54,761 nucleotides of DNA, taken from assembly GCA_025465355.1 (NCBI GenBank), contig JAODNN010000049.1:1-54761 (forward strand), given 5' to 3'. How positions within the stretch are numbered: the first letter of the stretch is position 1; each line of letters begins with the position of its first letter. The notes beneath the pieces were generated by a model, which ran no database searches, was not told the origin of the DNA, and was given only the letters and a program-made list of their open reading frames with translations. Shown one piece after another: positions 1 to 54,761 of the stretch. The position numbers and the translations under genes were made by a program. Source of the DNA: Blastococcus sp. (GTDB lineage: Bacteria > Actinomycetota > Actinomycetes > Mycobacteriales > Geodermatophilaceae).

Positions 1-132
1 CGGCCGCCGGGCCGCGGGCCGCGCCGCCGGGCGTGCCCTCGGTGGGCGGCAGGGCGGCCCCCGGGGACGAGCCCGGCGGGGCTGATCACTCGCTCCCTCC
101 CGCGAGAGCCCGTTCCCCCGCCCGAGGGTGCG

Positions 133-948
133 TCACCGCCAGGCAGCCTCCGCCGCGAGGACGACGAGCGTCACCGTCGTCGCGACCTCGATGAGCGCGC
201 CGAACAGATCGCCGCTGACACCGCCGAGCCGGCGCACTGCATGGCGGCTCAGGGCCGCGGCGGCGAGCAGGCCACTCAGTACCGCGGCGACCGCCCATGC
301 CACCTGGGCGGCCGTCCCGCCGATCAGGAACCGGCCGACCCCGGCCGCGGCGAGCAACGCCGCGCCCGCCGTCCAGCGGACCGGAGCCGACGCGGCCCCG
401 GCGACGAGCACGCCCAACGTCGAGCCCGACGCCGCGGGAACACCCGTGCCTGCCGCGTGGAGCACCGCCAGGCGCCCGGTGCTGACGGCCAGGGCCCCCG
501 CGAACAACCCCTCGGGCCTGGACGACACGGCCAGCACCGCCGACAAGGCCCCGACCTGCAGCAGCAGGGTGCCCGCGACCGCCACCGCGCCGAACGCGCC
601 GATGTCGGGGCGCCGCATGATGGCCAGCGCCTGCTCCGCCGGGTGCCCGCTGCCCAACCCGTCCGCGAGGTCGGCGGTCCCGTCCAGGTGCAGGCCGCGG
701 GTGAGCAGGGCGAGCCCGCAGACGAACAGTGCCGCTGCCAGGAACGGCGATCCGTGCGAAGCACCGCGCCACACGGCCAGCGCCGGAACGTACGCGAGGA
801 CCGCGAGCAGCGCGCCGACGACGGGCAGCCAGGCCAGCACTCCTGCCCCTGGACGGCGCGCGCGGGATGGGACAGGCAGCACGGTGAAGACGCCGAGCGC
901 GGCCAGGAATCCGCCGCTGGTTCTCCCGTCGCTGGACGGCTCGGTCAT
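133..948 (-). CDS. cobS: Adenosylcobinamide-GDP ribazoletransferase (cobalamin synthase)
   Basis: CobS is an integral membrane enzyme that joins adenosylcobinamide-GDP to alpha-ribazole (or its phosphate), the last step of nucleotide-loop assembly in B12 synthesis. The 271-residue protein has the family's normal length. It carries the acidic signature HLDGTADLADG near residues 87-97 and is otherwise mostly hydrophobic, with several predicted membrane helices (for example around residues 68-83 and 240-262). The ATG start overlaps the cobU stop as ATGA, which indicates translational coupling. It is the last gene of the bluB-cobT, cobU, cobS operon and should fall under the cobalamin riboswitch upstream. 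Family assignment is firm. Confidence 0.95.
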   Translation of the reverse strand: MTEPSSDGRTSGGFLAALGVFTVLPVPSRARRPGAGVLAWLPVVGALLAVLAYVPALAVWRGASHGSPFLAAALFVCGLALLTRGLHLDGTADLADGLGSGHPAEQALAIMRRPDIGAFGAVAVAGTLLLQVGALSAVLAVSSRPEGLFAGALAVSTGRLAVLHAAGTGVPAASGSTLGVLVAGAASAPVRWTAGAALLAAAGVGRFLIGGTAAQVAWAVAAVLSGLLAAAALSRHAVRRLGGVSGDLFGALIEVATTVTLVVLAAEAAWR

Positions 949-1490
949 CGCAGCCGCTGCGGGAGGCCGGCAGTCATCAGCCACACCCGGTCGGATCCCG
1001 CGGCGACGCGCGCGTTGAGAATGCCGAGGTCGTCCCGGAAGCGCCGGCCGGACGGCGTGGCGGGCACGATGCCGCTGCCCACCTCGTTGCTGACCGCGGT
1101 CACCCGCCGGCGGGAACGCACCCAGGCGTCGACGACCGCGTCGACGGCTGCGGCGAGCCGCCGCTCCGCGTCGGGAGCGTCGGACCAGATACCGCAGTGG
1201 TCCATGGTCCGGGCCAGCCAGGTGGACAGGCAGTCCACGAGCACCGGCGGTCCTGGGGTGCCCAGAACGGTGGGCAGGTCCACCGTCTCGATGGTGCGCC
1301 ACGAGAGCGGACGGCGAGCACGGTGCTCCGCGACCCGGTCGTCCCACTCGGCGTCCGTGCCGTCCGGGACCAGGCCGCAGGCGACGTAGTCGACGTCGCC
1401 CCGGCGGCGGAGCAGGTTCTCGGCGAAGCGCGACTTCCCGGAGCGGGCACCCCCGAGCACCAGCACCCGGCGCGGGCGACCGAGGATCAC
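945..1490 (-). CDS. cobU: Bifunctional adenosylcobinamide kinase / adenosylcobinamide-phosphate guanylyltransferase
   Basis: CobU phosphorylates adenosylcobinamide and then attaches GMP, giving the adenosylcobinamide-GDP used by CobS. The P-loop GGARSGKS lies at residues 13-20, directly after the first beta strand, as in the family. DCLSTWLARTM and SNEVGSGIVP are further typical CobU blocks, and the 181-residue length is normal. I chose the GTG at 1490 because it overlaps the upstream bluB-cobT stop as GTGA and places the P-loop at the usual distance from the N-terminus. A longer reading of the same frame would run antisense-like through cobT and has no support. The 3' end overlaps cobS by four bases. 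Confidence 0.95.
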   Translation of the reverse strand: MILGRPRRVLVLGGARSGKSRFAENLLRRRGDVDYVACGLVPDGTDAEWDDRVAEHRARRPLSWRTIETVDLPTVLGTPGPPVLVDCLSTWLARTMDHCGIWSDAPDAERRLAAAVDAVVDAWVRSRRRVTAVSNEVGSGIVPATPSGRRFRDDLGILNARVAAGSDRVWLMTAGLPQRLR

Positions 1491-3184
1491 GACGTCCGCC
1501 CCGCCGTCCGGCGCACGCCCAGCGAGGTGAGCAGCAGTTGCGCGGCCAGGCAGGCGCCGACGCCCTCCCCGGCGCGCAGGCGGAGGTCCAGCAACGGCTC
1601 CAGCCCGAGTTCGGTGAGCACGGCGGCATGCGCCCGCTCGCGGCTGCGGTGCCCCGCGACCAGCGCAGCCTGGGCGGCGGGCTCGAGGCGAACGGCCAGC
1701 AGCGCGGCCAGCGACGTGGCGAGGCCGTCGAGCACCACGGGCGCGCCGGCCGCAGCGGCACCCAGGGTCACCCCCGTGAGCACCGCGAACTCGGCACCGC
1801 CGAGTGCGGCGAGGGCGGTGAGCGGCTCGGCCAGTGCGGCACCGTGCTGCGCCGTGGCCCGGGCGATCGCCCCGCCGACGACGGTCCGCTTGCGGGAGAG
1901 CATGGCGGCGTCCGCGCCGGAGCCGAGGCCGACCGCCTCGTCGGGCCGGAGCCCGAGCAGGGCTCCGCACAGCGCGGCGGCGACGGTGGTGTTGCCGATG
2001 CCCACCTCACCGAGGCAGACCAGGCCCTCACGCGCCAGCTGCCCTCCCAGCACTCTGCCCTCGTCGACGAGCGCATCCACCGCGGCGGGGGTCAGGGCGT
2101 CGGAATGCAGCAGGTCGCCGGGTTCATCCAGGGGCACCGCGCGACGGACCTCGACCCGCAGACCGGCTTGCCGTGCGGCCGCGGCGCCGAGTGACTCGCC
2201 GGCACGGGTCGCCGCGAGCACGTCGGAGGTCACCGACGTCGGATACGCCGAGATCCCGTGGGCGGCCACGGGGTGGTCGGCACCGACGACGACCAGCGTG
2301 CCGGTGCCCGGTTCGGGACCGGCCAGTGCGAGCACCCGGTTGACGGCCCGATCGAGCACCCCGAGGGACTCGGGCGCCGCGAGCAGGTCGTCGCCGGTGT
2401 CCCGCGCGGCCACCACCGCCGCCTGGTCGGGAGCAGCCAGATGGGACACCGGTGGTGCCGGGTCCCCGTCGTCCGGCCACCGCTCGTCGACGACGACGTC
2501 GTCGACGGAGAGCCGCTGCGACCAGCCGTGCCGCTCGAGCCCGGGCTCGGGCGGGCGCTCGTCGGGCCAGCCCAGGCAGAGCCAGCCGAGCGTCTCGACG
2601 CCGTCCGGAAGATTCAGCAGCGCGGCCAGGTCGGCCGGCTGGAACAGGGTCACCCAGCCCATGCCCAGGCCGGCCGCCCGCGCGGCGAGCCAGATGTTCT
2701 GGATCGCGCAGGCACAGCTCCACATGTCGGTGTCGGGGAACGTCGCCCGGCCCAGCACACCTGTGGCCGGGGCACGACGGTCACAGGCGACGACGACGCC
2801 CACCGGCGCCTCGCGGATGCCCTCCAGCTGAAGATCGAGCAGCCGCGCCCGGCGGTCAGGGGTGAGCAGGTCGGCCTGCCGCAGCCGCTCGCGGTCGGCA
2901 AGCACCGCCGCCCGGTCCCGGGTGCCCTGCTCGGTGACGACGATGAAGCGCCACGGCTGCGAGTGTCCGACCGACGGCGCGCTGTGCCCGGCCGCGAGGA
3001 CCCCCCGCAGCAGCTCTGCTGGGATCGGGTCGGCCCGGTAGCGGCGGATGTCGCGTCGGGCATCGATCACGGCGTGCAGGGCGGAGACACTGGCCTCGTC
3101 GAACGCCCAGCCGGAGGGGTCCGCCGCGCGTTGGGCGGCGTGGGTGCGGTCACCGATCAGCGGGACCGGCCTGGGCCAGGTCAT
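1487..3184 (-). CDS. bluB-cobT: Fusion of 5,6-dimethylbenzimidazole synthase (BluB) and nicotinate-nucleotide:DMB phosphoribosyltransferase (CobT)
   Basis: The 565-residue protein joins two consecutive steps of lower-ligand activation. Residues about 30-225 are a BluB-type nitroreductase fold that converts FMNH2 and oxygen to dimethylbenzimidazole; RRDIRRYRADPIP, APSVGHSQPWRFIVV and the FPDTDMWSCACAIQN block are visible. Residues about 230-565 are CobT, which transfers phosphoribose from nicotinate mononucleotide to DMB. CobT blocks include GEVGIGNTT and, near the C-terminus, LRAGEGVGA, whose Glu matches the catalytic base of the family. Each domain has near full length, so this is a true fusion and not a frameshift artefact. 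The ATG overlaps the stop of a ten-codon leader ORF (ATGA). Expression is expected to be repressed by cobalamin through the upstream riboswitch. Confidence 0.93.
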   Translation of the reverse strand: MTWPRPVPLIGDRTHAAQRAADPSGWAFDEASVSALHAVIDARRDIRRYRADPIPAELLRGVLAAGHSAPSVGHSQPWRFIVVTEQGTRDRAAVLADRERLRQADLLTPDRRARLLDLQLEGIREAPVGVVVACDRRAPATGVLGRATFPDTDMWSCACAIQNIWLAARAAGLGMGWVTLFQPADLAALLNLPDGVETLGWLCLGWPDERPPEPGLERHGWSQRLSVDDVVVDERWPDDGDPAPPVSHLAAPDQAAVVAARDTGDDLLAAPESLGVLDRAVNRVLALAGPEPGTGTLVVVGADHPVAAHGISAYPTSVTSDVLAATRAGESLGAAAARQAGLRVEVRRAVPLDEPGDLLHSDALTPAAVDALVDEGRVLGGQLAREGLVCLGEVGIGNTTVAAALCGALLGLRPDEAVGLGSGADAAMLSRKRTVVGGAIARATAQHGAALAEPLTALAALGGAEFAVLTGVTLGAAAAGAPVVLDGLATSLAALLAVRLEPAAQAALVAGHRSRERAHAAVLTELGLEPLLDLRLRAGEGVGACLAAQLLLTSLGVRRTAGRTS

Positions 3185-3213
3185 GCGAGCACGAACAAGC
3201 GGTGTGCGTCCAT
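3181..3213 (-). CDS. Ten-codon leader ORF coupled to bluB-cobT
   Basis: An ATG at 3213 follows a strong GGAGG Shine-Dalgarno sequence (3221-3225, eight bases away or less) and opens a frame encoding MDAHRLFVLA before a TGA. That TGA overlaps the bluB-cobT ATG as ATGA. No other good ribosome binding site precedes bluB-cobT, so ribosomes probably load at this ORF and pass to the fusion gene by coupling. The peptide itself resembles nothing I recognise. Whether it is a functional peptide or only a ribosome-loading device is open. Confidence 0.5.
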   Translation of the reverse strand: MDAHRLFVLA

Positions 3214-3218
3214 GTCAC

Positions 3219-3412
3219 GACCTCCGTCGGGTATCCACGCCCTGGACAGACCGACGGCGGAAGTGTCCTGGCTCCCGGATCGACGTTTCGCTCGCCTTCC
3301 GGCCCTCGAGAGGGCCGTGGCATGTCGAGGTTCACTCCCCGGTGACAGTGGCGGGACCGCGCCGGATTCTCACCGGACTTCCTTCACTGCCGTCGCGGTC
3401 AGCCTGCCACGA
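3219..3412 (-). promoter_or_regulatory. Cobalamin riboswitch
   Basis: Read on the minus strand, the leader contains the conserved cobalamin-riboswitch core: GGAAGTCCGGTGAGAATCC, then CGGTCCCGCCACTGTCACC, and a B12-box-like GCCAGGACACTTCCGCC further downstream. It lies directly before the leader ORF and bluB-cobT. The CCGTCGG at the end of the B12-box region (plus-strand 3251-3257) can pair with CCGACGG (3224-3230), which runs into the GGAGG ribosome binding site. This suggests translational repression when cobalamin is bound. The 5' boundary is approximate. Confidence 0.92.
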
Positions 3413-3421
3413 GCGTGTCGC

Positions 3422-3444
3422 CCGGCGCACGCGAGGTGCGCCGG
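3422..3444 (-). terminator. GC-rich hairpin after the SGNH hydrolase gene
   Basis: A perfect nine-base stem (CCGGCGCAC at 3422-3430 and GTGCGCCGG at 3436-3444) with a GCGAG loop begins six bases beyond the SGNH hydrolase stop and just before the riboswitch. There is no clear T tract, as is common in high-GC actinobacteria. It probably separates the SGNH transcript from the cobalamin operon. Confidence 0.55.
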
Positions 3445-3449
3445 CGGCC

Positions 3450-4301
3450 TCAGCCCAGGGCGAGCACCTTCATGGCCTGGAAGGCCATCCGGGACTCGCC
3501 CAGCGCGTTCGGGTGCACGACCACCGCATTCGTGCCCTGCAGCACGGGCTCGATCCAGCGGACGCCCAGAGCCTGGCAGGCGTCGTGGCCGTTCGACACC
3601 CTGCTCATGTCCACGTACGTCGCCCCCGTCGCCGCGGCTGCCCGCCGGACGGCGTCGTTGAGCGTTGCCTGGACGCCGCGCAGGTAGGGCACGTCGCCCG
3701 CGGCGACCGGCATCTTGTCGAAGCAGCCACCCGTCCGCGGCAGGATCCACGGGTACCCGAGGATGGCGACCTTCGCCATCGGCGCAGCCGCCCGGACGGC
3801 TCGCAACGCCTTCACCAGCGACGGGTAGGTCGTGGTGCGGATCGTGTCCTGGAACGAGGACCCGTACCGGTCCTTGCAGGGGCTGCCCTGGCCGAGGGTC
3901 GACAAGCCGGCGGCGCCGCACTCGGCGATCGAGTTGATGAAGACGCCACTGTCGTTGCCGCCGATGGTCATGGTGACCAGTTGGGTGTTCGGCCGCAGCG
4001 CCGCGAGCTGCGGGGCGACGCCGAGCCCCTGAGAGGTGAAGTAGTCCTTCGTCTCTGCCGCGCCACAGGTCACGTCGGTGAACCGCGCGCCGGTCCTGGC
4101 GGCGATGACGTGCGGGTAGTTGCTCGTGGAGCGGATACAGGACGCCGGCGCCGCGGGATCCGGCGGGAGAACGCCCGAGGCCGCGCTGTAGGAGTCGCCC
4201 ATCGCGACATACCGGAGCCCCGGGGTCGCGGCCTGGGACGGCAGCGCTCCGAGCAGGACACCCACGACAGCGGCGAGGACACACGCGGTGACACGGCGCA
4301 T
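3450..4301 (-). CDS. Secreted SGNH/GDSL-type hydrolase
   Basis: This is an extracellular serine esterase or lipase-like hydrolase of the SGNH family, similar in layout to Streptomyces secreted lipases. A signal peptide (MRRV start, hydrophobic core, AAVVGVLLGALPSQA ending near residue 25) precedes block I, VAMGDSYSAASG, with the nucleophile near Ser37. A Gly in the ETK/LGV region, block III TIGGNDSG, and the C-terminal block VVHPNALGES supply the remaining conserved positions; the usual Asp three residues before the His is not in its standard place. Several Cys pairs fit disulfides. I prefer the ATG at 4301, which has GGAG seven bases upstream; an in-frame ATG at 4313 has none. The substrate is unknown. 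Confidence 0.88.
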   Translation of the reverse strand: MRRVTACVLAAVVGVLLGALPSQAATPGLRYVAMGDSYSAASGVLPPDPAAPASCIRSTSNYPHVIAARTGARFTDVTCGAAETKDYFTSQGLGVAPQLAALRPNTQLVTMTIGGNDSGVFINSIAECGAAGLSTLGQGSPCKDRYGSSFQDTIRTTTYPSLVKALRAVRAAAPMAKVAILGYPWILPRTGGCFDKMPVAAGDVPYLRGVQATLNDAVRRAAAATGATYVDMSRVSNGHDACQALGVRWIEPVLQGTNAVVVHPNALGESRMAFQAMKVLALG

Positions 4302-4512
4302 TGGCTTCTCCATCGGAACCGAAGGAACTCTGGGCAGTTCAACGGCCGACAGCGGTTGGGGTTACGGCGCGTCACATGATGAGCTGACGCAAGGCGCCGA
4401 AACTAGATGCCTTTGTGGGACGTCGGTGCCGGACAGTTGGCGCGAACGTCAGATACCGTCGCCTCTGCCCGGTGGCCCAGCTCCGGGTCCCCCGAGGGGT
4501 CCAGGGAGGGGC

Positions 4513-6087
4513 ATGCTTGGCGTACAGGCACGATCGGGCGCAGGGTCCCGATGGTCGGGATGGCCCAGGTCCGTCCTGATCGCGGGGCCCCTCGGGCTCC
4601 TCATCCTCGTCGGCCTCGTGATCGTCGTCGCCCGGGCGGGCGTTCCGCAGGCGGTCAGCCTGCCGCACTGGTGGGGTGGCTGGCGGCACCGGGAGCAGGG
4701 CCAGCTGCACGGATGGGTGGCCGCCGGGATCGTGCTGCTCGGGGCGCACTGCGCCTTGTGGGTGTGGATGATGTGGCGGTCTCTGCGTCCCAGGACGGCC
4801 GAGATCGACCGACCGGGCCTGGACGGCGACCACGAAGACCCGGTGCGGCGACGGCGCAGAGTCCCGGCGTTGGCCGGCCTGGCCGCTGTCTGGGCGCTCC
4901 CGCTGCTGGTCACCGGGCCCATGGGCAGCCTCGACGTGCAGAGCTATGCGGCCGTCGGCAAGCTGGCCGCGCTGGGACTCGACCCCTACGAAGCGACGCC
5001 CGGCTGGCTGTCCGACCAATTCGTCGCGGCCGTCGACCCGATGTGGCGATGGACACCCACCCCGTACGGCCCCTTGCAGGTCGCACTCCTGCGGGGGCTC
5101 GTCAACGTGGCCGGGACCGACGTGGCGCTCGCTGTGCTGCTGATCCGGATCGTGGCTGTCCTCGGCGCCGTGTGTGCCGTCGCGTTCGCCCTCCGTGCGG
5201 CGTCCCGCGCCGACCGGGTGGCGGTGCTCGTGGTCACCGGGCTGAACCCTGTCCTGCTGATCCATGTGGTGTCCGGCGCTCACCTCGACGTCCTGGTCGG
5301 CGCGCTCGCGGTCCTCGTCGTCGTCCTCGCCCGCTCCGGTCGCCACGCCTCGGCGATGGCGCTGGCCGTCGTGGCTCTGGCGGTCAAGTTGCCGGGAGCG
5401 GTTCTGGTGGCGTTCGTCCTGTTGGACCTGTTGCGCGCCGGACCGGGGGTGGCCCGGCGGGGAGCCTTCCTGCGGCTGGCGGGCAGTGGTCTGGGCGTCC
5501 TCGGTGTGGTCATGGTCCTGTGCCGGAACCCGTTCGGTTGGCTGGCCGCGCTGGGCGTTCCCGGGATATCTCGCAACGGAACCGCTCCCAGCACCTGGGT
5601 CTCCTATGTGGTCGCCGCCGTGACCGGGCATTCCTCCGCCGACGACCTGACTTTCGCCTTCTCCATCGGCCGCACCATCACGGCGCTGGTCGGTGCACTC
5701 GCGGTGTGCCTGCTGCTCTGGAAGGCCACCTCCGGCACCCGTGCCGCGGCGTTCCGCGGAGTGGGGTGGGCGCTGGTGGTCCTCGCGCTGAGCGCGCCGG
5801 CCCTCTACCCGTGGTACCTCGTCTGGGGATTGTTCGCGGCAGCAGTGGGCAGCGGCGTCCGCGGCCGGGTGATGTTGATGGGCCTCAGTTGCGCCCTCTG
5901 CCTGCTCGCCACGGGCGGCGACGGCACCAGCGTCATCATCACCTGGGCCCTGGTCCTGCTGGGGGTCCTGGGCTGGACGATCTGGGTCGGGCGGGAACTG
6001 CTGACCAGCCGGTCACGCGACTCCGCAGGGCAACCACCGCTGCCCGTGTCCCCGACACGGGCAGACGCGGGGATGCCCGCGTCCTGA
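4513..6087 (+). CDS. MptB-like polyprenol-phosphomannose-dependent alpha-1,6-mannosyltransferase family membrane protein
   Basis: This polytopic glycosyltransferase of the MptA/MptB (GT87-like) group would use polyprenyl-phosphate mannose to extend cell-envelope mannans such as lipomannan cores. The 524-residue protein has roughly a dozen hydrophobic segments. It shows the characteristic GSLDVQSYAAVGKLAALGLD block, WTPTPYGPLQ (about residues 178-187) and a late YPWYLVWG block typical of this group. The ATG at 4513 follows GGGAGGGG; longer in-frame readings upstream lack a ribosome binding site and the expected N-terminal helix. It is divergent from the SGNH hydrolase. Exact acceptor is not deducible. 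Confidence 0.82.
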   Translation: MLGVQARSGAGSRWSGWPRSVLIAGPLGLLILVGLVIVVARAGVPQAVSLPHWWGGWRHREQGQLHGWVAAGIVLLGAHCALWVWMMWRSLRPRTAEIDRPGLDGDHEDPVRRRRRVPALAGLAAVWALPLLVTGPMGSLDVQSYAAVGKLAALGLDPYEATPGWLSDQFVAAVDPMWRWTPTPYGPLQVALLRGLVNVAGTDVALAVLLIRIVAVLGAVCAVAFALRAASRADRVAVLVVTGLNPVLLIHVVSGAHLDVLVGALAVLVVVLARSGRHASAMALAVVALAVKLPGAVLVAFVLLDLLRAGPGVARRGAFLRLAGSGLGVLGVVMVLCRNPFGWLAALGVPGISRNGTAPSTWVSYVVAAVTGHSSADDLTFAFSIGRTITALVGALAVCLLLWKATSGTRAAAFRGVGWALVVLALSAPALYPWYLVWGLFAAAVGSGVRGRVMLMGLSCALCLLATGGDGTSVIITWALVLLGVLGWTIWVGRELLTSRSRDSAGQPPLPVSPTRADAGMPAS

Positions 6088-6186
6088 CGTACCGAGTCCC
6101 GCTGTCCGCGCCGGGATCATGACGCTCCTGACGCTCGTCGGCAGCCACGTCGACGCCGCGCTGCGCACAGATGGGAGTCTCACCGC

Positions 6187-8253
6187 ATGCGGCGGTCCTG
6201 GTCCTGGATCCGTGCCGGGGCCGGCGCCTGCCTGATCGCCGCGACTCTGGCGCCGTCCGCGTCGGCCGCGGCCGCCGACGACCCTGCCGCTGCCGTCCGC
6301 GGACCGGTGGTCGTGGTCGGCGTGCCCGGCCTGACGTGGCAGGACGTCCAGCCCGGGTTGACTCCGGCATTGTGGCGACTGGCGGGCAGGTCATCGGTCG
6401 CCGCGATGACCGACCGGACCGGCGAAGGTGACGCCCGGCGGGCAGCCGGCTGGCTGACCTTCAACACGGGAAGCAGGGCACGTGCGGACGTCGAGCCGCG
6501 CGTGCTCCCCGATCCCACCGTCCCTGGACAGCTGGAGAGGCTCCACGCCGTCAACCGGTCGGGGGCCTATCGGTCCCAGGTCGGTGCTCTGGGCGACGCG
6601 CTGCACCGGGCCAGACGCACCGTGGCGACGGTCGGAGGAGCTGGAGCGGTGCTCGGCGCGATGAGCGGTGACGGGAGGGTCGACTCGCGCGATCCCACGG
6701 TCGCTGCGGCCCTTCAGCACGCCGACGTCGTCGTCGTGGAGTTACCGCAGCTCTACGACGTCGACCGGCAGGACACGCGCGCGGTGCACGATGCATTGAG
6801 CCAGATCGACACCGGCGTGGCGACGGCTCTGCAGGCACTCCCGGGGAACGCTTCGCTGCTGGTCGCCGGGGTGAGCGACGCGGCCTCGGGCCGAGCCCCT
6901 CTCCATGTGGCGATGGCGGCGGGCCCGACGTTCGGGCCCGGGCGGCTCAGCTCCGCGTCCACGGGACGGGCAGGCGTCGTACAGCTGATCGATGTCGCTC
7001 CGACCGTCCTCTGGCTCACGGGAGCCCCCGTCCCGACCGCCATGCTCGGCGTGCACTGGAGCCCCCTCCCGGACCACGCATCGACGGCGAGCCGACTGTC
7101 CGCCCTTGTCGAGCTCGACCAACGGTCCGCGGCCAACATCCAGGCCGGGACCTGGTACGACCGAGCCGTCGCCTGGGTGGCTCTCCTGTACGTCGTCGCG
7201 ACGATCACCGCCTGGGCGTGGCGGCGTGCGTCCCTTCCGCTGGTCGTGAGCACCGTGATCGCCAGCGTGCCGGTCGCGGGCTGGCTGGCGCAGTTGGTTC
7301 CGTGGTGGCATGTCGGGACCTGGCCCCTGGCGCCGCTGACCGCTCTTTTCGCCGGAGCGATCGGGTCGGCCGCGGCATTCGGCCCCTGGAGCCGGCACGA
7401 CCGATGGCGTGCCGCGGCCTTCGTAGGAGCAGTGACCGCCGCCGTGATCATCGTCGATGCGGCCACGGGATCGCCGCTGTCCCTCGACGCACCGTTCGGT
7501 GACAATCCCATCGTCGCCGGCCGCTTCCACGGCATCGGCAACGTCGCCTTCGCCCTGCTGGGAGCCGGAACCCTGATGCTCTCCGCGGCCGTTGTGCGGG
7601 GGTCGAGCCCTCGTCGTGCTGCCGCGACGGTGGTGGGCCTGGGGGCCGTAGCTCTCCTCGTGGACGGGCTTCCGGGCCTGGGCGATGACTTCGGTGGTGT
7701 TCTGGGCCTTCTGCCCGCGGTCGCCGTGCTGGCGCTGGTCGTGTCGAAGGTCCGCTTCTCGTGGCGGTACCCGTTCGGCGCCCTGCTCGCCACGGTGATG
7801 ACGGCAGCGGCGTTCGCTCTCTACGACTACACGCGGCCGCCCTCCGAGCGGACCCATCTCGGCCGGTTCATCGGGCAGATCGCTGATGGGTCCGCCTGGA
7901 CGGTGGTCGCCCGCAAGTTCGGCAGCAGCACGGCGACGTTCATGGGCGGAGCGCCGCGGTGGATCGTCGTCGTCTGGCTCGTCCTCGGACTGGCCACGTA
8001 TGTCGGTCACCGGCGCGGATGGCTTTCTCTCAGGGCGGCCGTCGACCACCGCGTCGCCGGCGGGCTGCTGGCAGCTCTGCTCGTTCTCGCGGTCCTCGGC
8101 GCAGGTTTCAACGACTCGGGGCTCTCGATCACCGCGTTCGCCTTCTATGTGGCCGCGCCGCTGCTCGTACCCCTGGTCGAGCCGGTCTCCGAGGTGCCGC
8201 CCCCGCCGTCGATGCTCCGCGAGATCGGCGACCCGGGGTTGAGCCGGTCCTGA
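6187..8253 (+). CDS. Large membrane protein with alkaline-phosphatase-like extracellular domain
   Basis: The 688-residue protein has a signal peptide (about residues 1-27, ending SASAAAA), then an extracytoplasmic domain to about residue 310, then about ten hydrophobic segments. The N-terminal region (VVVVGVPGLTWQDVQPGLTP, then GWLTFNTGSRA) resembles the actinobacterial sulfatase/phosphodiesterase-like fold seen in cell-surface proteins of unknown function. The Asp normally following the first beta strand is Pro here and few metal ligands are evident, so the domain may be catalytically degenerate. A GGGAG ribosome binding site lies upstream of the ATG. It follows the mannosyltransferase by about 100 bases and may belong to the same envelope-related transcript. 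Its last 109 bases overlap the convergent polymerase gene. Function is not known. Confidence 0.7.
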   Translation: MRRSWSWIRAGAGACLIAATLAPSASAAAADDPAAAVRGPVVVVGVPGLTWQDVQPGLTPALWRLAGRSSVAAMTDRTGEGDARRAAGWLTFNTGSRARADVEPRVLPDPTVPGQLERLHAVNRSGAYRSQVGALGDALHRARRTVATVGGAGAVLGAMSGDGRVDSRDPTVAAALQHADVVVVELPQLYDVDRQDTRAVHDALSQIDTGVATALQALPGNASLLVAGVSDAASGRAPLHVAMAAGPTFGPGRLSSASTGRAGVVQLIDVAPTVLWLTGAPVPTAMLGVHWSPLPDHASTASRLSALVELDQRSAANIQAGTWYDRAVAWVALLYVVATITAWAWRRASLPLVVSTVIASVPVAGWLAQLVPWWHVGTWPLAPLTALFAGAIGSAAAFGPWSRHDRWRAAAFVGAVTAAVIIVDAATGSPLSLDAPFGDNPIVAGRFHGIGNVAFALLGAGTLMLSAAVVRGSSPRRAAATVVGLGAVALLVDGLPGLGDDFGGVLGLLPAVAVLALVVSKVRFSWRYPFGALLATVMTAAAFALYDYTRPPSERTHLGRFIGQIADGSAWTVVARKFGSSTATFMGGAPRWIVVVWLVLGLATYVGHRRGWLSLRAAVDHRVAGGLLAALLVLAVLGAGFNDSGLSITAFAFYVAAPLLVPLVEPVSEVPPPPSMLREIGDPGLSRS

Positions 8254-9941
8254 TCTCGCCGCGACCCCGGCAGCTCCACTCGATCGGCGTCCGCCCAGGA
8301 CCCGACGACGGCGACGTCGAGCGGGAAGTCGACGGGGAACGTGCCGAACAGGAGCCGCCCGGCCTCGGCCGCGGCGCGGCGTACCTCCTCGGTGACGGCC
8401 TCGGCGAGGTGCTCGGGGGTGTGGATGACCACCTCGTCGTGGAGGAAGAACACCAGGTGCGGCCGCTCGCTCACCGTTCCGGCGTCGCCGAGTCGCCAGA
8501 GCCGGTTGCGCAGGTCGGCCAGCCAGCACAGGGCCCACTCGGCACCGGTGCCCTGGACGACGAAGTTGCGCGTGAACCGACCCCAGGCGCGGCGGTGGCG
8601 ATCGCGCTCCTCCCGGGAGTTCCCCTCATCCAGCGGCTCCCCCAGCTCGACCGGACGCTCCGCCCATGCGCCTCTGGGAGCCGGGGACCCGCGGCCCAGC
8701 ACGGTGTGCACCACCTCGCCGCGCTCCCCCGCGCGGGCGGCCTCCTCCACCAGCCCGACGGCCCGGGGGTACCGGCGGGTCAGCCGGGGCATCATGCGCC
8801 CGCTCTCCCCCCGGGTGCCGCCGTACATCGCCCCGAGCATTCCGACCTTGGCCTCGGCACGTGTTGCCACGGCGCCGCTGGCCACCATGCCCTGGTACAG
8901 GTCGGACGAGCGCGCCGCTTCCGCCATCGCCGTGTCGCCGCTCATGCCGGCGAGCACGCGCGGCTCCAGCTGAGCGACGTCCGCCACGACGAACCGCCAG
9001 CCGGCGTCGGCGACCGCCGCCGGCCGCACCTGCGTGGGGACCGACAGGGCTCCGCCACCGTTGGATGCCCACCGTCCGGTGACCACACCGCCCGGCACGA
9101 AGTACGAGCGGAACCGGCCGTCGCGCACCCAGGCCTCCAGCCACGCCCAGCCATTGGCCTGGAGGAGCCGCGACAGCTTCTTGTACTCGAGCAGTGCCGG
9201 TATCCCGGGGTGATCGAGCTGTTCGAGCGTCCACGAGCGGGTGTCGCTCACCGGCAATCCCGCGGCCTGCAGGACGCGCAGAAGGCCGCCCGGTGAGTCG
9301 GGATTGAGGTCAGGGGCGCGGAAAGCCCCGCGGATCTCCCGCAGCAGCCGCTCGAGCACCTCCGGCCGCTGACCGGGCCCTGGCCGGGGGCCCAGCAGCT
9401 CGGTCAGCAAGCGGTCGTGCACCTCTGCCCGCCACGGCAGCCCCGCATGGGTCATCTCCGCGGCCACCAGCGCGCCGGAGGACTCGGCCGCGAGCAGCAG
9501 GCCGAGGCGACCTGGCTCCGCGGACGCGGCGAGGGCCACCTTCTGACGCTCGTGCTCGGCGACCGGGTCGAGACGGTCGGCAGGATCGTCGAGCGGGAAG
9601 AGGGCGTGGTCGGCGACCGTCACCGGCTCCAGTGCGTCCCACCCCGGGGTCTCGTCATGGCCCAGCAGGGACTGGTCGACGAACGGCGACCTCCGAAGAA
9701 CGGCATGACAGAGCCGCAGGTCCGTGCAGCGCCCTACCCGGACACCGGCCGCCAGGAGCGCCGGGTACCACCGGGTGGTGTCGTCCCACACCAAGCGGAC
9801 CGGCGAGAACTCCCGCTCCCGGACGAACCGGGCGAGCTCCACGGTCGAGAGCCGGGTGACCGCGACCGTCGTCCCGTCGTCGGCGTGTTCCCGCGCCTCC
9901 AGGGCCCCCTCGCCGCGGCGCAGCAGGACGACGCGGTTCAC
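8145..9941 (-). CDS. Family A DNA polymerase with degenerate 3'-5' exonuclease-like N-terminus
   Basis: This is a PolA-like enzyme of the group annotated in actinobacteria as bifunctional 3'-5' exonuclease/DNA polymerase, distinct from the housekeeping Pol I because it lacks the N-terminal 5' nuclease. In the 598 residues, polymerase motif A appears as DVAQLEPRVLAGMSGD, motif B as AKVGMLGAMYGG and motif C as FFLHDEVVIHT, so catalysis is plausible. The first 190 residues are poorly conserved and the exonuclease carboxylates are not obvious. The residues after WADADRVELPG are a low-complexity tail encoded within the 109-base overlap with the convergent membrane-protein gene. It probably acts in repair or damage tolerance, but no partner genes are adjacent. 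Confidence 0.85.
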   Translation of the reverse strand: MNRVVLLRRGEGALEAREHADDGTTVAVTRLSTVELARFVREREFSPVRLVWDDTTRWYPALLAAGVRVGRCTDLRLCHAVLRRSPFVDQSLLGHDETPGWDALEPVTVADHALFPLDDPADRLDPVAEHERQKVALAASAEPGRLGLLLAAESSGALVAAEMTHAGLPWRAEVHDRLLTELLGPRPGPGQRPEVLERLLREIRGAFRAPDLNPDSPGGLLRVLQAAGLPVSDTRSWTLEQLDHPGIPALLEYKKLSRLLQANGWAWLEAWVRDGRFRSYFVPGGVVTGRWASNGGGALSVPTQVRPAAVADAGWRFVVADVAQLEPRVLAGMSGDTAMAEAARSSDLYQGMVASGAVATRAEAKVGMLGAMYGGTRGESGRMMPRLTRRYPRAVGLVEEAARAGERGEVVHTVLGRGSPAPRGAWAERPVELGEPLDEGNSREERDRHRRAWGRFTRNFVVQGTGAEWALCWLADLRNRLWRLGDAGTVSERPHLVFFLHDEVVIHTPEHLAEAVTEEVRRAAAEAGRLLFGTFPVDFPLDVAVVGSWADADRVELPGSRRDQDRLNPGSPISRSIDGGGGTSETGSTRGTSSGAAT

Positions 9942-10025
9942 CAGTGCAGTGTCGCCGAAGGGTCCGACAGCTACGTGGAGGGCGCCGGTCCCTCCGAGGG
10001 ACTCACCCGCTCTCAGGGGGACAGA

Positions 10026-10304
10026 TCAGAGGGACAGGACGATGCTGCGCAGCACGATGACGGCCAGGAAGACCACGGTGAAGGCCAGGTCGATCGCCAC
10101 CGGGCCCACCCGCATGGGCGGCAGGACCCGGCGCACGCGCCCGATCACCGGCTCGGTGACGGCGTGCGTCCACCCCCGGGCACGAACCAGCCCGCCTCCG
10201 CCCGCGGGAGCCAGCACGCCGACCCAGTCCAGGACGATCCGTGCGACCAGGATCAGCTCGAAGATCAACAAGGCGAGCCCCAGGAGGGCGCCGACAGCGT
10301 TCAT
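10026..10304 (-). CDS. YggT family membrane protein
   Basis: This 92-residue protein has two hydrophobic helices (about residues 3-24 and 68-90) around a loop containing RARGWTHAVTEPVIGRVRRVLPP, the family's T-EP-lxPxR motif. YggT proteins sit in the membrane and are often near cell division or envelope genes; a role in osmotic tolerance or division is suggested elsewhere but not settled. The ATG at 10304 has AAGGAG eight bases upstream; an upstream in-frame start lacks this. It stands 84 bases from the polymerase gene on the same strand and could share a transcript with it. Confidence 0.85.
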   Translation of the reverse strand: MNAVGALLGLALLIFELILVARIVLDWVGVLAPAGGGGLVRARGWTHAVTEPVIGRVRRVLPPMRVGPVAIDLAFTVVFLAVIVLRSIVLSL

Positions 10305-10484
10305 GTGTGCTCCTTTTCCGGGCTCCACCGTGCGCCGCCTGACTGTGAGATTCCCGTGCGTCCGCTGTGCAGGCCGCGGGAATCGAGCGGAGGGTTGCCG
10401 CGCGGCGGGACCCGCGACGCGTGACGGCTGCTCGTCCGGCCGAGGCCTTCGCCCGCCCCCTCCCCGGAGAGGTGGCCCGTGCGC

Positions 10485-10527
10485 GACGGGCGGTGGGTGC
10501 GCCTTGCCGAGCGCACCACCGCCCGTC
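10485..10527 (-). terminator. Strong hairpin terminator of the cytosine permease operon
   Basis: A 17-base-pair stem with a single bulge (10485-10502 pairing with 10511-10527, loop of eight) begins 26 bases beyond the NCS1 permease stop. It is the most stable simple hairpin I found outside the repeat segment. No T tract follows. It would end the leftward deaminase-permease transcript before the YggT gene. Confidence 0.7.
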
Positions 10528-10552
10528 CCTGATCCGGGCGTCGAGGGCGACG

Positions 10553-11989
10553 TCAGTCGCCGATGGCCGCCGCCGGCTCCGGCGCCTGCACGGTCCCCGG
10601 CAGAGCCTCACGGCGAGACCCGAGCAGCGCGTAGAGCCCACCGGCCACGAGAGCCCCTGCCAGCCAGGACAGGTCCACGTTGCCCAGCATCTTGGCGCCC
10701 GGTCCCTGCAGCACCGAGGGGATGCCGAACTCGAAGAACCAGGTGGCCACGATGCCGGCGAGGAAGGACACGACGGCGTCCCAGCGCACGTCGCCGAGAC
10801 GGGAGCGGCCCGGCGGGTCGTACAGCGCGGCGATGTCGATGCGCCGGCCGCGGATGAAGTAGAAGTGCACCGCCATGATCGACGCCCACGGGGCGACCCA
10901 CACGACGAGACTGGCCAGCCAGCCGTCCAAGGCGTGGGCGAAGTTCTCCTGGAAGATCAGCAGGATCGTGAAGCCCGTCGCGAACAGGCCGACGATATAG
11001 GCCATCGCTCGCCGCGAGATCTTCAGGTCGACCGTGAGCGCGCAGAGCGCACAGCTGTAGATGTTCAGGATGTTCGTCGCGATCGGCCCGTGCAGGACCA
11101 GGAGCAGGACCGGGACGGCCAGCGCGCCGAACACCGCCACGATGAGCTTTCCCGGGTCGGCCTCCTGCCCGATGGTCGCCACCGAGGCGCCGAGCACGCC
11201 CAGCCAGATGACCGGGATGAACTGCCCCAGGACGCTGGTGGCGTACAGCTTGCGCGCGGGGACCGAGCGCGGGACGAAGCGGGAGTAGTCGGAGGCGTAC
11301 GCCAGCCAGGTGATCCCCCAGCCGATGCCGATCGCCGTCATCACCGTGCTCATGGCGCTCAGCCGGGCGGCCCCCGTCAGTCCGGCGCCGCTGTAGCCCC
11401 AGTTCACGTCGAGCTTGGTCCACGCGACCACCGTCATGCCCAGGAGCACGACCAGCGTCACGGGCACGGTGTACTTCTCGAAGGCGGCGATCCACCGGAA
11501 CCCGTTCGCGGCGATGTATGTCTGCAGCGCCATGACGACGAGCACGATCGCGATCTTCATGGCGATGCCGCCGTGGATCCCGAGCTGTCCCAACAGCGCC
11601 AGGACGAGGTCCAGAACGATCCAGGTGTTGACCGCGCACCAGCCTGCCGAGGTGACGCCCTGGATGATGGCCGGCAGGTAAGCGCCTCGACGGCCGAACG
11701 CGCTCCGGGTGAGCACCATCTGGCTCACGCCGGTGCGCTGCCCCATGAGCACGAAGAAGCCGAAGACGGCCATGCCGACGAGGTTGCCGAGCACCAGCAC
11801 CAGGACGGTGTCGGCGAGGCTGAGGCCGAGGACGATGCCGAGTGCACCCAGCACCCAGTTGATCGGTGCGATGTTGGCGCCGGCCCAGATCCAGAACTGG
11901 TGCATGGCGGTGGACCCTCGGCGCTCGTCCGGCACGGGATCGAGGGCGTGCTGGTGGTCGTCGAGGTCCGGTTCCGCGGAAGTGGTCAT
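10553..11989 (-). CDS. NCS1 family nucleobase permease, probably for cytosine
   Basis: This 478-residue member of the nucleobase:cation symporter-1 family has about twelve membrane segments. Family features include the early WAGANIAPINW stretch in helix 1 and GIGWGITWLAYASDYSRFVP in the mid-region. NCS1 carriers move cytosine, purines, uracil, thiamine, hydantoins or allantoin. The substrate is inferred as cytosine from the deaminase gene 34 bases upstream on the same strand. I chose the ATG at 11989 (MTTSAEPD); the longer frame would overlap the deaminase and adds only polar residues. A strong hairpin follows the gene. Confidence 0.88.
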   Translation of the reverse strand: MTTSAEPDLDDHQHALDPVPDERRGSTAMHQFWIWAGANIAPINWVLGALGIVLGLSLADTVLVLVLGNLVGMAVFGFFVLMGQRTGVSQMVLTRSAFGRRGAYLPAIIQGVTSAGWCAVNTWIVLDLVLALLGQLGIHGGIAMKIAIVLVVMALQTYIAANGFRWIAAFEKYTVPVTLVVLLGMTVVAWTKLDVNWGYSGAGLTGAARLSAMSTVMTAIGIGWGITWLAYASDYSRFVPRSVPARKLYATSVLGQFIPVIWLGVLGASVATIGQEADPGKLIVAVFGALAVPVLLLVLHGPIATNILNIYSCALCALTVDLKISRRAMAYIVGLFATGFTILLIFQENFAHALDGWLASLVVWVAPWASIMAVHFYFIRGRRIDIAALYDPPGRSRLGDVRWDAVVSFLAGIVATWFFEFGIPSVLQGPGAKMLGNVDLSWLAGALVAGGLYALLGSRREALPGTVQAPEPAAAIGD

Positions 11990-12023
11990 GTCGATGTCCC
12001 TGAGGTCGATGGGGAGTGCGGGG

Positions 12024-12482
12024 TCAGATGTCGTCCTCGACACCGATGTCCTCGTTCCACAGCGACGGTTCGGTCGCGATGAAGTCGGTCATCAGGTCAA
12101 GGCACTCGGGCAGATCCAGGACGACGACATCGACCCCGTTGGCACGCAGCCATTGCTCGCTGGCCTCGAACGTGCGGTTCTCGCCGATGACGACGCGGGG
12201 AATGCCGTAGAGCAGCACCGTGCCGGCGCACATCTGGCACGGCGAGAGGGTCGTGTAGAGCGTGGCGCGGTGATAGACCACGGCCGGCAGCCGGCCGATG
12301 TTCTCCAGGCAGTCGGTCTCCCCGTGCCGGATCGCGCTGCCCAGTTGGACGCGCCGATTGCGACCCACCCCCAGCACGTCCCCGTCCACGACGAGGGCGG
12401 CACCGATGGGGATGCCTCCCTCGTCCCGCCCCACACGCGCCTGCTCCACCGCGATTTTCATGAATGAGAGGTGTTCGTCCAC
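12024..12482 (-). CDS. Fungal-type cytosine deaminase (cytidine deaminase-like fold)
   Basis: This predicted zinc hydrolase converts cytosine to uracil plus ammonia. The 152 residues closely follow yeast Fcy1: EGGIPIGAALVV, the zinc/proton-shuttle HGETDCLEN, the zinc Cys pair SPCQMC, LYGIPRVVIGEN and the C-terminal FIATEPSLWNEDIG. This family is unrelated to the amidohydrolase CodA common in bacteria. GTG at 12482 is preferred because homologous residues begin upstream of the internal ATG at 12461, which lacks a ribosome binding site; the start is uncertain. It pairs with the NCS1 permease downstream and a divergent PucR regulator, so cytosine uptake and salvage or nitrogen scavenging is the likely role. 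Confidence 0.88.
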   Translation of the reverse strand: MDEHLSFMKIAVEQARVGRDEGGIPIGAALVVDGDVLGVGRNRRVQLGSAIRHGETDCLENIGRLPAVVYHRATLYTTLSPCQMCAGTVLLYGIPRVVIGENRTFEASEQWLRANGVDVVVLDLPECLDLMTDFIATEPSLWNEDIGVEDDI

Positions 12483-12620
12483 GCCGTCCTGTCCTGTCCC
12501 GTCGTCGTCGCCGTCGACCCGAGGTGGGCACGAGGGCGTGATCAACGAGCAGTGTGTGACCCGCGCCATACCGGACCTCAGGGGCAGGACGTCCAACGTT
12601 CGGGTGGAGGTCTTGACGAT

Positions 12621-14207
12621 GTGTCCTCCCCCCGCCACCGTGGCCCGGTGCTCATCCCTCTCTCCCAGGTGCTTTCGCTGCCCGAGGTGGCCGCAGCGTC
12701 GCCCGCGGTCCTGCTCGGTGACCCCGACCGGACACTGATCCGCTGGGTGCACTCCTCCGAGGTCTTCGAGATGGGGCCACTGCTCACCGGTGGCGAACTG
12801 CTGCTCACCACGGGGCTGGGCCTGCGGGGCACCTCGGCCGCTGCGCAGGAGCAGTACGTCGAGGCGCTCGCCGAGGCGGGTCTCGCCACCCTCGCACTCG
12901 AACTGGGACGCACCTTCTCCGAGGTGCCGGAGCCTCTCCTCCGCGCGGCCGCACGACGCCACCTCACCGTCATCTCGTTGCGGGAGGTGGTGCCCTTCGC
13001 CGTCATCGTCGAGGCCTTCCACCGACTCGAGATGGACCGGGAGGTGGCCGGGCTCCGCCGCGGCGAGCGCATCTGGCGGGAGCTGACCGGGGGCGTGCTG
13101 GATCGTGGGGGTCTGCACGCGCTCGTCCGGCGGATCGCAGACCTGGCGGGCGGCAAGGCCTTCCTGGTCGCCCGTGACGGGCGACTGGTCGCCGCCTCCC
13201 ACCCGGCCACGGTGGCACCGGAGGCGACCCGCGAGAACAGCCGTCCGGTGGAGGTCGAAGGTACGTCCTGGGGCACGTTGATCCTCGATACCCGCCGCGG
13301 TCAGCTGCGCAGCGCGGTGCTGGACCGTGCTCCGCACGTGGTGGCGCTGGAACTCGGTCACGCCAGCATCGCCCAGGACGGGGTCGCCCTGGCCAGCGCG
13401 CTGCTGTACGACCTGGTCCACGACCGGCTGCCATCGGTCGAGGAGTTGCACGCCCGATCCGAGATCGCGGGATTCCCCAGTGCGCGGGGGCGGCCGCTGG
13501 TCGCCATCTCCGTGGCCGGGGACCGGCGGGTGCAGCGGGCGCTGCTCAGCTCGAGCGCCCAGCGCGCCTGTACGGAGGTCTTCGGCGTCTGCCTCGTCGG
13601 TGAGGTCGACGAGGAGGTGGTCATGGTCGTCCGGGTTCCCCGGGGTGGTGACGCCCGCCTCCGGGAACGGCTGGACCTGCTCTCCGGGAAGCTCTCCGAT
13701 GCCATGGAGAGAACCACCGGGCATTCGATCATCGCGGTCACGGCAGGGTCCCCCGTCGAGGAGATGGACGAACTTGCACGATCGATCGCGCAGTCCCGGG
13801 AGGTGGCCGCGATCGCCCGCCGGCTGGGCACCCACCGCGGCGCGATGCTCGCCCGGGATCTGGGGATCTACCGGCTGCTGGCGCAGCTTCAGAGCGGGCC
13901 GGAGCTGTCCGTCTTCCTCCGTGAGCAGCTCGGCCCGCTCCTCGACCACGACGCCGCCCATGGCACCGAGTTGCTGCGCACCCTCGATGCCTACCTCCGC
14001 CATGGACTGGCCAAGACGGAGACCGCCGGCGCTCTCGGCGTTCGCCGGCAGACGCTGTACAACCGGCTGACCCGTATCGACGAGCTGCTGGGCGGGGGTC
14101 CACTGAGCGACTACGAGCGGCGCACCGCGCTCAGCGTGGCCCTGCACGCCTGGCAGTTGCGCACCGGACTTCACCCCGGGCATCGGCTCACGCCGAGTGC
14201 CGGCTGA
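12621..14207 (+). CDS. PucR family transcriptional regulator
   Basis: The 528-residue protein has an N-terminal PucR-type ligand domain (about residues 10-130, with LPEVAAASPAVLLGDPDR and GGELLLTTGLGL), a central region, and a C-terminal HTH_30 domain (AHGTELLRTLDAYLRHG, then ETAGALGVRRQTLYNRLTRI). PucR relatives sense purine or nucleobase status and activate catabolic genes. It is divergent from the cytosine deaminase and permease genes across about 140 bases, so it probably regulates them and itself. GTG at 12621 follows GGAGG by ten bases; a GTG at 12648 is an alternative start. No obvious operator dyad stands out in the intergenic region. Confidence 0.88.
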   Translation: MSSPRHRGPVLIPLSQVLSLPEVAAASPAVLLGDPDRTLIRWVHSSEVFEMGPLLTGGELLLTTGLGLRGTSAAAQEQYVEALAEAGLATLALELGRTFSEVPEPLLRAAARRHLTVISLREVVPFAVIVEAFHRLEMDREVAGLRRGERIWRELTGGVLDRGGLHALVRRIADLAGGKAFLVARDGRLVAASHPATVAPEATRENSRPVEVEGTSWGTLILDTRRGQLRSAVLDRAPHVVALELGHASIAQDGVALASALLYDLVHDRLPSVEELHARSEIAGFPSARGRPLVAISVAGDRRVQRALLSSSAQRACTEVFGVCLVGEVDEEVVMVVRVPRGGDARLRERLDLLSGKLSDAMERTTGHSIIAVTAGSPVEEMDELARSIAQSREVAAIARRLGTHRGAMLARDLGIYRLLAQLQSGPELSVFLREQLGPLLDHDAAHGTELLRTLDAYLRHGLAKTETAGALGVRRQTLYNRLTRIDELLGGGPLSDYERRTALSVALHAWQLRTGLHPGHRLTPSAG

Positions 14208-14294
14208 GCGGCCGGCCCTCGAGCGGCGACTCGTCCACCCAGCGGCGGGACGGCAGCGGGGGAACCCCCGACCGAAGCCCGTAGCCGCCGACGA

Positions 14295-15359
14295 TCAGGA
14301 ATCCTCGAACGCTCCGTCTCTCTGTGCCCGAATCGGATCGTCTCGCCCGGAGGACACCCGCCGTGGGATGAACAGCCCGTCGCGGAGCGCGCGGACGGCG
14401 AGCCCGGTCCGTGACGGGGCGGCCAGCAGGTACCCGCTCCGGTGGATCCGCTCGGCGACGACCTGCGTCGAGATCTCCAGTGCCACGGCGATGCGCTCGT
14501 CGGTCGCTCCCGCGACGACGAAGCCGAGGATGTCCAGATCCTGGCGGGTCAGGCCCCGCAGATCGGGGGCCGGGGAGACCAGGACGATGCCCCTCAGGTG
14601 GTCCACCCCGCCACCGCGGCAGTCCAGCACGCCGATCCGCAGCAGCCGCCCTGTGCCCCCGCCGTCCGGCGCGGGGTGGAGGAAGACCGCGTAGGCGTCA
14701 CCCGCGTCCAGCCGCTCGACGGCCTCGGCGAGGACCGGCGACCCCGGGACGAGGACCGTGTGGTCGGGCAGGCCCGGCAACCGCACCGCGCTGCCCCCGC
14801 GGGTGACCACGACACCGGCGACGGCGTCACCCACGACCCTCGCGGCGGAGCGGATCTCGCGCATCCGGTCGACCGCGTGCGCCATCACCCGGGCGACCGC
14901 GCCGATCCTGTCCCGCTCGTCGACGGTCGGCCGGGAGCTGGACTCGGCGAGGACCGTCAGGTGCCCGACATGCCTGCCGTCGGGGGTGAACAACCCCACC
15001 CCGACGGAGCCGGCGTAGCCGGCCGGCCACAGGTACTGCGGCCAGCAGAGCGTGTCCTCGGCCGGCATGGGGAGGTCGGTGTGTCGCAGCGGCACGGTGA
15101 GCCGGTTGAGACCGATGAGGTCCAACTCGGTGTCGCCTTCTGGGCTCTCGCAGTAGGCGTGCAGCGCCTCGACGTCTCCGGTGGCGGCCAGTGCGTAACG
15201 GGCCTGCCGTTCGGGGTCCCGCACCGAGAGCGACGCCGCATCGAAGGGCACCACCCCGCCCAGCACCTCGAGGATCTGCTCGGCTCGTTCACCGACCGAG
15301 ACCGGTTCGACGGCGATCTGCACGACCGCCGCGGTGAGCGCCATCGTCGAGGGGTCCAT
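14295..15359 (-). CDS. GAF-like sensor with LuxR-type helix-turn-helix
   Basis: The 354-residue regulator has a GAF-like region (about residues 10-165; VPFDAASLSVRDPE and SVGVGLFTPDGRHVGHLTVLAE) followed by a linker and a C-terminal LuxR/GerE-type DNA-binding segment starting LTRQDLDILGFVVAGATDERIAVALEIS (given in two parts: LTRQDLDILGFV and ATDERIAVALEIS). Histidine kinase or receiver domains are absent, so it is a one-component sensor. The ATG at 15359 has GGGAGG nine bases upstream; an ATG at 15383 with GGAGG thirteen bases upstream is an alternative. It is divergent from the DUF2267 gene and convergent with PucR. Ligand and targets cannot be inferred. Confidence 0.8.
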   Translation of the reverse strand: MDPSTMALTAAVVQIAVEPVSVGERAEQILEVLGGVVPFDAASLSVRDPERQARYALAATGDVEALHAYCESPEGDTELDLIGLNRLTVPLRHTDLPMPAEDTLCWPQYLWPAGYAGSVGVGLFTPDGRHVGHLTVLAESSSRPTVDERDRIGAVARVMAHAVDRMREIRSAARVVGDAVAGVVVTRGGSAVRLPGLPDHTVLVPGSPVLAEAVERLDAGDAYAVFLHPAPDGGGTGRLLRIGVLDCRGGGVDHLRGIVLVSPAPDLRGLTRQDLDILGFVVAGATDERIAVALEISTQVVAERIHRSGYLLAAPSRTGLAVRALRDGLFIPRRVSSGRDDPIRAQRDGAFEDS

Positions 15360-15508
15360 GCCCGCGAACCTCCCGTAGTCCATGGCGAGCCGACGCCTCC
15401 GAGTAAAGACCCGCTGGTCAGGCGGCTCAATGCGATCACCTGTGCGCGCCGCAGCGTCGCCCGACTTGATCCCTCTGTGCCACCACCTGTCGGACCCGGA
15501 CCGGCGGC

Positions 15509-15533
15509 GTTCAACGCTCGGCCCCCGGGGTAC
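15509..15533 (+). promoter_or_regulatory. Candidate SigB/SigF-type promoter of the DUF2267 gene
   Basis: GTTC (15509-15512) and GGGTAC (15528-15533) are separated by 15 bases, close to the GTTT-N15-GGGTA pattern of actinobacterial general-stress sigma factors. It lies 38 bases before the DUF2267 GTG. A single match in GC-rich DNA is weak evidence. Confidence 0.35.
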
Positions 15534-15571
15534 GAGGACAGGGGTCGGGAAACGTCCCTGGGAGGCGCCGC

Positions 15572-15985
15572 GTGGACCACGACCAGTTCATCGAGCTCGT
15601 CCGCGAACGAGCAAAGGTCCCGGCGTCGCGGCGTCTGGACGGGATGCCCCTGACGGACCGGGAGATGGCCGAGAACCTCAGCCGGGCAACGCTGCAGGTC
15701 CTCTCCCAGCGGATCAGCGGAGGCGAGGCGCGCGACCTGGCCGATCAGCTGCCGGCGGAGTTCGAGGATGCGCTGCGCCCGCAGCACGAGCACGCCGAGC
15801 CGTTCGACCTCGAGGTGTTCATCCAGCGGGTCGCCGACCGTGCCTTCGTCGACTTCGAGGCCGCGAGGGCCGGGGTGCGGGCAGTGTTCCAGACGCTGCG
15901 CGAGGCCGTGACGGGCAACGAGTTCGCGGACGTACTGGCGCAGCTGCCCCGGGAGTACGCCGAGCTACTCGAGGAGGCCGGCTGA
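15572..15985 (+). CDS. DUF2267 domain protein
   Basis: The 137-residue soluble, acidic, mostly helical protein fits DUF2267: an N-terminal MDHDQFIELVRERAK helix, RATLQVLSQRISGGEARDLA, QLPAEFEDAL, then a second similar half with AVFQTLREAVTGNEFADVLAQ and QLPREYAELL. The two halves look like an internal duplication. The GTG has GGGAGG upstream. DUF2267 proteins are often linked to stress regulons, which fits the candidate stress-type promoter before it, but no biochemical function is known. It ends seven bases from the convergent oxidoreductase gene. Confidence 0.85.
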   Translation: MDHDQFIELVRERAKVPASRRLDGMPLTDREMAENLSRATLQVLSQRISGGEARDLADQLPAEFEDALRPQHEHAEPFDLEVFIQRVADRAFVDFEAARAGVRAVFQTLREAVTGNEFADVLAQLPREYAELLEEAG

Positions 15986-15992
15986 CCGGGTC

Positions 15993-16892
15993 TCACGGCA
16001 GCAGGACGAGCTTGCCCCGGACATGCCCGGCCCGGCTCTCCGCATAGGCCTCGCCGATCCGCTCCAGTGGGAACGTGCCCGCGATCGGCAGCTCCAGCCG
16101 CCCGGCGGCAAGGAGGTCGGCGACCTGCTCCATCCGCGCGGCCTGCCCGGCACCGCCCGTGCTGACCTGCACGCCCAGCTCGCGGGCGCCGAAGTCGGCG
16201 ATGGTCACCACCTTGGCCGGGTCGCCCGTGAGCTCCACCAGGTCGCGCACCGAACCCCTGCCCGCCGTGTCGACGCCGCCGTCGACCCCCTCGGGGGCAA
16301 GGGCCCGCACACGGTCGGCCAGCCCGGGTCCGTGTTCGGTCGGCAGCGCGCCGAGTGACCGGACGAAGTCCTGGTTGGCCTCCCCGGCCGTGCCGATCAC
16401 GCGCAGCCCACGGCTGATGGCCACCTGCACCGTCACGCCGCCCACCCCACCGCTGGCGCCGTCGACGACGACGGTCTGGCCGGGCTGCAACCCGAGCAGA
16501 TCCAGGACCCGGACGGCCGTCTCGGCGGCAACGCCCAGCCCGCCGGCGACCTCGAAGGACGCTGCGTCGGGCTTCTGCGCCCACGCTGAGAGGACGGCGT
16601 ACTGCGCGGCCGAACCGGTGGCGGCCTGGCCGAACACGGCGTCGCCGACCCGCACGCCCGTCACCCCCTCCCCCACCTCGTCGACCACACCGGCCGCGTC
16701 GATGCCGGGCACCTTGGGCTCGCCGGCGGAACCGCCCATCATCCCGCCGACGATCTTCCAGTCGACCGGGTTCACCCCGGCCGCCCGCACGGCGACGCGG
16801 ACCTGGCCGGGCCCGGCGTGCGGCTCCTCGATCTCGGAGACGGACAGGACGTCGCTGGGTTCCCCGGTCTCGGTGTAAACGGCTGCACGCAT
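15993..16892 (-). CDS. Zinc-independent NADP-dependent quinone oxidoreductase-like protein (MDR superfamily)
   Basis: The 299-residue protein belongs to the medium-chain dehydrogenase/reductase superfamily, quinone oxidoreductase branch. It has the N-terminal GroES-like domain (MRAAVYTETGEPSDVL, VRAAGVNPVDWK, PGIDAAGVVDEVGEGV) and the Rossmann motif DGASGGVGGVTVQVA (about residues 155-170). Zinc-binding Cys residues of alcohol dehydrogenases are absent. The ATG at 16892 follows GGGAGG. It probably reduces quinones or enones with NADPH; the natural substrate is not evident. It is divergent from the PsiE-like gene and stands alone. Confidence 0.9.
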   Translation of the reverse strand: MRAAVYTETGEPSDVLSVSEIEEPHAGPGQVRVAVRAAGVNPVDWKIVGGMMGGSAGEPKVPGIDAAGVVDEVGEGVTGVRVGDAVFGQAATGSAAQYAVLSAWAQKPDAASFEVAGGLGVAAETAVRVLDLLGLQPGQTVVVDGASGGVGGVTVQVAISRGLRVIGTAGEANQDFVRSLGALPTEHGPGLADRVRALAPEGVDGGVDTAGRGSVRDLVELTGDPAKVVTIADFGARELGVQVSTGGAGQAARMEQVADLLAAGRLELPIAGTFPLERIGEAYAESRAGHVRGKLVLLP

Positions 16893-16991
16893 GGCGGTCC
16901 TCCCGTGAGCGGACGGGTCTGTGCACGCGCAAACCGCGAACCCTCGGACGGCATTCCGGTGGCCGCACGAGGCGCGGGGTACCCCGGGACC

Positions 16992-17510
16992 ATGGACAAG
17001 CCCCAGGGAGGCAGGTCGTCGCCCCGATCCGACGACGAGGGCCTGCCTCCGGACGCCCTGCCCCCCGCGGTGACGCGGCTGGTGACCCGCGGGGTGCAAG
17101 TCGGCGAAGGCCTGGTCTTCCTGGCCCTCACCCTGCTGCTCTTCGCGATCGCGGTGCTGGTGCTGGTGCAGACGACGCACAACCTGCTCCTGCCGCCGCA
17201 GCGTGAGGCTTTCGCCGAGACCGTCACCCGCTCGCTCAACGGGGTGCTGTTCGTCGTGATCGTGGTGGAGGTGCTCCGGACGATCGTCGCCCGGTTCCAG
17301 GGCCAAGGGTTCCGGCTGCAGCCGTTCCTCGTGATCGCGATCGTGTCGACGGTCCGGCACATCCTCACCGTCGCAGCGCGCCTGTCGCTGGTCGGCGATC
17401 AGAACGGGCCGGCACTGATCCTCGAGCTGCTGGCCAACGCCGGGGTCGTGCTGGTGCTGGTAACGGCCCTGGTCATGCTCCGGCGCTGGGCCATGCTCGA
17501 CGAGGCCTGA
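16992..17510 (+). CDS. PsiE-like phosphate-starvation-inducible membrane protein
   Basis: The 172-residue protein has a polar, Pro/Asp-rich N-terminus and four hydrophobic helices from about residue 35. The block LNGVLFVVIVVEVLRTIV followed by FRLQPFLVIAIVSTVRHIL matches the PsiE family (DUF/PF06146). PsiE is induced by phosphate starvation in enterobacteria, but its function is unknown. No Pho box was recognised here. The ATG lies only about ten bases after a GGGGTACCCC palindrome and has no clear Shine-Dalgarno sequence, so a near-leaderless transcript is possible. The ligase gene follows after 27 bases and may be cotranscribed. Confidence 0.78.
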   Translation: MDKPQGGRSSPRSDDEGLPPDALPPAVTRLVTRGVQVGEGLVFLALTLLLFAIAVLVLVQTTHNLLLPPQREAFAETVTRSLNGVLFVVIVVEVLRTIVARFQGQGFRLQPFLVIAIVSTVRHILTVAARLSLVGDQNGPALILELLANAGVVLVLVTALVMLRRWAMLDEA

Positions 17511-17537
17511 CGCCGCCGTCGGTGCCACCATGACGCC

Positions 17538-19085
17538 GTGCTGCTCGCCGACGTCGTCGCTGCCTCGTCCGCGGTCGCGGCCACCCGGTCACGCACGGCG
17601 AAAGCCGGCAGGATCGCGGAGCTCCTGCGCCGGGCGGACGCCGACGAGGTGGTGCCGGTCACCGCGTGGCTGGCGGGTGAACCCCGGCAGGGGCGGCTGG
17701 GCATCGGTCGGCGCACCGTGTCGAAGACGGCGGCCAAGCCGGCACCGACGTCCTCCCTGACCGTCGCCGCCGTCGACCAGGCCCTGACCGAACTCGCCGG
17801 CACCTCCGGCACCGGCTCGGCGGCGCGGCGCGACGCCGTCCTCGGCGCGGTGCTGTCCGAGGCCACCACGGACGAGCAGCAGTTCCTCGTCCGCCTGCTC
17901 ACCGGAGAGCTGCGGCAGGGTGCCCTGGAGGGCGTGGTCCTCGACGCGGTCGCCACGGCCGCCGGTGTCCCGGCCGCGAGCGTCCGACGGGCGTTCATGC
18001 TGTCCGGGCGGCTGCCCGAGACCGCGGCCGCCGCACTGATCGGCGGCGTGGACGCGGTGGACTCGGTGCGGCTGGAGGTCGGCCGGCCCGTGCACCCCAT
18101 GCTCGCCAGCCCGGGCTCCTCGCTCCGCGAGGCCCTCACCGACCTCGGCAGCGACGTGACCGTCGAGTTCAAGCTCGACGGCGCCCGGATCCAGGTCCAC
18201 CGGGACGGCGACGTCGTCCGGGTGTGGACCCGCACCCTGCGCGAGGTGACCGACAGCGTGCCCGAGCTCGTCGACCGCATCAGGGCCCTGCCGTGCGACA
18301 CCACCGTCCTCGACGGCGAGACGCTCGCCCTGGACGACGGCGGCCGGCCACGCGCGTTCCAGGACACGATGAGCCGCTTCGGCGGCGATGCCTCCGAGGA
18401 GGGGGTGCTGCTCAGCCCATTTCTGTTCGACGTCCTCCATCTCGACGGCCGGGACCTGCTCGACGAGCCCCTGCACGTCCGCCTCGACGCGCTGGCGGGG
18501 CTGCTGGCCGACGAGGAGCACGCCGCCCTCCGGATGCCCGGCGTCCGCTCCCCCGGGCCCGAGCAGGCGGCGGGAGTGCTGGCCGACGCGCTCGCCGCCG
18601 GTCACGAAGGCGTCGTCGTCAAGGCCCTCGACGCCCCGTACGCAGCCGGCCGCCGCGGCAAGGCCTGGCAGAAGGTGAAGCCGGTGCACACCCTCGACCT
18701 CGTGGTGCTCGGTGCGGAGTGGGGGTACGGCCGCCGCTCGGGGAAGCTGTCGAACATCCACCTCGGCGCCCGGGATCCCGACGGCGGCGAGCCGGTCATG
18801 GTGGGCAAGACCTTCAAGGGCATGACCGATCAGCTGCTGGAGTGGCAGACGCGGACCTTCCCCGAGCACGCCCATGAGCGCGCCGACTGGGGCGTGCGCC
18901 TCCGGCCCCACCTGGTCGTCGAGATCGCCGTGGACGGCGCCCAGCGCAGCCCCCGCTATCCCGGCGGCGTCGCGCTGCGGTTCGCGCGGGTCGTGCGATA
19001 TCGGCCGGACAAGACGCCCGCCGAGGCCGACACGATCGAGACCGTGCGGCTCCTGCTCGCCGGGAGCCCAGTTCGGCGGAAGTGA
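17538..19085 (+). CDS. ligB: ATP-dependent DNA ligase, LigB type
   Basis: This 515-residue enzyme resembles the archaeal/eukaryotic ligase I-like LigB of actinobacteria, not the NHEJ LigD. The N-terminal helical DNA-binding domain spans about residues 1-180. The adenylation motif EFKLDGARIQ places the nucleophile near Lys212. Motif III-like DGETLALDDGG, motif IV EGVVVKAL and motif V AWQKVKPVHTLDLVV are present, followed by an OB domain with VGKTFKGMTD. It seals nicks using ATP and likely backs up the NAD-dependent LigA in repair. GTG at 17538 is used; the out-of-frame ATG at 17530 is not. Its stop lies just upstream of repeat copy A. Confidence 0.93.
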   Translation: MLLADVVAASSAVAATRSRTAKAGRIAELLRRADADEVVPVTAWLAGEPRQGRLGIGRRTVSKTAAKPAPTSSLTVAAVDQALTELAGTSGTGSAARRDAVLGAVLSEATTDEQQFLVRLLTGELRQGALEGVVLDAVATAAGVPAASVRRAFMLSGRLPETAAAALIGGVDAVDSVRLEVGRPVHPMLASPGSSLREALTDLGSDVTVEFKLDGARIQVHRDGDVVRVWTRTLREVTDSVPELVDRIRALPCDTTVLDGETLALDDGGRPRAFQDTMSRFGGDASEEGVLLSPFLFDVLHLDGRDLLDEPLHVRLDALAGLLADEEHAALRMPGVRSPGPEQAAGVLADALAAGHEGVVVKALDAPYAAGRRGKAWQKVKPVHTLDLVVLGAEWGYGRRSGKLSNIHLGARDPDGGEPVMVGKTFKGMTDQLLEWQTRTFPEHAHERADWGVRLRPHLVVEIAVDGAQRSPRYPGGVALRFARVVRYRPDKTPAEADTIETVRLLLAGSPVRRK

Positions 19086-19105
19086 CGCCCTAGCCGGCGC
19101 TTTCC

Positions 19106-19187
19106 TGCGGCGACAGGCAATCCGATTTATCAACACCAACTCACGCCGCTGTCGAACTCAGCCGGTGCTGAGTTCGGCAGCAAGGGG
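19106..19187 (+). repeat. Intergenic hairpin repeat, copy A
   Basis: Copy A has the conserved left arm (TGCGGCGACAGGCAATCC, then GATTTATCAACACCAACTCA) followed by a 15-base-pair hairpin with one mismatch (19148-19162 with 19167-19181, loop CGGT). It lies 20 bases after the ligase stop, between tail-to-tail genes, so it may also act as a terminator. The left arm matches copy C in reverse orientation (about 34 of 39 bases), and the hairpin matches copies C and D. Confidence 0.8.
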
Positions 19188-19331
19188 TGAAACGGGTTGG
19201 CAAGTCCTCCGCGCCCCTCCGGACGCCGAGGCACAACGGACGCCTCCGCCGGATGCGGGCCGGGCACTACGGGGCGGACGCCTCGCGATCACGTCGAACA
19301 CCCACCAAGCGCCGGCTCGCCGGCGTGAGGC

Positions 19332-20201
19332 CTAGCTGCCGGCGGGGTCGGTGTGCACGGCGTTGACCTCGACACTGCGCGCGCGGGTGGGCGCCGCACC
19401 GGCCCTGACGGCGGCGATCGCCTCTCGCTGGCTGAGCCGCGTGCCCGCGGTGAACAGCTCGTCGAAACGGACAGGTCCCAACTCCCGGCCCACGTGGCTG
19501 AACAGGTCCGCCATCGGCGGGGGCGTGGCGAAGGGGCGGAGTCCGGCCCGCCGGCGCACGCCCTCGGCGGCCCCCGCCAGCCGCGCAGCCTGCTCGACGT
19601 CGCCTTCAGCGCCGGCCCACTGCGCGAAGGCGGCCAGGCTGAGGGAAACGACGCGGGTCCAGTGCCGGGTCCAGCTCAGGTCCAGCGCCTTCTCCAGCAG
19701 CGCGGCCGCCTCGTCCAGACGGGATTGCGCGACGGCCAGGGTGCCCAGATGCAGGCGCGCGCCCGCGATCAGCCGGTCGTTGCCCAGCCGTTCCGCGAGA
19801 TCGCTCATCTCGCGCAGGTGGTCCGACGCGTCGTCGTAGCGGCCCAGGGTCATCTCCTGCACGCCGAGGACGGTGAGCGTGACCGCGGTCCAGAACGGCT
19901 CGTCCTGCCCGCGCAGCTCGCCCAGCGAGGCGGATGCCTCCCGCGCAGCACGGTCCGGGTCGCCGAGGATCGACGACGTCCAGCCCATCGCCAGCTCGGC
20001 GATGGCGTGCAGGTACGGCTCGGAGATCGTCTCCAGCACCGGACCCAGGCGGTCGCGGGCCGCCCGGGCGGCAGCGTCGTCGGCCTCCCGAGTGGCGGCT
20101 ACCGCGGCCAGCTGCAGCTCGGCTCGGGCGTGCGGGTCCAGGGTCGCCGCGGTGGGCAGCAGCTGCTCGACCCAGCTGCGGGCCCGATCCGTCACCCTCA
20201 C
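19332..20201 (-). pseudogene. C-terminal remnant of a TPR/AfsR- or LuxR-like multidomain regulator
   Basis: The 289 codons encode helical TPR-like repeats (ELAMGWTSSILGDPDRAARE, LTVLGVQEMTLGRYDDASDH, AGARLHLGTLAVAQSRLDEA) and a tail ending RLSQREAIAAVRAG, a pattern typical of the C-terminus of large ATP-binding regulators or cyclase-like proteins. Such proteins are usually 800-1100 residues, with an N-terminal ATPase and a DNA-binding domain. Here the frame begins abruptly within the TPR region at a GTG with no good ribosome binding site, directly against repeat copy B. I therefore call it a 5'-truncated remnant created by rearrangement at the repeat. It could still be expressed as a short TPR protein. 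Confidence 0.65.
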
Positions 20202-20212
20202 TAGCCGTACTT

Positions 20213-20262
20213 AGCCGGTGCCGAGTTCGGCAGCAAGGTGACTTCGGGTGGGAAAGTCGTTC
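20213..20262 (+). repeat. Intergenic hairpin repeat, copy B (right half)
   Basis: Copy B carries the right half of the repeat: GAGTTCGGCAGCAAGGTGAC and CTTCGGGTGGGAAAGTCGTTC end to end over 20223-20262, preceded by AGCCGGTGCC. The left half is missing and replaced by the truncated TPR gene. Positions 20223-20262 match copy C (23029-23069) in inverted orientation with one mismatch and one single-base gap. Confidence 0.8.
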
Positions 20263-20481
20263 TCAAATGATGCCTGCGGCCGTCTGGTCGCCGAGGGTCT
20301 CGGCCAGGTAGCACCCTGCCCGCGGTGGCCCGCGTGGTCTCCCAGCCGGGTCGGCGTCGGTGGCGGTCGTCTCATCAGGCATGACGGGCACCGGTGGGCG
20401 AGGAGCCGTGTGGGTTCTGGTGGCTCGGTCGGTGTCGGGCACGGGCTCACCAGCGGCTTCCGGGTGCCGATCGTCTTCGGT

Positions 20482-21339
20482 TCAGACGGGCTGGCCCCGG
20501 AGCGCGTCGTCGGCCCAGCGGCTGAAGCTGGTCCACTCGACCGTGGGGAACGCGCGGTGCAGCCGTTCGATGTCGACGGCGTAGCCGCCGGCGGCGATGA
20601 AGGCCCACATCGCGCCGATGTCGGGGTCGCTGCGCCGCACCGGGTCGAGCGGCTCCTCGTGCACCTCCACGGCCCGGCCGAGCACCCGGCTGCATACCGC
20701 GGCCATGTCGTCGGCGGACACGGCGTCGCTGGCGAGCTCGATCCGCCGCCCGGCGAACGCGGCGGGGGTGGTGAGCACCTCGGCGCCGACCTGGCCCAGG
20801 TCGGCGCGGGCGAGCTGCTGCAGGGGGAAATCGTGCGGCAGCGGCAGCTTGAGGATTCCGGAGAAGAGCTCGTCGTCGCCGCGAAGCAGGTTGTCGTAGA
20901 AGTAGACCGGGCCGAGCACCGTGAACGGGACGTCGCCGTGCTGCAGGGCCCGCTCGACCACGGCCTTGCTCTCGAAGTGCGGTACCCCGCTGTGCCGATC
21001 GGCGCCGGCCACCGAGCTGTACACCAGGTGCCGGACCGCGGCCCGCCGGGCGGCGCGCAGCACGGTGAGCCCCTGCTGCGTCTCGGTGTCCGGTCCCGCC
21101 TCGAACGGCGTGGTGACCGCGAAGACCGCGAAGACCCCGCGCATCGCGGCCGTCAGCGAGGCCTCGTCGGTGAGGTCCCCGGCGGCCAGCTCGACACCCC
21201 GCCGGGTCAGGGCCTCAGCCGCTGGGCTGCGCGGGTTGCGGACCAGCACGCGAACCGGTGTTCCGTGTCTGCGCAGTGCGGCGGCGGCGGCACCGCCTTG
21301 TCCGCCGGTGGCGCCGAGGACGAGCACGGGAGCGGTCAT
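20482..21339 (-). CDS. NmrA-like NAD(P)-binding protein
   Basis: The 285-residue protein is an atypical short-chain dehydrogenase of the NmrA/HSCARG group. The N-terminal dinucleotide motif is VLVLGATGGQGGAAAAALRR, followed by VRVLVRNP, which favours NADP. YSSVAGADRHSGVPHFESKAVVE is a typical NmrA block (YSS..., HFESK). The catalytic YxxxK of classical SDRs is absent, so it could be a redox sensor or a reductase. The ATG at 21339 has GGAGA upstream. It is divergent from the cupin and TetR genes within the repeat-bounded block. The segment 20263-20481 downstream of it holds no convincing gene. Confidence 0.9.
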   Translation of the reverse strand: MTAPVLVLGATGGQGGAAAAALRRHGTPVRVLVRNPRSPAAEALTRRGVELAAGDLTDEASLTAAMRGVFAVFAVTTPFEAGPDTETQQGLTVLRAARRAAVRHLVYSSVAGADRHSGVPHFESKAVVERALQHGDVPFTVLGPVYFYDNLLRGDDELFSGILKLPLPHDFPLQQLARADLGQVGAEVLTTPAAFAGRRIELASDAVSADDMAAVCSRVLGRAVEVHEEPLDPVRRSDPDIGAMWAFIAAGGYAVDIERLHRAFPTVEWTSFSRWADDALRGQPV

Positions 21340-21725
21340 GCCGGTCTCCTCTCGGGTGTGGACCCGACCCGCTCGCTGGTCGCCCGGCGACCGGTCCGCC
21401 TTCCCCGGGTGGCTCGGGCTACGGCTGGCAGGGGTAGGGATGGCCGTGCGGCCGAGGCCAGCGGCGTCGGCGCGCCCGACGCGCTCCCCGGAGGACACCG
21501 GGACGCCACAAGTGGACGTCACGTTCCGAATGAACCGTAGGCCGCGCGTGCTCGGACCCGCAAGACCGGAGGCCGTCGCACCCTGGTCTTGGAACGCCGC
21601 TCCTTCGCCGCGGACGCCCGGCAAGCGGGCACACGTGCGCGCACGACCCTGGCGCCCGGCAACCCCCGGAGCTAGCCTAACCGGAATGACTCGTCCGCTA
21701 CTGGCGCACCGATGGGAGTCGAGTC
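21340..21725. other. Intergenic region between the NmrA-like and cupin genes
   Basis: No gene is evident in these 386 bases. It must hold two divergent promoters. Possible operator-like dyads are GTTC-CGAAT-GAAC at 21523-21535 and CGTGCGCGCACG at 21634-21645; both are short and could be chance in GC-rich DNA. A TAGCCT at about 21675 may be a -10 element for the cupin gene, without a convincing -35. Confidence 0.3.
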
Positions 21726-22226
21726 ATGAGCTTCCCTCCCGCGACCTCTCCAGCGATGGGCTCAGGTGACGGCTTCGTTCTGGGCCCGGATGAGGGTCAG
21801 GCGTACTGGTGGCTCGGCACCCTGACGATCAACAAGGTCACCCGGGAGGCCACGCGCGGCGCGCTGGACATCGTCGACCACCGCGTGCCCGCCGGCTACG
21901 CCCCGCCCCGGCACGTGCACCGGGATCAGGACGAGGTCTTCTTCGTCCTAGAGGGAACCTTCGCCGTGCGCTGCGGGGAGCAGGAGTGGCAGGCCGGCCC
22001 CGGGGCGGTGGTCTTCCTTCCCCGGCAGGTGCCGCACGGCTTCACGGTGTCGCAGGACGGGCCGGCACGCACCCTGCTGATCAACGCACCGGCCGGCTTC
22101 GCCGACGTCATCACCGAACTCGGGCAAGCCACCGGACACCTCGTCCTTCCCGGACCGAACGTGCCCATGCCCGATCCCGAGCGCATCGCCGGGGTTTCGC
22201 AGGCGCACGGCATCTACGGCGCGTGA
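21726..22226 (+). CDS. Single-domain cupin protein (quercetinase-like)
   Basis: The 166-residue protein is a small cupin. Motif 1 includes AGYAPPRHVHRDQDEVFFVLEG, given here as PPRHVHRDQDEVFFVLEG, with the His-X-His, Glu metal ligands, and motif 2 includes PRQVPHGFTV with a fourth His. Such proteins bind Fe, Mn or Ni and include quercetin dioxygenase-like enzymes, but many act on unknown substrates. The ATG follows GGGAG. The stop overlaps the TetR-type start as GTGA, which indicates a two-gene operon in which the regulator may control the cupin and the divergent NmrA-like gene. Confidence 0.88.
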   Translation: MSFPPATSPAMGSGDGFVLGPDEGQAYWWLGTLTINKVTREATRGALDIVDHRVPAGYAPPRHVHRDQDEVFFVLEGTFAVRCGEQEWQAGPGAVVFLPRQVPHGFTVSQDGPARTLLINAPAGFADVITELGQATGHLVLPGPNVPMPDPERIAGVSQAHGIYGA

Positions 22227-22948
22227 GCCCCCACGCGGCGACCGAGGGCACCCCGGCGGCAGCGCAGCCCTCCGGGGTCGGCGCACCGCGCGATGACCCG
22301 ATGGCGGCACCTTCCAGCGCCGGCCCGGCCGCCGGGGTGGCGGCCACAGCCGCACCAGCAGACGGGGCGACACCAGCGCGGCCGCTGCGCCGCGACGCCC
22401 GGATCAACCAGGAACGGGTACTCGCGGCGGCGGTCAGCGCCATGCTCCGCGAGGGTCGGCAGGTGCCGATGGCCACCATCGCCGCCGAGGCCGGCCTGGG
22501 AGTCGGCACCCTCTACCGCCGCTATCCCAATCGCGAGGCGCTGCTGGACGCCCTGACCCACCGCTCCTTCCAACTGCTTCTGGACATCGCACACCAGACC
22601 GAAGCCCGCCAGGAATCCACCCTGTCCTGCCTGAGCTGGTGGTGGGATCGCGTCCTCGCCGAGCGCGCACAACTCGTGCTGCCCCTGGGCGGGGCACCCT
22701 TCGCGATGAGCACACGAACGCGGGCCGTGCGTTCGCAACTGCACGACAGCCTCCGTCGGCTCCTGACGCGCGGCCAACGCGAGGGCAGCATCCGCGACGA
22801 CGTCACCGTTGCCGACCTCATCATCTTCGGCGCCATCCTGGTCGCACCGCTACCCGGTGCGCCGGACTGGGACCGCACCGCCCAGCGGCAGAAGGAGATC
22901 TACCTCGACGGCCTCTCCCACACCCGCCGCTCACCGCTGCCGCAATAG
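22223..22948 (+). CDS. TetR/AcrR family regulator
   Basis: The 241-residue protein has a long Ala/Pro-rich N-terminal stretch, then a TetR DNA-binding domain: RRDARINQERVLAAAVSAML, VPMATIAAEAGLGVGTLYRR and YPNREALLDAL (about residues 55-105). A C-terminal helical ligand domain follows. GTG at 22223 overlaps the cupin stop; an internal ATG at 22301 is an alternative start that would remove 26 disordered residues. Local context suggests repression of the cupin operon and the divergent NmrA-like gene, as is usual for this family. The ligand is unknown. Confidence 0.87.
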   Translation: MSPHAATEGTPAAAQPSGVGAPRDDPMAAPSSAGPAAGVAATAAPADGATPARPLRRDARINQERVLAAAVSAMLREGRQVPMATIAAEAGLGVGTLYRRYPNREALLDALTHRSFQLLLDIAHQTEARQESTLSCLSWWWDRVLAERAQLVLPLGGAPFAMSTRTRAVRSQLHDSLRRLLTRGQREGSIRDDVTVADLIIFGAILVAPLPGAPDWDRTAQRQKEIYLDGLSHTRRSPLPQ

Positions 22949-23028
22949 CCCCCACGCACCCCGCGGAGAAGACGACAGCAGGCCTACGCGACCGGCGGGT
23001 CACGGGCCGCAGATCGCCAGCGGGCCAG

Positions 23029-23131
23029 GAATGACTTTCCCACCCAGAAGTCACCTTGCTGCCGAACTCAGCCGGTGCCCAGCGGCAGCAGTGTGAGTTG
23101 GCGTTGATAAATCGGGTTGCGCATCGCCGCA
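23029..23131 (-). repeat. Intergenic hairpin repeat, copy C (full length)
   Basis: This is the most complete copy, in reverse orientation. Its right arm (23029-23069) matches copy B, its left arm (23093-23131, GTGAGTTGGCGTTGATAAAT and onward) matches copy A, and the centre (AGCCGGTGCCCAGCGGCAGC) is an imperfect hairpin. It defines a unit of about 103 bases. Confidence 0.8.
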
Positions 23132-23180
23132 TGTCAGCGGGCGGATGCCTGGCTTTCACCCTGCTCGCGGGCCTGCGGAG

Positions 23181-23238
23181 TTATACACACCAACTCATCT
23201 TGCTGCCGAACTCACCGGGAGCTGAGTTCGGCAGCAAG
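23181..23238 (+). repeat. Intergenic hairpin repeat, copy D
   Basis: Copy D has a diverged left arm (TTATACACACCAACTCATC) and a perfect 16-base-pair stem, CTTGCTGCCGAACTCA (23199-23214) pairing with TGAGTTCGGCAGCAAG (23223-23238) around an eight-base loop. Between copies C and D, 23132-23180 resembles the right flank of copy A in reverse (CTTTCACCC), so C and D may be nested insertions. Confidence 0.75.
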
Positions 23239-23309
23239 CGTTGTCCCGCCGCTTGACCGGGCCGACCGGCGCTCCGGAGGATGGTCTCCTCCGATCCTGG
23301 CGGTGAAGG

Positions 23310-25643
23310 GTGCACAGGCTTCGCGATTGGTGGCTCGCTCGCGACGGCGACCTGCGGGCGACGCGGCGCGCGGCCCGGACCGCGATCGTCATGCCGGCCC
23401 TGTTCGCGCTCGGGTCGCAGGTCATCGGGAATCCGAACGTCGCGACCTATGCCGCCTTCGGATCCTTCGCGATGCTGCTGTTGGCGGACTTCGGGGGCAC
23501 GCTCGCCGAGCGGCTGGCCGCGCAGTGCTCGCTGATCGCGATCGGCTGCGTGCTCATCGCCCTCGCGGCGGTGGTCTCGCGCAACCCGTGGGTGGCGGCG
23601 GCCGCCATGTTCGTCGTCGGGTTCCTGGTGCTGTTCGCCGGCGTCGTCAGCTCGGCGCTCGCGGCGGCGAGTACGTCGATCCTGCTGAGCTTCATCCTTC
23701 CGGTCGCCACGCCGGCCGGACCGGCGGCGATCCCGGATCGGCTGCTCGGCTGGCTGCTGGCCGGCATCGTCTCGCTGCCCGCCGTCACCCTGTTGTGGCC
23801 GGCGCCCCGCTCCGACCCGCTGCGCGACGCCGCCGCGGAGGCGTGCCGGCAGCTGTCCGCGCGCCTGACCGCCGAGGTCGCGCGGTGGCACGGCGAGGAC
23901 GGCGGGGACGTCGACGAGGCGGTCGCCCGGGCGAACGCCGCCGTAGACAGGCTCCGCGCCACCTTCCTGGCGACGCCCTACCGGCCGTCGGGGCTGACGA
24001 CGGCGACGCGCGCGGTGATCAGACTGGTCGACGAGGTCGTCTGGCTGAGCGTGATCCTGGACGACGCGGCGGTGCCCCGGCAGCGGCTGCCCGCGCACCC
24101 GACGGTCCGGGCCGTGAAGCGAGCGGCCTCGGTGCTGCTCGACCACGCCGGCAAGGCGCTCTCGCTCCACGAGCCACCGCAGGACAGCCTCCAGGACCAC
24201 CTCGACGACCTCGCCCGCGCCCGCCGGGTGATGGAGGCCGTGGCCATCGCCGAGTTCCGACTGCCGCGCGACGGGCGAACCGCCAAGGAGCTCGTCAGCT
24301 CCCTGGCCCCGAGCTTCCGCGCGGAGGAGCTCTCCTTCGCCGTCATGGCGATCGCCGAGAACATCGAGATCGCCTCGGCTGCCGAGGCACGCACCTGGTG
24401 GCAGAAGCTCCTCGGCCGGAGGCCGCGGGCGATGGCCGGCCCGATCGCCTCCGCGCAGGAGCGGGCGCGGGCGCACCTCGACCCGCACTCGGTGTGGTTG
24501 CGCAACAGTGTCCGCGGCGCGATCGCACTCAGCGGCGCGGTGCTGGTGGCGGATCTGAGCGGAGCTCAGCACTCGTTCTGGATCGTGCTCGGCGCGCTCT
24601 CCGTGCTGCGATCCAACGCCCTGAGCACCGGGCAGAGCGTCGTCCGGGGGCTCGTCGGGACGACGGTCGGGTTCGTCATCGGCGGTGCGCTGGTGCTGGT
24701 GCTCGGGAACCACCAGGTGCTGCTATGGGTGTTGCTGCCGGTGGCGATCCTGGTCGCCGGCATCGCGCCGGCGGTCTCGTTCGCCGCCGGGCAGGCAGGG
24801 TTCACCGTCGCGCTGCTGATCCTGTTCAACATCATCAGCCCGGCGGGCTGGCAGGTGGGCCTGGTGCGGATCGAGGACGTCGCCATCGGTTGCGCGGTCA
24901 GCCTGGTCGTCGGGGCGTTGTTCTGGCCGCGGGGCGCGGCGGGCGCCCTCCGGCAGGCCCTGGCGGAGGCGTATGCGGCGTGCGCTGCCTACCTGCGGAC
25001 CGCCGCGGAGAGCGGCATCGCGGTCGACGGATCAGCGGAGGAGCCGGGGCCGGCCGGGTCACGGGCGAGAGCTGCGGGCCGCCGTCTCGATGACGCGTTC
25101 CGGGAGTACCTGGCCGAGCGTGGCCGCAAGCGGCTGAGCCTCGCCGAGGTCGCGTCCCTGCTGACGGGAGTGGCGGGGCTGCGGCTGACCGCGGAGGCGG
25201 TCTCCGACCTCTGGACCGGTGCCGGGTCGGCCGGCATCGACACGCCGCGGGCCACGCTCGAGGTGATCATCACGACCGAGCGAGTGACCAACTGGTTCGC
25301 CGCGATGGCGCAGGCCTTGACCGGCGCCGGGACGGTTCCACGCGCGCTCCCGCAGGACGGCGCCTCCGCGAGCCGGCTGGTCGGGGCCCTGAGCGAGGAT
25401 CTCGAGTCGGTGTCCGCGCCGGACGCATCCGTCAAGGCGCACACGGTGCGGCTGGTGTGGACCAGCGATCACGTGGACGTCGCCCGCCGTCTGCAGGCTC
25501 TCGTCGAGCAACCGGCGCGGACCGCGGCCCGCTACCCCGAGCGCGTCGGCCTCTCGCTGCCCTCGTGGCTGCGCCCGGGTTCGGTGGCCGACGATGCCGC
25601 ATCGGGCGTCAGGCGCGAAGACCCCGCAGTCACAAGGAGCTGA
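23310..25643 (+). CDS. FUSC family membrane protein
   Basis: The 777-residue protein belongs to the fusaric-acid-resistance/aromatic exporter superfamily (FUSC, AaeB/YccS-like). It has two sets of hydrophobic helices (about residues 22-160 and 400-530) separated and followed by soluble helical regions, the typical duplicated layout. The second set includes SVRGAIALSGAVLVADLSGA and HSFWIVLGALSVLRSNALST, the hallmark FUSC block. It may export aromatic acids or other amphiphiles. GTG at 23310 is used; the Shine-Dalgarno sequence is poor. It stands alone next to the repeat segment and converges on the LLM gene with a 16-base gap. Confidence 0.9.
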   Translation: MHRLRDWWLARDGDLRATRRAARTAIVMPALFALGSQVIGNPNVATYAAFGSFAMLLLADFGGTLAERLAAQCSLIAIGCVLIALAAVVSRNPWVAAAAMFVVGFLVLFAGVVSSALAAASTSILLSFILPVATPAGPAAIPDRLLGWLLAGIVSLPAVTLLWPAPRSDPLRDAAAEACRQLSARLTAEVARWHGEDGGDVDEAVARANAAVDRLRATFLATPYRPSGLTTATRAVIRLVDEVVWLSVILDDAAVPRQRLPAHPTVRAVKRAASVLLDHAGKALSLHEPPQDSLQDHLDDLARARRVMEAVAIAEFRLPRDGRTAKELVSSLAPSFRAEELSFAVMAIAENIEIASAAEARTWWQKLLGRRPRAMAGPIASAQERARAHLDPHSVWLRNSVRGAIALSGAVLVADLSGAQHSFWIVLGALSVLRSNALSTGQSVVRGLVGTTVGFVIGGALVLVLGNHQVLLWVLLPVAILVAGIAPAVSFAAGQAGFTVALLILFNIISPAGWQVGLVRIEDVAIGCAVSLVVGALFWPRGAAGALRQALAEAYAACAAYLRTAAESGIAVDGSAEEPGPAGSRARAAGRRLDDAFREYLAERGRKRLSLAEVASLLTGVAGLRLTAEAVSDLWTGAGSAGIDTPRATLEVIITTERVTNWFAAMAQALTGAGTVPRALPQDGASASRLVGALSEDLESVSAPDASVKAHTVRLVWTSDHVDVARRLQALVEQPARTAARYPERVGLSLPSWLRPGSVADDAASGVRREDPAVTRS

Positions 25644-25659
25644 GAACGGCCGGCCAGGC

Positions 25660-26688
25660 TCACGTCTCGGCCACCCGCGGGGCGACCTCCGTACCGAGCA
25701 GCTCGATGCCTCGCAGCAGGTCATCATGCGCCAGGCGCGTGTTGGTCATCTGCAGCGAGATCCGGTGCACCCCGCCCAGTTGCTTCGACACCCGGATCAG
25801 CTTGTCGGCCACGGTGTCCGGGTCGCCCATGAAGAAGGCCCCGTTCGGGCCGCTCGTGGCGTCGAACTGCGCCCGCGTCGGCGGTGCGAAGCCGCGCTCG
25901 CGCGACACCTTCGTGAACATCTCGTGCCACCCCGGGTAGATCGTGTCGGAAGCCGCCTGAGTGCTCTCCGCGACGAAGCCGAACACGTGGACACCGACCT
26001 TCAGCGACTCCGGCGGATGTCCGGCCTCCGCCCCGGCCCGGCGGTAGAGGTCGATCAGCGGCGCGAACTGGCGGGGCTCGCCGCCGATGATCGCCACCAT
26101 GAGCGGCAGTCCGAGGAGGCCGGCGCGGACGAAGGACTGCGGCGTTCCGCCGACGCCGACCCAGATCGGCAGCGGGTCCTGCAGCGGCCGCGGATAGACG
26201 CCCTGCCCGGTCAGCGCCGGGCGGTGCCGGCCGGACCAGGTGACGTGCTCGGAGTCTCGGATGCGCAGCAGCAGGTCCAGCTTCTCGGCGAACAGCGAGT
26301 CGTAGTCGGCGAGGTCCAGGCCGAACAGCGGAAAGGCCTCGGTGAAGGAGCCGCGCCCGACCACCAGGTCGACGCGGCCCTTCGAAATCAGGTCGACGGT
26401 GGCGAAGGCCTGGAACACCCGGACCGGATCGGCGGCGCTCAGCACGTTCACCGCGCTGCCGAGCCGGATGTGGGACGTGCGGGCTGCCGCCGCCCCGAGG
26501 ATCACCGGAGGTGAGGAGTCGTAGTACTCAGGGCGGTGGTGCTCGCCGATGCCGAACGAGTAGAGCCCGACCTGATCGGCGAGCGCAATCTCCTCGAGCA
26601 GGTGCTCCATCCGCTCCGCGGGCCCGATGACGCGCTCGGTCGACGGGTCGGTCACCGTCGAGACGAAACTGTCCACTCCGAGGTGCAT
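25660..26688 (-). CDS. LLM class flavin-dependent oxidoreductase
   Basis: The 342-residue protein is a bacterial luciferase-like monooxygenase (TIM barrel, FMN or F420). Characteristic blocks are FGIGEHHRPEYYDSSPPVIL (about residues 44-63), IRLGSAVNVLSAADPVRVFQ, DLVVGRGSF and PIWVGVGGTPQSFVRAG. The HH after GE in strand 2 marks the CE1758-like subgroup. The ATG at 26688 follows GGAAGGA. Substrate and electron donor cannot be told from sequence. The 274 bases upstream (26689-26962) hold no recognisable gene. Confidence 0.92.
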   Translation of the reverse strand: MHLGVDSFVSTVTDPSTERVIGPAERMEHLLEEIALADQVGLYSFGIGEHHRPEYYDSSPPVILGAAAARTSHIRLGSAVNVLSAADPVRVFQAFATVDLISKGRVDLVVGRGSFTEAFPLFGLDLADYDSLFAEKLDLLLRIRDSEHVTWSGRHRPALTGQGVYPRPLQDPLPIWVGVGGTPQSFVRAGLLGLPLMVAIIGGEPRQFAPLIDLYRRAGAEAGHPPESLKVGVHVFGFVAESTQAASDTIYPGWHEMFTKVSRERGFAPPTRAQFDATSGPNGAFFMGDPDTVADKLIRVSKQLGGVHRISLQMTNTRLAHDDLLRGIELLGTEVAPRVAET

Positions 26689-26962
26689 GGCGGTCCTTCC
26701 GGTGAGCGGCGGCGTGCGAGCGCAGAGCTCAGCCGGGCGTGTGTTGTCGTCGCGACGACTGATCCGCGCAACCGTCTGCCGGCCGATAACGTTCCTCGTC
26801 CGGGTCATTCTCCTTCCCGAAGGGAAGGGCCATGACGGTCACGTCGACCGCACCCGACCATGAGCGGCTTCGCCGACATCACGCGGGTCCATGACCTTGC
26901 CGAAATCTTTCGCCCGCACCAGAACATCGCTCGACAGCGCGAGGGAACGCGTCGAAGGGTTC

Positions 26963-27997
26963 TCAGCGGGCGAGGACGAGTTCTCCCGAGCCGCGGACGA
27001 CCAGCCGCGTGGGCACCGTGTGCACGACGGCGGGAGCACGATCGCCGTTGATGCGGTCGAACAACCGGGCGGCAGCCAGCCGGCCTAGGGCCGCGGGGTC
27101 CTGGGCCATGACCGTGATCCCGGGCTTGAGCAGGTCGGCCAGCGGCAGGTCATCGAAGCCGACCAGGGGAACGCGGTGTTGCAGACCGCGCGCGTGCAGC
27201 GCCTCGACGACGCCGATGGTGACCAGGTTCTGGCTGGTGAACACGGCTTCCGGGTTGTGGGCCCCCAGCGCAGCGAGCGCCGCGTGCCGGGCCTGCTCCA
27301 CCGTCCGCAGCCCGTGCCGCACGATCGCGTCGTCCCGGTCGACGCCGGCGGCGGCCAGGGCGTCCTGGAACCCGCAGAAGCGCTGCTTGGCCGTGGCGAT
27401 CTCCAGGTCGTCCCCGAAGTAGGCCACCGATCGGCAGCCGGTCCGCAGCAGATGCGACACCGCCGCCCGGGCACCGCCCCGGTTGTCCGAGACGACGGCG
27501 TCGGCCAGGAGTGGGGACGGCTCGCGGTCGATGAACACGAAGGCGGTGCCCGCAGCCTGCTCGGCGACGATGTACCGGTGGTCGCGGCCCGCCGGCATGA
27601 TGATGAGCCCGTCGACCCGCCGGTCGATGAGGGTCCGCGCGAGTTCCCGCTCGCGCTGCGGGCGCTCGTCCAGGCTGCCGGCCAGGACGAGCACGTTGCG
27701 CTCGCGGGCGTAGTCCTCGACGGCTCGATGGACGGCCGCGGAGAAGGGGTTGCTCACGTCCTCCAGGAGCAGGCCGATCGTGTTGGTGCGCCCCCCGCTG
27801 CGCCGCAGACTCGCCGCGGTCAGGTTGGGCCGGTAGCCCAGCTTCCCCGCGGCGGTGCGCACCCGCTCGACCAGCTCGGGCGCGACCGTCGGGACGTCGT
27901 TGACCACCCGGGAGACGGTCTTGATACCGACGCCGGCCAGTGCTGCGACGTCGCGCATCGTGGGCCGTTCCCGGTACTGGACCGCGTCGACGTCCAC
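26963..27997 (-). CDS. LacI family transcriptional regulator
   Basis: The 344-residue regulator has the LacI helix-turn-helix at residues about 14-60 (TMRDVAALAGVGIKTVSRVV and the hinge LGYRPNLTAASLRR) and a periplasmic-binding-like effector domain. The GTG start has GGAGG upstream. It lies 150 bases downstream of the sugar ABC ATPase gene and on the same strand, so it is probably the regulator of that transporter, responding to its sugar. LacI hinge residues normally bind a CG-centred palindrome; I could not fix one in front of the binding-protein gene. Confidence 0.93.
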   Translation of the reverse strand: MDVDAVQYRERPTMRDVAALAGVGIKTVSRVVNDVPTVAPELVERVRTAAGKLGYRPNLTAASLRRSGGRTNTIGLLLEDVSNPFSAAVHRAVEDYARERNVLVLAGSLDERPQRERELARTLIDRRVDGLIIMPAGRDHRYIVAEQAAGTAFVFIDREPSPLLADAVVSDNRGGARAAVSHLLRTGCRSVAYFGDDLEIATAKQRFCGFQDALAAAGVDRDDAIVRHGLRTVEQARHAALAALGAHNPEAVFTSQNLVTIGVVEALHARGLQHRVPLVGFDDLPLADLLKPGITVMAQDPAALGRLAAARLFDRINGDRAPAVVHTVPTRLVVRGSGELVLAR

Positions 27998-28147
27998 GGT
28001 TCCTCCAAGGGCTCATGGCAGGCCGCCGCGGGGACCCTCCCGCGGGGTCAGGCGCCCATGCCCGTGTGTTCCGGTCTCCCGGGCCCCGTCTGCTCGGGGC
28101 ATTCCCCGGCCGACCGTAGGGGTCCTGCCGACGGGTGATCCTCTGGG

Positions 28148-28945
28148 TCAGCCGGTTGGCGTTGTCTGGTGGGCGTCCCGGACCTGGTCGATCGTGGTGG
28201 CCCCGGTCATGATCGCGACCGCCTCCGCGGGAGTGTGCGACGTCGGGGTGATGACTCCGGCGCTCCGGCCGAGCCGCTGGATCTGGATCCGGTCGGCGAC
28301 CTCGAAGACGTTCGGCATGTTGTGGCTGATCAGGATCACGCCCAGACCTCGGGCCCGCAGGTCACGGACCAGCTTGAGCACCTGACCCGACTCGCGGACG
28401 CCCAGTGCGGCGGTCGGCTCGTCGAGGATCACCACCTTTCCCCCGAAGGCCGCGGCACGAGCGACCGCGACGGCCTGCCGCTGGCCACCGGACAGGGTCT
28501 CGACTGCCTGGTTAATGTTCTGCAGCGTGCTGATGCCCAGGTCGTCGATGTGCTGCTTGGCCTGCTTGCGCATGCCGCTCGTGTCCAGCATCCGGAAGAC
28601 GGTGCCGAGGATCCCCCGCCGGCGCACCTCGCGGGCGAGGAACAGGTTGCTGGCGATGTCGAGGGCCGGCGCGACGGCCAGGGTCTGGTACACGGTCTCG
28701 ATACCGGCGTCCCGCGCCTCCTGGGTGCTGCTGAAAGAGACCGGTGTGCCGTCCAGGACCATCTCGCCGGCGTCCGGCCGCAACGCGCCGGACAGGCACT
28801 TGATCAGCGTCGACTTGCCGGCTCCGTTGTCCCCGATGATGGCGAGGACCTCGCCGGGATAGAGGGTGAGGTCCACGCCCGCGAGGCCGACGACGTGCCC
28901 GAACGTCTTCACGAGCCCCCGGGCCTCCAGCACCGCCTGGGTCAT
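28148..28945 (-). CDS. Sugar ABC transporter ATP-binding protein (FrcA-like)
   Basis: This 265-residue ATPase has a single ABC domain: Walker A GDNGAGKST, signature LSGGQ, Walker B VVILDEPTAALG and the switch His in LISHN. Ribose-type importers usually have a double ATPase of about 500 residues; a single-domain one with the tail TPAEAVAIMTGA resembles the fructose importer FrcA. The ATG overlaps the permease stop as ATGA. It energises import by the permease and binding protein encoded just upstream. Confidence 0.93.
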   Translation of the reverse strand: MTQAVLEARGLVKTFGHVVGLAGVDLTLYPGEVLAIIGDNGAGKSTLIKCLSGALRPDAGEMVLDGTPVSFSSTQEARDAGIETVYQTLAVAPALDIASNLFLAREVRRRGILGTVFRMLDTSGMRKQAKQHIDDLGISTLQNINQAVETLSGGQRQAVAVARAAAFGGKVVILDEPTAALGVRESGQVLKLVRDLRARGLGVILISHNMPNVFEVADRIQIQRLGRSAGVITPTSHTPAEAVAIMTGATTIDQVRDAHQTTPTG

Positions 28946-29970
28946 GACTTCACGCTCCGGATCCACTGGTCGGCAGCGACGGCAGCGATCACGAGAACAC
29001 CGACGGCCAGCACCTGGTAATTGGGGTCCACGCCGACGAGAGCGAGGCCGTTGTCGAAGACCTGGACGATGAGGGCGCCGATCAGGGAGCCGACGACAGC
29101 GCCGCGGCCGCCGAAGAGGCTGGTCCCGCCGATGACCACGGCAGTGATGCTCTCCAGGTTCAGATTGATCCCGGCGTTGGGGTCGGCGCCCTGGATCCGC
29201 CCGAGGAGGATCCACGCGCTGATGCCCACGACAGCGCCGGCGACGACGTAGGCGGACAGCAGCACCCGCCCGGTGCGGATGCCGGCGAGGCGGGCGGCCT
29301 CAGGGTCGTCTCCGGTGGCATACAGATGCCGTCCCCACGCGGTCTGCCGTAGCGCGTAGGCGAATCCCAGATAGAGCACCAGCATGAGCAGTACGCCGAC
29401 GGTGAGGTGGAAGCGGCCGACGGCGATCGTCGTGCCGGTGAAGGTGAGGAAGCCGCCGGGGTCGAGGGTCAGGGTCTGGCCCTGGGCGTAGATGAGTGTG
29501 AGCGCGGTGAAGATCGACAGGGTGCCCAGCGTGACGATGAACGGGGGCAGCTTGAGGCGGGTCACCAGCCAGCCGTTGAGCAGAGCTGCGAGCACGGCGA
29601 TCAGGAAGCCGATCAGGAAAGCCAGGAAGCCGGGGACGCCGCTGTCATGGGCGAGCTTGGCCATGACCAGCGTGGCCAGCACCACGACCGCGCCGATCGA
29701 CAGGTCGATGCCGGCGGTGAGGATGATCAACGTCTGGCCCACCGCGAGCGAGCCGACGACGGCCGCCTGCTGCAGCACGATCGAGAGGTTCTCCGGCGCG
29801 GCGAACCGGGGGTTCGCGATGCCGAAGACGATGGCCGCGACCACCAGGACGATCAGCGGGCTGAGAGCCGGCAGTCGGTGGAGGAGGTCGTGCACTCGGC
29901 GTCCGGGAGTGTTGCGGGGTTGCAGCAGTTCCTCTGCGGTCCCGGGTGCGTCGAGAATGTCGGTGGACAT
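28942..29970 (-). CDS. Sugar ABC transporter permease (FrcC/RbsC-like)
   Basis: The 342-residue permease of the carbohydrate uptake-2 family has about nine to ten membrane helices. The loop motif TAGIDLSIGAVVVL and the later AGIRTGRVLLSAYVVAG and GGTSLFGGRGAVVGSLIGA are standard for ribose/fructose/xylose permeases. It would work as a homodimer with the FrcA-like ATPase. The ATG at 29970 is chosen over an upstream frame extension that would overlap the binding-protein end. It sits 71 bases after the binding-protein gene. Confidence 0.93.
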   Translation of the reverse strand: MSTDILDAPGTAEELLQPRNTPGRRVHDLLHRLPALSPLIVLVVAAIVFGIANPRFAAPENLSIVLQQAAVVGSLAVGQTLIILTAGIDLSIGAVVVLATLVMAKLAHDSGVPGFLAFLIGFLIAVLAALLNGWLVTRLKLPPFIVTLGTLSIFTALTLIYAQGQTLTLDPGGFLTFTGTTIAVGRFHLTVGVLLMLVLYLGFAYALRQTAWGRHLYATGDDPEAARLAGIRTGRVLLSAYVVAGAVVGISAWILLGRIQGADPNAGINLNLESITAVVIGGTSLFGGRGAVVGSLIGALIVQVFDNGLALVGVDPNYQVLAVGVLVIAAVAADQWIRSVKS

Positions 29971-30041
29971 GGAACGGCGCCTTTCCTCGCGACCGCGTGC
30001 ACCTGGTGGACACGCACCGGCGGGACCTGTCAGAGCGGGGC

Positions 30042-31157
30042 TTAGCTGCCCCAGCACGCCTTCGCGGCCTGGTCCGGTGTCTGGCTGTCGACAGCTGTGA
30101 CGGGGTTGGCAGTGACCAGCGCCGTACCGGTGTCGATGAAGTCCTTACCGCTGGGCAGGACCGGCTTGCTGCCGCCGCGGGCCAGGTCGGCGACCGCCTT
30201 GACCCCCTTGGCGGCCATCTGACCGGGGTACTGGGCGGAGTCGGCCGCGATCTTCGCCTGCGTGAGCAGCCCATTCACGTACGTGCAGCTGCCGTCGATC
30301 GTGAGGACCATGACGTTGCTCTTGCCGGCCGCATCGAGGGCCTGCAGGGCACCCTCGGCCGCAGGCTCGTTGATCGTGTAGACGACGTTGATGCCGCTGT
30401 TGGCCGACAGGCAGTTCTCCATCGCGGTCTTGCCGCCTGGGATGGCGCCCTGGGTGGGCTGGTGGCAGGCGACGGTGTAGGAGCCGCCCTTGCCGCCGGT
30501 GTACTTGCCCGACTTGGCCTCCTGCCCGTTCTGGGTCTTGCTGCCCGGGTCGATGCCCATTCCCTCGAGGAACCCGTGGTCGCGGTTTGTGTCGACCGAG
30601 ACGACCTGGTTGTTGAACAGGTCGAGCATCGCGATCGTGGCAGTGCCGCCGTTCAACTTGGCCGCGCCGTACTGGCCGATGAGCTTGCCGGCCTGCTCGT
30701 TGTCCGTGGCGTAGGTGACGTCCACAGTGCTCGCAGGGTTGGGCACGGTGTCCAGCGCGATCACGAACAGTCCGGCCTGCTTGGCCTTGCGCAGCTCGCT
30801 GTTCACCGCATCGCCGTTGGTGGTGATCAGGATCCCCTTGTCACCGCGGGAGATCGCGTTGTCGATGGCACTGATCTGCGTCTGGGTGTCGCCGTCGGTC
30901 TTGCCCGCAGCGACCGTCAGGCTGACGTTGTCCTTCGCCGCTTCCGCCTCCGCGTCCTTCCTCATCGACACGAAGTAGGGATTGGACAGCGTCTTCAGGA
31001 TCAGGCTGACCCCGACCTGGTCGTTCGAGCCGACGGCGCCGCTGGATCCGCTGGATCCGCCGCAGGCGGCGAGAACCAGCGATCCGGCCGCCAGCACCGC
31101 GACCGCCGCCGAGGAACGGCGGCCGGCCCGGCCGTGCACGGTCCGCAGTGTGTCCAT
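30042..31157 (-). CDS. Sugar-binding lipoprotein of the ABC importer (FrcB-like)
   Basis: The 371-residue precursor has a lipoprotein signal with lipobox LVLAACGG (about residues 26-33), so it should be anchored outside the membrane. The mature protein is a ribose-type periplasmic-binding fold: SLILKTLSNPYFVSMRKDAE, TQISAIDNAISRGDKGILIT and TIDGSCTYVNGLLTQAKIAA. The DGSC-containing block and the single-domain ATPase resemble fructose FrcB systems, but ribose or inositol cannot be excluded. The ATG has AGGAGG upstream and a good promoter about 55 bases further on. Confidence 0.9.
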   Translation of the reverse strand: MDTLRTVHGRAGRRSSAAVAVLAAGSLVLAACGGSSGSSGAVGSNDQVGVSLILKTLSNPYFVSMRKDAEAEAAKDNVSLTVAAGKTDGDTQTQISAIDNAISRGDKGILITTNGDAVNSELRKAKQAGLFVIALDTVPNPASTVDVTYATDNEQAGKLIGQYGAAKLNGGTATIAMLDLFNNQVVSVDTNRDHGFLEGMGIDPGSKTQNGQEAKSGKYTGGKGGSYTVACHQPTQGAIPGGKTAMENCLSANSGINVVYTINEPAAEGALQALDAAGKSNVMVLTIDGSCTYVNGLLTQAKIAADSAQYPGQMAAKGVKAVADLARGGSKPVLPSGKDFIDTGTALVTANPVTAVDSQTPDQAAKACWGS

Positions 31158-31210
31158 GACCAGCCTCCTGAGGTCTCGGCCCCCGCGGCTCCGGACAACG
31201 ATGTCTGGCC

Positions 31211-31239
31211 TGTATAGAGAGCGGGAGTGTGACGGTCAA
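31211..31239 (-). promoter_or_regulatory. Promoter of the sugar ABC operon
   Basis: On the minus strand TTGACC (31234-31239) and TATACA (31211-31216) are separated by exactly 17 bases, a near-consensus housekeeping promoter that is rare in this GC-rich window. It lies 54 bases before the binding-protein ATG. Confidence 0.72.
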
Positions 31240-31463
31240 CACATTCGATGTCCCCCGTCGGAGCTGAGCCGGCCCCCTGGCGTGGCCGCCACGAACAGTG
31301 ACGGGACGAGCGGCCCGTGCGGGTGGCGTCACTGCGGCCATGCGACGGACCGGCGTCGAGCGGAAGGTGTCGCGAGACAACGTGCGCCCTGCCTCGACCG
31401 CGACTGTGGCCGGGTCGGCCGTCTCGGACCGCAAGGCGTCCGACCTCCCCTGCCCCTGCGGCA
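31240..31463. other. Intergenic remainder upstream of the sugar ABC operon
   Basis: The gap 31158-31463 between the binding-protein start and the HAD gene stop totals 306 bases. Apart from the promoter at 31211-31239, I see no gene, clear dyad or terminator in it. Confidence 0.4.
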
Positions 31464-32189
31464 TCAGTCCGCCGGCGGGGTGTCGGTCCAGTCCTCCTGC
31501 TGGCGCACGCCGACCTCGTCGAGATGGGCGAGCAGCCCGGCGGGGTCGGCGTACACCCGGTAGGCGCCGGCCCGCTCGAGCTCGTCGCTGCCGTAGCCGC
31601 CCGAGAGCAGCCCGATTCCGAGAGCGCCGGCCCGGCGGGCAGCCAGCAGGTCCCAGATGCTGTCACCGACGACGACCGCAGTCGTGATGTCCACGCCGAC
31701 CCTCGCCGCTGCCGCGAGGAACAGGTCCGGATCGGGTTTGGCGTGCCGCACCTCGTCCCGGGTGATCAGCGGTGTGTCCGCCGGCAGGCCGAGCAGGTCG
31801 AGGGCCGGCCGGGCCGAGACGGCAAGCCCACTCGTCGCAATCGCCCACGTGACGTGCTGCCGGGTCAGGGCGGCGAGCAGTTCCCGGGCGCCGGGGAGCG
31901 GGCGGACTGTGTTCCGGCGGCGTCCGTAGGCCTCGGCGTGGGCCATGTTGAGCTGCCGGATCTGCCCGGTCGAGAGCGATCCGCCCGTCTCGCGCAGCAA
32001 CGCGGTGACGAAGAGCCCGCCGCTCATCCCGATCCGGCGATGGATCTTCCACACCGACAGCTCGATCCCGAACCGGGTGAGTGCCTCCTGCCAGGCGAGA
32101 ACATGCTGGTAGACGCTGTCGATCAGGGTGCCGTCGAGGTCGAAGAGCAGTGCGGGAGGCGCCGAGGAGAACACGGTCCGCTCCGCCAT
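31464..32189 (-). CDS. HAD superfamily phosphatase (beta-phosphoglucomutase/GppA-like subfamily IA)
   Basis: The 241-residue enzyme has the HAD motifs: I, LLFDLDGTLIDSV (nucleophile Asp near residue 18); II, IATSG; III, Lys in RHAKPDPDLF; IV, VVGDSIWDLLAARRAG. The cap between motif I and II is of type C1, as in phosphoglycolate phosphatase and beta-phosphoglucomutase. It probably dephosphorylates a small sugar phosphate. It is upstream of the sugar ABC operon on the same strand, but 306 bases and a good promoter separate them. The ATG at 32189 is used; a short N-terminal extension to 32225 has no support. Confidence 0.9.
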   Translation of the reverse strand: MAERTVFSSAPPALLFDLDGTLIDSVYQHVLAWQEALTRFGIELSVWKIHRRIGMSGGLFVTALLRETGGSLSTGQIRQLNMAHAEAYGRRRNTVRPLPGARELLAALTRQHVTWAIATSGLAVSARPALDLLGLPADTPLITRDEVRHAKPDPDLFLAAAARVGVDITTAVVVGDSIWDLLAARRAGALGIGLLSGGYGSDELERAGAYRVYADPAGLLAHLDEVGVRQQEDWTDTPPAD

Positions 32190-32250
32190 GCCGAGAACCC
32201 TGCCCCCGGCACTCCGTGCGGACAAGCGCCCCCGGCGGCCGACGCCCCCG

Positions 32251-33942
32251 CTATCCGGCGTTCTGCGGATGGCAGCGGACGGCGAGAACGGCGATGTCGT
32301 CGTCGGTCCGGCCGATCACGATTCGGCCGAGCACCTGATCGCAGAGCTCCTCCAGGGGCAGGCCCTGCAACTCGCCGAGGGTGTGGGTGAGCCGCTCGAC
32401 GCCCTCGTCGATGCCGGTGCGGCCGTGCTCGACGAGGCCGTCGGTGTAGAAGACCACGGTGTCCCCGGGTCGCAATTCGGCGGAATGGTCGGAGCGGGTC
32501 TCCGTCGCGTTCACCCCGAGCAGCCGCTCCGGAGCCGTGTCGAGCACCTGCACCCCGGCGTCGGGGCGCAGCAGCACCGGCGGTAGGTGACCGGCCGACG
32601 ACCACTGCAGCGTGCGCAGGCCCCGCCGGGCCTGCTCGGGGGTCTGTTCGATGCGGGCGATCAGCGCGGTTGCCATCGACCCGATCTGCAGCCCGGCGAG
32701 CACCTGGTCGACGCGGCGGAGCACGCGGGCGGGGCTCTCCGTCCGGTCGTAGGCGATGCCGCGCAGGATGCTGCGGATCTGGCCCATCGCCGCCGCCGCG
32801 TCGACGTTGTGCCCGACGACGTCGCCGATGACCAGCAGGGTGGCGCCGTCGGGCTGCTGGAAGGAGTCGTACCAGTCCCCGCCGACGTGCACGTTGCTTG
32901 CGGCCGGCTGGTAGCGGACGGCGATCTGCACGTGGTCGGGCTGCTGCGGCGGGGACAGCATGCTCAGTTGCAAGGTCTCGGCGACCTTCAGCTGTCGCCC
33001 GTAGAGCCGCGCGTTGTCCAGTGCCAACGCACCGCGCCGGGCCACTTCGACGGCGGTCGCGATCTCCATCTCGGTCAGCGGCGCCCGGGAACCGGAGTTC
33101 ATCATCGCCAGGGCGCCGAAGGTCTCCCCGCGGGCGCGTAACGGCACGATCGTGCACGAGCTGAGGTCCAGCCGCCTCCAGGCCGCGCGCACCTCGTCGG
33201 TCGGCAGCGACGTCTGGATGAGGTCCTCGTCGATCGTCGTCACCTGCACCGGCGCCCCGCTGAGCAGCGCGTCGACCATCGCCGCGTCGTCCCCGGCGTC
33301 GCGCAGCCGGCCGCGGAGGTAGGTGTCGAGGTCGACGCGCCGCGCCTGGTCGCGATGGGCCCAGGCCTCCTCGCCGGGCTCCCCGTGCTCGCCCACCAGC
33401 GCGACGACCGCCCAGTCGCACAGCCGGCGGACGGCCAGCTCGGCCAGTTGGCCGGCTGACTCGCCGGTATCCAGCGTCGTGATCATGGCCTCGGATACCT
33501 CGGCCAGGAAGCGGAGCCGGTCGCGGTCGGCGTCCGCGCGCTGATCGCCGGCGTCCTCGAGTGGGCCGGCGACGTCCGGCCGTTCGGTGAACTGGTCGCT
33601 GGAGTCGTGGAAGTACACCTGTAACAGGTCATCGACGACGACGGCCGTGGCGCTGATCCAGCGGCCCGCCGGCGCGTAGTAGCCCTGCCAGGTCACCCGC
33701 GTCCCGATGCTGCGCGCGTGCAGCAGGAAGCCGTGGAAGATGGTGCCGCCCACCTCCGGCAGAGCGACCCAGATATTGCGGCCGACGAGCTCGCTCGCGC
33801 GCCGTTCGACCAGCGCCGCGCCCGCCGGGTTGATGTAGCGGATGGTCCAGTCGGCGTCGAAGACCGCGACACCCTCGGGCATGGCCTCCAGGGCGGCCGT
33901 CAGGGGCGCCAACCCCAGCAGCGCTGCGGAGGTGTTGTGCAC
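32251..33942 (-). CDS. PAS-GAF-PP2C (RsbU/SpoIIE-type) serine phosphatase, paralogue 1
   Basis: The 563-residue protein has a PAS domain (about residues 12-120; AVFDADWTIRYINPAGAALV), a GAF domain (about 150-310; LAELAVRRLCDWAVVALVGE, GETFGALAMMNSGSR) and a C-terminal PP2C-type phosphatase (about 340-560). Metal-binding motifs are VGGDWYDSF, VIGDVVGHN, FYTDGLVEHG and DDDIAVLAVR. Proteins of this type dephosphorylate anti-anti-sigma factors in partner-switching control of stress sigma factors. No anti-sigma or antagonist gene lies next to it. The GTG at 33942 has GGGAGG upstream. A close paralogue lies at 44527-46287. Confidence 0.92.
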   Translation of the reverse strand: MHNTSAALLGLAPLTAALEAMPEGVAVFDADWTIRYINPAGAALVERRASELVGRNIWVALPEVGGTIFHGFLLHARSIGTRVTWQGYYAPAGRWISATAVVVDDLLQVYFHDSSDQFTERPDVAGPLEDAGDQRADADRDRLRFLAEVSEAMITTLDTGESAGQLAELAVRRLCDWAVVALVGEHGEPGEEAWAHRDQARRVDLDTYLRGRLRDAGDDAAMVDALLSGAPVQVTTIDEDLIQTSLPTDEVRAAWRRLDLSSCTIVPLRARGETFGALAMMNSGSRAPLTEMEIATAVEVARRGALALDNARLYGRQLKVAETLQLSMLSPPQQPDHVQIAVRYQPAASNVHVGGDWYDSFQQPDGATLLVIGDVVGHNVDAAAAMGQIRSILRGIAYDRTESPARVLRRVDQVLAGLQIGSMATALIARIEQTPEQARRGLRTLQWSSAGHLPPVLLRPDAGVQVLDTAPERLLGVNATETRSDHSAELRPGDTVVFYTDGLVEHGRTGIDEGVERLTHTLGELQGLPLEELCDQVLGRIVIGRTDDDIAVLAVRCHPQNAG

Positions 33943-34176
33943 ACATGCCTCCCGGAGGCCGTTTCACCCCGCCACTGGGGGCGTGGGGAGGGTAACGCCA
34001 CTCTCCCGGACAGCCCAGTGAACGCCGTATGACATCCCTGGGACGGCGCTGCCGGTGACGACCGGCGGCCCCAGGCGTAGCGTCGAAGCGCCGGATCCTC
34101 TGGCGCCGCGCTCGATTCAGTGCCGGACCCGATGCACGTCCACACCGCCGCTCCGCGGAGTCAGGCAGTTGCCGCC

Positions 34177-34410
34177 ATGACGACATCCACGTTCACCACC
34201 CCGTTCCCCACCCCGATCGCCGCCCCCTCCGACCGCCCCGTGGACGACGGGGAAGGACGGTCCGAGGCCGCTGGCGCCCGGGCCCCGGAGGAAGGCATCT
34301 GCGAGGTGTGCCCGCACCCGGTGGCCGGCCACGACACGATCGGGCTGAGGTTCTGCCGCGCCACCGTCAATGGCGCCCTGTCCCGGCACTGCGTCTGCCG
34401 GTCCGACTGA
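34177..34410 (+). CDS. Small Cys-rich RGCVC-family-like protein
   Basis: The 77-residue protein has a low-complexity Thr/Pro-rich N-terminus and a C-terminal Cys/His cluster: CEVCPHPVAGHDTIGLRFC, then HCVCRSD. Four to five Cys plus two His in this order suggest a zinc or other metal-binding knuckle. It matches the actinobacterial RGCVC family in layout, although the final motif reads RHCVC. The ATG at 34177 is used because an upstream frame to 34120 lacks a ribosome binding site. It is divergent from the phosphatase gene; function is unknown. Confidence 0.75.
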   Translation: MTTSTFTTPFPTPIAAPSDRPVDDGEGRSEAAGARAPEEGICEVCPHPVAGHDTIGLRFCRATVNGALSRHCVCRSD

Positions 34411-34499
34411 GGTCCCGGCCGGCGCCCTCAGACGCTCACCTCCCCGTGTCGGAGATCGCCGGAGTCATGCCGGCCGCCACGATCGTCGAGTGACCCTGG

Positions 34500-34518
34500 G
34501 TCGGGTCAGACACCCGAC
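34500..34518 (-). terminator. Hairpin overlapping the beta-propeller gene stop
   Basis: GTCGGGT (34500-34506) pairs with ACCCGAC (34512-34518) around CAGAC, spanning the stop of the leftward beta-propeller gene. A seven-base stem is modest, so a terminator role is tentative. Confidence 0.35.
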
Positions 34519-36929
34519 AGGTCGATACGGAACATGCCGCGGCCGTGCGTGACCGCCGTCAGCGTCTCGCCCATCCACAGCAGTTGGTCGACAGAAACGT
34601 TGGCCGGCCCGTCGTTCGCCGGTGACCAGTGCGCGCCGTCGTCCTCGCTGGCGAAGACGCCTACCTCCGTGCCGAGGTAGATGCGGTCGCGCCGGCGCGG
34701 GTGGATGGCCACGGCCCGGACAGGCGCCGTCGGGAGACCGGACGACGGCGGGGACCAGTCGACTCCGCCGTCGCGGGTGACCCAGACATTGTCCGAGAGG
34801 TAGCCGCCGAAGGCGACGTAGACCGTGTCGGGATCTGACGGGTCGACGGTGATGCAGGTGCAGTAGCGCTGCGGCGTCAGGGGGCTCGGTCCCGAGACGC
34901 CGACGCGCTGCCAGGTAGGAGCCGCCGCCGTCCCGTTCGTGGTCCGAAAGACCATCCCGTTGCGGTGCCCGACCCACACCTGGTCCGAGTCGGTGCCGGC
35001 GACCGTGATCGCGCTGATCGCCGAGCCCGCACTCGGCTTGATCGGGGCCCACCGCGGCCCGGACGTCGGGGTGTTGGCCCGCTTCGCGTCATCCGTGCGC
35101 CACAGCTGAAGCCCCCCGGCGAGCATCCGCGCCGGCTGAGCAGGGTCCAGAAGGAAGGGGGCGATGAACAGGGCCTGGCGCGAGAACGCATCGGGGATCT
35201 GGAACGGAACGGGCTTCCAGTCCCACCTCCCGATGGCCTCGTTCCAGAACTGGCCGCTGATGTAACGGTCGCCGGTCGTGTCGTCCGTCGTCCCGCCGTC
35301 GGTGTTGCGATGGATGTTGAGGAACACGTACTCGCCGTAGAACACATTCGGGTCGGTGGGATCCGCGGCGCACCATCCGCCGTCGCCGCCGAAGATCGTC
35401 GTCCACTGCTCGGTCCCCTGTGCAGGGTCGAAGCACAGCGTCCCGTTGTCCTGGGCGCCTCCGATGATCTTGCCCGTCGATACGTTGCCCGCACCGGCGT
35501 AGAACTGCGTCACGCCGTAGTTGTTGTCCAGTTCCGTCCATCCGGCCGTGTAGGGCGGGTTCGGCTCGGCGCCGACCGTGGCGAGATCACCGGTGAACAC
35601 GCCACCGTCGTTGCCGACGAAGATCGTGTGGTTCGTGACGCCGTCGTAGGCGGGATGGGAGACGATCGCGTGGTTGTCGGCGTGCGCCGAGGCCGGCGCG
35701 GCCCACCAGGTGCTGATCTCTGCGAGTGAGCCGCCGCCGTCCTGGCTGCGCCAGAGATTGATCCCACCGACGACGACGAGGTCGCGGTCGGTGGGGTCGC
35801 CGGCCCAGATCGAGTTGCCGTACCAGCCCTGGTCGCCGAGATAGGGCGCGGGCATGCCATCGGGACCGAGGGCCTTCCGGTGCTCGTATGTCTGGCCACC
35901 GTCGTCGGAGCGCCAGATCTCACCGTTCGTCGCCTGCACGGATGCATAGACGACGGCTGGATCGGCCGAGGCGTAGGCAAGTTCCACCCGCCCGGACCAC
36001 GCATCGTGGGTGGCAGCGGTCCACGTGTTCCCGCCGTCCCGGCTGAACCAGGCCTCGGCACCGTCGACGGCCCCCCCGACGGCGCGTGTGCCGTCCGCCG
36101 GATCGAAGCGGACGTCACCGACGGCGACGGCGAGAACCTGGGACCAGGTCGCCCTCGTCGCATCGTCGCTCCGGAAGATCCCCGCGCCCGTGGCGGCGAG
36201 CACCACGTCACCCGACGGTGACACGGCGATGCGGTTGACGAACTGGAAGTCCGGTGTGGCGGTGGAGCTGATCTGGGACCAGTGGACGCCGTCGGAGGTC
36301 TGGAAGATCCCGGCCCCGCGCACCGCATCGGCATTGGAGAAGCCCTCGCCGGTCCCTGCGTAGATCCGCGTCGGCTCCGACGGGTCCATGGCGATGCAGG
36401 CGCAGGCGAGGTTTGCGAGGAAGTCGTCGACCGGAGTCCACGTGACGCCGCCGTCGACCGTCGCCCACACACCACCGCCGGCGCTGGCCGCCCACAGGCG
36501 GCTCGGGTCAGCCGGGTCCACGACGATCCCCCGGGTCCGTCCGCCGATGTTTCCCGGGCCGAGCCACTCCCATGCGGAGGTCGACAGTCCCGCCAGGGAT
36601 TCCCCGGCCGGGGAGGTCCGCGGTGCGACAGGAACCCCCGCGATGGACGGCGCCGTTGCGTCGGCGAGCAACCGATCCCGGCTCGACACCGCGGCGATCA
36701 GGGCATCCGGCGCGATCCGCCCGTCGTCGTCGCGTTGCTGCTCGAGCCGGAACTGCGCGCGCAGCCGGGGCATGTCCGGGTAGTCGATCCTGCGGATGGC
36801 CCGCCGGAGCGCGGCCTCCGGGAGCCCGGCGAGGGAGTCGTTGGTCGTGCCTCGGCTCTCCCTCAGCAGATGGAGCTGCTCCACGCTGATGTTCTTGTCC
36901 CGGGCCAGGTTCTCGTCGGGGATGGGCAT
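34506..36929 (-). CDS. Large BNR/Asp-box beta-propeller protein
   Basis: The 807-residue protein starts with a polar helical region of about 110 residues (SVEQLHLLRESRGTTNDSL) followed by WEWLGPGNIGGRTRGIVVDP, a typical opening of VPS10/sialidase-like propellers. At least seven Asp-box-like turns are visible: TVDGGVTW, TSDGVHW, SRDGGNTW, SDDGGQTY, SQDGGG, TRDGGVDW and SEDDGAHW. No signal peptide or membrane segment is seen, so it looks cytosolic unless exported unconventionally. The ATG at 36929 with GAGG upstream is preferred to a GTG at 36935. It lies 34 bases after a PQQ-like propeller gene and is probably cotranscribed. Function unknown. Confidence 0.8.
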   Translation of the reverse strand: MPIPDENLARDKNISVEQLHLLRESRGTTNDSLAGLPEAALRRAIRRIDYPDMPRLRAQFRLEQQRDDDGRIAPDALIAAVSSRDRLLADATAPSIAGVPVAPRTSPAGESLAGLSTSAWEWLGPGNIGGRTRGIVVDPADPSRLWAASAGGGVWATVDGGVTWTPVDDFLANLACACIAMDPSEPTRIYAGTGEGFSNADAVRGAGIFQTSDGVHWSQISSTATPDFQFVNRIAVSPSGDVVLAATGAGIFRSDDATRATWSQVLAVAVGDVRFDPADGTRAVGGAVDGAEAWFSRDGGNTWTAATHDAWSGRVELAYASADPAVVYASVQATNGEIWRSDDGGQTYEHRKALGPDGMPAPYLGDQGWYGNSIWAGDPTDRDLVVVGGINLWRSQDGGGSLAEISTWWAAPASAHADNHAIVSHPAYDGVTNHTIFVGNDGGVFTGDLATVGAEPNPPYTAGWTELDNNYGVTQFYAGAGNVSTGKIIGGAQDNGTLCFDPAQGTEQWTTIFGGDGGWCAADPTDPNVFYGEYVFLNIHRNTDGGTTDDTTGDRYISGQFWNEAIGRWDWKPVPFQIPDAFSRQALFIAPFLLDPAQPARMLAGGLQLWRTDDAKRANTPTSGPRWAPIKPSAGSAISAITVAGTDSDQVWVGHRNGMVFRTTNGTAAAPTWQRVGVSGPSPLTPQRYCTCITVDPSDPDTVYVAFGGYLSDNVWVTRDGGVDWSPPSSGLPTAPVRAVAIHPRRRDRIYLGTEVGVFASEDDGAHWSPANDGPANVSVDQLLWMGETLTAVTHGRGMFRIDLSGV

Positions 36930-36963
36930 GATCACCTCGAACGTCGATGGGTCGGTGCATCGG

Positions 36964-37674
36964 TCACGGACGCAGACGGGGCGGCCGGCGCTCGGCCTGT
37001 TCGTCGAGCACGACCTCCCACTTCACGGCGTCCTCCGAGGGGTCCACGCCGCGGAGCACCACCGCTCCGGTGGCCGCCGGAGTGGCCAGCTCGACCCTGA
37101 GGGGTCCGAGCCGACCGTGGTCGACCACGTCGGCCGCAAGTGCCGGAACCGGGTCGGGAGCCGCGCTCCGCGTGTGCCTCTCCGCCGCGGAGGGGGGGTC
37201 GGCGCCGGTGTCGGTGACCGGCTGCAGGGATCGGGACCGCAGGTCGACGCGCACCACACCGCCGGCCTTCAGGTCGTGCTCCTCGAGGATCTCCCGGCTC
37301 GGTGCGGCACCGCCTCCGTAGCCCGAACGGAGGGCCCAACGCAGCAGGATCTGCTCACCATCGACAGCGCAGTCGAGCGAGAACGTCGTCGGGTCATCGG
37401 GGGCCGCCGGTATCGCCCCCGATGACCCGGGGACCTCCGCACTCCAGACCTCCCGTCCGTCCGCGGCATCGAGCACGACCACCGCGGGCCGGGTGAGGGC
37501 GTCCATCCGGACGGCCACCACAGCGTCCGATGTGATGGCGCACGGTCGCAGGCCACGTCCCTGCCGCCATCGGACGACGCCGGTCGTGGGATCCAGCGCG
37601 ACGAGTGCGCCGTCCCGTGTCCGCACGACGGCCAACCGGTCGTCGTCGGCGACTCCCAAGGGGATGCGCTGCAT
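36964..37674 (-). CDS. PQQ-like beta-propeller protein
   Basis: The 236-residue protein shows repeats such as LVALDPTTGVVRWRQG and VVVLDAADGREVWSAEVPG, the DxxTGxxxW pattern of PQQ-like or quinoprotein-type propeller blades. Only two to three blades are recognisable, fewer than the usual seven or eight, so it may pair with another protein or be a partial propeller. No signal peptide is seen. It precedes the Asp-box propeller gene by 34 bases on the same strand, which suggests a functional pair. The ATG at 37674 lacks a strong ribosome binding site. Confidence 0.6.
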   Translation of the reverse strand: MQRIPLGVADDDRLAVVRTRDGALVALDPTTGVVRWRQGRGLRPCAITSDAVVAVRMDALTRPAVVVLDAADGREVWSAEVPGSSGAIPAAPDDPTTFSLDCAVDGEQILLRWALRSGYGGGAAPSREILEEHDLKAGGVVRVDLRSRSLQPVTDTGADPPSAAERHTRSAAPDPVPALAADVVDHGRLGPLRVELATPAATGAVVLRGVDPSEDAVKWEVVLDEQAERRPPRLRP

Positions 37675-37909
37675 CAGATCAGCGCCCCCCGGAAAGGTCG
37701 ATCGGCGACGGGCAGGTCCGGGTGATCACGTCGTCCATGCCGCCTCCGCTCGTCGGAACCGTGCCGGGAAGCATGGCGGGCGCGCGTCACCGCTGCGTCA
37801 CGGCAACGGCGGGAGACGTTGACGCCACGGTGACGGCAGCGCGAGCAGAGTGGCACCCGGGAGATGTCCGCACCGACCTGAGCAGCGGGCACCGCGTGAA
37901 GGAGGGCCC

Positions 37910-38170
37910 GTGGAGGAGATCTTCCCGATGGCGGCCGGTCTGATCTGCGGCCTGCTCCTCGGATCCCTCACCGCCAGGCGACGGTGGGCCGGGGGCCTGG
38001 CCTTCTCGGTTCTGGCCGGTTTCCTGGCCACCGTGCTCTCCGGGGAGTGGCGGATCAGCATGGCGTTCCTGCTCGTCGACATCCCGCTCGTTGCCGGCTG
38101 CGCCACGCTCGGGGTCCTCGTCTCCCGGACGCTGGTCCTGCGGCGCTCGGAGGGCCGGCGGCCGGTCTAG
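37910..38170 (+). CDS. Small three-helix membrane protein of unknown function
   Basis: The 86-residue protein consists of three hydrophobic segments (IFPMAAGLICGLLLGSLTA, GGLAFSVLAGFLATVLS and AFLLVDIPLVAGCATLGVLV) with short basic loops and an Arg-rich C-terminus. The GTG follows AAGGAGGG by three bases. I do not recognise the family. It is divergent from the PQQ-like gene and precedes another small gene on the same strand by 88 bases. Confidence 0.65.
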   Translation: MEEIFPMAAGLICGLLLGSLTARRRWAGGLAFSVLAGFLATVLSGEWRISMAFLLVDIPLVAGCATLGVLVSRTLVLRRSEGRRPV

Positions 38171-38258
38171 GTGGGCACCCCGGCCCGCTGGGCGTCGGGC
38201 CACGGCGTGGCCGGCCGACCTGGGCAGTGCAGTTCGAAGCGAATCGAGGAGGGGTGCC

Positions 38259-38603
38259 GTGTCGCAGGCAACGACAGCCGACGTTTCTGCCGTCATCGCG
38301 CAAGCCACGGCCGACCGGAAGGTATCCAGCGCAGAATCCCTGGGCGTGCCGCGGGAGATAGCGGATCTCGTGGCGGCGGCAGGATTTCAGGCGACGACGG
38401 GCACCATCACCTTTGCCGGGCAGTACGCGACGGGCACCTACGCCGTCCAGTACAACGACCAGAACGGCGGATTCTCGTCGGAGTGGCCCCAGTGGGCGTT
38501 CGAGCTCGCGAAGGACGCACTTCTGGGGAACCGGCGGGTGTGGGTCGCCTCCAACGGCGAGCCCTTCGGGGCAAATCTGGTCTTCGTCATGATCTTCCCG
38601 TGA
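38259..38603 (+). CDS. Small hypothetical protein
   Basis: The 114-residue protein begins with a helical, Ala-rich stretch (SAVIAQATADRKVSSAESLG) and continues into a probable beta region (ATTGTITFAGQYATGTYAVQ, NRRVWVASNGEPFGANLVFV). There is no signal peptide and no Cys. The GTG has an excellent GAGGAGGGG ribosome binding site, which supports real translation. I do not recognise it. It converges on the BTAD regulator gene. Confidence 0.6.
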   Translation: MSQATTADVSAVIAQATADRKVSSAESLGVPREIADLVAAAGFQATTGTITFAGQYATGTYAVQYNDQNGGFSSEWPQWAFELAKDALLGNRRVWVASNGEPFGANLVFVMIFP

Positions 38604-38672
38604 CCGCCTCAGGGCGGGCGTGATCCCCACGTGCCGCAACTGCATCCCTCGGGTCGGAGCCGGGGGATCTGC

Positions 38673-39422
38673 TCACCGTGTCGCGCGCGGTGCCCGGGGC
38701 ACCGGCAGCCGTGCCCGGAGGAGCAAGGCGTCCATCTTCGCGCTGGGCACGACGTTCAATTCGCGGGCGAGCAGGTCGCGGAACGCTTCGTAGGCGCGCA
38801 CGGCTTCGGCAGTGTTGCCCTCGGCCAGGTGGACCTGGACGACGGCACGGTGGGCACTCTCCCTCAACGGCTCGGTATCCACGGCGGCATACGCGGCCTG
38901 GACGGCTTCGCTGTAGCGCCCGGCGCGTGCCAGCTTGTCCGCCAGCATCTCCAGCGCGTGCATCTTCAGCTGACGGAGCCGCTCACGCGCAACGAGTACC
39001 CAATCGTCGTACCAGCCGGGCAGCAACTCGCCGTGCAACCCCACCTCCGGCGTCTCGATGCCGTCGACCCGGCCCTGCGGATCCAGGACGCGCTGCGCCC
39101 AGGCGGTGAACTCGTGGACATCCACGCGCACGTCGTGTGCCAGCCCCAGCGCTCCGCCGGACACCTCCAGCAATCCCGGCACTGCTTTCTGGACCCGCCA
39201 CAGGGCCGAACGGAGGCTGCCGTGGGCGTGATCTTCGGGAACCTCCGGCCACAACTGACCGGCGATGGCGCTGCGATCGGGACGGCCGCAGAGGCTCAGA
39301 TGGGCGATGAGGCGCTGAGCGCCACGAGGAAGATCCTTCAGGGCCGTCGCCACGCCGGCGGTGCACCGTTCGATCACGAAGCCATCGAGAAGTGCCACGC
39401 GCGTCGTAGGGCCACGATCCAC
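38673..39422 (-). CDS. BTAD/SARP-like transcriptional regulator
   Basis: The 249-residue protein has an N-terminal winged-helix-like region (VALLDGFVIERC, GAQRLIAHLSLCGRPDRSAI, QLWPEVPEDHAHGSLRSALW) and a bacterial transcriptional activation domain with TPR-like helices (VDVHEFTAWAQRVLD, LRESAHRAVVQVHLAEGNTA, AYEAFRDLLARELNVVPS). It lacks the ATPase seen in large AfsR proteins. The start is uncertain because no ATG is available; GTG at 39422 has GAGGGGG eight bases upstream, and the open frame extends to 39566. It is divergent from the flavohemoglobin operon and could regulate it. Confidence 0.8.
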   Translation of the reverse strand: MDRGPTTRVALLDGFVIERCTAGVATALKDLPRGAQRLIAHLSLCGRPDRSAIAGQLWPEVPEDHAHGSLRSALWRVQKAVPGLLEVSGGALGLAHDVRVDVHEFTAWAQRVLDPQGRVDGIETPEVGLHGELLPGWYDDWVLVARERLRQLKMHALEMLADKLARAGRYSEAVQAAYAAVDTEPLRESAHRAVVQVHLAEGNTAEAVRAYEAFRDLLARELNVVPSAKMDALLLRARLPVPRAPRATR

Positions 39423-39562
39423 GGGGCAGTCCCCCTCGTCGCGCCAGCCGTCGCTCGAACCGACCCGACCAGCCGTATGTGCAGCGAGTGGGGATCGTCC
39501 CGATCCACGGCAGGACGTGTCAATCAGGTCGTGCGCCGCTACCGCGCACCGGTTTGGTCCGT

Positions 39563-39582
39563 ACACAGCGCAGCAGCTGTGT
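39563..39582. promoter_or_regulatory. Perfect dyad between the BTAD and flavohemoglobin genes
   Basis: ACACAGC (39563-39569) and GCTGTGT (39576-39582) flank GCAGCA as a perfect inverted repeat in the 292-base divergent region. It is a candidate operator for the BTAD regulator or a nitrosative-stress regulator. It does not match an NsrR or FNR consensus that I know. Confidence 0.4.
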
Positions 39583-39663
39583 CACGTCAGGGCATCGCTG
39601 CGACACGCCCGGGCGTATTTCGCATGCCTGCGATCCGGCAGATCGGGTAGCGGTGGATCAGCG

Positions 39664-39695
39664 GAACGTGACCGCTGCCAGCGGGGGGCACGTTC
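39664..39695. promoter_or_regulatory. Double dyad just upstream of the flavohemoglobin gene
   Basis: GAACGTG (39664-39670) and CACGTTC (39689-39695) enclose a second inverted repeat, CGCTGCCAGCG. It ends eight bases before the AAGGAGG ribosome binding site, so it could be an operator or an RNA hairpin in the leader. Confidence 0.45.
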
Positions 39696-39714
39696 GACTG
39701 GCGAAGGAGGACAC

Positions 39715-40968
39715 GTGCTTTCCGAGCAGTCCAGGCCCGTGATCGAGGCGACACTTCCGGTGGTCGCGGACAACATCGAGGAGATCGCGACCCGCTTCTA
39801 CGTCCACCTCTTCGGTGAACATCCCGAACTGTTCGATGGCGTCTTCAACCGGGGCAACCAGGCCGAACGCACCCAGCAGATGGCGCTCGCGGGGTCCGTG
39901 GCGGTGTTCGCCAGTTCCCTGGTCAAGGCGCCCGAACAGATCCCGGAGCAGTTGCTCTCGCGCGTCGCACACAAGCACGCCTCCCTGGGGATCACTCCCC
40001 CTCAGTACGACGTGGTCCACGACAACCTGTTCTGGGCCATCGTCGACGTCCTCGGCGATGCCGTCACGCCCGAGGTCGCCGCCGCGTGGGACGAGGTCTA
40101 CTGGCTGATGGCCTACGCGCTGATCAACCAGGAGCGCGGGCTCTACAGCGCCCGCGGCGTGCGAGCGGAGACGGTCTGGCGCGAGTGGGAGGTCGTCGAG
40201 AAGGTCCAGGAGACCGACGACGTCGTGACGTTCCGGGTGCGCCGCACCGACGACCGACTGGTGAAGACCTCGCTGCCCGGCCAGTACGTGACGGCGAACG
40301 TGCTGATGCCCGACGGTGTCCGTCAACCCCGCCAGTACAGCCTCACCGCGGCGGACGACGGTGAGCACCGCCAGTTCGCCGTCAAACGGGTGGCCGGCGA
40401 CGGCAAGCCACCCGGGGAGGTTTCCACCCTGCTCGTCGACAGGGTGGGGGTGGGTGATCGGCTGACTCTGTCGCTGCCTTTCGGGGACGTCGTCCTGGAC
40501 GACTCCGGACGCCCGGTGGTCTTCGCCAGCGCCGGCATCGGCATCGCCCCCATGGCGGGCATGTTGTCGCACCTGAGGACGGCCGGCTCACACCTGCCCG
40601 TCACCCTCCTGCACGCGGATGTCGACGAGAAGTCCTTCGCGCTGCGCCGGCAGGTGATCGACGACGTCGGCGCGCTGCCCAATGCGAGCGTGCACGTCTG
40701 GTACGAGCGTGGCCCGGACAGCACGCTGCCCGTCGAGGTTCATGCGGGCAGGATGAACCTCGACGAGGTCAAGCTCCCGGACGCCGCCGGCTACTACCTG
40801 TGCGGTCCGGTCCCCTTCATGCAGGCCGTCCGCAGCGCCCTCATCGATCGGGGCGTGCCCCCGCGTGACATCCAGTACGAGGTGTTCGGCCCCGATCTGT
40901 GGCAGGCCGACTTCGCCTCCGAGGAGATGCCGGGCGCGAGCGACCACCACCTCCCCGTGCCCGGCTGA
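39715..40968 (+). CDS. hmp: Flavohemoglobin (nitric oxide dioxygenase)
   Basis: The 417-residue protein oxidises NO to nitrate using O2 and NAD(P)H. The globin domain (about residues 1-140) has Tyr29 in ATRFYVHLF (B10), a distal Gln around residue 54 and the proximal His near residue 88 in RVAHKHASLGI. The FAD domain has RQYSLT and the NAD domain has GIGIAPMAGM and YYLCGPVPFM, with C-terminal YEVFGP. All key residues of Hmp are present. GTG at 39715 follows AAGGAGG. It is the first gene of an operon with a second globin-reductase and a DivIVA-like gene. Confidence 0.95.
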   Translation: MLSEQSRPVIEATLPVVADNIEEIATRFYVHLFGEHPELFDGVFNRGNQAERTQQMALAGSVAVFASSLVKAPEQIPEQLLSRVAHKHASLGITPPQYDVVHDNLFWAIVDVLGDAVTPEVAAAWDEVYWLMAYALINQERGLYSARGVRAETVWREWEVVEKVQETDDVVTFRVRRTDDRLVKTSLPGQYVTANVLMPDGVRQPRQYSLTAADDGEHRQFAVKRVAGDGKPPGEVSTLLVDRVGVGDRLTLSLPFGDVVLDDSGRPVVFASAGIGIAPMAGMLSHLRTAGSHLPVTLLHADVDEKSFALRRQVIDDVGALPNASVHVWYERGPDSTLPVEVHAGRMNLDEVKLPDAAGYYLCGPVPFMQAVRSALIDRGVPPRDIQYEVFGPDLWQADFASEEMPGASDHHLPVPG

Positions 40969-41044
40969 CTGGCCGGCCCCAGTCCCAAATCTCCTTCATC
41001 CGACCGCGCGCATGCCGGATGGAGACCATCCTGAGGAGGCGCGC

Positions 41045-42184
41045 GTGGACATCCCCGCGATGCGGGCCAACTTCGGCAAGGCGGCGGCCACCGGGGACGA
41101 GGCCCCGCTGTACTTCTACTCGCACCTGTTCCTGAGCCATCCCGAGACCAGGGCGATGTTCCCGGTCTCGATGGCGCATCAGCGCGACCGGTTGTTCACC
41201 GCCCTCGGAGACGTCGTGGCGCGTGTCGATGACCTCGATTCGCTCGTACCGATCCTGCAGCAACTCGGCCGCGACCACCGCAAGTTCGGGACGCTCGCAG
41301 CTCACTACCCGGCTGTGGGCGCGAGCCTGCTGGCCACGCTCGAGCACTTCGACGACGAGTGGACCCCGGAGCTCGCGAAGGACTGGACCGAGGCCTACAC
41401 CCTCGTCTCGCAGGTGATGATCGAGGCCGCGGACGAGGCCGCGGGGCAGCCCGCGTGGTGGGACGCCGCTGTCGTCGCGCACGAGCGCCGCACCATCGAC
41501 GTCGCCGTTCTGCGGGTGCGGCCGCGCACGCCGCTGCCGTACGCGGCAGGGCAGTCGGTGTCCCTGGAGACGGACCTGCGCCCACGGCTCTGGCGCTACT
41601 ACTCGCCGGCGAACGCCCCGCGACCGGACGGACTGCTGGAGTTCCACGTCAAGGCCCGCGACGGCGGGCCGGTCAGTTCGGCCCTGGTGCGGCGGGTCGG
41701 TGTCGGCGACGTCCTGCGTCTGGGACCGCCCATGGGCCACCTGGCCCTGGACCCCGAATCCGATCGCGACCTCCTGCTGGTCGCCGGTGGCATGGGACTG
41801 GCCCCGATGAAAGCGCTGCTCGACCAGGTCGCGCGGCAGGGCCCGTCCCGGCGCGTGGACCTGTTCGTCGGATTCCGCACCGAGGACCACGTGTACGACG
41901 CTCCCGAACTGCGCCGGTTGGAGCAGGAGCATCCGTGGTTGACCGTGACCGTGGCCGTCTCCCACGACAAGAACTCGTCCCTGGCGCAAGGGGACGTGGG
42001 CGAGGTGGTCATGCGCCATGGACCGTGGCTGAGCCGGGAGGTGTTCGTGGCAGGGCCCGCCCCGATGGTGGACGACACTGTCAGTCGACTGCTTCGCGAC
42101 GGCGTACCGCGCCAGCGGCTGCACAGCGAGATCTTCGCCCCGAGCCGACCGGGGCCCAGTGTTGACGGAGAGGTGACCGAATGA
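41045..42184 (+). CDS. Second globin-FAD/NAD reductase protein, divergent flavohemoglobin type
   Basis: The 379-residue protein has the same domain order as flavohemoglobin but a distinct globin: APLYFYSHLFLSHPETRAMF (Tyr25 at B10) and LGRDHRKFGTLAAHYPAVG (proximal His near 78). The FAD motif is RYYSPAN and the NAD motif VAGGMGLAPMKALL. It has much lower similarity to its upstream neighbour than two gene copies would, so it is a different subfamily, as in actinobacteria with a second flavohemoglobin-like protein. GTG at 41045 follows GAGGAGG. Its activity on NO is not assured. The stop overlaps the DivIVA-like ATG as ATGA. Confidence 0.9.
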   Translation: MDIPAMRANFGKAAATGDEAPLYFYSHLFLSHPETRAMFPVSMAHQRDRLFTALGDVVARVDDLDSLVPILQQLGRDHRKFGTLAAHYPAVGASLLATLEHFDDEWTPELAKDWTEAYTLVSQVMIEAADEAAGQPAWWDAAVVAHERRTIDVAVLRVRPRTPLPYAAGQSVSLETDLRPRLWRYYSPANAPRPDGLLEFHVKARDGGPVSSALVRRVGVGDVLRLGPPMGHLALDPESDRDLLLVAGGMGLAPMKALLDQVARQGPSRRVDLFVGFRTEDHVYDAPELRRLEQEHPWLTVTVAVSHDKNSSLAQGDVGEVVMRHGPWLSREVFVAGPAPMVDDTVSRLLRDGVPRQRLHSEIFAPSRPGPSVDGEVTE

Positions 42185-42957
42185 CCGACGGACAGGGCAT
42201 GCACGTGAGCGACGAGCGGGGGCTCACGCCCGCCGACCTGCAGAGCATGCGGTTCTCTCGTGCCTCCGTGCTGCGTCCCGGGTACGTCGAGACCGAGGTG
42301 GACCGCGTGCTGAGCCGGATGGCCGAGGAGTTGGCCCGCCTCGTCGCGGAGAAGGCGGAGCTGCGCGACCAGGTCCGCGCGCTCCAGGCGCAGATGGAGG
42401 GCATGGAGGGCGTGGTGGCGCAGCAGCCGCCGAGTGAACAGGCTCTTCGTATCCTCTCGACCGCACAGCAGACGGCGGACAACTACGTCGCGGAGGCCGA
42501 GGAGTTCAGTCGCCAGGTGACCGGTGAAGCCCGCGCCGAGTACGAGGAGCAGATCCGCCTGGCTCGGGAGAACGCCGGCGCGATCATCCAGGCGGCTCAG
42601 GAGGCCGCCGCGAAGATCACCGCCAATGCCACGGGTGCTCCCGAAGGCGGCCAGCGCAGCGTGGAGGAACTCGAGGAGCAGGTCGCCTATCTGAAGGCGT
42701 TCGGTCAGGCCTGCAGGGTCCAGCTGCGCTCCTACCTCGAGGCCCTGATCACCGACGTGGAGACCGAATGGGGCCGTGCTGATCCGGCCGGCCTGCCGCC
42801 GGGGGCGCCACGCCCCCTGGCCGCGCCGGCCCCACGCGGCAACACGGCGTCGTCGACGACGTTCGAAGCCAACACCGCCGCGGAGACGCCGCCCTCCGGC
42901 GAGGCCGGCAATGGCACTGTCGTGTCCGCCGCATCGGGGGCCGAGCGCAGGCCCTAG
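42181..42957 (+). CDS. DivIVA-like coiled-coil protein
   Basis: The 258-residue protein has a DivIVA-like N-terminus (LTPADLQSMRFSRASVLRPG followed by YVETEVDRVLSRMAEELARL) and a long coiled coil (about residues 45-190) interrupted by YVAEAEEFSRQVTGEARAEY, which is common in actinobacterial DivIVA/Wag31 relatives. A disordered Pro/Ala tail follows. It is shorter than the essential polar DivIVA and is unlikely to be it, given its neighbours. Coupling (ATGA) to the second globin gene suggests it places or scaffolds those enzymes near the membrane, which is inference only. Confidence 0.85.
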   Translation: MTDGQGMHVSDERGLTPADLQSMRFSRASVLRPGYVETEVDRVLSRMAEELARLVAEKAELRDQVRALQAQMEGMEGVVAQQPPSEQALRILSTAQQTADNYVAEAEEFSRQVTGEARAEYEEQIRLARENAGAIIQAAQEAAAKITANATGAPEGGQRSVEELEEQVAYLKAFGQACRVQLRSYLEALITDVETEWGRADPAGLPPGAPRPLAAPAPRGNTASSTTFEANTAAETPPSGEAGNGTVVSAASGAERRP

Positions 42958-43922
42958 ACCGGCCGCGGTCCACCGCCGCGACCGAGGTCGTCCCCCTGGC
43001 CGCCGGGAACAGGTCGCCCGCCCCAGGTGGCTCCGGCCACCGACGGCCGCACGTCCGTGCCGGATTGCCGCTCGCCGGTGCGAGCCAGCACGACGACGCC
43101 GACGGCGGCGACCGCCGCGGCGGCGAGCCACACCGGAGCGTGGCCGGGCTCCAGCCGTTCCCCGAGGAGCAGCCGCGCAGCCGGCACCGCGGCGAGCGGG
43201 TCGAAGAGGATCAGGGCGGGTAGCGACCATGCGAGCGAACCGCGCGCGTACGCCTGCTGCCCCCCGAGCACGGCGATCACGGACACGACGAGCGCCCCCC
43301 AGAGCGCCAGTCCGGCCAGGGCGTGCACCCACCCTCCTTCGCGCAGGCTCCGGAGGCCGATGGAGATGAGCACGGCGGCGATCCCGGCGGCGATCCCGGC
43401 GGCCGCTCCGCACGCGAGCGCGCCGTGAGCGCCCCGCCCGAGCAGCGTGGCGCCTGCGACGAGGACGACGGAGAGGGCCACCGCGGCGATGATCGCGACG
43501 GGGGACGGCGGAGGCCCCGGGCCGCCCTCCGCCGGCCGTGCGGCGAGCAGGAAGACCGCCAGGCCACCAGTCGTCAGGGCCGCGCCCAGCAGTTCCTGTC
43601 GCAGCGGCGCCTGCCGCGTCCTCACTGCCCTGAAGCCCAGCCCCGCCACCAGGGCCCCGGCAAGCATCGGCTGCACGACCGCGACGGGCGCCAGAGCGAG
43701 CGCCGCCACCTGCGAGGCGGTACCGAGCATGGTCGCCGCCTGACCGAGCATCCACCGACGTCGCTTCACCAGACGGCGCAGGCTCAGCCGTCCCGCCGAC
43801 GTGCTGCGCTCCGCGGCCTCGTGCTGCAGAACCGCCCCGACGGCGAACAGCGTTGCCGCCAGTGCCGCGAGCAGAAGGCCTGCGGCGGCGTTTCCTGACG
43901 GGTGAGGGGCGAGCGCTTCCAT
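42954..43922 (-). CDS. DMT superfamily (EamA-like) transporter
   Basis: The 322-residue protein has about ten hydrophobic helices in two similar halves, as in drug/metabolite transporters. Visible blocks include AALALAPVAVVQPMLAGALV and SLAWSLPALILFDPLAAVPA, the latter typical of this actinobacterial EamA group. The C-terminal 40 residues are polar and Gly-rich. Its stop codon shares the CTAG sequence with the convergent DivIVA-like gene stop. The exported substrate is unknown. Confidence 0.85.
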   Translation of the reverse strand: MEALAPHPSGNAAAGLLLAALAATLFAVGAVLQHEAAERSTSAGRLSLRRLVKRRRWMLGQAATMLGTASQVAALALAPVAVVQPMLAGALVAGLGFRAVRTRQAPLRQELLGAALTTGGLAVFLLAARPAEGGPGPPPSPVAIIAAVALSVVLVAGATLLGRGAHGALACGAAAGIAAGIAAVLISIGLRSLREGGWVHALAGLALWGALVVSVIAVLGGQQAYARGSLAWSLPALILFDPLAAVPAARLLLGERLEPGHAPVWLAAAAVAAVGVVVLARTGERQSGTDVRPSVAGATWGGRPVPGGQGDDLGRGGGPRPV

Positions 43923-44025
43923 GCGACCGGATATGCCCAGGAACCTACGCTGCGCACAGAGGTGCCGTGCCCGCGGAGTAGGCGCGGAGCAGTCGCTGGT
44001 GCTGCACGAACCTCAGGGGTACGCG

Positions 44026-44382
44026 TCAGTAGTACATGAACGTCGGGATCAGGCCCCCGCCGCTGGAGTTCGCCTCCGTGATCAGGCCGCCCGGCACGAT
44101 CCGCAGCCGGTTGGCGACGCTCACCACGTCGTAGACCGATCCGTAGTTGCCCATCCAGTGCCACGTCTTGACGTGCGGCGAGACGCTGCGGCACTGCGCG
44201 ACGAGCCGGAGGCTGTCCTGGGCGGTGAGGACCTCGTCAGCAGCGGGCACGCGGCAGGCTGAACTCGTGGTCGTCGTCGCCGCCCTCGGCGCGGGGGCGT
44301 TCGCGGCCAGCGTGGGAGCCGCTGAACCGACCAGCAGCACGCTGGACAAGGTGACCAGGGTGAAGGTTCGAAGATGGGTCAT
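44026..44382 (-). CDS. Small secreted protein of unknown function
   Basis: The 118-residue precursor has a clear signal peptide (MTHLRTFTLVTLSSVLLVGS, cleavage near APTLAANA), a Thr/Ser-rich linker and a C-terminal domain with VLTAQDSLRLVAQC and VKTWHWMGNYGSVYDVVSVA, ending MYY. The mature part has two Cys that could form a disulfide. I do not recognise the family. ATG at 44382 is placed seven bases after GAGGGG; ATG at 44385 is possible. The gene stands alone between the DMT and phosphatase genes. Confidence 0.68.
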   Translation of the reverse strand: MTHLRTFTLVTLSSVLLVGSAAPTLAANAPAPRAATTTTSSACRVPAADEVLTAQDSLRLVAQCRSVSPHVKTWHWMGNYGSVYDVVSVANRLRIVPGGLITEANSSGGGLIPTFMYY

Positions 44383-44526
44383 CATGATTCCCCTCAGGGG
44401 GATGGCGTCACGCCGGCTCGGCTCGCCAGGGACGCGTGCAGTGTGCGCATGCAGCGTCACGCCGCCGTCACGCCGGCGTCACGGCTCGGTCATCGGTGAC
44501 CGCGACGGCGCAGCCCAGAGCCTGAA

Positions 44527-46287
44527 TCAGACGAGTTCCCGTGAACCCCGGTCGGGTCGGGGTTCGGCCGCCATCGACAGCGGCGCCGACCGCGGTCGGG
44601 GGTGGCACCGCAGGGCCAGGACGGCGACGTCGTCGTCGGACCCGCCGGCCAGGATGCGGTCGAACAGCTGGTCGCACAACTCCTCGACCGGCAGGTCCCA
44701 CAGTTCCGCGAGGACATCGGTCAGCCGGGTCATCCCCCGGTCGATGTCGTACCGGCCATGCTCGACCAGGCCATCGGTGACGAGGAGAACGGTGTCGCCG
44801 GGATGCAGCGGCACCTCGTGGTCGCGGCGCGGACCAGTCCATCCGGTGCCGAGCAACCGCTCCGGCGGACGGTCCAGCACGTGCACCTCGCCGCCGGGGC
44901 GCAGCAGCAGGGGCGGGACATGCCCGGCCGAGGACCAGTGCAGCGTCCGGATGTCTCGCTCGATGCGTCTGGCTGATTGCTCGACCCGGGCGACCAGCGC
45001 GCTCGCCATCGCATCGACGTGCAGGCCGGTGAGCACCCGGTCGAGCCTAGTGAGGGTCAGCGCGGGGCTGCCGGGACGGTCATAGGCGAGCGCACGGAGC
45101 ATGCTGCGCACCTGACCCATCGCTGCAGCCGCTTCCACGCTGTGCCCCACGACGTCCCCGATGACCAGCTGGGTGGCGCCGTCGGGCTGCTGGAAGCAGT
45201 CGTACCAGTCGCCGCCGACGGCCTGGTGGCTGGTGGCCGGGCGGTAGCGCACGGCGAACTGCAGGTGCTCGGGAGCGGTCTGCCCCGGCAGGGTGAGGAG
45301 GCTGCGCTGAAGCGTCTCGGCAACCTTGAGCTGCCGCCCGTAGAGCCTGGCGTTGTCGAGGGAGAGGGCGCCGCGCCGGGCCACCTCCACGGCGGTCGCG
45401 AGCTCCGTGGGCGTGTGCGGGGGCCGGGCGCCGGCGTTCATCATCGCCAGGACACCGAAGGTCTCGCCGTGAGCACGCAACGGCACGATCGCGGCCGACG
45501 ACGTGTCCAGACGGCGCCACGCGGCCTGCACTTCCGGGCTGGGCAGGGTGGGTGCGATCCGGGCGTCGTCGAGTGCCACCCGCACCGGCTGGCCGGTGCG
45601 CAGGGCGGTGACGATGGGGGTATTGCCGGAACGGCGCAGCCGGCCGTCCCGATAGGTGTCCACGTCGGCGCGGAGGGCGGGATCGCGATGTGCCCGCCCC
45701 TCCTTCCCAGGCCCGCCGTCCTCGCTGTTCAGCACGACGACCGCCCAGTCGCAGAGCCGCGACACAGCGAGTTCGGCCAGCTTGGTAGCGGACTCACCGG
45801 TGTCCAAGGTGCCGATCATCGTCTCGGTCACCTCCGCCAGGAAGCGCAGCCGGTCCGCGTCGGTGGCGCGGTCAGCATCCGCTGCCCGCGCCGGCGCACC
45901 CGGCGGGACGCGAGCACCGGCGGTCGTCGGCCAGTCGGTCGGATCGCCTGTCGCCTCCCGGAGGTACACGTGGAGGAGCTCCCCGACAGGCACCGCGGTG
46001 ACCGACGTCCGTGTCCCTTGGGGCGTGAGGCCCCCGCGCCCGACGACCGGACGGCCGGACCTGCGGGCGTCCTGCAGCAGGCCGCGCATGGCTCCCGTGG
46101 CGTCGGGCAGGTCGCCCACGAGGTTGCGACCGAGGAGCTGGTCCGGCCGGCGTCCCAGCAGCCGCGCGCCGGCTGGATTCAGATAGCACACCGTCCCGGC
46201 CGGATCGAGCACCACGAGCCCATCCGGCAGCGTCTCCATCACGGCCGCCAGAGGCACGAGCCCGAGCCCCCCTGCGACCGTGTTCAT
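44527..46287 (-). CDS. PAS-GAF-PP2C (RsbU/SpoIIE-type) serine phosphatase, paralogue 2
   Basis: The 586-residue protein has the same architecture as the protein at 32251-33942: PAS (VVLDPAGTVCYLNPAGARLL), GAF (LAELAVSRLCDWAVVVLNSE, GETFGVLAMMNAGAR) and PP2C (VGGDWYDCF, VIGDVVGHS, LVTDGLVEHG, DDDVAVLALR). Stretches such as VEVARRGALSLDNARLYGRQ are nearly identical between the two, so they are recent paralogues. It likely acts in anti-sigma partner switching with a PAS/GAF-sensed signal. ATG at 46287 is used; a GTG at 46290 precedes it. No partner genes are adjacent. Confidence 0.92.
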   Translation of the reverse strand: MNTVAGGLGLVPLAAVMETLPDGLVVLDPAGTVCYLNPAGARLLGRRPDQLLGRNLVGDLPDATGAMRGLLQDARRSGRPVVGRGGLTPQGTRTSVTAVPVGELLHVYLREATGDPTDWPTTAGARVPPGAPARAADADRATDADRLRFLAEVTETMIGTLDTGESATKLAELAVSRLCDWAVVVLNSEDGGPGKEGRAHRDPALRADVDTYRDGRLRRSGNTPIVTALRTGQPVRVALDDARIAPTLPSPEVQAAWRRLDTSSAAIVPLRAHGETFGVLAMMNAGARPPHTPTELATAVEVARRGALSLDNARLYGRQLKVAETLQRSLLTLPGQTAPEHLQFAVRYRPATSHQAVGGDWYDCFQQPDGATQLVIGDVVGHSVEAAAAMGQVRSMLRALAYDRPGSPALTLTRLDRVLTGLHVDAMASALVARVEQSARRIERDIRTLHWSSAGHVPPLLLRPGGEVHVLDRPPERLLGTGWTGPRRDHEVPLHPGDTVLLVTDGLVEHGRYDIDRGMTRLTDVLAELWDLPVEELCDQLFDRILAGGSDDDVAVLALRCHPRPRSAPLSMAAEPRPDRGSRELV

Positions 46288-46634
46288 CACGGCGACTCCG
46301 AAGAACGGTGCCAGCTCCCCGGTGGTTCGAGGGTGTCGCGGACAGTACGCCGATCACCGCCTGCTCAGCGAGCAATCGGGGCACGCGTAGGTATCTCTGC
46401 CCAGGTCAGGCACGCGGGTCCGCCGACCTGTCCGCCCGGGCCGAGAGGTCCGGTCGACCGGCCGGCGCCCGAGCGGGAGATCCACAGGCGGACTCCGCTG
46501 TGCACGTCTGGTGGACGCGGCGAACGAAGTCGCACAATGCCTAAGGCAACTTCGCGGCGCAGGACGACGGCGCCGGTGGCCTGGCTGCGATGAGCCCTCC
46601 GCCCGTGCGGGACACGGCGCCAGAGGAGACCGCC
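46288..46634. other. Divergent intergenic region before the APC permease
   Basis: I see no gene in these 347 bases. A short perfect palindrome TGCCTAAGGCA at 46538-46548 lies about 90 bases before the permease ATG and could be part of an operator. Promoters for both divergent genes must be here but none is near consensus. Confidence 0.3.
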
Positions 46635-48281
46635 ATGGCAGTCGCGGCAGAATCGACACCGACGCGCAGGCCGGTATCGCTCAAGCGGGAGATCGGCCTG
46701 ATCAGCATGCTCTGGGCCTCCGTGGGCTCGATCATCGGATCGGGGTGGCTGTTCGGAGCACAGAAGGGCCTGCTCGCAGCAGGACCGGCGGCGGTCATCT
46801 CGTGGGTCGTCGGCGGGGTGGCGATCCTGATCCTGGCCCTCGTGCACGCCGAGCTCGGCGCGATGTATCCGGTCTCGGGAGGATCGGCCCGGTTCCCGCA
46901 CTACGCCTTCGGCGGTGCCGCCGGGGCGTCGTTCGGCTGGTTCTCCTGGCTACAGGCAGCGACCGTGGCGCCCATCGAGGTGTCCGCGATGATCAACTAC
47001 GCGACGCACTACTCCTTCGCGCACGGCTGGTTGCATCCCAACGCCACGCTCAGCCCCAGCGGGCTGGTGGTGGCCATCGTGCTCATGGCCATCATCTCGT
47101 CGATCAACTTCCTCGGCATCCGCGCTCTGGCGCTGACCAACAGCACGGCGACCTGGTGGAAGGTGGCCGTCCCGCTCCTCACGATCTTCGTGGTGGCCAT
47201 CTTCGGGGGGATGCACTGGAGCAACCTCCACGCCGCCGACGGATTCGCGCCCGCCGGGGCCAAGGGCGTCCTGGCCGCCGTCTCCACGAGCGGCATCATC
47301 TTCTCGTACCTGGGCTTCGAACAGGCCGACCAGCTCGCCGGCGAGAGCCGCAACCCCAAGCGCGACATCCCGGTGGCCGTGATCGGGTCCATCCTCATCG
47401 GGTTCGTCGTCTACGTCGCCCTGCAGATCGTGTTCCTGCTCGCGCTGCCAGCCGACGCCATCGGCCCGACGTGGGCGACCGTCGGAAACGGGCTCTACAG
47501 CGCGTTCACCGGGCCGTGGGCGCAGCTGGCCTCGTTGCTCGCCCTCGGCTGGCTCGCCGCGATCCTGTACTTCGACGCGATCGTCTCCCCCGGGGGCACC
47601 GGCCTGATCTACACCGCGGCGTCGTCCCGGGTCTCCTACGGGCTGTCCCGTAACGGATATGTTCCGGAGGCCTTCGAGCGGCTCAGCAACCGCGGCGTCC
47701 CGTGGGTCGGTGTCGTGGCCGCGTTCGTGGTCGGCTGCATCTGCTTCCTGCCGTTCCCGAGCTGGCAGTCGCTGGTCGGCCTGATCACCAGCGCCAGCGT
47801 GCTGATGTACGCGGGTGCGCCGCTGTCGTTCGGGGTCTTCCGCAAGCGTCTGCCACACGTCGAGCGGCCCTACCGGCTGCCGGCCGGCGAGCTGTTCGCG
47901 CCACTGGCCTTCATCGTGTCGGGCCTGATCATCCTGTGGTCCGGCTGGACCACGGACTGGAAGCTGGGCGTCGCGATCCTCCTGGGATACGCGATCCTGG
48001 TGATCAGCCGGGTCCTCCACCTCAACTCGCACAAGCCGGTGCTGCAGTGGAGGGCCGCCCAGTGGCTGCCCGTCTACCTGATCGGGCTCGGCGTGATCGT
48101 GTACCTGAGCCCCTACGGGCCGCTGAAGACACCGGTCATCCCGCTCTGGTGGGACATGGCCGTCACCGCCGTCTTCAGTCTCGTCATCTACTACTGGGCA
48201 CTGGCCGTCGCGCTGCCGACCGAGCAGATCGAGGAGATGATCAACGAGGTGGTCCTCCCCGAAGAGGAGACAGTCGTCTGA
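46635..48281 (+). CDS. APC superfamily amino acid permease
   Basis: The 548-residue transporter has about twelve to fourteen membrane helices. The helix-1 motif SVGSIIGSGWLFGAQKGLLA, the helix-3 region YPVSGGSARFPHYAFGG and helix-6 FSYLGFEQADQLAGESRNP, followed by KRDIPVAV, are standard for amino acid/polyamine/organocation carriers. The ATG at 46635 follows AGAGGAG. The tail ends in an acidic cluster. The amino acid imported or exchanged cannot be told. It converges on the PadR gene with a 12-base gap. Confidence 0.92.
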   Translation: MAVAAESTPTRRPVSLKREIGLISMLWASVGSIIGSGWLFGAQKGLLAAGPAAVISWVVGGVAILILALVHAELGAMYPVSGGSARFPHYAFGGAAGASFGWFSWLQAATVAPIEVSAMINYATHYSFAHGWLHPNATLSPSGLVVAIVLMAIISSINFLGIRALALTNSTATWWKVAVPLLTIFVVAIFGGMHWSNLHAADGFAPAGAKGVLAAVSTSGIIFSYLGFEQADQLAGESRNPKRDIPVAVIGSILIGFVVYVALQIVFLLALPADAIGPTWATVGNGLYSAFTGPWAQLASLLALGWLAAILYFDAIVSPGGTGLIYTAASSRVSYGLSRNGYVPEAFERLSNRGVPWVGVVAAFVVGCICFLPFPSWQSLVGLITSASVLMYAGAPLSFGVFRKRLPHVERPYRLPAGELFAPLAFIVSGLIILWSGWTTDWKLGVAILLGYAILVISRVLHLNSHKPVLQWRAAQWLPVYLIGLGVIVYLSPYGPLKTPVIPLWWDMAVTAVFSLVIYYWALAVALPTEQIEEMINEVVLPEEETVV

Positions 48282-48293
48282 CGACCTGCTCGA

Positions 48294-48860
48294 TCAGGTG
48301 CCGGGTGTCTGCGGTCCCTCGGCGAGGAGCAGGTACAGGGCCCGGCGTGCCTCGGCCAGGATCGCGGCCGCTGCGGTGAGCTGGGCGTCGTCGCCGGTGC
48401 GGGCGACCTGGCGGACGGCACCGTGGAGTTGCTCGAGCAGTCCCCGGAGGTCGGCACCCGGCGCGGAGGGGTCGTAGCCGGCGAAAGGGTCGGACGACGA
48501 CTCGCGCCGCGCCTCGATGTACTCGCGTCCGGCGTCGGTCAGCGTGACGAGCTTGCGGCCGGAGTCGGCCGTGACGACGACGAGCCCCTCGTCCTCCAGT
48601 TGATTGATCGTGGGGTAGATCGCGCCGGGGCTGGGTGTCCAGCGGCCGCCGCTGCGTTCGGAGACCGCCTGCATGAGCTGGTAACCGTGCATCGGCTCTT
48701 CGGCGAGAAGCTGCAGGACCGCCGCGCGGACGTCACCGCGCGACGCTCGGCCCCGGCCGCCGTGGCGGCGGCCCGGCGCACCGTCCGGCGGTATCGGGCG
48801 GCCGCCGCGGTGGTGGCGGTGGCCGGGATGCCGGTCGCCGCGTTCGTGGTTCGGGTGCAT
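48294..48860 (-). CDS. PadR family transcriptional regulator
   Basis: The 188-residue protein begins with a basic His/Arg/Gly-rich stretch of about 40 residues, then a PadR winged helix: VRAAVLQLLAEEPMHGYQLM, GGRWTPSPGAIYPTINQLED and EGLVVVTADSGRKLVTLTDA. The C-terminal helical dimerisation region is about 85 residues, of the longer PadR-s2-like type. The His-rich N-terminus may bind metal. A perfect palindrome sits just upstream of the ATG (48889-48906), which suggests autorepression. The ATG has AGGAGG six bases upstream. Confidence 0.92.
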   Translation of the reverse strand: MHPNHERGDRHPGHRHHRGGRPIPPDGAPGRRHGGRGRASRGDVRAAVLQLLAEEPMHGYQLMQAVSERSGGRWTPSPGAIYPTINQLEDEGLVVVTADSGRKLVTLTDAGREYIEARRESSSDPFAGYDPSAPGADLRGLLEQLHGAVRQVARTGDDAQLTAAAAILAEARRALYLLLAEGPQTPGT

Positions 48861-48888
48861 CGAGTCCTCCTGGGGGATCAGAATGACG

Positions 48889-48906
48889 CTAACGATACAT
48901 CGTTAG
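48889..48906. promoter_or_regulatory. PadR operator palindrome
   Basis: CTAACGAT-AC-ATCGTTAG is a perfect inverted repeat of two eight-base arms, 29 bases before the padR ATG and 13 bases beyond the apbE stop. AT-rich palindromes with this CGAT core are typical of PadR operators in actinobacteria. It is unusually AT-rich against the local base composition. Confidence 0.75.
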
Positions 48907-48918
48907 TGTGACGCCCGC

Positions 48919-49722
48919 CTAGCGTGCCGGGAGCACGGGTGCCACCGTCGTGGTCGTGCCGTCCTCCCACACGACCAGGCCGGAGCGCGCCGGCCGGGTC
49001 TCCAGCCAGCGGGCCGCCCCGGGCCCGTGCGCGAACGCGGCGGTGGCGTCGACGTCCGCCGAGGTGAGCGACCCCGCCACGACGGTCACGGACGCGACGC
49101 CCGCAGGCGCCTCGCCGGTGCGTGCGTCGACGAGGTGCCCGCCACGGTGGGCGGTCCCGGAGGTCGCGACGGCGCCGGTGAACACCGGCACGACCGCGAG
49201 GATGCGGCGGGGGTCGGCGGGATCCTCGACGCCGATCCGCCACGGAAGGGCGCCGGGGTCGAGGGTCCGGCACGTCATGTCGCCCCCGGCAGACAGGCAG
49301 AAGTCGGTCTCCGCGAGTCCCCGCAGCGATGCCGCGGCGCGCTCCACCGCCCATCCCTTCACCACGCCGCTCGGGTCGAGCACGAGGCGACCGTCGGGTC
49401 CGGGCAGCCGGATGCTGAAGGCCCCGCCGGAGTCGTGCTCGGCGGCGGCACCGAGGGCGAACACCTCCGCCACCTCGGGCGGACAATCCTCCAGGCCGAT
49501 CTCGCCCCGGCCGAGGCGGGAGATGTACGAGTCGGCGCGGTAGGTGCTGAACACGCGGTCGACCGCGCGGAGGACGTCCATGACGTCGGTCCAGGCGGCC
49601 AGCGCCGCCGCGTCGTCGGTGTGCCGGCCGCGCAGCGCCAGGCTGATCGGCATACCCATGACGTGCTGGACGTACCGGCCCGGCGGCCGAGGCTGGTCCG
49701 AGACGGCCTCCGGATGGGTCAC
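48919..49722 (-). CDS. apbE: FAD:protein FMN transferase (ApbE)
   Basis: ApbE transfers FMN from FAD to a Thr of a target flavoprotein outside the membrane. The 267-residue protein has VDRVFSTYRADSYISRLGRG, DPSGVVKGWAVERAA (about residues 115-129), SAGGDMTCR, AVATSGTAHRGGH and SLTSADVDATAAFAHG with the Mg-binding Asp residues. No lipobox or signal peptide is obvious, so it may act in the cytoplasm or be exported by another route. The start overlaps the FMN-binding gene stop (ATGA), which is the expected substrate. Confidence 0.93.
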   Translation of the reverse strand: MTHPEAVSDQPRPPGRYVQHVMGMPISLALRGRHTDDAAALAAWTDVMDVLRAVDRVFSTYRADSYISRLGRGEIGLEDCPPEVAEVFALGAAAEHDSGGAFSIRLPGPDGRLVLDPSGVVKGWAVERAAASLRGLAETDFCLSAGGDMTCRTLDPGALPWRIGVEDPADPRRILAVVPVFTGAVATSGTAHRGGHLVDARTGEAPAGVASVTVVAGSLTSADVDATAAFAHGPGAARWLETRPARSGLVVWEDGTTTTVAPVLPAR

Positions 49723-50258
49723 AGCCCGGCCCTGTCCAGCGCGCTCTGCAGCGACTGCAGGTACCCGTCGCTGGTGACGGTCGCGCCGCTGACCATGTCG
49801 ATCTGCGCGTTCTGCGCCTGCACCGTCTCCTGGATCAGGATGGGCAGCGCCTGGGAGTTGATCTCCTGGTCCCTGCCGTTCCCGTTCGGGTACTGGACGA
49901 CGGCGACGTCCGTGATCTTTCCGCTCGTGACGGTCAGCTGGACCTGCACCGGCCCCCAGCGGGTCTGCGCGACGTCGCCGGTGACGGTGCCGGAGGTCGC
50001 CGAGGTGCCGGCGGTCGGGCTCGCTGCCGCCGCGCTGCCCGCGGACGGCGAGCTGCCGGCGGCGGACGGGCCGCTACCAGAGCCGGACGTGGGGGCCGCG
50101 GCACTGCCGGGGACGGCGCCCGTCCCACCCGTGAGCGGCCCGGCGAGGGAGGACCTGCCGCCCGCGGCGGTGGCCGTCGACGACGTGGACGTGTGGTAGC
50201 CGAACACGAGCACGAGCACGGTCACGGTGCTCATCAGCCAAAGGACGATGCGTTTCAT
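49719..50258 (-). CDS. Exported FMN-binding domain protein
   Basis: The 179-residue protein has an N-terminal membrane anchor or signal (IVLWLMSTVTVLVLVFGY), a Ser/Gly/Ala-rich linker (about residues 25-92) and a C-terminal FMN_bind domain. The domain contains MVSGATVTSDGYLQSL, whose SGATVT is the ApbE flavinylation motif, so the Thr should carry covalent FMN. It probably relays electrons outside the membrane. It sits between the reductase gene (four bases upstream) and apbE (overlap). Confidence 0.9.
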   Translation of the reverse strand: MKRIVLWLMSTVTVLVLVFGYHTSTSSTATAAGGRSSLAGPLTGGTGAVPGSAAAPTSGSGSGPSAAGSSPSAGSAAAASPTAGTSATSGTVTGDVAQTRWGPVQVQLTVTSGKITDVAVVQYPNGNGRDQEINSQALPILIQETVQAQNAQIDMVSGATVTSDGYLQSLQSALDRAGL

Positions 50259-50262
50259 GGGG

Positions 50263-51669
50263 TCACCACCCGAAGCTCTCGACGTGGAAGCGGTCAGCGG
50301 GAAGCCCGGCCGCCTCGGTCGTGCGGCGGACGTCGTCGGCCCAGGCTTCGGGGCCGCAGACGTAGACGTCGCGATCGGCGATGTCCGGAACCCAGTACCT
50401 CAGGGCGGTCAGGTCGTCGACGGGGCCGACGCCCTCGCCGAGCCATGAGCCGGGGGCGCGCCGGTGTCCGGGCAACCCGACGACGTCCAGTCCCCGGTCG
50501 GCGGCCAGGGTCGTCAGCTCCCGCTCGAACAGGGGCCGACCGGAGTAGCGGTACAGCAGGACGGCGTCGCCGGGCGCATAGTCCAGCTCTTCGGCGAGCG
50601 CGCGGAGCGGGGTGATGCCGACCCCGGCTCCGATGAGGGCGACCCTCCGCCGGGTGCGGGCCCGGGCGCTGAGGCGGCCGTAGGGGCCCTCGACGAGGAC
50701 GCGCGTGCCCGGACGCAACAGGCGCAGCGCCGCACTGCCGTCGCCCACCACCTTGGCGGTGATCCGGAGGCTGCGACCGTCCGGCGCGGCGGACAACGAG
50801 TACGGGTGGGCCCGGGTCCAGCCCCGACCGCTGAGGAACCGGAAATTGAAGAACTGGCCGGCCTCGGCCGGCAGCTGCGCGGTCCGGCGGCTCGCCATGT
50901 AGACCGACACGATGCCGTTCCCCTCGGGGACGACGGCGGTGACGCGGATGCGGTAGCGGGCGCTGCGCCACAGCGGCAGCGCCACCCGCCAGATCAGCAC
51001 AGCCCCGGCCGACAGGATCCACAGCCCCCACCAGAAGACCGTCCGGGCGGTGGAGGCGAGGAAGTCCTGACCGGTCCACAGCTGGTGCGGCAACGCCAGG
51101 CCGACCCCCAGGTAGGCGTAGAGGTGCAGCAGATGCCAGGACTCGTAGCGCAGTGCGCGGCGGGCCGCCTTCACGCTGGTGACGACCACCATGGCGAGAC
51201 AGACGGTGCCTGCGACCGCCAGCAGCATGCCCGGATAGTCGACGGTCAGCTGCCACAGCGTGGCCGGGGTCCGGGCCAGCTGACCGGCGGCGTAGCCCCA
51301 GGTGATCAGCACGATGTGCGCGAGCAGCAGGGTGAACGAGGTGAAGCCCACGAGCCGGTGCAGGCGAGCGAGCCGGTCCTGCCCGAAGGCGTGCTCCAAC
51401 GCCGGCAGCCGCGACATCAGCAGTACCTGGACCAGGAGCAGGTCCGCGGCGAGCAGGCCGGTCAGCCGACCGGTCGAGGTCAGCCCGGCCTCCCACCCCG
51501 CGAGCTGCTGGAACCCGCCGCCGGTGGCCCACCAGTAGGAGACCAGCAACAGGCTCGCCCACAGTCCTCCCAGCGAACCCAGCCGGACGCCGGCATCGAG
51601 CCGGGCTCGCGCGCCGGTCACGGCGGTGGGGGCGCTCGCGCGCCGTGGCGGAGCGGCCAGGGCGGTCAC
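50263..51669 (-). CDS. Ferric-reductase-like transmembrane flavocytochrome
   Basis: The 468-residue protein has six N-terminal membrane helices (about residues 30-225) of the ferric reductase-like transmembrane family, with His residues in RLHRLVGFTSFTLLLAHIVL and SWHLLHLYAYLGVGLALPHQ placed to bind two b-hemes. The C-terminal half is a ferredoxin-NADP reductase module: FAD block HPYSLSAAPDG, NAD motif GAGVGITPLRAL and DVYVCGPEAW. It would carry electrons from NAD(P)H across the membrane to the flavinylated protein. The GTG start is in line with the family N-terminus. Confidence 0.9.
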   Translation of the reverse strand: MTALAAPPRRASAPTAVTGARARLDAGVRLGSLGGLWASLLLVSYWWATGGGFQQLAGWEAGLTSTGRLTGLLAADLLLVQVLLMSRLPALEHAFGQDRLARLHRLVGFTSFTLLLAHIVLITWGYAAGQLARTPATLWQLTVDYPGMLLAVAGTVCLAMVVVTSVKAARRALRYESWHLLHLYAYLGVGLALPHQLWTGQDFLASTARTVFWWGLWILSAGAVLIWRVALPLWRSARYRIRVTAVVPEGNGIVSVYMASRRTAQLPAEAGQFFNFRFLSGRGWTRAHPYSLSAAPDGRSLRITAKVVGDGSAALRLLRPGTRVLVEGPYGRLSARARTRRRVALIGAGVGITPLRALAEELDYAPGDAVLLYRYSGRPLFERELTTLAADRGLDVVGLPGHRRAPGSWLGEGVGPVDDLTALRYWVPDIADRDVYVCGPEAWADDVRRTTEAAGLPADRFHVESFGW

Positions 51670-51849
51670 GCCCGCTCGCCGGTGACGGGTACCGGACCGG
51701 CGGACGGGTTGTCGGCGGCCGGCGAGGTCCCCCAGTGGGACCTGCTGCCGGGCGCGTCGTCGTCAGTCACGGGACCACAGTGCGGGAGCACGCTGGGGCC
51801 GATCCAGGGACCGGCTATGTGTCAGCTGTGCGTCTCCCGGCCCCCGCGC

Positions 51850-52713
51850 TCACCCCTGGGGCTGCAGCACGAAGTCGTAGCGGCCCTCGAGCCACGGCTC
51901 GCTGCTCGTCCCACCGTCGGGCGTGGCACCGGGGTCGCGGGGCTCGAAGGGGATGACCAGTTCCTGCTTGGTACCGAAGACGACGTCGCTGTCCAGGTAC
52001 TCCGCGCCCTCCTGGAAGAGGTGGGTGATCAGTGGCTCGTAGCCCGGCACGTTGATCAGGAAGTGGATGTGCGCCGGCCGGAAGTGGCTGATCTCCGTCC
52101 TGCCGATGAGCTCGCCGATCGGGCCGTCCATCGGGATGGTGTAGCCCTTGGGGGCGATCGTCCGGACGCAGTAGCTGCCGTCCTCGCGGGTCGTGTACTT
52201 GGCCCGCAGCCGGGCTTCGTCGATGTCGGCGATCTGTGACTCGTACGCCCCTTCGGTGTCGGCCTGCCAGACGTCGAGGACGGCGCCGCCCACCGGCTTG
52301 CCGTCCAGATCGGTGACCGTGCCGTGCAGGTAGAGCGTCGCGCCGGGCACGCCGTCGGACATGTCGGCGGCGTAGTCCAGCTCCGGGGAACCGTCGATGT
52401 GGAAGGGGCCGAGCACCGTCGCCGGCGTCGCCTTCGCGTCGAGCTGGTGGTTCATCTGCACGACGAGCATCGACAGGCCGAGGACGTCGGAGGCGAGGAT
52501 GAACTCCTCCCGCTTCTCGTCGCTGATCTGCCCGGTGCGAGTGAGCCACTGGATCGCGGCCATCCACTCGGCCTCGGTGAGCCGCACCTCGCGGGCGAAG
52601 TCGTGCAGATGCCGCACGAGCGCGGTCATCAGCTCGGCCGTCCGCGGTTCCCGGGCGGTCGCCCACCGCTCGACCGCCAGATCGGTGATGTTGTCCTCGG
52701 TGACAAGCTGCAC
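51850..52713 (-). CDS. Intradiol ring-cleavage dioxygenase, hydroxyquinol/catechol 1,2-dioxygenase-like
   Basis: This 287-residue non-heme Fe(III) enzyme cleaves catechol-type rings between the two hydroxyls. The iron ligands are visible as Tyr157 (EGAYESQ), Tyr191 (KGYTIPMDGPIGELI), His215 and His217 (RPAHIHFLI). The N-terminal helical linker domain (about residues 1-95) is present, as in hydroxyquinol and catechol dioxygenases; the sequence context fits hydroxyquinol dioxygenase slightly better. GTG at 52713 follows AGGAGG. It is the last gene of the leftward catabolic operon. The 180 bases downstream (51670-51849) hold no gene. Confidence 0.9.
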   Translation of the reverse strand: MQLVTEDNITDLAVERWATAREPRTAELMTALVRHLHDFAREVRLTEAEWMAAIQWLTRTGQISDEKREEFILASDVLGLSMLVVQMNHQLDAKATPATVLGPFHIDGSPELDYAADMSDGVPGATLYLHGTVTDLDGKPVGGAVLDVWQADTEGAYESQIADIDEARLRAKYTTREDGSYCVRTIAPKGYTIPMDGPIGELIGRTEISHFRPAHIHFLINVPGYEPLITHLFQEGAEYLDSDVVFGTKQELVIPFEPRDPGATPDGGTSSEPWLEGRYDFVLQPQG

Positions 52714-52789
52714 GTCGTCCTCCTGCGCTCCGCGCGGCCGGGTCCCCGTCGCGCTTCTCCTCCCCCACGCCTGCCGCGGGGGCCCTCGA

Positions 52790-53761
52790 TCACGGCGTGA
52801 GCACCAGGCGCACGCCGACGTCTCCGGTGGCCTGCCGCCGCCACGCGTCCGCGACGTCGGCCAGGCCGACCTCCTCGTAGGCGACCGAGAGCCGGCCCGC
52901 GGCCGCCTGTTCCGCGATCGCGGCCAGCGCGTCGCGCCGCTCGGCCGGCGTGAGCGCGTTGTTCGTGTAGCCGAGGACCGACGCCGACCTGGACCGCAGT
53001 CCGGCCGACGAGAACTCGGCGACGTCGCCGGACATGCCCCCGAGGTTCACCAGCCGGCCGCCTTCCGCGAGGACCCGCGAGGCCGCCGTCGCCGCGGCGC
53101 CGAACACCGGGTCGATCACGACGTCGACGGCGCCGCCGCCGGCCTCGCGGAAACGGGCGGCGAGGGTGTCGACGTCCCCGGCGAGCGGCACCACCTCGTC
53201 CGCGCCCGCTCGTCGCGCCCGCGCCTGCGCCTCCGGCGAGCGGCAGACGGCGACGACGCGGCCGGCTCCCAGCAGCTTCGCGATGGCCACCGCGGACTGA
53301 CCGACGGCTCCCCCGGCACCGAGCACGAGCACGCGCTCTCCCTGCTGCAGGCTTGCCCGCCGGGTGAGCGACATCCAGGCCGCGACCGCGGACAGGCCGA
53401 GCGCGGCGAGGGCTGCGTCCGGCACGTCGGCATCCAGCGGGACGACGTCCACGTCCGGGACGGCGCACCGCTCGGCCAGGCTGCCGTCTCCGGGAGCCGT
53501 GCCGGCCCTCGTCGCGAACCAGACCCGGGTGCCCGGCGTCAGCGCGTCGGAGCTCGCCACGATGCCGACACCCTGCACGCCGGGGACGTACGGCACAGCG
53601 GGGCGACCGAAGTAGGACACCCCCGACGCGGCGAGCAGGTCGAGCGGCACGATCGGGGCCGCCGTGACGGTGACCAGGCTGTGCCCGGCGGCCGGCTCGG
53701 GATCGGGGTGGCTCCCGTACGCGGGACCACCTCCGGGGGTGTGCAGAACCGCGGCGCGCAT
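52790..53761 (-). CDS. MDR superfamily oxidoreductase (quinone oxidoreductase-like)
   Basis: The 323-residue protein is a medium-chain reductase without obvious zinc ligands. It has PYVPGVQGVGIVASSD in the GroES-like domain and the nucleotide-binding motif VLVLGAGGAVGQSAVAIAKL (about residues 143-162), then VVAVCRSPEAQARARRAGAD. An NADPH-dependent reduction of a quinone or unsaturated intermediate is likely, perhaps within the same aromatic or acid catabolic pathway as its neighbours. The ATG has GGAGG upstream and lies ten bases after the citryl-CoA lyase gene. Confidence 0.88.
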   Translation of the reverse strand: MRAAVLHTPGGGPAYGSHPDPEPAAGHSLVTVTAAPIVPLDLLAASGVSYFGRPAVPYVPGVQGVGIVASSDALTPGTRVWFATRAGTAPGDGSLAERCAVPDVDVVPLDADVPDAALAALGLSAVAAWMSLTRRASLQQGERVLVLGAGGAVGQSAVAIAKLLGAGRVVAVCRSPEAQARARRAGADEVVPLAGDVDTLAARFREAGGGAVDVVIDPVFGAAATAASRVLAEGGRLVNLGGMSGDVAEFSSAGLRSRSASVLGYTNNALTPAERRDALAAIAEQAAAGRLSVAYEEVGLADVADAWRRQATGDVGVRLVLTP

Positions 53762-53770
53762 GCCGGCCTC

Positions 53771-54601
53771 CTACTCCGCGCTTCCGGCGGGGGGTGCGAC
53801 GTACACGGCGTTGCGGTCCACGGTCAGGTAGGCGTCCATGCCGATCGGGCGGCGGCGCTCCTCGGCGATCTGGCCGAGCAGCCCGGCGGCACGGGCGAGC
53901 AGTGCGAATCCGCGCAGCATCTCCACCGGCAGTCCGAGGTCGGCGAGGGCGGCCCCGCAGACACCGGCGCCGTTGAGCGGGAGCTTCCGGCCGAGCACCT
54001 CGTCGTGCACCCGCCCGATCGCCTCGAACAACCGCAGGTGCGGACCGCGCAGCCCCTCCTCCTCGGCGATGCCGATGAGCACGGGAGTCCGCGGATCGCC
54101 CTCCTTGTGCACCGGATGCCCGAGGCCGGGCACGAACCGCTTCTCGGCCCGCGTCCCGGTCACCGCCGCCAGCGCGAGCGCGTCCCACCCGGCATCGTCG
54201 GCGGGCAGCTCGGCCCCTGGCTCCAGGAGGCCGTTGCGCTCCAGGACGCCGTGCAGGTACATGCCGCAGTCCTCGGTGACACCGAGGAAACGGGAGCCGC
54301 CACCGAGCAGACCAGCGGCGAGGGCGCCCTGCAACGAGTCCGGCGCCGACAGATAGGTCAGCCGGGCGGCGATCGCCGTCGGCGTGAAGCCGTGGTCGGC
54401 CAGCGCCACCAGTACCGCCTCGAAGACGCGGGCCTCCGACGGGGTGGGCCGCCGAAGCGCGACCAGCCAGAAGGCCAGCTCGCCGAAGCCCACCTTGCCC
54501 ATGAGATCGGCGGTCAGGTCCTGCCCGAGCAACCGGATCTCGTCAGCGGTGGAGGTCCCGAGCGAGGTCGGGAAGGTAGGTCCGTCGGCCGGGCTGGTCA
54601 C
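53771..54601 (-). CDS. Citryl-CoA lyase / citrate synthase-like protein
   Basis: The 276-residue protein corresponds to the citrate synthase fold without the N-terminal domain, annotated as citryl-CoA lyase (CoA-ester lyase splitting citryl-CoA-type substrates). It has TAIAARLTYLSAPDSLQGAL, then GLGHPVHKEGDPRTP with the catalytic His, and AERRRPIGMDAYLT-like end (EERRRPIGMDAYL). The GTG start overlaps the CoA-transferase stop (GTGA). With the CoA-transferase it could activate and cleave a branched hydroxy-acid. Confidence 0.88.
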   Translation of the reverse strand: MTSPADGPTFPTSLGTSTADEIRLLGQDLTADLMGKVGFGELAFWLVALRRPTPSEARVFEAVLVALADHGFTPTAIAARLTYLSAPDSLQGALAAGLLGGGSRFLGVTEDCGMYLHGVLERNGLLEPGAELPADDAGWDALALAAVTGTRAEKRFVPGLGHPVHKEGDPRTPVLIGIAEEEGLRGPHLRLFEAIGRVHDEVLGRKLPLNGAGVCGAALADLGLPVEMLRGFALLARAAGLLGQIAEERRRPIGMDAYLTVDRNAVYVAPPAGSAE

Positions 54602-54761
54602 GCGGTGCGCTCCTCGGAGTCGATGCGGCTGCCGGAGCGGGGCTCGGCGAGCCAGCGGCGGATCTCCGCGCCGTGCTCGTCCAGGGACGGAGGCGGCAGA
54701 CGGTAGTCGGCCGGGGTCTCGGAGAACGTGAGCGGATTGCGGACCCCGGGAACGGCGGCGG
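54598..54761 (-). CDS. CaiB/BaiF family CoA-transferase, C-terminal part
   Basis: Only about 54 C-terminal codons lie in the window. The visible residues GVRNPLTFSETPADYRLPPP followed by SLDEHGAEIRRWL are the standard C-terminus of type III CoA-transferases, ending EERTA. These enzymes move CoA between carboxylic acids. The gene is the first one visible in the operon and continues off the right edge. Its stop overlaps the citryl-CoA lyase start. Confidence 0.82.
   Translation of the reverse strand, partial: AAVPGVRNPLTFSETPADYRLPPPSLDEHGAEIRRWLAEPRSGSRIDSEERTA

Follow-up and report, generated by a model that had tools for sequence, protein, structure and literature searches.

The window, the 54,761-nucleotide stretch of Blastococcus DNA analyzed here, contains an ATP-dependent DNA ligase gene followed by a stack of repeat-bounded elements and then by genes for a FUSC-family transporter and a luciferase-like monooxygenase. 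The features of this region are listed in order.

17538..19085, forward strand: ATP-dependent DNA ligase gene (Pfam DNA_ligase_A_N/M/C)
19060..19067, forward strand: left 8-bp target duplication CCGGGAGC of the outer element M, identical to the 8-mer at 23215-23222
19068..19160, no strand assigned: left half of the MITE-like element M (a hairpin of 237 bp), whose degenerate left end aligns to the right end at 23214
19161..19168, forward strand: 8-bp duplication GCCGGTGC, copy 1
19169..20213, no strand assigned: E1, an element of the stack or a piece of one; its left end is X-type, its right end Y-type, and the same 8-mer lies on both sides
19332..20201, reverse strand: TPR-type ORF inside E1 (Pfam TPR_12, 1.3e-8)
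20214..20221, forward strand: GCCGGTGC, copy 2, left side of E2
20222..23070, no strand assigned: E2, the cassette under study, 2849 bp, delimited by inverted ends and a perfect 8-bp duplication
20222..20262, forward strand: left terminal repeat of E2 (copy B), from alignment and genome matches
20482..21339, reverse strand: NmrA-family NAD(P)-binding oxidoreductase gene, E2 cargo (Pfam NmrA, 6.1e-47)
21726..22226, forward strand: cupin gene, E2 cargo (Pfam Cupin_2, 2.5e-15)
22301..22948, forward strand: TetR-family regulator gene, E2 cargo (Pfam TetR_N, 3.6e-8; TetR_C_43, 1.2e-10)
23029..23070, reverse strand: right terminal repeat of E2 (copy C), from alignment and genome matches
23071..23078, forward strand: GCCGGTGC, copy 3, right side of E2
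23079..23214, no strand assigned: right half of M, from its inverted arm and end alignment
23215..23222, forward strand: right 8-bp target duplication CCGGGAGC of M
23223..23250, forward strand: further X-type left end, directly after the CCGGGAGC duplication, forming a back-to-back junction
23310..25643, forward strand: FUSC-family transporter gene (Pfam FUSC_2)
25660..26808, reverse strand: luciferase-like monooxygenase gene (Pfam Bac_luciferase), downstream of the ligase in six relatives

The terminal repeats of E2 begin TGAGTTCGGCAGCAAGG. A first-pass annotation of this DNA had described B and C as inverted copies that differ over about 41 bases by a single mismatch and a single gap, which alignment confirmed; the repeats are real, but their true ends lie about one base outside the limits it gave (20223 and 23069), at 20222 and 23070. 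A 91-base query containing B had three matches in the 4.9-Mb genome: B itself; C, at 93% over 44 bp (E 3.4e-11); and a copy A (19153-19206), at 82% identity (E 7.4e-7). Since GCCGGTGC occurs 26 times in the window, versus 11.8 expected by chance, it is the position of this 8-mer at the element ends, not its rarity, that argues for a duplication. E2 departs from the family consensus in having CGAG at its left end, TTA before its duplications and CCA after them, and may therefore be a fossil.

The domain matches bear out the earlier statement that B and C enclose NmrA, cupin and TetR genes. These are the only coding-like genes in E2, and a transposase gene is absent from it. The family names alone suggest that the cargo is a small oxidoreductase/cupin module under TetR control. 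The annotation's report of no transposase or integrase holds for the 15 window ORFs scanned against Pfam (one without any match), out of 36 coding-like ORFs listed. In a DNA-level search with two candidates scored per genome, no block of the three genes turned up in the 111 other genomes of the family (best match, 143 bits over 373 bp), so at this level they do not appear to be syntenic in all relatives without the repeats.

The similarity of the ligase gene to those of most relatives stops at about 19063, where several relatives have their ligase stop codon. The original stop codon was probably the target of the outermost insertion; today the ligase ORF extends a few codons into the element. 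Without E1 and E2, which sit inside it, M measures 237 bp, and its 57-nt inverted arms (19098-19154 and 23083-23139) are 81% complementary. M is short and has inverted ends and a duplication, as a MITE does, with the left end degenerate. The 11 occurrences of CCGGGAGC in the window equal the chance expectation, and the evidence for its duplication is thus its placement beside both ends of M. A right partner for the X-type end at 23223 was sought up to 32000, with only four-mismatch matches. The gene outside B had been called truncated exactly at the repeat. Truncation is likely, and the TPR-type ORF is possibly a 5'-truncated gene, but it belongs to E1, whose end at 20213 lies 12 bp beyond the start of the ORF. 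The order in the window would be the ligase stop codon, M, then E1 and E2 inserted within M, and then the further end.

Comparison with related strains, which the annotation had proposed as a search for an empty site, revealed an apparent one for the whole stack. In 6 of 29 relatives' loci the ligase gene lies 10-54 bp from the luciferase-like monooxygenase gene that follows the stack in the window. FUSC had no match in the 29 loci, which reach about 1.5 kb beyond the ligase match.

Similar ends occur in many genomes, so the repeats are not confined to this locus. Among 7318 end pairs, 37 distinct elements had perfect 8-bp repeats at the edge, compared with 0 to 2 at nine shifted positions. 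The 37 include two pairings within the window; the 35 others range from 178 bp to 9.25 kb and are mostly actinobacterial, and many carry genes without a recognized transposase. The usual target is TCA-N8-TGA, and often the TGA of the element takes the place of a host stop codon. Of 10 elements that came from similarity searches and not from the pattern, 8 have the TCA in front and 8 the TGA behind. With thresholds chosen after an exploratory look in which a few out-of-frame ORFs reached an edge as well (for example L009, L010 and L016), a flanking coding ORF is closed in frame by the element's terminal stop in 14 of the 35 (16 ORFs on 70 sides) and none is so closed in the other 21, while the other two reading frames, as a control, gave 1 and 0 ORFs. 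Back-to-back ends lie 8 bp apart at 8 distinct junctions without mismatch and at 20 with at most one mismatch per side, and none were found at other spacings from 2 to 16; the pattern by which many loci were fetched prescribes N8-TGA outside one end and favors this spacing and the TGA among them, and three of the eight perfect junctions came from similarity searches.

Closely similar elements occur at different sites with different 8-bp repeats and unlike flanks. These include L104 and L072 (92% over 658 bp), L112 and L151 (89%, full length), L158 and L159 (87%, full length), and the non-coding L016 and L006 (90%), of which L006 folds far better than its shuffles (z -8.6). Several types of end can be told apart by their inner part, and a Y-type family agrees in duplication length and stacking but has a different end sequence. 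Across the class, the exact pattern was present in 2 of the 394 genomes scanned, one of them that of the window. Allowing up to two mismatches, the pattern matched 62 of the 112 family genomes, part of them by chance, as a reversed control pattern occasionally matches too and some matches recur at one gene; the window's genome has 17 such matches. Some of the 72 end-bearing stretches are surely due to chance, such as those in Bacteroidales and Lachnospiraceae. Five viral-contig matches to the 17-base end had only weak end-like second matches (two mismatches) and no perfect pair of 8-bp repeats, and they look like chance as well.

Ends and repeats of this kind also delimit two longer elements, which encode a DDE-type transposase (the P0001 family), distantly similar to IS1249/IS256, beside a DEDDh exonuclease (P0002). 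L161 (4377 bp) has its first 16 bases and an upstream TCA in common with the cassettes, together with a perfect 8-bp repeat. L190 (4583 bp), which was reached via the protein, lies in TCA-N8-TGA. A P0002-type gene adjoins the transposase gene in 8 of 10 loci; L193 had no exonuclease match in the 14 kb examined. Asp 357, Asp 436, His 462 and Glu 563 are invariant in all eight transposases aligned (two of the ten loci were left out), and this IS256-like order of D, D, (C)xxH and E suggests that they would be the catalytic residues. P0001 also has extra N-terminal Cys/His motifs. No model in Pfam or NCBIfam matched it at an E value of 1 or below. The distant member L192 matched the IS1249 (1.8e-9) and IS256 (2.5e-5) models, with a best score of 37.3 bits against a curated cut-off of 300. 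P0002 matches Pfam RNase_T (4.5e-13), and the DEDDh motifs (DxE, D and HxxxxD) are present in the six P0002-type proteins aligned, two of eight loci having been left out. Weak P0002-like fragments also occur inside or near some cassettes.

The transposase relatives L191 and L192 have different ends and 9-bp repeats, and no ends were found at L205, L206, L193 and L207. Plasmid, phage and viral collections contained no P0001 relatives, and sequence searches of solved structures gave nothing meaningful. The trans-acting enzyme that the annotation suggested looking for near other copies thus has a good candidate in other genomes, but not in that of the window (195 contigs, 95% complete), where no P0001-type transposase was found. 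E2 would accordingly be able to move only in trans, or be a relic. The inner part of its ends differs from that of the candidate autonomous elements.

We consider it probable, from the arrangement of ends, duplications and genes, that E2 is a non-autonomous transposon cassette, or mobile insertion cassette, served by a P0001-family transposase acting in trans. The target duplications, the apparent empty site, the dispersed ends and the presence of the same cargo at unrelated sites elsewhere all support the annotation's proposal of a non-autonomous mobile cassette. A P0001-family enzyme, the candidate for moving E2, would bind the cassette ends, which match the outer ends of its own longer elements, and insert the cassette where TCA and TGA are separated by eight bases, between the two. 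With TGA as its first bases and TCA as its last, an element inserted at a stop codon would leave the C-terminus and stop of the upstream gene unchanged. The insertion would also rebuild TCA-N8-TGA at both junctions, so that further cassettes could stack.

The annotation's other proposal, that the block arose by homologous recombination or inversion between dispersed inverted repeats, draws on the 17 end-like sequences in this genome, as inverted copies can recombine. It predicts neither the identical 8-bp sequences outside the repeats, nor the spacing of 8 between stacked ends, nor the recurrence of elements at unrelated sites that differ in their 8-bp repeats, and we regard it as very improbable. 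An integron-like array, with the repeats as tyrosine recombinase sites and E1 and E2 as gene cassettes, could also be read from the stacked gene blocks that share junctions and from the lack of a transposase in the scanned window ORFs. The attC core motifs are GTTRRRY/RYYYAAC, and none was found on either strand in the roughly 90 bases around B or around C. Each unit here is bounded by inverted ends and flanked by an 8-bp duplication, and we know of no integron cassettes with these features, which makes an integron origin extremely unlikely.

A different, unrecognized transposase could instead move the cassettes, with the P0001-type elements merely having the same end sequence; the several types of inner end, the Y-type family with its own end sequence and the lack of a P0001 match in this genome would all fit. 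The agreement of L161 with the cassettes in its first 16 bases, 8-bp repeat and upstream TCA, and the position of the protein-reached L190 in the same target, weigh against this explanation, which we judge unlikely. Elements of 1.7-1.9 kb with a TnpB-like main ORF between such ends (L158, L159 and L125) raise the idea that the RNA-guided nuclease TnpB drives the family. Their ends differ slightly, however, none of 18 other scanned cargo proteins is TnpB, and to our knowledge TnpB alone does not transpose DNA, so that we give this idea almost no credence.

Such cassettes would give soil actinobacteria a defined, testable route for gaining single metabolic or resistance-like genes with the insertion site unharmed. 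They could also account for small gene islands that stay unlabeled because Pfam has no model for the transposase. A DDE transposase paired with a DEDDh exonuclease has been reported for the eukaryotic KolobokD; its appearance here in bacteria leads one to ask what the exonuclease trims during transposition.

The transposon family of E2 is apparently undescribed, judging by Pfam, NCBIfam, PHROGs, PDB sequences and the top-listed papers of literature searches. E2 is not wholly the new type of cassette that had been suggested, as it works like a MIC. MICs such as MIC231 of Bacillus cereus and the mic with qnrD are described as a passenger gene between inverted repeats without a transposase gene, with a target duplication and movement in trans (PMC3913671). 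E2 likewise has inverted repeats around passenger genes, no transposase gene and a target duplication. The E2 family differs from MICs in its end sequence, its 8-bp duplication, its TCA-N8-TGA (often stop-codon) target, its end-to-end stacking and the many cargoes of a wide, mainly actinobacterial family. M and the G012 elements (228-319 bp), L006 among them, resemble bacterial MITEs in being short with inverted ends and 8-bp repeats, but elements with genes, up to 9.25 kb long, have similar ends here too.

Duplications of 8-9 bp are usual for IS256. In L192 the match to the IS256 and IS1249 models covers the region of the second D and the CxxH, whereas P0001 differs from both families in its added Cys/His motifs, its exonuclease partner and its lack of a Pfam or NCBIfam match. 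The target of KolobokD is TTAA. Like our longer elements, KolobokD pairs its transposase with an exonuclease within one element; it is eukaryotic, and the likeness is one of gene pairing. Eukaryotic KolobokD elements are described as DDD/E transposons with a DEDDh (DnaQ) exonuclease (PMC9587614). Integrons also hold arrays of exchangeable genes at a single site, but by different sites and a different mechanism. On balance, we favor the view that this mainly actinobacterial transposon family, with its divergent DDE transposase and DnaQ-type exonuclease, may be a trans-acting gene-cassette system that inserts at stop codons and builds arrays, a transposon-based counterpart of the integron.

The inverted repeats that bound the cassette E2 (20222-23070), copy B at 20222-20262 and copy C at 23029-23070, proved genuine on alignment (about 41 bases with one mismatch and one gap), as the first-pass annotation had claimed. 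When B was searched against the 4.9-Mb genome, C was the top second match (E 3.4e-11). The genes claimed to lie between them, of the NmrA family, cupin and TetR types, were recovered with Pfam, and we infer that they make up a TetR-controlled oxidoreductase module. An identical 8-mer, GCCGGTGC, lies outside both repeats, at 20214-20221 and 23071-23078. Because this 8-mer is common in the window (26 occurrences against 11.8 expected), the evidence is its position directly at both ends.

A search of other genomes with the C region as query, along the lines suggested earlier, returned related sequences in 10 of 61, the source genome counted. In genome G012 they form elements that measure 228-319 bp and all have flanking 8-bp direct repeats. 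A pattern scan of a large genome collection, requiring the end and then N8-TGA, gave 72 stretches, some of which are surely chance. Among 7318 left/right end pairs, a perfect 8-bp repeat stood exactly at the edge in 37 distinct elements; nine controls, in which the compared windows were displaced by 1 to 30 bases, gave 0-2. Two of the 37 pair ends within the window (E2, and copy A at 19153-19206 with C), leaving 35. With one mismatch tolerated the count was 60 against 7-15 in the shifted controls, so the extra rows are partly chance. Represented among the 35 are Geodermatophilus, Blastococcus, Modestobacter, Nocardioides, Micromonospora and Actinotalea, the Frankiaceae, Acidimicrobiaceae, Ilumatobacteraceae and Microthrixaceae, and one MAG labelled Chloroflexi. 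Judged from these sequence comparisons, the B and C repeats are transposon ends.

TCA precedes the repeats in 33 of the 35 elements and TGA follows them in 27. Since N8-TGA was part of the fetch pattern for many loci, a fair count uses the ten elements recovered by similarity, where each triplet is present in 8 of 10. TCA-N8-TGA is the usual target. The flanks of E2 differ from it, being TTA and CCA, and E2 may by now have lost its mobility. A typical element starts with TGA and ends with TCA. At 14 of the 35 elements (70 sides in all), coding-like ORFs 100 codons or longer, 16 in total, read into the element in frame with its terminal triplet, and that triplet is the stop codon of all 16; the other two frames supplied 1 and 0 ORFs, under thresholds chosen after an exploratory look in which a few out-of-frame ORFs reached an edge too. 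At the remaining 21 elements no ORF was closed by the element. The in-frame bias may reflect targeting, selection against gene-breaking insertions, or both, and the stop codon might be actively chosen.

Insertion would recreate the target on both edges of an element, and, if so, further elements would stack there. Back-to-back ends 8 bases apart form 20 distinct junctions if one mismatch per side is allowed and 8 if none is, a few of the 20 probably being a lone end beside an end-like target; no such ends were found at any other spacing from 2 to 16. The fetch pattern pins TGA at distance 8 but not the remainder of the second end, and three of the eight perfect junctions (in the window, in genome G004 and on contig C177 of the source genome) came from similarity searches. 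Looser patterns gave a weaker excess at spacing 8 (57 against 8-23). C177 carries stacked elements (L032, 234-980) in which TGACCTCGGCAGG ends lie beside an X end, with GGAGCAGC in common. The X type, to which B and C belong, has a counterpart in ends of a second type, Y (TGAGTACGGCT...), which show 8-bp repeats and stacking as well. By end type there were 23 XX rows (two of them the window pairings), 4 YY rows (two overlapping, at L148) and a single XY row, the window element E1 (19169-20213). The family with Y ends is represented by:

L126, 431-1058
L147, 5826-6104
L148, 5980-7748

In the window, E1 and E2 both lie inside an outer hairpin element, M:

Left part: ligase gene, CCGGGAGC, left half of M, GCCGGTGC, E1 (TPR-type ORF inside), GCCGGTGC, E2
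Right part, following E2: GCCGGTGC, right half of M, CCGGGAGC, further X end, FUSC gene, luciferase-like monooxygenase gene
Elsewhere, 3241-3413, minus strand: cobalamin riboswitch (Rfam RF00174)
Elsewhere, 32516-33530 and 44849-45863, same orientation, 12.3 kb apart: two diverged stretches, 72-82% identical in pieces

Without E1 and E2, M measures 237 bp, comparable in size to the G012 elements. Its left end is degenerate, and its predicted fold is a long hairpin with GCCGGTGC at the tip; for the G012 element L006, comparison of the fold with shuffled sequences gave z -8.6. Ligase similarity to most relatives breaks off within CCGGGAGC. We compared the ligase locus in the best 30 of 111 genomes with a match, the source genome among them. 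Among the 29 relatives in this set, the ligase and monooxygenase matches lie 10-54 bp apart in six and 923 bp apart with a gene intervening in one; the monooxygenase is on the opposite side of the ligase in three and not within the compared stretch in 19, and none has a FUSC match at the locus. The empty-site comparison proposed earlier thus yielded an apparent empty site for the stack, with the ancestral gene order suggested by the seven relatives that keep ligase and monooxygenase in sequence. The earlier note had also stated that synteny of the three genes in all relatives with no repeats, or repeats found only here, would speak against a cassette. The three-gene DNA of E2 was not found as a block in the 111 other family genomes, where the two candidates scored in each genome gave nothing beyond short matches, and related ends recur in the 10 genomes mentioned.

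The cargo of other elements is varied. Pfam matches were obtained for 17 of 19 cargo proteins, chosen from the listed ORFs of a subset of elements, and none for the other 2. They include RibD_C, mycothiol isomerase/DinB, SMP-30, esterase, TetR, glyoxalase, Fic, zinc dehydrogenases, GNAT acetyltransferase, short-chain dehydrogenase, 2'-5' RNA ligase, GAF-histidine kinase, TnpB, Na/H exchanger and MFS transporter. In the pairs L104/L072, L112/L151, L158/L159 and L016/L006 (non-coding), one element or cargo occurs at unrelated sites that differ in their 8-bp repeats, which shows that the units move. The largest cassette described here, of 9.25 kb (L162, 573-9823), has a perfect 8-bp repeat and at least eight coding-like ORFs; the four scanned are a Na/H exchanger, an MFS transporter and two dehydrogenases, none recognised as a transposase. 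In three elements of 1.7-1.9 kb with similar ends (TCGG/TAGG variants), the main ORF is a gene for a TnpB-like RNA-guided nuclease:

L158, 631-2524
L159, 617-2509
L125, 2073-3802

The first two share 87% identity and occupy different sites, both flanked by perfect 8-bp repeats, and L160 holds a related gene.

The earlier note had suggested looking for a trans-acting recombinase near other copies, and some elements sharing the outer ends carry a transposase-like gene together with an exonuclease gene. Genome G469 contains L161, a 4377-bp element that has ends of this kind and a perfect 8-bp repeat and encodes the 665-residue protein P0001 and the DEDDh exonuclease P0002. P0001 matched nothing in Pfam and NCBIfam at E 1 or in PDB sequences at E 10, and gave a weak match to PHROG (0.027). 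A three-sequence profile at E 0.001 gave matches in 6 of 112 family genomes (one weak) and 6 of 396 phylum genomes (three weak). That search, with G469 and G473 as positive controls, found no P0001-type protein in the window's own assembly.

A P0002-type gene directly adjoins the P0001-type gene in 8 of 10 loci, the exceptions being L207, a contig of 3.4 kb, and the most distant relative, L193 (14 kb examined). Ends and duplication were identified for L161, L190, L191 and L192; in L191 and L192 the ends are different and the repeats measure 9 bp. L114 has one end within the sequence examined, and none were found for L205, L206, L193 and L207. For L178, an autonomous element of G473, both ends adjoin one and the same 8-mer but are split over two contigs, C313 and C246 (L178, L167, L168, L180), so that the transposon is very large or the assembly is broken there; the ORF adjoining these ends resembles a small IS transposase by eye. 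D357, D436, H462 and E563 are invariant in all 8 aligned P0001-type proteins, and one distant member matches IS1249 (1.8e-9) and IS256 (2.5e-5), far under the family cut-offs. Given these residues and matches, we read P0001 as a putative, deeply diverged IS256-like DDE transposase. It is our candidate for the enzyme that moves E2, and P0002 may trim DNA during transposition.

Ends, duplications, stacking, an apparent empty site and mobile cargo can all be traced at the sequence level. Among the literature matches listed, titles and abstract openings mention no such elements in Geodermatophilaceae, no stop-codon insertion and no bacterial counterpart of a DDE transposase paired with a DEDDh exonuclease. 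As the mobile insertion cassette is defined in the available text of PMC3913671, E2 has the features that can be recognised in sequence, in keeping with the non-autonomous mobile cassette of the first-pass annotation, its movement in trans being putative. The eukaryotic KolobokD, as outlined in PMC9587614, also pairs a DDE transposase with a DEDDh exonuclease, and in this the P0001/P0002 elements would resemble it.
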